From Armatimonadota bacterium (GTDB lineage: Bacteria; Sysuimicrobiota; Sysuimicrobiia; Sysuimicrobiales; Sysuimicrobiaceae): DNA of 34,718 nt. A program made the translations under genes and the position numbers. Below are positions 1 to 34,718 of the stretch, one piece after another (position 1 is the first letter of the stretch; every line of letters starts with the position of its first letter). The notes beneath the pieces are model-generated. The model worked only from the letters and a program-made list of their open reading frames with translations, did no database searches and was not told the origin of the DNA. The stretch covers positions 1 through 34,718 of the forward strand of contig JANXBY010000003.1 in assembly GCA_025060455.1 (NCBI GenBank), in the 5' to 3' direction.

Positions 1-909
1 GGCCTTGAGGAGGACCGCGTCGGGGATGGTTACCTTGCCCACATCGTGGACGCGGGCCACCGCGTGCAAACCCCACAGGGTGTCGCCCTGAAGGCCCAGG
101 CGTTCGCCGAGCGCCCGGGCCAGCTCCGCCACCCGAATGGAGTGCTGGGCGGTGTACGGGTCCCTCAGGTCCACGGCATCCGCCAGGGCGTGGAGGAAGT
201 TGTCCGTCTCCAGGCGGAGGCGGACGTAGTTGTCGTAGGCGAGTTTGGTGGTGAGGAGCGCGGGGAAGAGCAAGACCGTGGCGAGCGGGTGCAACTGCCA
301 CAACGCGGCTACAGCGACGGACAGGGACGTGACGCCCGCGAAGAAGGGGACGACCGCCCGGAGGTAGGTACGGAAAACCGGACCGTAGGGCAGGCCCTGG
401 ATCGTTGCCACAGGGAACACAACCAGCAGCGTGTTCGCGGTGGCGAAGCAAACACCCGCGCCTAGTGCCACGGAGAGGCTGACGGGAAACGCCTGTGTGA
501 AGGTGGCGCCTCCGAGGAGGAACGAATACAGATTGCCAGCAAGCCAGATCGACCAAGAGTAGTTTGCGACGTTGTAGAGGACCTTGTACCACGGCTTGCC
601 GAGCTGGAAGTCAGAAGTCGCAGTCGCAAAGAGCATGAGAAGGAGTGCGAACGGCCAGCCACTGAGGAGAAGCACGGGGAGCGCCACCGCGGAGCTGAGC
701 GTGACCTCGAAAACCTGCGATCCCAAAGGGAGCCGGGTCGGCTTGAGTTCAGCCAAAATGGCGAGGAAGGTGGCTCCCATGAACCCGGCGGTCCTCAGGG
801 GGGAGAGGAACTCACTGGTGCGGGCCAGTGTGACGGCCGCATGCCCGACGCTGATGGCCAGAAGCAGGCAGGCGAGGGCACTGACAAATAAAAGCCGGCG
901 GCACGCCAT
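1..909 (-). CDS. Membrane-anchored HD-GYP phosphodiesterase (3' part outside window)
   Basis: Reading frame open from an ATG at 909 to the window edge; 303 residues are visible. The start is supported by a GGAGGAGA ribosome binding site 7 nt upstream. Residues 1-230 are mostly hydrophobic and hold about six to eight membrane segments with no recognised sensor fold. The HD-GYP domain begins near residue 244 with RDPYTAQHS (H256), followed by VARVHDVGKVTIPDAVLLK with the HD pair at H288-D289 and K292. The GYP signature lies beyond the window. HD-GYP proteins are known to hydrolyse cyclic di-GMP; here activity is inferred because the GYP part is unseen. The membrane N-terminus suggests reception of an extracellular or membrane signal. 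Two short ORFs with strong ribosome binding sites lie upstream on the same strand. Confidence 0.9.
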   Translation of the reverse strand, partial: MACRRLLFVSALACLLLAISVGHAAVTLARTSEFLSPLRTAGFMGATFLAILAELKPTRLPLGSQVFEVTLSSAVALPVLLLSGWPFALLLMLFATATSDFQLGKPWYKVLYNVANYSWSIWLAGNLYSFLLGGATFTQAFPVSLSVALGAGVCFATANTLLVVFPVATIQGLPYGPVFRTYLRAVVPFFAGVTSLSVAVAALWQLHPLATVLLFPALLTTKLAYDNYVRLRLETDNFLHALADAVDLRDPYTAQHSIRVAELARALGERLGLQGDTLWGLHAVARVHDVGKVTIPDAVLLKA

Positions 910-1035
910 CCCGTCTCCTCCCGCTGCGGAGCGGCGCACTGGCGGCCGGAGCAAGTAGCGTGCCGTGGCTCGCGCTACAGGTCAGGGCAACTAGCTACCC
1001 GTGACCGACCAACTTCTGAAGACTGTGGCTCCCAA

Positions 1036-1122
1036 CTACCCCCACTTGCCACCCGCACCGGCGCTCACGAGTAGCGAAGCGAGAGTCGAGAGCACCAGAA
1101 CCAGCTTGCCCCACTTGTTCAC
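1036..1122 (-). CDS. Candidate 28-residue secreted peptide
   Basis: Short frame GTG 1122 to TAG 1036. It has an AGGAGG ribosome binding site exactly 8 nt before the start. The peptide begins MNKWGKLVLVL, continues with a hydrophobic core to residue 19, and ends SAGAGGKWG. This looks like a Sec-type signal: Lys at 3 and 6, then 13 hydrophobic residues, then an A-x-A-like site. Cleavage after AGA would leave GGKWG, the size of known exported signalling peptides. The same ribosome binding site spacing and first 15 coding bases recur at 1172-1189. It lies 126 nt upstream of the HD-GYP gene. No family recognised; it has no Cys, so an AgrD-type thiolactone is excluded. An overlapping 57-codon frame exists but lacks a proper ribosome binding site. 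Confidence 0.45.
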   Translation of the reverse strand: MNKWGKLVLVLSTLASLLVSAGAGGKWG

Positions 1123-1171
1123 CTGGATCCCCTCCTTCCGCCGAATTTCGGATTACCTTAATAGCCATGGG

Positions 1172-1189
1172 TTAGCCCCACTTGTTCAC
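1172..1189 (-). other. Five-codon ORF (MNKWG-stop) repeating the start region of the 28-residue peptide
   Basis: AGGAGG at 1203-1198, 8 nt spacer, then GTGAACAAGTGGGGC followed at once by TAA. The 15 coding bases and the AGGAGG-to-start spacing are identical to those of the peptide gene at 1122, while the flanks differ. It may be a leader ORF, a truncated duplicate of the peptide gene, or a translation-coupling device. Whether it is translated is not known. Confidence 0.4.
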
Positions 1190-1206
1190 GGCGAAAGCCT
1201 CCTCGC

Positions 1207-1235
1207 TTGACGTGGCACGAGCATTGCTCTATTAT
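1207..1235 (+). promoter_or_regulatory. Sigma-A-type promoter for the hairpin-rich RNA
   Basis: TTGACG at 1207-1212, a 17-bp spacer, and TATTAT at 1230-1235. The spacer contains the inverted repeat GAGCA-T-TGCTC (1219-1229), which could be an operator. Predicted transcription start is near 1242, exactly where the first hairpin begins. Confidence 0.7.
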
Positions 1236-1241
1236 CGAGCG

Positions 1242-1439
1242 GACCTGTTGACCACAGGTCTGCCGGAACGTAGTTCCGGGCACAAACCTAGTTGCACGGG
1301 AGACCGTGCAACCTACACAACCGGATTGCCGACGAGCTTGCCTCGTCAGGCGAGCCACAGGAGCGCTGCGTCGCGCGACGGGCGGCTTTGTCCGCGATGT
1401 TCGCACCGAGTGGTGCTTCTGTCAAGCAAGTTGTTTTTT
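1242..1439 (+). ncRNA. Candidate structured RNA, or structured leader of glgA
   Basis: About 200 nt with a run of consecutive inverted repeats. H1 1242-1260 has 7-bp arms. H2 1263-1279 has 7-bp arms and loop GTA. H3 1291-1312 has 9-bp arms and a GAGA loop. H4 1328-1351 is 9 bp with one bulged A. H5 1369-1380 has CGTC/GACG arms, H6 1382-1395 has GCGG/CCGC arms, and H7 1403-1416 has GCACC/GGTGC arms. A weak stem TGCTT/AAGCA (1414-1428) followed by TTTTTT at 1434-1439 could be a terminator. GCGGAC at the 5' end (1239-1244) can pair with GTCCGC (1390-1395), so a closed multibranch fold is possible. I do not match it to 6S, SRP, tmRNA, RNase P or a riboswitch class I know. If read through, it would be a 5' leader of glgA, which starts 41 nt after the T-run. 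Confidence 0.5.
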
Positions 1440-1480
1440 CCGCGCAATTGTAGCCTACACTCCGGAGGTCCCGGACGCGC

Positions 1481-2947
1481 ATGCGGGTTTTGTTCGTCTC
1501 CTCTGAGGTGGCGCCGTTCTCGAAAACGGGTGGCTTGGCCGACGTGAGCGGCGCTCTTCCGGCGGCCCTTTCGCGCAGGGGGCTGGACGTTCGGGTGATG
1601 ACCCCTTTTTACCGGGCGGTGGTGCAGGGAGGTTGGGCGTCGGCAGCATGTGGGGAGGTCACGCTGGACCCCGGGGGGAGTGTGCAGACTGCCCGCATAA
1701 GGGAGGGCACGCTGCCGGGCGGGCCGCCGGTGTGGTTCGTAGACCACCCGCCTTCCTTCGACCGCCCGGGGCTGTACGGCGAGGGCGGCCAGGACTACCC
1801 GGACAACCTCGAGCGGTTCGCGCTGTTCTGCCGGGCGGTGCTGGCCTGGGTGCAGGCCGCGGACTGGGTTCCCGAGGTGATCCACTGCAACGACTGGCAG
1901 ACCGCCCTGTTGCCCGTGTACCTCCGCACATCCGCGGAGCCCCTGTGGAGCAGGGTGGGCTCGTTGCTGACCGTCCACAACCTGGCCTACCAGGGCGTGT
2001 TCCCGCCGGAGAAGTACGCCCTCCTGGGACTGCCGCAGGACCTGTACAGCCCTCGGTACTTCGAGTTCTGGGGACGAGTCAACCTCCTCAAGGCCGGACT
2101 CGTGTTCGCCGATATCCTGAGTACGGTGAGCGAGACGTACGCGCGAGAGATCCAGACCCCCGAACTGGGGTGCGGACTGGAGAGCGTCCTCCGGGAGCGG
2201 GCGGCTGACCTGTACGGGATCCTGAACGGCGTGGACTACACCGTGTGGGACCCCCGGAATGACACGTACCTGCCGGTTCGCTACGGCCCCGACGACCTTT
2301 CGGGGAAGGCGACGTGCAAAGCGGCCCTGCAGGAAGAAGTCGGGCTGCACCGCACGCCGTCCGTGCCTCTGTTCGGGATGGTGTCCCGGTTGGTTGAACA
2401 AAAGGGGGTTGACTTGGTGGTCGCCTGCGTAGACCACTTCCCTGCGGCCGGGGCTCAGCTGGTGGTGCTGGGGACCGGCGACCCGAGGTACGAGGCAGAG
2501 CTGCAGAACGCCGGCCGGAGGCACCCAGGGTGGGTGGCGGTCCGGATCGGGTTCGACGAGCGGCTGGCGCACTGGATCGAGGCGGGGTGCGACGCCTTTC
2601 TCATGCCCTCCCGCTACGAGCCCTCGGGGCTCAACCAGCTGTACAGCCTCCGGTACGGCACCGTGCCCGTGGTGAGGCGGACCGGCGGGTTGGCGGACAG
2701 CGTGGTGGATGCCACCCCGGAGGCGCTGGAGCGGGGAGAAGCCAACGGGTTCGTGTTTGAAGAGTACACGCCGGGCGCCTTCTGGGGGGCGGTGCAGCGC
2801 GCGCTGGCCGCTTACCAGCACCGTTCTACCTGGGAAAAGCTCGTGCGGACCGGGATGTCCGCGGACTTCTCGTGGGACCGGGCCGCGGGGCGGTACGTGG
2901 ACCTGTACCGGCTGGCCAGGCGCAGGCGGGGTGCGGTACCCTCGTGA
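1481..2947 (+). CDS. glgA: Glycogen/starch synthase (GT5)
   Basis: 488 residues, the usual length for bacterial GlgA. It transfers glucose from a sugar nucleotide, normally ADP-glucose, to the non-reducing end of an alpha-1,4-glucan in the cytoplasm. The GT5 N-terminal signature FSKTGGLADV is present with K15. The C-terminal GT-B half carries SRYEPSGLNQLYSLRYG and the second TGGLADSV motif. The start ATG is preceded by GGAGGT 11 nt upstream. It is followed after 30 nt by galT, so the two are probably cotranscribed. No glgC, glgB or glgP lies nearby, so the glucosyl donor cannot be told from context. The hairpin-rich RNA ends just upstream and could act as its leader. Confidence 0.95.
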   Translation: MRVLFVSSEVAPFSKTGGLADVSGALPAALSRRGLDVRVMTPFYRAVVQGGWASAACGEVTLDPGGSVQTARIREGTLPGGPPVWFVDHPPSFDRPGLYGEGGQDYPDNLERFALFCRAVLAWVQAADWVPEVIHCNDWQTALLPVYLRTSAEPLWSRVGSLLTVHNLAYQGVFPPEKYALLGLPQDLYSPRYFEFWGRVNLLKAGLVFADILSTVSETYAREIQTPELGCGLESVLRERAADLYGILNGVDYTVWDPRNDTYLPVRYGPDDLSGKATCKAALQEEVGLHRTPSVPLFGMVSRLVEQKGVDLVVACVDHFPAAGAQLVVLGTGDPRYEAELQNAGRRHPGWVAVRIGFDERLAHWIEAGCDAFLMPSRYEPSGLNQLYSLRYGTVPVVRRTGGLADSVVDATPEALERGEANGFVFEEYTPGAFWGAVQRALAAYQHRSTWEKLVRTGMSADFSWDRAAGRYVDLYRLARRRRGAVPS

Positions 2948-2977
2948 GCGTGCGGGCAGACGGCGTGGAGGGCCTGG

Positions 2978-4048
2978 ATGCCTGAGCTGCGGCGGGACGT
3001 GGTCTCCGGACGATGGGTGATCATCGCCACCGAGCGGGCTTCGCGGCCCATGGACTTCGCCCGGGGCCGGGAGTGGGCGGCGTCGGACCGGGAGCGCTGT
3101 CCCTTCTGCCCGGGGCGGGAGCAGGAGACGCCCCCTGAGATTTACGCGGTCCGGCCGGAAGGCCCGCGCGACGGGCCGGGCTGGCGGGTCCGAGTGGTGC
3201 CGAACAAATACCCCGCCCTGCGCATCGAGGGGGAGCTGTACGCAGAAGGTGCGCCCCTGTTCGAGCACATGGACGCCGTGGGCGCGCACGAGGTCATCGT
3301 GGAGACCCCGGAGCACGACACCCACCTGGGGCTCTTGCCCGACCACCACGTGGCGGAGGTGCTCCGCACGTACCGCGAGCGGTACGTGGACCTGGACCGG
3401 GATCCCCGGTTCAAGTACGCCCTCCTGTTCCGCAACCACGGCCGGACGGCCGGTGCGAGCCTGTCACACCCACACTCGCAGCTCATCGCCCTGCCGGTGG
3501 TGCCGCGCCGAGCGGAGGAGGAGCTGGAGGTGGCGCGCCGGTACTTCGCCGACCACGCCCGCTGCCTGTACTGCGACGTGGTGTCCGCGGAGCTGGAGCG
3601 CGGGGAGCGGGTGGTGTACGAAAACGACGCGTTTTTGGCCTACGAGCCCTACGCGTCCCGGTTCCCGTTTGAGACCTGGCTGGTCCCCAAGTTCCACCAG
3701 GCGAGCTTCGGGCAGCTGGAGGACGAGGAACTCGTGGCGCTGGCGGACGCCCTGCGGGCGACCCTGCACAAGTTGCACGCGGCCCTGGACAACCCGCCCT
3801 ACAACTTCATCGTGCACAGTGCGCCGTACAACCCGCTGCCCGAGCACCTGTACCACTGGCACGTCGAGATCATGCCGCGGCTCACATCGGTGGCAGGGTT
3901 CGAGTGGGGGACCGGGTTTTACATCAACGTGGTCCCGCCGGAGCAGGCCGCCCGGTTCTTGCGGGAAGCACCGGAGCGACCCGAAACTCCCACCGTGCCG
4001 CCGGTCCTCGAGCCGGTGGAGGTGCACGGAGAGGTCGGCGGCCGGTAG
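2978..4048 (+). CDS. galT: Galactose-1-phosphate uridylyltransferase (HIT superfamily)
   Basis: 356 residues, typical GalT length. It exchanges UMP between UDP-glucose and galactose-1-phosphate through a covalent uridylyl-histidine (Leloir pathway). The N-terminal zinc motif CPFC is at 41-44. The catalytic HPHSQ motif places the nucleophile at H166, with H164 before it. A second metal-type motif HWHVEI starts at H293. A CLYC pair is at 196-199. It lies 30 nt downstream of glgA, and the pairing suggests sugar-nucleotide interconversion linked to glucan synthesis. Some GalT-like proteins are ADP-glucose or other NDP-sugar phosphorylases, so true substrate specificity is uncertain. The start ATG keeps the conserved first strand PELRRDVVSGRWVIIA. 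Confidence 0.93.
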   Translation: MPELRRDVVSGRWVIIATERASRPMDFARGREWAASDRERCPFCPGREQETPPEIYAVRPEGPRDGPGWRVRVVPNKYPALRIEGELYAEGAPLFEHMDAVGAHEVIVETPEHDTHLGLLPDHHVAEVLRTYRERYVDLDRDPRFKYALLFRNHGRTAGASLSHPHSQLIALPVVPRRAEEELEVARRYFADHARCLYCDVVSAELERGERVVYENDAFLAYEPYASRFPFETWLVPKFHQASFGQLEDEELVALADALRATLHKLHAALDNPPYNFIVHSAPYNPLPEHLYHWHVEIMPRLTSVAGFEWGTGFYINVVPPEQAARFLREAPERPETPTVPPVLEPVEVHGEVGGR

Positions 4049-4091
4049 CCCCTGTTGCGCAGGCCAGGGAGCCGGCAGACGTGGCCGTCGG

Positions 4092-5417
4092 CTACTGGAT
4101 CACCACACTCGGTAGCCACAGGGCCAGCTGTGGGAAGAAGTACACCACTAGCAGGGCCACCACCTGCAGGGCCAGGAACGGCATCATGCCCCACCAAATG
4201 TCCGACAGGAGCACGCCGGGCGGTGCTACGCCCTTGATGTAGAAGGCGGCCATGGCCACGGGCGGGCTGAGGAAGGCGGTCTGCAGGTTCAGCGCCACCA
4301 GGACCCCAAGCCAGATGGGGTCGATCCCGTAGCCCTGGGCCAGGGGCCAGAACAGCGGCATGAAGATGATGATGATCTCCGTCCACTCCAGAGGCCAGCC
4401 GAGCAGAAACACCACCACCAGCATCAGCCACAGGAACTGCGTGGAGCTAAGGCCCAGGCCGGTGATGAACTGCTCGATGACCCGGGATCCCCCGAGGCGG
4501 GCGAACACCGCGGAAAAGATGTTGCTGCCTACGAGCAGGAACAGGACGGTGCTGGAGGTGCGCAGGGAGTGGTACACGGACTCCCGCAGGGTCTGCCAGG
4601 TCAGACGCCGGTAGGCGGCACTGAGGGCAAGAGCTCCCAGGGCGCCCATGGCGGAGGCCTCTGTGGGGGCCGCGAGCCCGGCCACGATGGAGCCGAGCAC
4701 GGCCAGGATCAGCAAGGAGATGGGCAGGACTCCTGTGGCCAGCATCCCGAGGATCTGTGGCAGGGTGTACTGTCGCTCCTCCTTGGGCAGCGGCGGGGAG
4801 AGGTCCGGGCGCAGAAGCGCACGGACGAGGATGTAGACCACATACAGCCCCGCAAGGAGGAAGCCCGGCAGGAAGGCGGCCAGGTACAGCTTCACGATGG
4901 AGATGCCCGCGTTGGCCGCGTACAGGATCAGCAGGACGCTGGGCGGGATGAGGATCCCGAGGGTGCCGCCCGCGGCCACGCAGCCCGTGGCCAGGCGCTT
5001 GTCGTAGCGCAGGCGAAGCATGGGCGGCAGGGCCAGAAGCCCCATGATGGTCACCGACGCCCCGATGATCCCCGTGGCCATGGCGAAGATGGTGCACGTG
5101 ATGACCGTGGCCAGGGCCAGGGAACCCGGGAGGGGGCCCGCCGCCACCAGGATGGCGTGGAACAGGCGGTCCATCACCCCGGATCGTTCCAGCACGTAGC
5201 CCATGAACACGAACAGGACGATGGAGATCAGGATGTCGTTGGTCATCACCTGGAAGGTCCGGATCGCCATTAGGTTGAACAGCTCCGGAGTCCACCCGAG
5301 CCCCAGGGTGCCAAACACGAGACCCAGTCCCAGCAAGGTGAAGGCGGTGGGGAAGCCGATGAAGATGGCGAGGGTGAGGACCAAAAGCTGAATGACGCCC
5401 AGGGTTTCGGGGTTCAC
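4092..5417 (-). CDS. dctM: TRAP transporter large permease, DctM type
   Basis: About 441 residues from the GTG at 5417, which overlaps the dctQ stop by 4 nt (GTGA). That coupling is why I prefer it over an in-frame start 63 nt upstream inside dctQ. It is highly hydrophobic with roughly 12 membrane segments and has the DctM signature GTLGILIPPSVLLILYAANA. This is the membrane subunit that moves the solute delivered by the periplasmic binding protein, driven by a sodium or proton gradient. It is the last gene of dctP-dctQ-dctM. Its 3' end faces galT with 43 nt between the stops and no obvious terminator. Substrate is inferred from neighbours: glycolate, lactate or a 2-oxo acid. Confidence 0.94.
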   Translation of the reverse strand: MNPETLGVIQLLVLTLAIFIGFPTAFTLLGLGLVFGTLGLGWTPELFNLMAIRTFQVMTNDILISIVLFVFMGYVLERSGVMDRLFHAILVAAGPLPGSLALATVITCTIFAMATGIIGASVTIMGLLALPPMLRLRYDKRLATGCVAAGGTLGILIPPSVLLILYAANAGISIVKLYLAAFLPGFLLAGLYVVYILVRALLRPDLSPPLPKEERQYTLPQILGMLATGVLPISLLILAVLGSIVAGLAAPTEASAMGALGALALSAAYRRLTWQTLRESVYHSLRTSSTVLFLLVGSNIFSAVFARLGGSRVIEQFITGLGLSSTQFLWLMLVVVFLLGWPLEWTEIIIIFMPLFWPLAQGYGIDPIWLGVLVALNLQTAFLSPPVAMAAFYIKGVAPPGVLLSDIWWGMMPFLALQVVALLVVYFFPQLALWLPSVVIQ

Positions 5418-5950
5418 GCGACCACCTCGTGTTCCACAGGCTCGCCGGGCCAGCGGTTCGTCCGGATGGCCACCAGGCAACGGAGGACCTGGGCCACGCC
5501 CTGCAGGGCCATGAGGACCGCGGTCAGCGGGATGACGAACTTCAGCGGGTAGATGGGGCGGCCGTAGGGGCTAAAGGGAGACGTCTCACGGACCAGGAAA
5601 GACTGCCAGAAGTACGACCACCCCGCGTACGTGAGCGCGTACATGGCGGGGAAGAACACCAACAGGTACAGCACCAGGTCGATGAGGGCCTGGGTCCGGG
5701 GGGAGAAGCGGCGGTAGAAGACGTCGCCACGCACGTGGGCGTCCCGGGCCAGGGTGTAGGCGGAACCGAGCATGAAGTACGCGCCGTACAGCATGACGGT
5801 GGTGTCGAAGGCCCAGGTGGTGGGGGCGCTGAAGAAGTACCGGGCGAACACCTCGTAGCCCAGGGCGAAGGTCAGGGGCAGGATCATCCACGCAGCGATC
5901 CTCCCCACGACGTTGGAGACGACCGAGATGCGTTCGGCCCATCGTTCCAC
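5414..5950 (-). CDS. dctQ: TRAP transporter small permease, DctQ type
   Basis: 178 residues with four membrane segments. The family pattern RYFFSAPTTWAFDT, then the loop AHVRGDVFY (residues 71-79), is clear. DctQ forms the membrane complex with DctM and is needed for solute transfer. The start GTG at 5950 has a G-rich ribosome binding region (GGGGGGTT). The stop overlaps the dctM start by 4 nt. An 82-nt gap separates it from dctP and holds a strong hairpin, consistent with lower expression of the permease than of the binding protein. Confidence 0.93.
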   Translation of the reverse strand: MERWAERISVVSNVVGRIAAWMILPLTFALGYEVFARYFFSAPTTWAFDTTVMLYGAYFMLGSAYTLARDAHVRGDVFYRRFSPRTQALIDLVLYLLVFFPAMYALTYAGWSYFWQSFLVRETSPFSPYGRPIYPLKFVIPLTAVLMALQGVAQVLRCLVAIRTNRWPGEPVEHEVVA

Positions 5951-5978
5951 AAGGAACCCCCCTCTGGTGGGCTCTTCC

Positions 5979-6014
5979 GGCGGGCCGAAGGGCCGGGGGG
6001 CCCTCCGGCCCGCC
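5979..6014 (-). promoter_or_regulatory. Strong intercistronic hairpin between dctP and dctQ
   Basis: Arms GGCGGGCCG and CGGCCCGCC pair perfectly (9 bp) and continue with AGGG/CCCT after one mismatch. No T-run follows, so it is more likely an mRNA-stabilising or attenuating structure than a full terminator. Such hairpins between binding-protein and permease genes are common in transport operons. Confidence 0.6.
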
Positions 6015-6032
6015 GGGGAACCAGGAATCCCG

Positions 6033-7190
6033 CTAGCGCTTCCGGAACCAGTGCTCGTATGCCGGCCGGTTGTCCACGTACGTGCGCAGCTTCCAGGACA
6101 CCACCCGCCGGGCCCATTCCCGCTGGCTCTGGACGATGCGTGCGAAGGTAGGGTTGGCTTTGCTGTGCCGCTCGATGAGCACGTCCCACGCCTTCAGTTG
6201 AGACTCCAGCACAGGACGGGGCGTGACGAAGACGCGCACCTTCCGCTGCGTCTCCAGCTCCTCTAGGTCGCGGCTGTTGCGGTCGGTCATCTTGAACTGG
6301 AAGTCGGCACTTTCGGCTAGGATGGCGTTACGGACGATGGCCTTCAGGTCCGCGGGCAGGGCGTCCCACTTGGTCTTGTTGAAGAGGATCTCCAGGCACT
6401 CCACGGGCTGGTGGTAGCTCTGCAGCATGTACACCTTGCGGACGTCGGGAAAGCCGAGGAGCTTGTCGGAGGTGGGGTTGTTGAACTCAGCGCCGTCGAT
6501 GACCCCCCGCTCCAAGGCGGGCACGATCTCGCCCGCGGGGAGGATGACGACACTGGCGCCGAGCTCCTTGAAGAGTTCCGCGGACAGCCCCACGGTCCGG
6601 TACTTGGTCCGCTGCAGCTGCTCGGGCCGGAGGACCGGGTTTCGGAACCACCCCAGGGGCTGCGTGGGGATGGGCCCGTGAAGGAAGGAGATCACGTTCA
6701 TCTTCAGCTCGTTCTGCAGCAGGTTCTGGTACATGTCGAACCCACCGCCGTAGTAGAACCAGGCGAGCAGGTCCACGGCGTCCATCCCGAAGGAGGGACC
6801 CGTGCCGAACAGGCTGGCGGCCACGTGCTTGCCGAACCAGTACGCGGGCACCCCGTGGCCGCCGTCCAGCACCCCGCGGTTCACCGCGTCCAGGACCTCG
6901 AACGCGGGAACCACGGCGCCCGCGGGCAGGACGTCAAAGCGCAGCCGCCCCGCGGACATCTCGTTCACGCGCTGAGCGAGGCTGACCACGACCTCGTGAA
7001 AGATGTCCCGACTCGGCCAGGTGGACTGGACCTTCCACACGATGGGAGCCTGCGCCCGCGCCACGTTCACCCGCGGCAGGGTGGCCGTGGCGGCGGCGGC
7101 CCCCGCGGCCACCGCAGACTTCAGGAAGGTGCGGCGGGACACACGGCCGGCCTTTTGTCCGTTTCCGGAGTTCTTGGCACGGGTAGCCAT
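6033..7190 (-). CDS. dctP: TRAP transporter solute-binding protein, DctP/TakP-like, with Tat signal
   Basis: 385 residues. A twin-arginine signal SRRTFLKSA (18-26) plus an Ala-rich hydrophobic stretch ends near ARAQA, so the protein is exported folded. The mature part begins IVWKVQSTWPS. The central segment GAEFNNPTSDKLLGF followed by EILFNKTKWDALP resembles the ligand region of TakP-like and lactate-binding TRAP proteins, which bind 2-oxo or 2-hydroxy monocarboxylates. With glycolate oxidase and malate synthase next door, glycolate, lactate or glyoxylate are likely ligands; this is an inference. It is the first transporter gene, 147 nt downstream of iclR. The ATG is preceded by a GGGGGG ribosome binding stretch. 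Confidence 0.93.
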   Translation of the reverse strand: MATRAKNSGNGQKAGRVSRRTFLKSAVAAGAAAATATLPRVNVARAQAPIVWKVQSTWPSRDIFHEVVVSLAQRVNEMSAGRLRFDVLPAGAVVPAFEVLDAVNRGVLDGGHGVPAYWFGKHVAASLFGTGPSFGMDAVDLLAWFYYGGGFDMYQNLLQNELKMNVISFLHGPIPTQPLGWFRNPVLRPEQLQRTKYRTVGLSAELFKELGASVVILPAGEIVPALERGVIDGAEFNNPTSDKLLGFPDVRKVYMLQSYHQPVECLEILFNKTKWDALPADLKAIVRNAILAESADFQFKMTDRNSRDLEELETQRKVRVFVTPRPVLESQLKAWDVLIERHSKANPTFARIVQSQREWARRVVSWKLRTYVDNRPAYEHWFRKR

Positions 7191-7337
7191 ACCAACCCCC
7201 CTTTTCCCCTCGCGGTCGTAGGTGGGCCCGGTGCCGGCTGGCTGTCCCCTCCCTCCTTTCCGCCGACAGACTCCGGCGCCCCGCGGAGCGCTCTTATGAT
7301 TCGGAGGCGCGGCCGGACTTCCCTTCTCGTGGCGGGG

Positions 7338-8132
7338 CTATCCGGGGAGCGGAAAACCCAGGCGGCGGCTGATCTCCCGGGCCGCGGAGGTCACGGTGGC
7401 GGCCACTTCCAGGATGCGCCGCTGGGGCAGGCGGGTCGCGGGTGCGGACACCGACAGGGCAGCCACCACCCGCCCGGTAGCGTCGTGCACAGGCGCAGCC
7501 ACACACCGGACCCCTGACTCCCGTTCCTCGCGATCCACCGCATACCCCCGGGCGCGGACCGTCCGCAGCTCCCGGACCACCGATTCGGGGTGTGTCAGGG
7601 TGCGGGGGGTGAACCGGGGGAGAGGCCCCGGCCCGAGGATGCGGCGGACTTCGTCGTCTGGCTCCCACGCCAGGAGCACCTTGCCGACGCCGGTGCAGTA
7701 CAGCGGGTGCCGGGCTCCCGGCTGTGCGAACAGGCGCAGCATGCGGTCGCTTTCCACCTGCAGGACGTACACCGCTTCCGCCCCGTCCCGGACGGCCAGG
7801 TTGGCCGTCTCCTGGACCTCGCGGACCAGCCTGGCCATCACTGGCCGGGCCAGGTCGGTGAGGTTCTGTGCCCGTAGGAAGGCCATGCCCACTTCAAAGG
7901 CCCGCACGCCCACGCGGTAGCGTCCGTCGTCCACGGGCTGGACGAAGCCACGGCGGTGCAGGGTCTCCAGCAGCCGGTGGGTGGTGCTGACAGGGAGTCG
8001 CGCCCGGCGGGCCACCTCCGAAAGGTTGAGGTGGGGGCTGCCGGCCAGCACCTCCAGCACCACCAGGCCCCGGAGGAGGGCCCGCACGGAGGCGCCGCCC
8101 CGATGCTCGGTGTCCTTTCTGCCGCGCGGCAT
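7338..8132 (-). CDS. IclR-family transcriptional regulator
   Basis: 264 residues from the ATG at 8132, the family's usual length. The winged HTH occupies about residues 18-75 (LSEVARRARLPVSTTHRLLETLHRRGFV), and the effector-binding IclR domain fills the rest. A longer frame to 8267 exists, but its extra 45 residues are unlike the family and cross the promoter. A -10 box TACAAT on the minus strand (8146-8141) lies so close that the mRNA would be almost leaderless, which fits the weak ribosome binding site. The gene heads the TRAP operon and is divergent from malate synthase. It probably controls both directions in response to glyoxylate or a related acid; effector and sign are inferred. Confidence 0.92.
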   Translation of the reverse strand: MPRGRKDTEHRGGASVRALLRGLVVLEVLAGSPHLNLSEVARRARLPVSTTHRLLETLHRRGFVQPVDDGRYRVGVRAFEVGMAFLRAQNLTDLARPVMARLVREVQETANLAVRDGAEAVYVLQVESDRMLRLFAQPGARHPLYCTGVGKVLLAWEPDDEVRRILGPGPLPRFTPRTLTHPESVVRELRTVRARGYAVDREERESGVRCVAAPVHDATGRVVAALSVSAPATRLPQRRILEVAATVTSAAREISRRLGFPLPG

Positions 8133-8134
8133 CT

Positions 8135-8149
8135 TTCCACATTGTAGAA
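8135..8149. promoter_or_regulatory. Palindromic operator candidate for the IclR regulator
   Basis: TTCCACATTGTAGAA is a 15-bp imperfect palindrome; 12 of 15 positions match its own reverse complement. It covers the minus-strand -10 box TACAAT of iclR and lies 14 bp upstream of the -35 box of the malate synthase promoter. The position suits autorepression and control of the divergent operon. IclR-family operators are often TTCC/GGAA-type palindromes. Confidence 0.55.
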
Positions 8150-8163
8150 AACCCTCTCGCACG

Positions 8164-8192
8164 TTGACACCACCCCCACAGGGGGCTACGTT
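8164..8192 (+). promoter_or_regulatory. Promoter for the malate synthase-glcDEF operon
   Basis: Perfect -35 TTGACA (8164-8169), a 17-bp spacer, and weak -10 TACGTT (8187-8192). The spacer contains the inverted repeat CCCCC-ACA-GGGGG. A weak -10 with a nearby operator is what one expects for a regulated promoter. Confidence 0.55.
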
Positions 8193-8251
8193 TGCGGCGA
8201 GGACGGTTCCCGTCCGGTGGTCCCACCAAACACGTTCGGAGGTGGTCGCCC

Positions 8252-9832
8252 ATGGAGGTTGCAGCACGGGGCGTGGAGGTGTTAGCCGACGCGGGTCCGG
8301 TGCAGGCGGAGGTGCTGACCCCCGAGGCGTTGGAGTTCGTGGCGGGGCTCCACCGGGAGTTCGAAAGCACCCGGCGGAGCCTGCTCGACCGTCGGGCGCA
8401 ACGGCAGGTGGAGCTCCTGGCCGGTGCCATGCCGGACTTCCTGCCCGAGACCCGGTGGGTGCGGGAGTCAGAGTGGAAGGTGGCCCCCGCGCCCGCGGAC
8501 CTGCAGGACCGGCGGGTGGAGATCACCGGCCCCGTGGACCGCAAGATGATGATCAACGCCCTTAACTCCGGCGCGCAGGTGTTCATGGCAGACTTCGAAG
8601 ACGCGCTGTCCCCCACGTGGAGCAACGTGGTGGTGGGCCAGAAGAACCTCATGGACGCGGTGCGGCGCACCATCGAGTACACCAGCCCGGAGGGGAAGCA
8701 CTACCGGCTGAACGAGCAGACTGCCACGCTGCTCGTACGGCCTCGCGGGTGGCACCTGGTGGAGCGGCACGTGCGGGTGGACGGCCAGCCGATCTCTGGG
8801 GCCCTGTTCGACTTCGGACTTTACTTCTTCCACAACGCTCGGGAGCTGCTGGAGCGGGGCACGGGGCCGTACTTCTACCTGCCCAAGCTGGAAAGCCACC
8901 TGGAGGCACGGCTGTGGAACCACGTGTTCCAGTACGCCCAGGACGCCCTGGGCATCCCCCGCGGGACCATCCGGGCCACGGTCCTCGTCGAGACCATCCT
9001 CGCGGCCTTCGAGATGGACGAGATCCTGTACGAGCTGCGGGACCACGCCTCCGGGCTGAACGCGGGCCGGTGGGACTACATCTTCAGCGTGATCAAGAAG
9101 TTCCGGCACCGCCCCGACTTCGTGCTGCCGGACCGGGCGCAGGTGACCATGACGGTCCCCTTCATGCGGGCGTACACGGAGCTGCTGGTGAAGACCTGCC
9201 ACCGGCGCGGCGCGCACGCCATCGGGGGGATGGCGGCGTTCATCCCGAGCCGGAAGGACCCCGAGGTGAACGAGCGGGCCCTGGCCAAGGTGCGCGAGGA
9301 CAAGGAGCGGGAGTCCGCGGACGGCTTCGACGGCACGTGGGTGGCGCACCCCGACCTGGTGCCGGTGGCCCTGGAACCCTTCACCCGGGTCCTGGCGGGG
9401 CGGCCGCACCAGAAGCACCGGCTGCGGGAGGACGTGCAGGTCTTGGCCAGCCACCTGCTGGACGTCCGGGTTCCCGGGGGGACCATCACGGAGGCAGGGG
9501 TGGTCAACAACGTCAGCGTGGCCCTGCAGTACCTGGACTCGTGGCTCCAGGGGACGGGGGCGGCAGCCATCTACAATCTCATGGAGGACACGGCCACCGC
9601 GGAGATCTGCCGGGCCCAGCTGTGGCAGTGGATCCACCACGGTGCGAAGATGGAAGACGGCAGGCCGGTGGACGCGGAGCTGTACCGGCAGGTCCGGGAC
9701 CGGGAGCTGCAGCGCCTGGGAGGGGGGCCTGGGTCGCGCCTGCGGGAGGCCGCGGAGATCCTGGACCAGCTGGTGCTGCAGGACGAGTTCGTGGACTTCC
9801 TGACCCTGGTGGCGTACGACCGGCTCGAGTAG
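8252..9832 (+). CDS. aceB: Malate synthase (type A)
   Basis: 526 residues from the ATG at 8252, chosen because GGAGG lies 9 nt upstream; an upstream in-frame ATG at 8192 falls in the promoter. It condenses glyoxylate with acetyl-CoA to malate. Visible hallmarks are [12 protein letters not shown] (112-123), the arginine in LVRPRGWHL (R164), the metal ligands in [15 protein letters not shown] (E248, D256), and [11 protein letters not shown], whose D446 corresponds to the catalytic base. The length matches MSA rather than the longer MSG. Three bases separate its stop from the GTG of glcD, so glyoxylate production and use are coupled. No isocitrate lyase gene is present in the window. Confidence 0.96.
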
Positions 9833-9835
9833 ACC

Positions 9836-11245
9836 GTGGACCCCGCGCGGGTGATCGAGGGACTGCGGACCATCTACCCGGCGGACCGGGTGCTGGTGAG
9901 GCCCGCGGAGCTGGCGCCGTACGAGTCGGACGCGCTCACCGCCTTCCGCGCCCGCCCGGTGGCGGTGGTGCTCCCCCAGCACCGGGACGAAGTGGTCGCC
10001 ACCGTTCGGTGGTGTTACGAGCACCGCGTGCCCTTCGTGGCCCGGGGCAGCGGCACCAGCCTGTCCGGTGGGTCGTTGCCGGTGCCCGGGGGCGTGGTGA
10101 TCGCCCTGAACCGCCTTAACCGCATTCTGCGCCTGGACCCTGAGGAGCGCCTGGCGGTGGTGGAACCGGGTGTGGTGAACCTGGAGGTGTCACGGGCGGC
10201 GGCCCCGTACGGGCTGTACTACGCTCCGGACCCCAGCAGTCAGCCCGTGTGCACCATCGGCGGCAACGTGGCCTTCAACTCCGGAGGGGCCCACTGCCTG
10301 AAGTACGGCATGACCAGCAACCACGTGCTGGCCATCGAGGCAGTGCTGGCGGATGGGGAGGTGGTGCGGTTCGGAGGGGAGAGCCAGGAGGAAGTCGGGC
10401 CGGACTTGGTCGGGCTGTTCGTGGGTTCTGAAGGGCTGTTCGGCATCGCCCTGGAGGTGACCCTGCGGCTGGTCCCCAGACCGGAAGCCTACCGGACGGT
10501 GCTGGCAGCCTACCGGAGCCTGGAGGCCGCAGGGGATGCCGTGGCGCGGGTGGTGGCCTCCGGGATCCTGCCGGGGGCCGTGGAGATCATGGACCGGCTG
10601 AGCATCGAGGCCGCAGAGGCCGCGGTCCACGCGGGCTACCCCCAGGATGCGGCCGCGCTGCTCATCGTGGAGCTGGAGGGAGAAGAGCCGGAGGTGGAGG
10701 CGGAGCTAAAGGAGCTGCTGGAGGTGGTGCGGGCCTCGGGAGCGTACGAGGTTCGCCTGGCCAGGGACGAGGTCGACCGGCAGCGGATCTGGAAGGGCCG
10801 CAAAAGCGCCTTCTCCGCGGTAGGACGCCTGAGCCCCGACTACCTGGTGCAGGACGGGGTGGTGCCCCGGACGCGGTTGGGGGAGGCGCTGGCGGAGATC
10901 GAGCGCCTCAGCCGCCGGTACGGGCTGCGGGTGGCCAACGTGTTCCACGCGGGGGACGGCAACCTGCACCCGCTGATCCTGTACGACGGCCGCAGGCCCG
11001 GGGAGCTGGAACGGGCGGAAGAGCTGGCGGGGGAGATTTTGCGCCTGTGCATCCGGCTCGGGGGGTCTATCACGGGCGAGCATGGGGTGGGGATGGAGAA
11101 GCGCCACTACCTCGCGGAGATGTTCTCCGAGCAGGACCTGCGGGTCATGCGCAGGCTGCGCGAGGCCATGGACCCCGGCCGGATCGCCAACCGGGGCAAA
11201 ATGTTCCCCGAGGCGCAGGAGACCGCAGCCCTCAGGACGGCGTGA
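9836..11245 (+). CDS. glcD: Glycolate oxidase FAD subunit GlcD
   Basis: 469 residues. It is the FAD-linked catalytic subunit that oxidises glycolate (or D-lactate) to glyoxylate (or pyruvate). The PCMH-type FAD site has GSGTSLSGG at 71-79. Further family motifs are [33 protein letters not shown] and [13 protein letters not shown] near the C-terminus. The GTG start at 9836 lies 3 nt after the malate synthase stop. The stop overlaps the glcE start by 4 nt. GlcD alone cannot be told from D-lactate dehydrogenases; the full glcDEF set next to malate synthase favours glycolate. Confidence 0.94.
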
Positions 11246-12327
11246 GCGTGGCGAACCCCGTGCTCCGGCCCGCGGACGTTGCGTCCCTGCAGGAGGCGGT
11301 GCGGGAGCACCCTTCCGTCTGGCCCCGGGGCGCCGGCACCAAGACGGCCCTGCAGCCCCCTGAGGGCGCGGTGGTGCTGGACCTGTCGCAGCTGCGGGGA
11401 GTGGTGGACTACGACCCGCAGGAGTTTACGTTCACCGCCTTGGCCGGAACCCCCGTGCGGGAAGTCGAGGAGCTGTTGGGCCGACACGGGCAGTACCTGC
11501 CCTTCGACCCGCCGCTGTGCGGCGCGGGCGCGACCCTGGGCGGTACGTTGGCCAGCGGGCTCAGCGGCCCCGGCCGGTACCGGTACGGCGGCGTCCGCGA
11601 CTTCGTGCTGGGAGTGCGGTTCGTGGACGGAGAAGGCCAGCTGGTGCGCGCGGGCGGCAAAGTGGTGAAGAACGCCGCCGGGTTCGACCTGGCGAAGCTG
11701 CTCGTGGGTAGCCTCGGGCGGCTGGGCGTGGTGGCGGAGCTGTCATTCAAGGTGTTCCCCGCACCGCGGGCACGCAGGACCATCCGCGTGGACCGCTCGG
11801 ACTTCGAGGGCGTGTGGGAGGTCCTGCGGGCGCTGTACACGAGCCCCTTTGACCCGGAGGCGGCGGACCTGGTCCCACCGGGGACGGTGTGGGTGCGGGT
11901 GGCGGGCCGGCCGGAGTCGCTGGCCGCCCGGGTCCGGCGCCTGCTGGACTTCCTGTCCCATGGCGCGCAGGTGGTGGAGGACGACGGCGCGCGGGTGTGG
12001 GAGGAAGCGCGGGAGTTCCGGTGGGTGCCTTCCGGGTGGACCCTGGTCAAGGTGCCGGTGACGCCGCGGCGCTTGCCGGAGCTGGAGCGGGAGCTCGGCC
12101 GCGGGGACAGCCGGCGCTGGTACTCCGCCGGCGGAAACGTGGCGTGGGTCGCATGGCCGGGAGACGTTTCGCCTTTAGCTGCGGTCCTGGACCGGTTGGG
12201 GTTGCGGGGCCTGAGAGTGCTGGGCCCGCCGGGACCCCCCTTCGTGGGGAGGCCGGAACTCGACGGGTTCGGCCGCCGCGTCAAGCAGGCCCTGGACCCT
12301 CTCGGCCGGTTTGGGCCGTACGCGTAA
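11242..12327 (+). CDS. glcE: Glycolate oxidase FAD-binding subunit GlcE
   Basis: About 361 residues from the GTG at 11242, which overlaps the glcD stop; another in-frame GTG at 11248 is possible. The single PCMH FAD domain shows [32 protein letters not shown] and [20 protein letters not shown], the standard GlcE landmarks. GlcE is the accessory FAD subunit of the GlcDEF complex. An earlier start would lie wholly inside glcD in another frame and is rejected. Confidence 0.93.
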
Positions 12328-12342
12328 GCTCCAGGAGGAGCG

Positions 12343-13620
12343 GTGCTACACGAAATTCCGGTAGACCGGTACGGAGCGGCCGGACGGTGGATGGCCCGGG
12401 CCGTGGAGGCTTGTGTGCACTGCGGGTTCTGCCTTCCCGCGTGTCCCACGTACCGGGTGATGGGAGAGGAGATGGACTCCCCCAGGGGCCGCATCTTCCT
12501 CATGAAGGAGGTCCTGGAAGGCCGCCTGGAGCCTCAGGAGGCCGCACCCTTCGTGGACCGGTGCTTGGGCTGCCTGAGCTGTGTTTCCGCCTGCCCGTCC
12601 GGCGTGGCCTACGGCGAGCTCCTGGCCCCGTACCGGGAGTACGCGGCCTCCCGCGTCCGCAGGTGGTGGCCGGACCGGGCGGTGCGCTGGGTGCTCATGG
12701 AGACGCTGCCATACCCCAGCCGCCTCCGTGTTGCGCTGCAGCTCGGACGGTGGGTGCAGCCCGCGGCCCGCTACCTGCCCGCCTGGCTTCGGCCGGTGGT
12801 GGAGTTGGTGCCGCGCGCGGTGCCGCGGCCCCGCCCGGTGGTTCCTTGGGTAGCCCCCGAGGGGCCGCGGCGCGCGAGGGCCGCGGTGCTGGCCGGCTGC
12901 GTCCAGAGCGTACTCTACCCGGAGATCCACGAAGCCACGGTGCGGGTGCTGGCGCGCAACGGCGTGGAGGTGGTGGTCCCCCCGGGCCAGGGTTGCTGCG
13001 GGGCTCTGGCGATGCACGTGGGAGAGGGCGACCGGGCGAGACGGCTGGCTCGGCGGAACCTGCGGGCGTTTCCGGAGGACGTGGACGCGGTGGTGACGGA
13101 CGCGGCCGGGTGTGGGTCCGCCATGAAGGAGTACCGCCTCCTGTTCGCAGGACGCCCGGAGGAGGAGCAGGCCGGCCGGCTGGCGGCGCGGGTTCGGGAC
13201 GTGGCGGAGTTCCTGGACGGGCTGGGTGTGGTGGCGCCTCCCCCGCTGCCCGCACGCACCCGCGCCGTCTACCACGACGCCTGCCACCTGCTGCACGCCC
13301 AGGGGGTTCGGGAGCCGCCGCGCCGACTTCTGGCCGCGGTGGGCAACCTGGAGGTGGTGGAGCCTCAGGACGCCGAGCTGTGCTGCGGGTCTGCGGGCAC
13401 CTACAACCTGGAGCACCCGGAGGTGGCCGCGGAGCTGGGACGCCGCAAGGTCCAGGCGCTGCTGGCCACAGAGCCGGAGGTGGTGGTCACGGGCAATGTG
13501 GGCTGCATGGTGCAGTTGAAGGCGCACCTGCAGGCCGCGGGGCGGCCGGTCCCCGTGCTGCACACGGTGCAGGTACTGGACCTGGCCTACCAGGGCCGGG
13601 GGCTTCCCCGGCTGGCGTAG
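12343..13620 (+). CDS. glcF: Glycolate oxidase iron-sulfur subunit GlcF
   Basis: 425 residues with a GTG start and GGAGGAG just upstream. Two 4Fe-4S motifs are complete: C24, C27, C30, C34 and C74, C77, C80, C84. Two CCG domains follow, with [11 protein letters not shown] and [17 protein letters not shown]. It takes electrons from the GlcD/GlcE flavins to the membrane quinone pool. It is the last gene of the operon. The 94 nt to the next gene contain a GCCTGGCCAGGC palindrome but no T-run, so no clear terminator is seen. Confidence 0.94.
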
Positions 13621-13714
13621 CGGCCGACCCGGCCTGGCCAGGCGGGGCGTGCTGCGGGGTGGGTCCCCGAGCCTGTCTGAGAAAAACGGAACGTGCGGCG
13701 GGGACCGGGGTTGT

Positions 13715-14620
13715 CTAAGGCCGGGCGCGGGCCAGCGTCGCCTGCGCCATGCGTAACGAGGCGGCGTCCACCATCTTGCCGTCCACGGTGATGGCCCCCC
13801 GACCAGCGGCCTGTGCTTCCTCGTACGCGGACACCACCCGGCGCGCCCACGCGAGTTCTTCTTCCGTGGGCGAGAAGACCTCGTGCACCACGGGGATCTG
13901 CGCGGGGTGGATGCACCACTTGCCGTCGAACCCCAGGCTGCGGGCGATCCGGCACAGGTGCCGGAAGCTGTCCAGGTCCCGGAACTCCGCCGCGGGGCCG
14001 TCGAAGGCGCGCAGGCCGCTAGCGCGCGCGGCCACCACCACCCGCAGCATGGGGTAGTGCCAGCGGTGCCCTGGGTAAGCGCGGTCCCAGTCGTCCTCCG
14101 TCCCGATGCCGGACGCGGGGATCCCCACGGAGGCGGCGAAGTCACCTGGGCCGAAGCTGAGGGCCTGCAGGCGGGGGGTGGCGGCGGCCAGCTGCTCCAC
14201 CCGGGCCAGGCCTGAGGCCGTCTCCACCAGGGCGTGCACCCCGATCCGCCTGTCCAGACCCAACCGGGCTTCGATCTGCCCCAGCAGGATGTCCACGAAG
14301 CACAACTCCTCCGGACGGCCCACCTTGGGCACGATCACGCAGTCCAGCTGCGCCCCGGCGTGCTCGCACACCTCCACCAGGTCGCGGTACGCCCACGGCG
14401 TGTCCAGGCCGTTGATGCGCACCATGCGTGTCTTGCCCCCCCAGTCGAGCTCCCGCAGGGCGCGCACGGCGTCTGCCCGGGCCTGCTCCTTCAGGTCCGG
14501 GGGCACGGCGTCCTCCAGGTCCAGGAACACCGCGTCCGCCTGCGAAGCCACCGCCTTCGCCACCTTCCGGGCCTCGCAGGCGGGCACCGCCAGGATGGAG
14601 CGCTCCCACCGGTTGTTCAT
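13715..14620 (-). CDS. HpcH/HpaI-family CoA-ester lyase (malyl-CoA lyase or CitE-like)
   Basis: 301 residues from the ATG at 14620, with GGAGG 7 nt upstream. It is a TIM-barrel enzyme of the CitE/malyl-CoA lyase group. Visible landmarks are LDLEDAVPPDLK (34-45), VRINGLDTPWAYRD with R68, the metal ligands E133 (VETASGL) and D160 (FGPGDFAAS), and GKWCIHPAQI (233-242). The family cleaves L-malyl-CoA, beta-methylmalyl-CoA or citramalyl-CoA, or hydrolyses malyl-CoA. Next to malate synthase and glycolate oxidase, reversible conversion of malyl-CoA to glyoxylate plus acetyl-CoA is the most sensible role; the exact substrate is unproven. It converges with glcF and diverges from the MFS gene. Confidence 0.88.
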   Translation of the reverse strand: MNNRWERSILAVPACEARKVAKAVASQADAVFLDLEDAVPPDLKEQARADAVRALRELDWGGKTRMVRINGLDTPWAYRDLVEVCEHAGAQLDCVIVPKVGRPEELCFVDILLGQIEARLGLDRRIGVHALVETASGLARVEQLAAATPRLQALSFGPGDFAASVGIPASGIGTEDDWDRAYPGHRWHYPMLRVVVAARASGLRAFDGPAAEFRDLDSFRHLCRIARSLGFDGKWCIHPAQIPVVHEVFSPTEEELAWARRVVSAYEEAQAAGRGAITVDGKMVDAASLRMAQATLARARP

Positions 14621-14702
14621 CGCCACCTCCGGAGTCGGTTTGAGACAATGGCCAGGAGCTTCGGTCCAATTGTACGGCTTCTGCAGGCGCCGGAGGTGTG
14701 GG

Positions 14703-16151
14703 GTGGAAGGACGGCGGGCGGTCACGGTGGCGGTGATGCTGGGAATGTTCCTCGCCGCCCTGGACACCACCATCGTGGCCACCGCGCTGCCGACCATCGC
14801 GCGGGTCCTGGGCGGACTGGAGATGTACGCGTGGGTGGTGGCCAGCTACTCGCTGGCGCTGACCGCGGCCACGCCGGTGTTCGGCGGGCTGGCGGACCGG
14901 TATGGGAGGCGTCCGGTGTACCTGTTCGGGGTGGCGGCGTTTCTGGCAGGGTCCGTCCTGTGCGGGACCGCGCGATCCATGCCGGAGCTGGTGGCGTTCC
15001 GGGCGGTGCAGGGTGTGGGCGGAGGTGCCCTGCTCCCCGTGGCCATCACGATCGTGGGCGACCTGTACAGCCTGGAGGAGCGGGCCCGGGTACAGGGGCT
15101 CTTTAGCGGGGTGTGGGGCGTGGCCAGCGTGCTGGGGCCGCTGCTGGGAGGGTTTCTCGTGGATCGGTGGTCGTGGCGGTGGATCTTCTACGCGAACCTC
15201 CCGGTGGGAGCGGTGACCCTGTGGGTGGTGGCGCGCAGGTACCGGGAGAGGCCCGTGCGGGCCGCAGGCTCCGTGGACGTGGGGGGCGCCGGGTTGCTGG
15301 TGGCGTGCGTGGTGGTGGGACTGTGGAGCGTGGAGCAGGGCCCCTCCCTGTCAGGGCTGACGGTGGCGGTCCTGTTGGCTTTGGCTTTCCTCCTTTGGGA
15401 GTCTCGAACCCCGCAGCCCATCGTGCCCCTACAGCTGTTCCGGAACCGGCTGGTGACCGCGGCTTCCCTCAGCGGGTTTCTGGTGGGCGCGGCCCTGTTC
15501 GGCAGCCTGTACTACGTGCCGCTGTTCGTGCAGGGCGTGGCCGGTGGCAGCCCCACGCAGGCGGGAGCCGTCCTCACGCCGCTCATGCTGGCGTGGACGG
15601 TGGCCAGCAGCTTGGGCGGCCGGACGGTCCTGCGCTTCGGGTTCCGCCGCGTGGCCGCCTTCGGCGCGGCGCTGCTGGTGGCGGGGTTCGGGTTGTTGGT
15701 GGCAGTGCCGGAGGGTGCGGCCTCCGGGGCGGTGCCCTGGGCCGTCGCGTTGCTGGGCACCGGCATGGGGTTGGTGCTGCTGGTCACGGTGCTGGCGGTG
15801 CAGAGCTCCGTGGGCTACCAGGAGCGAGGGCTCGCCACCTCCCTGACCCTGTTCTTTCGCAGCGTCGGGGCCACGGTGGGGGTGAGCGTGTTGGGGGCGC
15901 TGCTGGTAGGCCGGCTGCGCGCGTCGGGGGTGGAACTCGGCGAGCTGCGGCGCCTGCTAGACCCGCTGGAACGTGCGCGCGTCCCCGCGGAAGCACTGGA
16001 TCCCCTCCGGGCCGACCTGACCGCCGGGCTGGAGGCGGTGTTTTTGGCCTCTTTGGTGTTGAGCGCCCTGGCCTTACTGTCCGTGCAAGCGTTCCCCGCG
16101 GGGCCTCCTCCACAGGCGGCAGCGACCCCCGTGGGAGAGGCTGCGGAGTAG
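14703..16151 (+). CDS. MFS transporter, DHA2 (EmrB/QacA) type
   Basis: 482 residues from the GTG at 14703, with GGAGG 6 nt upstream. About 14 membrane segments are expected. The signatures are LDTTIVATALPTIA in helix 1, GGLADRYGRRPVYLFG in the loop 2-3 motif, and LGPLLGGFLVDRWSWRWIFYAN in helix 5, the last typical of DHA2 drug:H+ antiporters. It probably exports drugs or metabolites using the proton gradient. The 82-nt divergent spacer with the lyase gene could hold shared control, but I see no clear operator. No role in glyoxylate metabolism is evident. The 3' end lies 5 nt from the hemH stop (convergent). Confidence 0.9.
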   Translation: MEGRRAVTVAVMLGMFLAALDTTIVATALPTIARVLGGLEMYAWVVASYSLALTAATPVFGGLADRYGRRPVYLFGVAAFLAGSVLCGTARSMPELVAFRAVQGVGGGALLPVAITIVGDLYSLEERARVQGLFSGVWGVASVLGPLLGGFLVDRWSWRWIFYANLPVGAVTLWVVARRYRERPVRAAGSVDVGGAGLLVACVVVGLWSVEQGPSLSGLTVAVLLALAFLLWESRTPQPIVPLQLFRNRLVTAASLSGFLVGAALFGSLYYVPLFVQGVAGGSPTQAGAVLTPLMLAWTVASSLGGRTVLRFGFRRVAAFGAALLVAGFGLLVAVPEGAASGAVPWAVALLGTGMGLVLLVTVLAVQSSVGYQERGLATSLTLFFRSVGATVGVSVLGALLVGRLRASGVELGELRRLLDPLERARVPAEALDPLRADLTAGLEAVFLASLVLSALALLSVQAFPAGPPPQAAATPVGEAAE

Positions 16152-16156
16152 GCTTC

Positions 16157-17077
16157 CTAGAGTTCCCTGGCAGCGGCGACCACTTCCTGGCCCAGCCCTT
16201 CCAAAAACTCCGGGTCGGTGTTGAGGGAGTCGGTGCGGCGGAACACGAGCCCCAGCTCTGCGGCGAGTTCGGCCGCCTCCACGTCCAGGTCGTACAGCAC
16301 CTCCAGGTGGTCAGCCACAAACCCCACCGGTACCGCCAGCACCTGCCGGTGGCCGATTCCGGCGAGCTCCCGCAGCACGTCCAGGATGTCCGGGCCGAGC
16401 CACCGGAACGGCGTGTGCCCCGCGCTCTGGTAACACACCCTCCACCGAGGAAGGCCCACACGGTCCGCCAGCGCCTGCGCGCTCTCCTGCAGCGTCCGCG
16501 GGTAGGGGTCGGCCCACTCCAGGATGCGCTCGGGCAGGCTGTGGGCGGTGAACAGGACCTCGGTGGCGTCGGCGCGCGGGTCTGGGAACCGGGCCAGGGC
16601 GGAGCGGATCCGGCGCTCCACCGCGGCGAGGAAGCCTGGGTTGAGGTGCCAGGAGCGTACCGCCCTCAGGCGCAGGCCGGGGACCTCGCGGAAGACCGGT
16701 TCCGCGTACTCCAGGTACTCGTCCACGATCATGCGGGACTCGTGGGGTGCCAGGACCAGGGCCACCACGTGGCGTACGCCGTCCTGAACCACTGCCTGCG
16801 CCACCTCCGGGATGAAGGGAGCACTGTGTTTCATGGCCAGGTACACGCGGAACCGGCCCGGCTCCCGGCGGTCCAGAACCGCCTGCAACCCGCGGGCCTG
16901 GGCCTCCGTGATCTCCCGCAGGGGCGAAGCCCCGCCGATGCGCCGGTAGCGTTCCCGCAGGTCCTCCACCTCTTCCGGCGAGGGCTTTCGGCCGCGCCGG
17001 ATGTGCGTGAAGTAGTCCTCCACCTCGTCCAGGTGGCGCGGGGTTCCGTACGCCATCAGCAGGACGCCGACCGTCAC
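16157..17077 (-). CDS. hemH: Ferrochelatase (coproporphyrin type likely)
   Basis: 306 residues from the GTG at 17077, which overlaps the hemE stop by 4 nt. It inserts Fe(II) into a porphyrin. The metal-site histidine is H179 in FTAHSLPE, and the acidic partner is E259 in VADHLEVLYDLD. These are the two residues at the same places in Bacillus HemH. Because hemQ is in the same operon, the substrate is probably coproporphyrin III, giving coproheme. It is the last gene of the heme operon and faces the MFS gene tail to tail. A much longer in-frame extension upstream runs through hemE and is not real. Confidence 0.94.
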   Translation of the reverse strand: MTVGVLLMAYGTPRHLDEVEDYFTHIRRGRKPSPEEVEDLRERYRRIGGASPLREITEAQARGLQAVLDRREPGRFRVYLAMKHSAPFIPEVAQAVVQDGVRHVVALVLAPHESRMIVDEYLEYAEPVFREVPGLRLRAVRSWHLNPGFLAAVERRIRSALARFPDPRADATEVLFTAHSLPERILEWADPYPRTLQESAQALADRVGLPRWRVCYQSAGHTPFRWLGPDILDVLRELAGIGHRQVLAVPVGFVADHLEVLYDLDVEAAELAAELGLVFRRTDSLNTDPEFLEGLGQEVVAAAREL

Positions 17078-18084
17078 GTCCTCCTCCCCCTCTCGTGCAC
17101 CCAGTCCACCAGCTCTGCCAGCCGGTCCGGGTCGGTGTCGGGCAACACCCCGTGTCCCAGGTTGAAAATGTGGCCCCGCACCGCGCGGCCCTGCTCCACG
17201 ATGCGGGACGCCTCCGCCCGCAGCGCCTGCGGGTCGCCCAGCAGCCGCGCGGGGTCCAGGTTCCCCTGGACGGCCTTGCCGTCCGCCAGACGCCCCGCCT
17301 CCCGCAGGTCCACGCGCCAGTCCACCCCCACCACCTCCGTAGGCAGGTGGCGGAACTCCCCCAGCAGGTGGGCGCAGCCGGTGGCGAAGTAGATGCGCAC
17401 CGCGCCCTCCGCCGCCTGCAGCACCTGGACCAGGTAAGGCCGCACCGCCCACCGGAAGTCCCCCGCCGACAGCACCCCCACCCACGAGTCGAACAGCTGC
17501 ACCGCCTGGGCTCCTGCCTGGACCTGTGCTTTGAGGTACGTGGCCAAGTTGGAGGCCAGCCGGGAGGCGAGCCGGTGCCACGCATCGGGGTAGCGGTGCA
17601 GGAAAGCCCGGGTCCTGGGCCAGTCCCGCGACGGGCGGCCCTCTAACAGGTAGGCGGCCACGGTGAAGGGAGCTCCCGCAAAGCCCACCAGCGGCCGGTC
17701 CAGGACCGACCGCAGCAGCTGGACGGTTTTGGGGACGAACTCCACCGCCTGCAGGTCCAGCTCGGGCAGACCAGCGGCCTCCTCCGCGGACAGGGGAGCC
17801 GGCAGGACCGGCCCCCGTCCTTCCTCCACGTGGAACTGAAGGCCCATCCCCCACAGGGGGATCAGCAGGTCGCTGAACAGGATGGCTGCGTCCACGTCCA
17901 TGCGGCGCAGGGGCTGCAACGTGACCTCCGCGGCCAGCTCGGGGTCGCGACACAGGTCCAGCAGGGAGTAGCGCTCTCGCAGCCGGCGGTACTCGGGCAG
18001 GTAGCGGCCCGCCTGCCGCATGAACCACACGGGCGTGGTGTCCACGGGCTGTCCCAGGGCGGCCCGCAGGAGACGGTCCCTCAC
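17074..18084 (-). CDS. hemE: Uroporphyrinogen III decarboxylase
   Basis: 336 residues from the GTG at 18084, overlapping the upstream membrane gene by 4 nt. It removes four carboxyl groups from uroporphyrinogen III to give coproporphyrinogen III. The N-terminal signature TPVWFMRQAGRYLPEYR is at 17-33. The catalytic aspartate is D72 in LFSDLLIPLWGMG, and GFAGAPFTVAAYLLEG and the C-terminal FNLGHGVLPDTDP also match. Longer upstream frames run through the membrane gene and are rejected. Confidence 0.95.
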   Translation of the reverse strand: MRDRLLRAALGQPVDTTPVWFMRQAGRYLPEYRRLRERYSLLDLCRDPELAAEVTLQPLRRMDVDAAILFSDLLIPLWGMGLQFHVEEGRGPVLPAPLSAEEAAGLPELDLQAVEFVPKTVQLLRSVLDRPLVGFAGAPFTVAAYLLEGRPSRDWPRTRAFLHRYPDAWHRLASRLASNLATYLKAQVQAGAQAVQLFDSWVGVLSAGDFRWAVRPYLVQVLQAAEGAVRIYFATGCAHLLGEFRHLPTEVVGVDWRVDLREAGRLADGKAVQGNLDPARLLGDPQALRAEASRIVEQGRAVRGHIFNLGHGVLPDTDPDRLAELVDWVHERGRRT

Positions 18085-18503
18085 AGCGCCCTCCGCAGCA
18101 ACGTGGCGAAGTACACCACCGCGAGCAGGACCAACAGGTTGGCCCTCGCCAGGGCGGTCGGCCAGCGGGTGGAAAGCTGACCGCGGGCTGCCGCGGGCGC
18201 CGCCCAGAAGTCGTGGGCAGCCTTGAGGGCGACCGCGAGGGCCACCAACCCGAGCTTGTCGCGCAGCACCGGGTGCCCCACCTGCCAGCCGGACAGGAGA
18301 AAGAACGCCCCCGTGGCCAGCAGCAACAACACCGCAAGCCAGCTGAGCCCGCGGAAGCGGACCCCCAACGCACGGAAGGCCAGCGCGCCTTCCGGCCCGC
18401 GGCGGCGCAGGGTGGGGGCTGCCCACGCCAGGAGCACGTGGCCGCCCACCCACACCGCGGCGGCCAACACATGGAGGAACACGGCCACCTGGTAACCGGT
18501 CAT
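18081..18503 (-). CDS. Four-helix membrane protein, CopD/HemJ-like
   Basis: 140 residues with four hydrophobic helices. The ATG at 18503 overlaps the preceding stop (ATGA), and its own stop overlaps the hemE start. Helix 1 is FLHVLAAAVWVGGHVLLAW with H11. The third helix region reads LRDKLGLVALAVALKAAHDFW with K83 and H97. The pattern of a His and W-x-G-G in helix 1 plus a Lys ahead of a His-containing helix is shared by CopD-domain proteins and by HemJ, the membrane protoporphyrinogen oxidase. In an operon that has hemE, hemH and hemQ but no hemY/cgoX, a role in coproporphyrinogen oxidation is attractive but unproven; copper or heme handling is the alternative. Confidence 0.75.
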   Translation of the reverse strand: MTGYQVAVFLHVLAAAVWVGGHVLLAWAAPTLRRRGPEGALAFRALGVRFRGLSWLAVLLLLATGAFFLLSGWQVGHPVLRDKLGLVALAVALKAAHDFWAAPAAARGQLSTRWPTALARANLLVLLAVVYFATLLRRAL

Positions 18504-18964
18504 GGGGAGGCTGCAGCCGGGCTGTGCAAGGGGACTTCCCTCCTCACGCCCCAGCCGAAGTCTGGCTCGGACAGCACGAACGCCCGCTGCGGCCGGAGCG
18601 CAAAAAGCCGCACCTGGCCCGTACCCCGGACCGCGGGCCAGACCGGGAACCGGCCGCGCGCCGCAGGAAAGCGCTGCAGGTACGCCCGCAGGGCCCGCAC
18701 CGCGTCCAGGCCCGCCAGCGGCCGCGCGGTGCCTTCCAGTTGCACGCCCCGCAGCGGCCGCGTCTGGTCCGGGTGGATGGCCGCCGCCACCCGGGGACAG
18801 GCCAGCAGGTCCTGCGCGTGACGGGTGGTGACCCGGGACATGAACACCAGCTCCGGGCCCGGCCGCAGGGCGTACAGCACGGGAGCCGCCCACGGTCCGC
18901 TTGCCGAGCAGGTGGCCAGGGTCATGACGCGGCTTTCCTCCAGCAGCTGCCGGAAGACGTCCAC
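18500..18964 (-). CDS. Pyridoxamine 5'-phosphate oxidase-like split-barrel protein
   Basis: 154 residues with a GTG start. It has the FMN-binding split-barrel pattern: VMTLATCSASGPWAAPVLYA near residue 13, then a beta strand PELVFMSRVTTRHAQDLLACPRVAAAI. Many members of this fold bind flavin, F420 or heme; the substrate here is unknown. It starts 22 nt after hemQ, and its stop overlaps the next gene. Its fixed place between hemQ and hemE suggests a role in heme synthesis, redox or degradation (HugZ-like proteins share the fold). Confidence 0.8.
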   Translation of the reverse strand: MDVFRQLLEESRVMTLATCSASGPWAAPVLYALRPGPELVFMSRVTTRHAQDLLACPRVAAAIHPDQTRPLRGVQLEGTARPLAGLDAVRALRAYLQRFPAARGRFPVWPAVRGTGQVRLFALRPQRAFVLSEPDFGWGVRREVPLHSPAAASP

Positions 18965-18986
18965 GACCCGCGCGTCCGCAGCCGCC

Positions 18987-19643
18987 TCAGGGCACGTGGA
19001 AGACGTGGCGAACGACCTCCTCCGGAGTCCCGTACCGCGCGGTGAAGATGGGGGTGTCCCGTAGGGTGTACGGCCGCGCGGCGGTGGTGCGCAGGCTCGT
19101 CACCAGCTCGAGGAAGTGCTCCGGATCGTCCGTCTCGTAGCCCACCACGAACTCCCAGTCGCTCAAGCCCGTGGTGTACAGCAGGATCTGCTCGATCCCT
19201 TCGAATCCGTGGCCCACGCGGGCGTGTTCCAGCATCATCCGCCGGCGGTCCTCCGCGGGCAGTTGGTACCACTCGTGGGTCTTGGTGAAGGGGTACACCA
19301 CCAGGTAGCGCTTGCGCGGGCCCGGCACCTGGACGCTGGTCCCGCTGCGGCCCGTGTACTGGGAAGGCCGCACGAAGCCCCACAGGGCGTACACGCACCG
19401 CAGGTCTGTGGCCAGAAGGGGCTCCACCGCCGCCTGGTAGGCGTCCAAGGTGTGGGCCGCCACCCACAGCCCCAGGTCCACGTCGGCCCGCAGCCCAACC
19501 AGGCCGTACGTGTACACCGCGGCCACGCCGGGGACCGAGCCCGACCGGTCCACGGCCGCGAGCACCCGGGAAGCCGCCTGGGACGTCCGGTAGCCCGGCG
19601 GCACCTGGTAGAAGAGGAAGCCGTGCACCCGTGGCCCGCTCAT
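18987..19643 (-). CDS. hemQ: Coproheme decarboxylase HemQ (chlorite dismutase family)
   Basis: 218 residues from the ATG at 19643, with GGAGGT 7 nt upstream. It converts coproheme III to heme b with peroxide in the Gram-positive pathway. Y117 in LVVYPFTK corresponds to the catalytic tyrosine, and H140 in RRMMLEHARVGHGF aligns with the proximal heme histidine of Listeria HemQ. GLSDWEFVVGYETDDPEHF matches the conserved C-terminal segment. The chlorite dismutase Arg region is not evident, which favours HemQ over a true Cld. It is the first gene of the operon hemQ-PPOX-CopD-hemE-hemH. Confidence 0.92.
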   Translation of the reverse strand: MSGPRVHGFLFYQVPPGYRTSQAASRVLAAVDRSGSVPGVAAVYTYGLVGLRADVDLGLWVAAHTLDAYQAAVEPLLATDLRCVYALWGFVRPSQYTGRSGTSVQVPGPRKRYLVVYPFTKTHEWYQLPAEDRRRMMLEHARVGHGFEGIEQILLYTTGLSDWEFVVGYETDDPEHFLELVTSLRTTAARPYTLRDTPIFTARYGTPEEVVRHVFHVP

Positions 19644-19686
19644 CCCGCAACCTCCTGGGTGTGGGCCGGGCGTGTAGACCGCCCCC

Positions 19687-19719
19687 AAAACCGCTGGCGC
19701 GATGTTTGGGGGACGCCGG
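19687..19719. repeat. Copy A of a dispersed hairpin repeat
   Basis: The sequence GGCGCGATGTTTGGGGG with AAAACCGCT before it recurs at 25037-25067 with few differences. CCCCCAAAA (19682-19690) and TTTGGGGG (19705-19712) form an inverted repeat. It lies between the 3' end of the MucR-like gene and the start of hemQ, so it may act as a terminator-like or REP-like element. Confidence 0.45.
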
Positions 19720-19773
19720 CCCGCCGTCCCACCTTCAAAGCCCGGTGCCTCATAGAGGCGTCCCTACGTGCTC

Positions 19774-20193
19774 CTAAGCGCGGGTGCGGCGCGTGACCCG
19801 CCGGCCCCGCCGGGCTGCCGCAGGCCGGGCCGCCCTGCGGCGGGCCCTCACCGCGCGGCGCCTGGGCCGCAGGGCCTTCCGGAGGGCGGCGACGTCCTCC
19901 GGGCGCACCCAGTACGCCCGCCCCTGCCGCGTGGCCGGCAGCTTACCCTGCCGGATGTACCGGTAAAGGGTCAGGCGGGTCACTCCGAGGCGTCGGGCCG
20001 CTTCCTCCGCACCGATAGGGCCGGCCTCCGCGGGGGCCTGGGCGGCGGGCGGCGCGACCTGGCCGGCGTCCGCCACTGCCCGCAAGGCGGCTGCGGTGCG
20101 GCGGATCGCCTCCTCGATTTCCCGCGGCCCCATCTTCCGTTGGGCCGCCTGCGCCTTCACGATCTCCACCGTCATCTCCAGGATGGATGACAC
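19774..20193 (-). CDS. Small regulator: MucR-like N-terminus, excisionase-type HTH, basic tail
   Basis: 139 residues from the GTG at 20193, with GGAGG 6 nt upstream. Residues 5-42 (LEMTVEIVKAQ, then EIEEAIRRTAAALRAV) resemble the N-terminal oligomerisation region of Ros/MucR proteins. An Ala/Pro linker (46-58) follows. Residues 60-108 are an HTH_17/excisionase-type winged helix: AEEAARRLGVTRLTLYRYIR, then a wing RQGRAYWVRPED. The last 30 residues are almost only Arg, Ala, Pro and Thr and should bind DNA non-specifically. The MucR zinc finger is absent. It may be a nucleoid-associated silencer or an operon regulator. It diverges from prkA with 334 nt between. Confidence 0.75.
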   Translation of the reverse strand: MSSILEMTVEIVKAQAAQRKMGPREIEEAIRRTAAALRAVADAGQVAPPAAQAPAEAGPIGAEEAARRLGVTRLTLYRYIRQGKLPATRQGRAYWVRPEDVAALRKALRPRRRAVRARRRAARPAAARRGRRVTRRTRA

Positions 20194-20419
20194 CAGAGCC
20201 CTCCTGCCTGCTGGACTCGCTCGCCGCGGCGCGGTGAGCAACACCAATACGATACCTTACCCCCTTGCCCGGTTGCACCACCGCCCCCTTGAGCGGCGGT
20301 GCGGGCGCCTGGACGGCCAACGGCCCACGCGGGTGGGCGTGGTGGCGGATCTGCGCCTCGGCGCGGCCTGTAGCACGCTCCCGCGGCCCGGGCGGCGCGG
20401 AAGCCCGTGCGGGGACGCT
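20194..20419. other. Intergenic region upstream of prkA and the MucR-like gene
   Basis: No gene is seen in this non-coding stretch between divergent genes. An inverted repeat at 20275-20302 (GCACCACCGC / GCGGCGGTGC, 9 of 10 pairs, 8-nt loop) has no T-run and may be an operator or mRNA structure. A minus-strand promoter for the MucR-like gene could not be identified with confidence. Confidence 0.5.
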
Positions 20420-20448
20420 TTGACACCCCCCCAGGCGTCGCCCATACT
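20420..20448 (+). promoter_or_regulatory. Promoter of the prkA-yeaH-spoVR operon
   Basis: TTGACA (20420-20425), a 17-bp spacer, and CATACT (20443-20448). Expected transcription start is near 20455, giving a leader of about 70 nt that contains a G/C-rich stem between 20461 and 20495. It looks like a housekeeping sigma promoter, not the sigma-E/RpoS type usual for this module elsewhere. Confidence 0.65.
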
Positions 20449-20527
20449 TGCGCCAAAGCGCCGGCGGCCCCCTTCAGGGACAGGGGCGGCCCGCCGATGC
20501 TCCGGTTGAGGGGGAGTTGGGACGGCG

Positions 20528-22189
20528 ATGGAGATCCGCACCGTGGGGGCGTACCTGCAGGCGGCGGCGCACGATGACCGCCTGACCCGGACCACGCACC
20601 ACTACATCGCCGACATGCTGGAGTACTTCGGGCCGGAGAAGGTGTTCGAGGGCATCTATGGCATGCGCCGCCAGCTGGAGGACATCGTGAACTTCTTCCG
20701 GGCCCACTCCATGGCCATGGAGCGCCGCCTGCTCCTCCTGGTGGGGCCACAGGGGTCAGGCAAGAGCATGACCGTGGACAAGCTCAAGCGGAGCCTGGAG
20801 GAGTATTCCCGCACCGAGGCGGGCCTGCTGTACGCGGTAGAGGGGTGCCCGTTCCACCAGCACCCCTTCGACCTGGTACCGCAGGACGTTCTGCGGGCCC
20901 GGGGGTTCCACTGGCACGAGGAGGCGGTCCCCTGCCCCGTCTGCGAGCGGCTCATGCAGCGCCACGGCGGGTGGGAGCGGGTGCCCGTGCAGCGCATCGA
21001 GCTGTCCGCCCGGAAGAAGGTGGGGATCGCCAAGCACACGCCCACGGACCTGCGCCGTGAGGACATCACCAACTTCGTGGGCAACATCAACTTCGCCATG
21101 CTGAAGGAACGGGGGTCCACCTACGACCCCGACGCGTACGACTTCGAGGGCAAGATCATCTGGGCCAACCGCGGGATCCTGGACTGGACGGAGGTGTTCA
21201 AGAGCCGGCGCCAGCTGCTGTCCCTGCTGCTGGAGCTGATCCAGTCCAAGCGGATCGACCTGGCCAACTTCCCCACGGTGCACGTGGACTGCGTGGTGAT
21301 CGGCCACTCCAACTACCCCGAGTACCACGTGTTCCTCTCCGAGGACATCATGGAGCCCCTCCGGGGCCGGATCCACAAGATCGACTTCCCGTACAACCTG
21401 GACTTGGCGGGGGAGATGGAGATCTACCGGCAGCTGGTGGAGCGGGCGAACCGCGTCCGGGGGGAGCGCAAGCACGCGCCCCAGGACGTATACGAGCTGG
21501 CGGCCCGCTACGCTCTGAAGACCCGGGCGGACTCCGGGGGCATGAAGGGGCTCAGCCCTCGGTTCTTCGAGGACGCCTTCTCCACCGCCTATGTGCGGGC
21601 GGACCGGTGCCTGGACCTGGAGGTGCTCAGCGAGGCCATCGAGCGGACCTTCGAGCACCAGTCGGTGAAAGACCTCAACCTGAAGGAGCTGCTCCGGCAG
21701 TTCGAGGAGACCAAGATGGAGTTCGTCCACGAGAAGGTCTCCTTGATCGTGGAGCGGATCGTGCCCGAGCACTTCTTCGAGTACGGGCAGAACCTGTACC
21801 GGAATTACCTGGACGCGGTGCGGCGCAGCGTGGTGGGGGAGCCCCTGGCGGAGCGGGAGAAAGAGCTGGTGGACGAGGTGGAAGGGATCCTGGTCCACAA
21901 GCGGCAGATCAGCCGGCAGGGCCGGGTGGCGTTCCAGAACGTGCTGGCGGAACGCTACGAGGAGTTGTGGGAGATGCCGTACACGGAAAACGAGCACCTG
22001 CGCCCGGTGGTCAACGAGGTGGTGTTCAACAAGATCAAGAACTGCCTTCGGCTGTACGACAAGACGGACGACCTGGACCCCACCAGCCGGCAGCTCCTGG
22101 ATGTCCTGTACCGCAGCGCGGTCACGGAGCACGGGTACTGCGACGTGTGTGCCCGCAGCCTGTTCCGCATCCTGGGCCGGAGTGTGTGA
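20528..22189 (+). CDS. prkA: PrkA-family serine protein kinase / AAA+ ATPase (YeaG)
   Basis: 553 residues, shorter than the usual 630-645 because the N-terminal lead before the AAA domain is reduced. The Walker A motif GPQGSGKS is at 73-80. Further PrkA features are the NRGILDWTEVFK segment, IGHSNYPEYHVF, EPLRGRIHKIDFPYNL, and a kinase-like C-terminal half. CPVC in the AAA insertion and CDVC near the C-terminus could bind metal. PrkA/YeaG is known from stress, starvation and sporulation responses; its targets are poorly defined. yeaH follows after 4 nt and spoVR after that, so the three should act together. Confidence 0.93.
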   Translation: MEIRTVGAYLQAAAHDDRLTRTTHHYIADMLEYFGPEKVFEGIYGMRRQLEDIVNFFRAHSMAMERRLLLLVGPQGSGKSMTVDKLKRSLEEYSRTEAGLLYAVEGCPFHQHPFDLVPQDVLRARGFHWHEEAVPCPVCERLMQRHGGWERVPVQRIELSARKKVGIAKHTPTDLRREDITNFVGNINFAMLKERGSTYDPDAYDFEGKIIWANRGILDWTEVFKSRRQLLSLLLELIQSKRIDLANFPTVHVDCVVIGHSNYPEYHVFLSEDIMEPLRGRIHKIDFPYNLDLAGEMEIYRQLVERANRVRGERKHAPQDVYELAARYALKTRADSGGMKGLSPRFFEDAFSTAYVRADRCLDLEVLSEAIERTFEHQSVKDLNLKELLRQFEETKMEFVHEKVSLIVERIVPEHFFEYGQNLYRNYLDAVRRSVVGEPLAEREKELVDEVEGILVHKRQISRQGRVAFQNVLAERYEELWEMPYTENEHLRPVVNEVVFNKIKNCLRLYDKTDDLDPTSRQLLDVLYRSAVTEHGYCDVCARSLFRILGRSV

Positions 22190-22193
22190 GGCC

Positions 22194-23351
22194 ATGCGGA
22201 TCCACCGGGGGCGGATCGCCCAGCACAAGCACGACGAGCTGCTGCGCGCGTACCTGAAGCAGAACCTCCACGAGCTGATCCAGCAGAAGGAGCTCGTGGT
22301 GGACGGGAAGGTGAAGACCCAGCTGACCACCCTGGACCTGCCCACCCTGCGGTACGGGGACGAGGAGGCCTACCTGGCCCAGGGCTCGGGCGGGGCCGGC
22401 CGTAGCTTTGGGGCAGGGGAAGAAGGGGTCCAGCCGGTGGGAGGGCTGCTGGGCGGCGATCACCACGGGCCGGAGGTGCGGGTGGAGCTGGATTTCGACG
22501 AGTTCGTCCGGCTGGCACAGGAGGTCCTGCTGGAGGAGCTGGAGCTGCCGGCCCTCCAACGGATGCCCCGGGGCGGGGAAGTGGAAACGGAGGACCTGCC
22601 GGAGCTGGACGACCTGGACCGCATGGGGCTGGCCGCGGACCTGAACCTGGAGGAGACGTTGCTCAGTAGCCTCCTGCGGAACGTGCGGGAGCGGGGCGTC
22701 CTGGACTACGAGGTGGACGTGCGGCAGGACGGCTGGTACTTCGTGGAGGATCCCAGCTCCGTGCGCAACCACCGGTCTCTGGAGGTGTACGTCCTGGACA
22801 TCTCTGGTTCCATGCGGGGCGACTACCTGGCCCTGGTGCGGAAGACCATCTTCCTCCTGTGGTACGCCCTGGAGCGCCGGTATCCCACCAACCTGCGGCG
22901 GTACGTGGTGTTCCAGGACGTGGCGGAGGAGAAAAGCCGGGAGGAGTTCTTCTCCGTGGAGAGCAGCGGGGGGACCCACATCTCCGCCGGGTTCGAGAAG
23001 GCCATGGAGATGCTACAGGGGGTGTCGGAGTACGACACCTACCTGTTCCTGTTCACGGACGGGGAGACCAGCAGCGGCGACTTCGAGCTGGCCAAGCGCA
23101 AGTACGAGGAGGCCCTGGACCGGTTCGACCTGGTGTGTTACGGGCACGTGAACCCCGGGAGCCGGGGGGTGGGCGGGTTCAGCGAGTACGTGCAGGAGGT
23201 GGCGCGGCGGCGCCCCAACGCCACGTTCGCGAACCTGGTGGACATGGCCTCGGTGCGGGAGGCCCTCCGGGACCTGCTGGCCCGGGTGGACGGTGGAGGG
23301 AAGGTCCGGTGCGGGAGTACGAGGCGGTCATCGCGCGGGTGGAGGAACTAG
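22194..23351 (+). CDS. yeaH: YeaH/YhbH-family VWA-like protein (DUF444)
   Basis: 385 residues from the ATG at 22194. The C-terminal half is a von Willebrand A-like fold with the metal site DISGS at 202-206, then FFSVESSGGTHISAGFEKAM and LFLFTDGETSSGDFELAKR. The N-terminal part is charged and has a Gly-rich segment near 62-95. The family always travels with PrkA and is thought to be its partner, but the biochemical role is unknown. It overlaps the start of spoVR by 43 nt, so the two are translationally coupled. Confidence 0.92.
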   Translation: MRIHRGRIAQHKHDELLRAYLKQNLHELIQQKELVVDGKVKTQLTTLDLPTLRYGDEEAYLAQGSGGAGRSFGAGEEGVQPVGGLLGGDHHGPEVRVELDFDEFVRLAQEVLLEELELPALQRMPRGGEVETEDLPELDDLDRMGLAADLNLEETLLSSLLRNVRERGVLDYEVDVRQDGWYFVEDPSSVRNHRSLEVYVLDISGSMRGDYLALVRKTIFLLWYALERRYPTNLRRYVVFQDVAEEKSREEFFSVESSGGTHISAGFEKAMEMLQGVSEYDTYLFLFTDGETSSGDFELAKRKYEEALDRFDLVCYGHVNPGSRGVGGFSEYVQEVARRRPNATFANLVDMASVREALRDLLARVDGGGKVRCGSTRRSSRGWRN

Positions 23352-24463
23352 CCCGGCAGCTGGGGCTGCGCTGGGACCCGGTGGTCTTCCGGATGAGCGA
23401 GGTAGAGGAGATCGCCGAGGTGGCCAGCATGGGCCTTCCGAACCGGTTCGTGCACTGGTACTGGGGGGGCGCCTACAAGGAGATCCGGCTGCAGCAGGAC
23501 AAGTCGCTGCTCAGCATCCTGGAGCTGGTCCTGAACGCCCGGCCCGCGTATGCGTTCCTGCGGCGGTCCAACACCTACCTGCAGAACGTGCTGGTGATCG
23601 CCCACGTGTACGGGCACGCGGACTTCTTCGCCAACAACCACTGGTTCCGGAAGTCCAACAAGAACATGCTGAACGAGGCGGAGCGCCACGCGCGGGTCTT
23701 CCGGGCCTACGAGGCGTCCTACGGCCGCGCCACCGTGGACTCGCTCCTGGACAGCTGCCTGACGGTGGCCACCACGGTGAACGCCTTCGAGCGGGACCCT
23801 GCCCGGCGGCGCAAGCGCTTGGTGTACTTCCTGGAGGAGCACGCTCCCCTGGAACCCTACGAGCGGGAGGTGCTGCAGGCGGTCCGGGAAGAGGCGGAGT
23901 ACTTCGACCTGATCCAGCGCACCCACATCACCAACGAGGGATGGGCCACCTTCGTGGAGACCGCCCTGCTCCGGGAGCTGCTGAGCGCCCGGGAGTGGGC
24001 GCAGGTGTGCGTGCATCTGTGCGCCCGGCCGACCCCCTACACCCTGGGCTACGCCCTGTTTGGGGCCATCCGGCGGCAGCGGGGGTTCGAGGGGGCCTTG
24101 GCGGCCCGTCGGTACTACGAGGACGTGCGTCTCATCGACGAGACCCTGACCCAGGAGCTGGTGGACCGACTGGACCTGTTCGTGTACGACCCCCGGGACC
24201 GCAGCCGCAACACCCAGGTAGACGCGGTGAAGGAGATGCTCATCGAGCAGAAGCTGTACCGGGGGGAGCCGCGGGTGGAGGTGGAGGACCCGGACCACCC
24301 CCGGGACCTGGTGCTGGTGCACGTGGAGGAGGGACGCAAGCTGGACCCCCGGCGCATCGCCCTGTACCTGAAGGCGGTGCACGCCCTGTGGAAGCACCCC
24401 GTCCGGCTGCGGGCCAACGGCAAGCTGTACACGTACGATCGGCGGGGACTGTCGACGGCTTGA
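23309..24463 (+). CDS. spoVR: SpoVR/YcgB-family protein
   Basis: 384 residues from the GTG at 23309 (GGAGGG 8 nt upstream), shorter than Bacillus SpoVR (about 468). The family core is intact: VIAHVYGHADFFANNHWF (97-114, with H99 and H103), THITNEGWATFVE, and TLGYALFGAIRRQRG. It is known from spore cortex formation in Bacillus and from stress phenotypes of ycgB in enterics; the molecular activity is unknown, although the conserved His and Glu suggest a metal site. It completes the prkA-yeaH-spoVR module. The start lies inside the end of yeaH. Confidence 0.93.
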   Translation: MREYEAVIARVEELARQLGLRWDPVVFRMSEVEEIAEVASMGLPNRFVHWYWGGAYKEIRLQQDKSLLSILELVLNARPAYAFLRRSNTYLQNVLVIAHVYGHADFFANNHWFRKSNKNMLNEAERHARVFRAYEASYGRATVDSLLDSCLTVATTVNAFERDPARRRKRLVYFLEEHAPLEPYEREVLQAVREEAEYFDLIQRTHITNEGWATFVETALLRELLSAREWAQVCVHLCARPTPYTLGYALFGAIRRQRGFEGALAARRYYEDVRLIDETLTQELVDRLDLFVYDPRDRSRNTQVDAVKEMLIEQKLYRGEPRVEVEDPDHPRDLVLVHVEEGRKLDPRRIALYLKAVHALWKHPVRLRANGKLYTYDRRGLSTA

Positions 24464-24484
24464 CGGGGCCGCGGCGAGGCCGGG

Positions 24485-24493
24485 TGCTATAAT
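24485..24493 (+). promoter_or_regulatory. Extended -10 promoter of the bifunctional nuclease gene
   Basis: TG-C-TATAAT at 24485-24493, an exact consensus -10 with the TGn extension and no good -35 at 17 bp. Expected start is near 24500, giving a leader of about 60 nt. The TTGACG at 24461-24466 is 21 bp upstream of the -10, too far to pair with it normally. Confidence 0.7.
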
Positions 24494-24558
24494 GGGACCG
24501 AAGTCCTAGGCCGCGGCGCACAGCGCCGGTGGGGAGCAGCGCAAAAGGGGGTATCGCC

Positions 24559-25035
24559 GTGATCCGGATGAAGGTGAAGGGCGTGGCGATGGATCAGCAC
24601 ATGAACCCTGTGGTGCTGCTCACGGACACGGAGGAGCGCATGGCCCTGCCCATCTGGGTCGGGGCCGCGGAGGCGCAGGCCATCGCCCTGCAGCTGCAGG
24701 GGGTGACCCCGCCCCGCCCCATGACGCACGACCTGCTGCGCTCCATCCTGCAGGAGATGTCGGTGTCCCTGACCCGCATCGTGGTGTGCGACGTCCGGGA
24801 CCAGACGTACTACGCGGAGATCCACCTGAAGCGGGAGGGTCAGGAGCACACCATCGACTCACGGCCCAGCGATGCCATCGCCCTGGCCCTGCGCATGCAG
24901 GCCCCCATCTTCGTGGACGAGAAGGTGGCGGCGCACGCCATCCCCCTGAAGGGCGCGGACGACGAGGAGATGGAGGAGTGGCGTCGCTTCCTGGAAACCG
25001 TCAAGCCCGCGGACTTCCGGAAGTCGCTGCACTAG
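24559..25035 (+). CDS. DUF151 bifunctional nuclease (BFN) domain protein
   Basis: 158 residues from the GTG at 24559, with GGGGG 7 nt upstream; the ATG at 24568 is an alternative. The whole protein is one BFN/DUF151 domain: LPIWVGAAEAQAIALQLQG, RPMTHDLLRSILQEM, and SRPSDAIALALRMQAPIFVDEKV. A family member in plants has RNase and DNase activity; in bacteria the role is mostly unproven. The acidic tail DDEEMEEWRRFLETVKPADF is usual. It has its own extended -10 promoter and a terminator starting at the stop codon, so it is probably monocistronic. Confidence 0.93.
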   Translation: MIRMKVKGVAMDQHMNPVVLLTDTEERMALPIWVGAAEAQAIALQLQGVTPPRPMTHDLLRSILQEMSVSLTRIVVCDVRDQTYYAEIHLKREGQEHTIDSRPSDAIALALRMQAPIFVDEKVAAHAIPLKGADDEEMEEWRRFLETVKPADFRKSLH

Positions 25036-25057
25036 AAAAATCGCCGGCGCGATTTTT
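25036..25057. terminator. Bidirectional intrinsic terminator (and copy B of a dispersed repeat)
   Basis: AAAAATCGC, loop CGGC, GCGATTTTT: a perfect 9-bp stem with T-runs on both strands, starting directly after the DUF151 stop. It can end this gene on the plus strand and the SDR transcript on the minus strand. The right part continues as GGGGACC, like the repeat at 19687. Confidence 0.8.
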
Positions 25058-25166
25058 GGGGACCCCGGTCATCTCCGCTCCTTGCGCGTTTCACAGATCG
25101 GCTCCGAGCCAGCGGGCCAAACGCCTGCAGGGTACCCAACGGTCGCGCGGGCGACATTTGGGTGCG

Positions 25167-25901
25167 TCAGAGGGCCAGCCCGCCGGTCACCACCAGAATC
25201 TGGCCGGTGATGTACCGCGCGTCTGCGGAGGCCAGGAACACCACCGCCTCCGCCACCTCCTCCGGGCTCGCGAAGCGGCCCACGGGGATCTCGTCTTCGA
25301 TGCGGCGCCGGTCCTCCGGCGTGCGAGAGGCGTGCACGCGGGTGTCGGTGTAACCGGGTGCCACGGCGTTGACGCGGATCCTGGGAGCCAAAGCGTGCGC
25401 CAGACACCGGGTGACCATGAGCACCGCGGCCTTGCTCACCGCGTAGTGGGGCGCTCCGGGGCCCGCCAGGACGCCCCGCATGGAACCCACGTTCACGATG
25501 GCTCCGCCCTCGGGCATGAGGCGGGCCGCGGCCCGGCTTAGGAAGAACGGCGCCTTCACGTGCAGGGCCATCTGCTCTTCCCACAGGGCCTCGGTCACTT
25601 CCCACAGCCCGGTACGGTCCACCAGCCCCGCGTTGTTCACCAGCACATCCAGGCGGCCGAAGGCCTCCACGGCCCGCTGCACCAGCCGCTCGCACGCGGC
25701 CACCTCCCGCAGATCCGCCTGGAGGGTCACCGCGCGGCCGCCGGCGTGTTCCACCCGCCGGGCCACGGCCGCAGCTCCGGAGGCGTTCTCCCGGTAGTGC
25801 ACTCCCACCCACGCGCCCCGGCGGGCAAAGGCGACGGCGCAGGCCTCGCCGATCCCGCTGCTGGCGCCGGTAACGAGGACCACACGGCCTGAGAAGTCCA
25901 C
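25167..25901 (-). CDS. Short-chain dehydrogenase/reductase (FabG-like)
   Basis: 244 residues from the GTG at 25901, the start that matches the family; a longer frame to 25952 adds 17 unrelated residues. It is a classical SDR with the NAD(P) motif TGASSGIG (11-18), NNAG (89-92), catalytic S140, Y153 and K157, and the C-terminal ARYITGQILVVTGGLAL typical of FabG-like 3-oxoacyl reductases. Substrate unknown; a general oxidoreductase role is as likely as fatty acid synthesis because no fab genes are nearby. It is monocistronic, ending at the bidirectional terminator. Confidence 0.92.
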   Translation of the reverse strand: MDFSGRVVLVTGASSGIGEACAVAFARRGAWVGVHYRENASGAAAVARRVEHAGGRAVTLQADLREVAACERLVQRAVEAFGRLDVLVNNAGLVDRTGLWEVTEALWEEQMALHVKAPFFLSRAAARLMPEGGAIVNVGSMRGVLAGPGAPHYAVSKAAVLMVTRCLAHALAPRIRVNAVAPGYTDTRVHASRTPEDRRRIEDEIPVGRFASPEEVAEAVVFLASADARYITGQILVVTGGLAL

Positions 25902-26006
25902 GGCTGAAGTGTTTCGGGACCTCCAGAATGGCTCCCTCCTGGATCCGCACACACGTTTGCGCGCGCAGGTCTCTATGGCCGGAAGGATTCGAGCTGCGGC
26001 GCGGTA

Positions 26007-26015
26007 AATATAGCA
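26007..26015 (-). promoter_or_regulatory. Possible extended -10 promoter for the SDR gene
   Basis: On the minus strand TG-C-TATATT lies at 26015-26007, about 105 nt upstream of the SDR start. There is no clear -35. The 151-nt divergent region otherwise shows no gene, and I found no riboswitch consensus upstream of the cell-wall hydrolase gene. Confidence 0.4.
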
Positions 26016-26052
26016 GCCCGCAGGCGGAAGCCCGTCTCAAAAGGGGCCTGGG

Positions 26053-26859
26053 ATGCGCTGGCGCAGGGTGTTGGCCGTGGGGGCGGCGGTGGCGGCGGCC
26101 GTGCTGGGGCCCGCGCTTGGGGCCTCTGCAGAGCCGCCCGAGTACACCGTCCAGCCGGGCGACACCCTCTACTCCATCGCGCGGCGGTTCGGGACCACCC
26201 CCGACCAGCTGGCGCGGCACAACGGCCTTGGGGACCCGAACCAGCTGCGGGTGGGCCAACGGCTGCGCCTGCACGGTGACGCGCAGCCACCCCCGCCGGT
26301 CGTGGGCGGGACGTACGTGGTGCAGCCCAAAGACACCCTGTGGAGCATCGCCCGCCGCTACGGCACCACCCCCGCGGAGCTGGCCCGCGCCAACGGCATC
26401 GACCCTGAAGGGGTGCTCAGGGTCGGCCAGGTGCTGAGGGTGCCGGGGTCTGAGGCCCCCGTGACCGTGCGGCGGGTGGGGGGCGCGGCCTCCCGCGGGC
26501 TGGCGCTGGCCAGCCTCGCGCGGCGGTTCCTGGGCACCCCCTACCGCTGGGGAGGCACCGGTGGGGGAGGGTTTGACTGTTCGGGGTTCCTGTACGCGGT
26601 GTTCAGCCGCATCGGGATCTCGTTGCCCAGGACCTCCTTTGAGATGTTCCGGTTCGGAAGGCCCGTGCCCCCCGGGCAGCTCGAACCGGGAGATGTTGTG
26701 TTCTTCACCACCTACGCCCCGGGAGCGTCGCACGCGGGGATCTACCTGGGCGGGGGGCTGTTCATCCACGCCTCCTCCGCCGGCGGAGGCGTCCGCGTGG
26801 ATCCCATGGACAAGCCTTACTACAGGGCCCGGTACCTGGGCGCCCGGCGGTACTTCTAG
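26053..26859 (+). CDS. Secreted LysM-NlpC/P60 peptidoglycan endopeptidase
   Basis: 268 residues. A signal peptide ends near LGASA (22-26). Two LysM domains follow: residues 30-74 (YTVQPGDTLYSIARRFG) and 87-131 (TYVVQPKDTLWSIARRYG), with a Pro-rich linker between. The C-terminal NlpC/P60 domain has the catalytic C176 in FDCSGF, H227 in SHAGIYLG and third residue H239 in FIHASS. Such enzymes cut the D-Glu to diamino-acid bond in stem peptides during growth, separation or germination. The ATG is preceded by GGGG. Together with the murT-gatD genes downstream it makes a small cell-wall cluster. Confidence 0.95.
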   Translation: MRWRRVLAVGAAVAAAVLGPALGASAEPPEYTVQPGDTLYSIARRFGTTPDQLARHNGLGDPNQLRVGQRLRLHGDAQPPPPVVGGTYVVQPKDTLWSIARRYGTTPAELARANGIDPEGVLRVGQVLRVPGSEAPVTVRRVGGAASRGLALASLARRFLGTPYRWGGTGGGGFDCSGFLYAVFSRIGISLPRTSFEMFRFGRPVPPGQLEPGDVVFFTTYAPGASHAGIYLGGGLFIHASSAGGGVRVDPMDKPYYRARYLGARRYF

Positions 26860-27020
26860 GGCCTGTCCCTGCCCCCTATAAAACCACGGAAGGTGCGAAT
26901 GGAGACCGGGTGGTCTACACCCAAAGCACCGTGACTCCCAGGCCGCTTCGGAGGGGTCGCTGCCCGGAGCCCGGCCCCAGACCTTCCCGAGGTACGCTGT
27001 CTGTGAGGGCTGCTGCCACT

Positions 27021-28415
27021 ATGGCAGGTTCTGTGACGACGTGGAGGCTTTCGGGCGCGGTGGCTGCGGGCAGGGCCGTGGCGACCCTCACCCGCCTCCT
27101 GCGCGTGGGGGGCGGGACGGTGCTGCCGGGCCGGGTGGCCCGCTGGCTTTGCCCACAGGCGCTGGAGGTGCTCTCGAGCTCGCTGGAGCCCGTGGTGTTG
27201 GTGAGCGGCACCAATGGGAAGACCACTACTGCCCGGCTCGTGGCGCGCGCCTTGGAGATAGCGGGGCTGCGCACGGTGCACAACCGGGCGGGAGCGAACC
27301 TGCACGCGGGGCTGCTAGCCTCCCTGGTGGTGGCCAGCGACCTGCGCGGGCGGCCCCGGGCGCAGGCGGGCGTGTTCGAGGTGGACGAGGCCACCTTGCC
27401 CTCCGTCCTGCCCATCCTCCGGCCCCGGGTGTTGGTGCTCACGAACCTGTTCCGCGACCAGCTGGATCGGTACGCGGAGGTGGAGCGTGTTGCCGAGGCT
27501 TGGCGGCACGCCCTGAAGCGGCTTCCGCCGTCTGCCGCGGTGTGTTACCCGGCAGACGACCCGCAGGTGGCGGAGGTGGCGCAACAGGCGCCGGTGGGTG
27601 TGCCGTTCGGGATCGAGGACGCGTCTGCGGGACGCGACACCCTGGAGGAGGCCGCAGACGTCCGCTACTGCTACCGGTGCGGGGTGCCGTACCGCTACAC
27701 GGTGGCGTTCCTGTCGCACGCAGGCCACTACGCGTGCCCCGTGTGTGGGTGGGCCCGTCCCCGTCCGTCCGTGCGGGCGGAGGAGGTGCAGTTGCGCGGC
27801 GCTGCCGGGTCCGGTGTCCGGTTGGCGTGGGACGGAGAGTCGGTGACTGTGCAGACGAGCCTGCCCGGGCTGTACAACGTGTACAACGTGCTGGCGGCTG
27901 CGGCGGCGTGCCATGCCCTGGGGCTGCCGGCCCGGGCTCTGCGGGAGGCCGTGGAGTCCACGCGACCTGCCTTCGGACGCGGTGAGCGGCTGGCGTGGGA
28001 CGGGGTGGCGGTGCAGATCCTGCTGGTGAAGAACCCTGCGGGCTTCAACGAGGCGCTGCGGCTGGTGGTCCTCGAACGCCCACGGTCGCTGCTGGTGGCC
28101 ATCAACGACCGCACCGCAGACGGTAAGGACCCCTCGTGGCTGTGGGACGTTGACTTCGAGGGGCTGTGTGACCTGGAGGCCCACGTGACCGCCAGCGGGC
28201 TGCGGGCGGAGGAGCTGGCCCTGCGGCTGAAGTACGCGGGCTGGCCGGAGGAAGCGCTGACCGTGGAACGGGACCTGGCGCGTGCCCTGCGGATCGCCCG
28301 GCAGCGGACACCGCCCGGGGGGGTGCTATTCTGCCTGCCCACGTACACGGCCCTGCTGGAGTTGCGGCAGATCCTGTCCCGGTGGGGCGTGGCCCCGCCG
28401 TTCTGGGAGGACTGA
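27021..28415 (+). CDS. murT: Lipid II isoglutaminyl synthase, Mur ligase-like subunit MurT
   Basis: About 464 residues from the ATG at 27021; a GTG at 27003 or further upstream in-frame starts are possible because no ribosome binding site is convincing. The Mur ligase ATP motif GTNGKTTT is at 63-70. A zinc ribbon insert has C217, C220, C239 and C242 (CYRCG, CPVCGWARP), and DGKDPSWLWDVDFE (367-380) carries the Asp that completes the partner's catalytic triad. MurT with GatD amidates the alpha-carboxyl of D-Glu in lipid II. This pair is typical of Gram-positive cell walls. gatD follows with no gap. Confidence 0.93.
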   Translation: MAGSVTTWRLSGAVAAGRAVATLTRLLRVGGGTVLPGRVARWLCPQALEVLSSSLEPVVLVSGTNGKTTTARLVARALEIAGLRTVHNRAGANLHAGLLASLVVASDLRGRPRAQAGVFEVDEATLPSVLPILRPRVLVLTNLFRDQLDRYAEVERVAEAWRHALKRLPPSAAVCYPADDPQVAEVAQQAPVGVPFGIEDASAGRDTLEEAADVRYCYRCGVPYRYTVAFLSHAGHYACPVCGWARPRPSVRAEEVQLRGAAGSGVRLAWDGESVTVQTSLPGLYNVYNVLAAAAACHALGLPARALREAVESTRPAFGRGERLAWDGVAVQILLVKNPAGFNEALRLVVLERPRSLLVAINDRTADGKDPSWLWDVDFEGLCDLEAHVTASGLRAEELALRLKYAGWPEEALTVERDLARALRIARQRTPPGGVLFCLPTYTALLELRQILSRWGVAPPFWED

Positions 28416-29153
28416 GTGGAGCTCGTCCTCGTCCACCTGTTCCCCGACCTGCTGAACCTGTACGGCGACCGGGGCAACCTGATCGCCCTGCGGGAGCGGG
28501 CACGGCGGCGGGGCATCCGGGTGACGGTGCGGCAGGTGCGGCTGGAGGAGCCCCTTCCCCGGGACGGGGACCTGTTTTTGGTGGGAGGGGGCGAGGACCG
28601 GCAGCAGACGCTCGTGGCGCAGGCGCTCCGCGGGTCTACAGGCCAACTGCGCTCCGCGGCCCAAAGCGGGGCGGTGGTATTCGCGGTGTGCGGAGGCTAC
28701 CAACTGTTGGGCCATGCGTACCGCACCGCGGAAGGGCAGGAACTGTCTGGTGTGGGGCTCCTGGACGTGGTCACCGAGCACCCGGGTCACAACACCCGGA
28801 GGCTCGTGGGCGATGTGGTAGCCACCTGCACCGTGCCTGGGGTGGGCGAGCTGGTGGGGTTCGAAAACCACGGGGGCCGTACGCGCCTGGGGCCTGGGGC
28901 ACGGCCCCTGGCCACCGTGCGGGTGGGCTTCGGCAACAACGGGGAAGACGGAACCGAGGGCGCCTGGTGCGGCACCGTTTTTGGCACCTACCTGCACGGT
29001 CCTGTCCTCCCCAAAAACCCCCGTTTCGCAGACTACCTGCTCCGCCTGGCGCTTCGGCGGCGGTACGGGGACGTGCACCTGCAGTCTCTGGACGACCGCG
29101 CGGAGGAGGCCGCCCACGCCGCCGCGGCGGCACGGGCCCGTGTGCCGCGGTAG
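28416..29153 (+). CDS. gatD: Lipid II isoglutaminyl synthase, glutamine amidotransferase subunit GatD
   Basis: 245 residues starting with GTG directly after the murT stop. It is a CobB/CobQ-like class I glutaminase with the nucleophile C92 in AVCGGYQLLGH and H194 in TYLHGPVLPKNP. The motif GFENHGGRT (148-156) is typical. It produces ammonia from glutamine that is passed to MurT. The N-terminal LFPDLLNLYGDRGN is diagnostic for GatD. The C-terminus is Ala/Arg rich. It converges with the EamA gene, with 49 nt between the stops. Confidence 0.94.
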   Translation: MELVLVHLFPDLLNLYGDRGNLIALRERARRRGIRVTVRQVRLEEPLPRDGDLFLVGGGEDRQQTLVAQALRGSTGQLRSAAQSGAVVFAVCGGYQLLGHAYRTAEGQELSGVGLLDVVTEHPGHNTRRLVGDVVATCTVPGVGELVGFENHGGRTRLGPGARPLATVRVGFGNNGEDGTEGAWCGTVFGTYLHGPVLPKNPRFADYLLRLALRRRYGDVHLQSLDDRAEEAAHAAAAARARVPR

Positions 29154-29202
29154 CGGAAGTGCCCAGGAGCCGGCGTGTGAAAACGGCAACGGCCGGGGCG
29201 GT

Positions 29203-30114
29203 TTAGCGGCGGACCTGCGCCAGCACCGCTCCCGCCACCACCGAAGCGGCACCCACCAGCTGCGGGGGCTCCAGCGTCTCCCCGAACACCGCGTAGCCCA
29301 ACAGCCCTGCCACGACCGGCTCCACGGTGGCCACGATGCTGGCGCGGCTGGCCTGCACCGTGCGCAGCCCGGCCACGTAGAGCCACTGGGCGGCCAGGGT
29401 GGTTACCAGCCCCAAGTACAGCAGCGGGCCCACAGCGTGTGCCACCGCGGACGGCAGGAAGCGGACCAGGGGGACGCCCGCCGCCAGGCCGATCAGCACC
29501 AGGAAGACGGTCCCGAAGCCCAGGGCGTAGGTGAGGACCACCAGGGGCGGGTGCCGCCGGAGGGCCACCTTCCCGAAGATGCTGTACAGGCCGTAGGTGA
29601 GGCCCGAGGCCAGGCCAGCCAACACGCCGGGCAGGTCCGCCCGCAGGGCAGAGGGCTGGTAGGCCCGCATCACGAGGGTGCAGCCCGCAAACGCCAGCAG
29701 GAGGCTGAGGAGCTTCGCCCCGGAAAGCTCTTCCGCGAACAGGAGCCTGCTGAGCGCCGCCACCCACGCGGGCGCGGTGTACAGTAGGACTGCCGCGGTG
29801 GCCACCGTGGTGCGCTCGATGGCGGTGAAATACGCCAGGAAGAACAGGGCGATGCTGACGAGGCCATACGCTCCGAACAGCGCCAGATCCTTGCGCGGCA
29901 CCACCAGCTGCCGCCCGTGCAGGACTGCCGCGGCCGCCAGGGCCCCCGCGAAGGCCAGGCCCGCGCGCCACGCGGACGCCTCGAACACGCCCACCCCGGA
30001 AGCGGTGGTGAGCCGCACCGCCACACCGAGGCTTCCCCACAGCACCGCGGCGGCGGAGACCAGGGCGTAACCGGAGGCAGGCCGCATGAGGTCTGGGTTC
30101 GGCCCGGCGGCCAT
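29203..30114 (-). CDS. EamA/DMT-family transporter
   Basis: 303 residues with ten membrane segments in two EamA repeats, the first starting GYALVSAAAVLWGSLGVAVR and the second around DLPGVLAGLASGLTYGLYSIFGK. The motif VEPVVAGLLGYAVFGETLEP is typical of the second repeat. The family exports amino acids or metabolites; the substrate cannot be told. The ATG at 30114 has AGGGA nearby; a second ATG at 30087 is possible. It diverges from the DJ-1 operon with 50 nt between starts. Confidence 0.92.
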   Translation of the reverse strand: MAAGPNPDLMRPASGYALVSAAAVLWGSLGVAVRLTTASGVGVFEASAWRAGLAFAGALAAAAVLHGRQLVVPRKDLALFGAYGLVSIALFFLAYFTAIERTTVATAAVLLYTAPAWVAALSRLLFAEELSGAKLLSLLLAFAGCTLVMRAYQPSALRADLPGVLAGLASGLTYGLYSIFGKVALRRHPPLVVLTYALGFGTVFLVLIGLAAGVPLVRFLPSAVAHAVGPLLYLGLVTTLAAQWLYVAGLRTVQASRASIVATVEPVVAGLLGYAVFGETLEPPQLVGAASVVAGAVLAQVRR

Positions 30115-30164
30115 GGATCCCTGGCGGTATACTGGGGTCGAACCCGCAGAGAGGAGGTGCCGCG

Positions 30165-30698
30165 GTGAACCTCGCGGGCGTACGTGTGGCGGTGCTGGCC
30201 GAGGACCTGTACGAGGACCTGGAGCTCTGGTACCCGCTCCTCCGGCTACGGGAGGCCGGCGCGGAAGTACGGGTGGTGGGGCCTAGGGCCGGTGAGGTGT
30301 ACAAGAGCAAGAACGGCTACCCCGTGAAGGCGGACGTGGGCATGGAGGAAGTACAGGCCGCGGACTTCGACGCGGTGGTGGTCCCGGGCGGCTACGCTCC
30401 GGACCGCATGCGCCGCCACCGGGCCATGGTGGAGTTCGTGCGGGCGATGCACGAGGCGGGCAAGCCTGTGGCGTTCATCTGCCACGCGGGCTGGGTCCCC
30501 GTATCCGCGGGGATCGTGCGGGGCCGGACGGTCACCAGCTTCCCGTCCATCCGGGACGACCTGGTGAACGCGGGCGCCCGGTGGGTGGACCAGGAGGTGG
30601 TGGTGGATGGCAACCTGGTGTCCTCGCGGATGCCTGCCGACCTGCCCGCCTTTTGCCGCGCCCTGTTGGAGCTGCTGGCCAAGGTGAAGGTAGGGTGA
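30165..30698 (+). CDS. DJ-1/PfpI-family protein (protease/deglycase fold)
   Basis: 177 residues with a GTG start and GAGGAGG upstream; a TATACT -10-like box lies at 30127-30132. The nucleophile elbow is AFICHAGW with C106, and the N-terminal acidic E20 lies in EDLYEDLELWYP. PfpI-type proteins have been described as intracellular proteases and as glyoxal/methylglyoxal deglycases or glyoxalase III; the activity is debated. It heads a five-gene run, each coupled by GTGA or a few bases, with a metallo-beta-lactamase and a VOC protein. That setting favours electrophile or aldehyde detoxification. Confidence 0.92.
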   Translation: MNLAGVRVAVLAEDLYEDLELWYPLLRLREAGAEVRVVGPRAGEVYKSKNGYPVKADVGMEEVQAADFDAVVVPGGYAPDRMRRHRAMVEFVRAMHEAGKPVAFICHAGWVPVSAGIVRGRTVTSFPSIRDDLVNAGARWVDQEVVVDGNLVSSRMPADLPAFCRALLELLAKVKVG

Positions 30699-31015
30699 GC
30701 CGGCCGATCTCGCTCTCGGAGGCAGCGCGGCGGCTCCGGCAGGCCGCCGAGGAAGCCGGGCTGGTCCTGGACCCGCGCACCGTGACCTTCCGCGGCGGCT
30801 CCTTCCCGTGCTATGAGTACGTGCTCCGGCTGAAGCAGGCACACACCCTGATCAACATGCCCGCGGCGTGGGTGGAGTCGGAGGCGTGGCAGCAGCAGCT
30901 GCGGGGCCCCATGGAGAAGGCGCGGGAGTACCTGGAGCAGTTCGTGCCGGTTCAGGAGCGCGTGGACTTGGCCGCGCGGGGGGCGCCGCGGTTCCAGCAG
31001 GTGCTGAAGCCGTGA
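30695..31015 (+). CDS. Conserved-looking small protein of unknown function
   Basis: 106 residues from the GTG at 30695, overlapping the DJ-1 stop by 4 nt. It is not recognised. It is soluble and likely mostly helical: SEAARRLRQAAEEAG (8-22), a short beta part TVTFRGGSFPCYEYVLRLK, then helical PMEKAREYLEQFVPVQERVD. There are no membrane segments or metal motifs. Its stop overlaps the next start by 4 nt, so its place is conserved at least by coupling. It probably works with the DJ-1 and metallo-beta-lactamase products. Confidence 0.75.
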   Translation: MSRPISLSEAARRLRQAAEEAGLVLDPRTVTFRGGSFPCYEYVLRLKQAHTLINMPAAWVESEAWQQQLRGPMEKAREYLEQFVPVQERVDLAARGAPRFQQVLKP

Positions 31016-31665
31016 GCGCAGCGCCGGTGCTGGAGCAGATCCCCACCGGCCCCATCGGGACCAACTGCTACGTGTACGGCGACCCGGAGGCCGGCCGAGC
31101 CTGGGTCATCGACCCGGGGGAGGACCCCACGGTGATCGCGGAGGTCCTGGACCACCACGGGCTGTCTGTGGAGGCGCTGTTGATCACCCACGCCCACTGG
31201 GACCACGTGGGCGCGGTGCGGGTGCTGCGAGAGGCCACGGGAGCCCCGTTCCTTGTGCCCGAGGGCGAGGTGGAGGACCTTCGGGCCGCGGCCACCCGGG
31301 CACAGCTCATGGGGGTATACATCGACCCACCCCCGGAACCGGACGGGCTGCTGCGGGACGGAGACGTGCTGCGCGCGGGTTCGCTGCAGCTGCGGGTGGT
31401 GCACGCCCCCGGCCACACCCCGGGCCACGTGATCCTGGTCGGGGACGGGCTGGCCTTCGTGGGCGACGTGGTGTTCGCGGGCAGCGTGGGGCGGACGGAC
31501 CTGCCGGGCGGGGACTGGCAGATATTAGAGCAGACGCTGCGCACCAAGATCCTCACCCTCCCCGACGACACCGTGCTGTACCCGGGTCACGGGCCCGCCA
31601 CCACGGTGGGCCGGGAGCGGACCAGCAACCCGTTCTTGCTCGGGCTGGGCGACCCACCGGGGTGA
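31012..31665 (+). CDS. Metallo-beta-lactamase-fold hydrolase, glyoxalase II-like
   Basis: 217 residues from the GTG at 31012. The metal motif THAHWDHVG gives H60, H62, D64 and H65. H135 in APGHTPGH, D152 in FVGD and H193 in YPGHG complete a two-metal site. The N-terminal PTGPIGTNCYVYGD is typical of glyoxalase II-like proteins that hydrolyse thioesters such as S-lactoylglutathione or other thiol adducts. The actual thiol substrate is unknown. Both ends overlap their neighbours by 4 nt. Confidence 0.93.
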   Translation: MSAAPVLEQIPTGPIGTNCYVYGDPEAGRAWVIDPGEDPTVIAEVLDHHGLSVEALLITHAHWDHVGAVRVLREATGAPFLVPEGEVEDLRAAATRAQLMGVYIDPPPEPDGLLRDGDVLRAGSLQLRVVHAPGHTPGHVILVGDGLAFVGDVVFAGSVGRTDLPGGDWQILEQTLRTKILTLPDDTVLYPGHGPATTVGRERTSNPFLLGLGDPPG

Positions 31666-32363
31666 GCCCGTACCTGGTGTTCGTACACGGGGCTGGTGCC
31701 ACCGGTCGCGTGTGGCAGAGCCAGCTGCTGGACTTTCCCCACAGCACCGCGCCGGACCTGCCCGGACACCCCCGGGGCCGAGTGCTGCCCGGTGTGGAAG
31801 CGTACGCCGCTTGGCTGGCCGAGGAAGTCGGCCGGCTCGCGTCCGGACAGCCCGTGGTGGTGGGCCACTCCATGGGTGGTGCGGTGGCGTTGCAGGCCGT
31901 CCTGTCCTTCCCCGGGCGCTTCGCCGGCCTGGTGTTGGTGAGCACCGGTCCCCGGCTGTCCGTGAACCCTAAGTTCCTGGACGGCCTGGTGCGCGCTCCC
32001 GAGGCCACGCTGGAGCGGTTCGTGGAGCTGTGCTTCGCGCCTGGTGCAAACCCGCGGGTGAAAGCGAAGGTGGTCGAGTCCGCGCGCCAGCTGGGGCCCG
32101 AGGTGCTGCGGCAGGACCTGCTGGCCTGTGACAGCTTCGACGCTTCGGGCCGGCTTGCGGAGGTAGGGCTGCCGACCCTGGTGGTGTGCGGCGACCGGGA
32201 CGTAATGACCCCGCCGGCGCTGTCGTGGGAGCTGCACCGGGGAATCCCGCGCTCTGCTCTCGCCGTTCTACCGGGCGCAGGCCACATGGTGTTCCTGGAG
32301 CGCCGGCGGCTGTTCCGGGACACCCTGCGGACATTCCTGCACCGGGTGGCTGGCCGGGGGTGA
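31662..32363 (+). CDS. Alpha/beta hydrolase
   Basis: 233 residues from the GTG at 31662. The nucleophile is S70 in VVVGHSMGGAVAL, the acid is in VVCGDRDVMTPP, and the histidine is in PGAGHMVFLE. An HGAG motif near residue 9 should form the oxyanion hole. It is a generic esterase, lipase or C-C hydrolase of the small soluble type. Next to a VOC dioxygenase-like gene, a C-C bond hydrolase of the meta-cleavage type is possible, but no other ring-cleavage genes are present. Confidence 0.9.
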   Translation: MSPYLVFVHGAGATGRVWQSQLLDFPHSTAPDLPGHPRGRVLPGVEAYAAWLAEEVGRLASGQPVVVGHSMGGAVALQAVLSFPGRFAGLVLVSTGPRLSVNPKFLDGLVRAPEATLERFVELCFAPGANPRVKAKVVESARQLGPEVLRQDLLACDSFDASGRLAEVGLPTLVVCGDRDVMTPPALSWELHRGIPRSALAVLPGAGHMVFLERRRLFRDTLRTFLHRVAGRG

Positions 32364-32367
32364 GCCG

Positions 32368-33249
32368 ATGTTCCGCATGCCGGAGGAAGCCCAGCTGGTG
32401 GCGCTGCAGCTGCGCGTGCGGGACCGCGACAAGGCCCTGGCCTTCTACGCGGACCTCCTGGGGCTGCACCCCGTGGCGGCGGAGGGCCCGTGGGTGAGGC
32501 TGGCGCCTGCGGGCCGCGGGTTCCTCCTGGAGCTGGAACACGCGCCGCACGCAGCCCCTCGTCCCGCGGGGTCGGTGGGCCTGTACCACGTAGCGCTCCG
32601 GCTTCCAGACCGTGCTTCCCTCGCCCAGGTGGTCCGCCGGCTGCTGGACGCGGAGTGGCCGCTGGAGGGAGCCAGCGACCACGGGGTTTCGGAGGCGTTC
32701 TACCTGAGCGACCCGGAGGGCAACGGGCTGGAGCTGTACCGGGACCGGCCGCGGGAGCTGTGGCCGTGGCGGGGCGGCGAGCTTCGCATGGTGACCAAGG
32801 CCCTGGACGTGGCGGCACTGCTGCGGGAAGCGAGGGAACCTGGACCGCTGCACCCGCAAACGCACCTGGGCCACGTACACCTCTCGGTGGCGGACCTGTC
32901 GGAGGCGGAGGCGTTCTATGCGGGGCTGTTGGGGCTTGCGGTCACGCAACGTAGCTACCCCGGAGCTCTGTTCTTCGCCGCGGGCGGCTACCACCACCAC
33001 GTGGGCGCCAACGTGTGGGGAACCCGGCGCCCCGCACCGGAGGGCAGCACGGGCCTGGTGTCATACGTGTGGTCCGTGCCCGCGGGGACTGTGGGGTCGC
33101 TGAAGCAGCACCTCGCGTCCGCAGGGGCGGCCTTCGAGGACGCCGGCGGGGAGGTGCGGCTGCGCGACCCCGCGGGCGCGCTGGTGGTGGTGCGGGACCG
33201 GTCTACGGAGACGCCGCGGGAGGATCGGACAGGGGCAACTCCACGGTGA
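32368..33249 (+). CDS. VOC-family protein, catechol-2,3-dioxygenase (CatE/YfiE)-like
   Basis: 293 residues with two VOC modules: residues 9-125 (VALQLRVRDRDKALAFYADLLGL) and 168-280 (LGHVHLSVADLSEAEAFYAGLLGL). The second module has GGYHHHVGANVW, which marks the Bacillus CatE/YfiE group annotated as catechol 2,3-dioxygenase. Metal-binding His residues are in HVHLSVAD and YHHH. Function as a dioxygenase is not certain; VOC folds also give glyoxalases. The start lies 5 nt after the hydrolase stop. The 3' end overlaps the histidine kinase by 47 nt, tail to tail. Confidence 0.88.
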   Translation: MFRMPEEAQLVALQLRVRDRDKALAFYADLLGLHPVAAEGPWVRLAPAGRGFLLELEHAPHAAPRPAGSVGLYHVALRLPDRASLAQVVRRLLDAEWPLEGASDHGVSEAFYLSDPEGNGLELYRDRPRELWPWRGGELRMVTKALDVAALLREAREPGPLHPQTHLGHVHLSVADLSEAEAFYAGLLGLAVTQRSYPGALFFAAGGYHHHVGANVWGTRRPAPEGSTGLVSYVWSVPAGTVGSLKQHLASAGAAFEDAGGEVRLRDPAGALVVVRDRSTETPREDRTGATPR

Positions 33250-34717
33250 AGCACGCCCCGCCCTCCGGCCGGTTGCGGGCCCGGATGGTCCCGCCGTGGT
33301 CCCGCACGATGCCGAAGGAGATCGAAAGGCCCAGCCCGGTCCCCTCGCCGAGCTTTTTGGTGGTGAAGAAGGGGTCGAACACCCGGGTGAGGTGCTCGGG
33401 AGGGATGCCGGGGCCGGTGTCCTCGAACTGTACCACCGCCCGGTCGCCCGCTCGGCCGGTGGTCACGAACAGGCTGCCCGGCCCTCCCCGCATGGCCTGC
33501 AGGGCGTTCTGCACGATGTTGGTGAACACCTGCTGGAGCTGCACCGCGTTGGCCTGGACCCACAAGGGTTCCGGGTGCAGGCGCGGCACCACCTGCACCT
33601 GCCCCCACTCCCAACGCGGGATCTCCAGCGCCTGGCGCACGGCTTCGTTCAGGTCCAGCACTTCCCGCTCTACGGGCTGCGGGCGGGCGAAGGTGAGGAG
33701 GCTGTGGACGATCTGCCGGGCGCGGTCGGCCTCCCGAACCACCACCTCTGCGTAGCTCCGCAGGTCGTCCGGCAGGGCCGAGTCCGACTCCAACAGCTGC
33801 GCGTAGCCGAGCACGGAGGTCAAGGGGTTGTTGAGCTCGTGCGCCACCCCCGCCACCAGCTCGCCCACCGCGGACAGCTTCTCCGCCTGCAGCAACTGCG
33901 CCTGGGCTTCCTGGAGGGCCCGAGTGCGTTCCTCCACCCGGCGCTGAAGCTCCTCCTGGTACGCGTGCAGGCGCTGCCGGGACTCCTGGAGCTCGGAGAC
34001 CATGTGGTTGAACACCCGCGCCATCTCCGCGGTCTCGTCCCGCCGCCTGCCCACGTCCACCCGGACGTCCAGCTGGCCGTCCCGGACGCGCTCCATGGCC
34101 TCCCGCAGAGCTTCCAGGGAGGCGGTCATGGACCGTGTCAACGCCAGCAGCACGAGGAAGCCTACCAGCAGGGCTGCCACCGCCGCGGTGGAGAACGTCT
34201 GCACGAAGGACACCACCGACTGGTTGACCACCTCCGCTTCCTCCAGGGCGCGGTCCCGTTCCACCTCCAGAAGGGGACGGAGGGCTTCCAACCGGGCAAC
34301 CACCTGGCCTGCGTCCGCGACCATGGCCCGCATGGAGGCCGGGGCCGCAAGCCTGACCAGATGTGCCTCCACGCGGGACGCGGCGGCGCGCAGACCGGAG
34401 GTCGCCGCCCGCGCCTCGGGAGAGGGTGCGAGCCGCTCCACCTCCTCCAACAGCCGCAGCCCGTCTGTCGCCGGCGGTGCCTGTGGGTCCTTGGCCCGGA
34501 GCAGGGTCGAGGAGAGCCGTTTCCAGAACCGCCGCTCGAACTCCAGGCTGGCCAGCACCGCCTGGCCGAGCCGTTGGGCGCGCTCGGTGTTGCGCGCGAG
34601 GTTGCGCAAAAACCCCGGCAGCCACGCCGACCGTTGCACCGCCTGCAGCTGGGAGGCGGCCGCCTCCTCCACCTGCCGCACGCGCTCCAGCCGTCGCTCC
34701 AGGAGGCTTCCCAGCTG
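33203..34717 (-). CDS. Sensor histidine kinase (5' end outside window)
   Basis: At least 505 residues, open to the window edge; the frame continues upstream of a GTG at 34681 with helical sequence, so the true start is outside. Visible parts in order: a long helical extracytoplasmic region, a membrane helix near 34210-34135, a HAMP domain (SMTASLEALREAMERVRDG), a coiled coil, the H-box GVAHELNNPLTSVLGY (His at 33841-33839), and the N, G1, F and G2 boxes QQVFTNIVQNAL, EDTGPGIPPE, FDPFFTTK and GTGLGLSIS. It belongs to the NtrB/PHY-like HisKA group. No response regulator is visible; it may lie beyond the edge. Signal unknown. Confidence 0.93.
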   Translation of the reverse strand, partial: QLGSLLERRLERVRQVEEAAASQLQAVQRSAWLPGFLRNLARNTERAQRLGQAVLASLEFERRFWKRLSSTLLRAKDPQAPPATDGLRLLEEVERLAPSPEARAATSGLRAAASRVEAHLVRLAAPASMRAMVADAGQVVARLEALRPLLEVERDRALEEAEVVNQSVVSFVQTFSTAAVAALLVGFLVLLALTRSMTASLEALREAMERVRDGQLDVRVDVGRRRDETAEMARVFNHMVSELQESRQRLHAYQEELQRRVEERTRALQEAQAQLLQAEKLSAVGELVAGVAHELNNPLTSVLGYAQLLESDSALPDDLRSYAEVVVREADRARQIVHSLLTFARPQPVEREVLDLNEAVRQALEIPRWEWGQVQVVPRLHPEPLWVQANAVQLQQVFTNIVQNALQAMRGGPGSLFVTTGRAGDRAVVQFEDTGPGIPPEHLTRVFDPFFTTKKLGEGTGLGLSISFGIVRDHGGTIRARNRPEGGACFTVELPLSDPPAASP

Positions 34718-34718
34718 C

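Follow-up and report, generated by a model that had tools for sequence, protein, structure and literature searches.

In this work, a series of hairpins was analysed in the intergenic region between an HD-GYP-type gene, encoding a cyclic-di-GMP-type enzyme, and glgA, the glycogen synthase gene, of an Armatimonadota bacterium. The window, by which we mean the whole stretch of DNA analysed, comprises 34,718 nucleotides, and the features of the locus are listed in Table 1. A full-length relative of the HD-GYP gene is present in L188. The family sample consisted of seven genomes (f1, G000–G006); the locus is present in six of them, spread over three genera, and was not found in the seventh, which is 72% complete. 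The genus of the source genome (G000) has three members with the locus, the other two being G001 (L004) and G003 (L005).

Table 1. Features of the locus, with positions in the window.
Feature	Position	Strand	Remarks
HD-GYP-type membrane gene	1–909	–	truncated at contig end; PF01966, E 6e-6
Second sigma-54-type promoter (putative), CGGCACG-N4-TTGCT	950–965	–	points to HD-GYP gene
28-aa peptide gene, MNKWGKLVLVLSTLASLLVSAGAGGKWG	1036–1122	–	signal-peptide-like, KWG at both ends
MNKWG-stop, five-codon ORF	1172–1189	–	Shine-Dalgarno (GGAGG)
Sigma-70-like hexamers, TTGACG (1207–1212) and TATTAT (1230–1235)	1207–1235	+	overlap sigma-54 site
Sigma-54 promoter (predicted), –24 TGGCACG (1213–1219) and –12 TTGCT (1224–1228)	1213–1228	+	
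H1, GACCTGT-N5-ACAGGTC	1242–1260	.	7 bp, perfect
H2, CCGGAAC-N3-GTTCCGG	1263–1279	.	7 bp, perfect
H3, GTTGCACGG-N4-CCGTGCAAC	1291–1312	.	9 bp, perfect
H4, GCCGACGAG-N5-CTCGTCAGGC	1328–1351	.	6+3 bp, one bulge, near-perfect
Opposing sigma-70-type promoter (probable), TTGACA (1425–1420), 17 nt, GAACAT (1402–1397)	1397–1425	–	
T6 on plus, A6 on minus	1434–1439	–	A/T-rich, directly upstream of minus-strand –35
glgA, glycogen synthase	1481–2947	+	downstream of hairpins

The hairpins H1–H4 are real and shared within the genus, where the array of four recurs in all three genomes holding the locus. When stems with arms of 7 or more and loops of 3–8 were counted, three were observed against 0.09 expected, and none of 2000 shuffles gave three. 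The region also folds more stably than its shuffles (z –3.0 and z –4.7 in two runs), and the RNAalifold energies beat 200 of 200 column shuffles on both strands, for the genus alignment (three sequences) as well as for the g2 pair. In the relatives, the sequence of H1 differs and the hairpin is still perfect, H2 and H3 keep invariant arms with variable loops, and H4 shows one compensatory exchange of A-U to G-C. The other genera retain the promoter but do not have the array. The preliminary description had proposed a structured noncoding RNA, which is supported by the z-scores, the conservation and the compensatory changes in stems 1 and 4. Its statement that no coding frame accounts for the region is also borne out, because the genus alignment has gaps of differing length that interrupt all of the frames; an ORF beginning with MFAA in G001 and G003 has no ribosome site, and its frame shifts in the source genome (read by eye). 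From the six to seven hairpins it had counted (arms of 7, 7, 9, 9, 4, 4 and 5), the first four are the genus-shared ones, and the later stems (arms of 4, 4 and 5) are not in the consensus of the genus relatives. Similarly, the 5′ end can pair with a segment near 1390 (GCGGAC/GTCCGC) in the source genome, but this pairing is absent from the three-member genus consensus.

The alignment fold energies are nearly equal on the plus and minus strands in the genus, and the clear wobble evidence is limited to one pair each way: a pair in H1 on the plus strand only, and a pair flanking H2, which passes through G-C, G-U and A-U, on the minus strand only. Covariation cannot tell which strand uses the hairpins, and they may act in the plus transcript, in the minus-strand leader or in both.

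The Rfam search suggested in the preliminary description matched no family, neither at the gathering threshold in the window and the relatives nor, credibly, at E≤10. The L31 leader (12.7 bits) and ASdes (24.1 bits) were below gathering and lay outside the element. With a covariance model of H1–H4 (R1), only the three genus loci were convincing among 43 phylum genomes, all others having E of 0.01 or worse. A repeated mobile hairpin element was ruled out by the single copy per genome.

The plus-strand promoter of the array appears to be of the sigma-54 rather than the ordinary type. The TGGCACG-N4-TTGCT motif has a GG-to-GC spacing of 12 and fits the –24/–12 consensus exactly, which is given as tGGcacg/tTGCt (PMC4641369). 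In the form TGGCAC-N5-TTGCT it occurs without mismatch at the same place upstream of glgA in all six family genomes with the locus, across the three genera. The same pattern was found 9 times in the source genome against once for the reversed control, and every one of the six more complete family genomes shows enrichment over such a control (7–15 hits versus 0–1). All six genomes also have a –24/–12 motif at the corresponding position ahead of the HD-GYP gene. RpoN is encoded in all nine genomes searched. The source genome possesses two rpoN genes and two full-length AAA+ activators, one beside each: the rpoN on C36 (L186) adjoins an NtrC-like response regulator activator, and the one on C15 (L187) lies within a flagellar/chemotaxis cluster together with its own activator. 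The preliminary description had assigned the RNA its own promoter, TTGACG-N17-TATTAT. These boxes are present (10/12 matches in the source genome) and the promoter position holds, but they are kept within the genus only, and the TTGAC(G) –35 is gone in G004, G005 and G006, where the –24/–12 motif stays. Since all six genomes retain the motif and the source genome encodes RpoN as well as activators, the promoter is better read as sigma-54 than as sigma-70; the overlapping hexamers are possibly a second, genus-limited promoter.

At the 3′ edge of the element, the conserved CTGTCAAGCAAGTTGTTTTTT at 1419–1439 is, on the minus strand, an A-rich stretch followed by TTGACA, and all six genomes have this hexamer, with its A/T-rich upstream stretch, in the equivalent position. 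In the genus, the –10 is a weak GAACAT with TGC ahead of it; the other genera have different sequences at this point. It is probable that this site is the promoter of the minus-strand mini-ORF and peptide genes, with a predicted start near 1390. The TTTTTT at which the RNA had been thought to end has no stem directly before it, and neither of two terminator scans found a plus-strand terminator in the window; G001 and G003 have weak U-tracts as candidate 3′ ends for the plus RNA. Given the opposing TTGACA promoter at this edge, the hairpins would be flanked by converging promoters.

MNKWG-stop occurs in exactly one copy per genome in 6/6 family genomes, always at the locus, and is absent from 37 other phylum genomes. 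Its codons 2 and 5 vary synonymously (AAC/AAT and GGC/GGT/GGA/GGG), and the start and stop codons vary too, which points to selection acting on the peptide itself. The neighbouring peptide gene encodes 28–32 aa in the relatives, is signal-peptide-like and has the form MNKWG...GKWG. In its place G005 (L087, 420–750, minus) has three tandem, near-identical MNKWGRTKCERWA units, each with a ribosome site, in addition to MNKWG-stop, and a strong minus-strand terminator-like stem stands ahead of its MNKWG ORFs. Other families have a related peptide (...GGKWS, ...NGKWG) immediately before DUF5317, and in G019 one lies before a MASE9 membrane protein with an TGGTATCGAAATTGCT site upstream. A KWG peptide with DUF5317/MASE9-type neighbours may be a peptide-signal unit. 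Literature searches yielded nothing on MASE9 with HD-GYP, nor on DUF5317.

The source genome showed neither a terminator nor a separate promoter for glgA, a point in favour of a glgA leader, and the plus transcript probably reads into glgA in the source genus. In genus g2, a sequence further downstream that was read by eye (TTGCCC-N17-CATTAT) looks like a promoter for glgA itself, so the connection with glgA does not extend to all genera.

We hypothesize that the element is most likely a sigma-54-dependent noncoding RNA, serving as a leader or as an antisense transcript. In the full model, for which we regard the chances of being right or wrong as about even, this noncoding transcript would converge with the minus-strand peptide promoter. 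An enhancer-binding activator would open RpoN polymerase at the –24/–12 site, and transcription would begin near 1239, at once forming four stable hairpins. The minus-strand TTGACA promoter would fire leftwards across the same hairpins, and its transcript would be the structured 5′ leader of an mRNA that carries the mini-ORF MNKWG-stop together with the 28-aa peptide gene. With the activator on, the plus transcript would extend toward glgA as a structured 5′ leader in the source genus, and it would be antisense to the peptide leader and collide with it. Sigma-54 activity would lower peptide synthesis, and it would raise HD-GYP from the sigma-54 promoter of the HD-GYP gene itself. By comparison of the genomes, the hairpins, the –24/–12 motif, the opposing TTGACA and the mini-ORF are conserved; from sequence we infer the start sites, the RNA ends, the strand on which the hairpins act, the read-through into glgA, the interference, and the function and physiological role of the RNA.

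A discrete, stand-alone, trans-acting RNA of the NrsZ/CrcZ kind, which would start at the sigma-54 promoter and stop short of glgA, is conceivable though rather unlikely. The sigma-54 motif plus hairpin array and the apparent separate promoter of glgA in g2 would agree with it, and there are precedents for sigma-54-dependent sRNAs (PMC8395346); the sigma-54 regulome of Desulfovibrio includes 4 noncoding RNAs (PMC4641369). It is opposed by the want of a convincing plus-strand intrinsic terminator in the window and of a conserved unpaired seed outside the genus. Moreover, a search of five family genomes for Hfq (PF17209) found none, which speaks against a trans sRNA dependent on it. It is unlikely that the hairpins serve the minus-strand mRNA only, where they would form a structured 5′ leader, possibly an attenuator, for the MNKWG and peptide genes, with an incidental plus transcript. 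The opposing TTGACA in 6/6 genomes, the wobbling pair beside H2 and the terminator-like stem of G005 speak for such a leader, but the stems fold equally well on the plus strand, the H1 pair wobbles there alone, and the window contains no minus terminator as strong as that of G005.

The dyads may instead be sites where a regulator, such as the sigma-54 activator bound downstream, contacts the DNA, and not RNA stems. The invariant arms and free loops of H2 and H3 resemble protein-binding dyads; however, H1 changes most of its pairs and remains perfectly paired, and H4 has its compensatory pair, neither of which a fixed binding site would tolerate. The dyads are also missing from the other genera despite the kept promoter, and we consider this explanation very unlikely. 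The ligand-binding element mentioned in the preliminary description, here a riboswitch in the leader of glgA, would suit a structured region upstream of a metabolic gene, but it found no Rfam match and has no conserved core outside the genus. The two predicted promoters account for the longest conserved unpaired stretches, and we regard a riboswitch as highly improbable. Scarcely credible is the idea that the array is the missing 6S RNA of the family or a CsrA sponge. The RF00013 model found no 6S RNA in the seven family genomes and did find it in 5/6 other-family genomes searched, but the locus forms a hairpin array instead of one long bulged helix and gives no 6S match even at low thresholds. 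CsrA is present in the five family genomes searched, and yet GGA is not enriched on the plus strand in the genus, and at most one hairpin loop carries it, in one of the three members, without conservation. Two genomes from other families were without CsrA.

Compared with known systems, the element shares with the NrsZ sRNA of Pseudomonas its intergenic position, a length of about 200 nt and, on the predicted promoter, dependence on RpoN and an activator (PMC8395346), but it has no Rfam match or detected intrinsic terminator and faces a probable opposing promoter. CrcZ of Pseudomonas is also an RpoN-dependent intergenic noncoding RNA, as the element would be; however, CrcZ has 407 nt with A-rich Hfq sites, and here there is no Rfam match and Hfq was not found. 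The CsrA sponges of the CsrB/RsmZ type share the series of hairpins, and the source genome encodes CsrA, but the element is without repeated GGA in the loops. The leaders of sigma-54-regulated operons likewise have a –24/–12 promoter followed by an untranslated leader; in contrast to these, there are dense hairpins with compensatory changes here, and they overlap the predicted leader of a peptide mRNA on the other strand.

The locus illustrates that a consensus-looking sigma-70 promoter can mask a sigma-54 site, which is revealed only by comparison, and that a T-run taken for a terminator can belong to the upstream border of a promoter on the other strand. The sigma-54-dependent transcript preferred here would be a further case of a noncoding RNA under sigma-54 control, this one from an uncultured lineage in which Hfq was not detected, and would connect RNA of this kind with an HD-GYP enzyme and a conserved five-codon gene. 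It is a speculation, and quite unlikely to hold, that the locus works as a sigma-54 switch in which the activator silences an MNKWG/KWG-peptide signal and turns on a cyclic-di-GMP phosphodiesterase. If true, a hairpin RNA and a five-codon peptide gene would be transcribed from converging promoters across one compact piece of DNA, and that switch would represent a family-wide peptide-signalling unit with an antisense hairpin RNA in an uncultured phylum.
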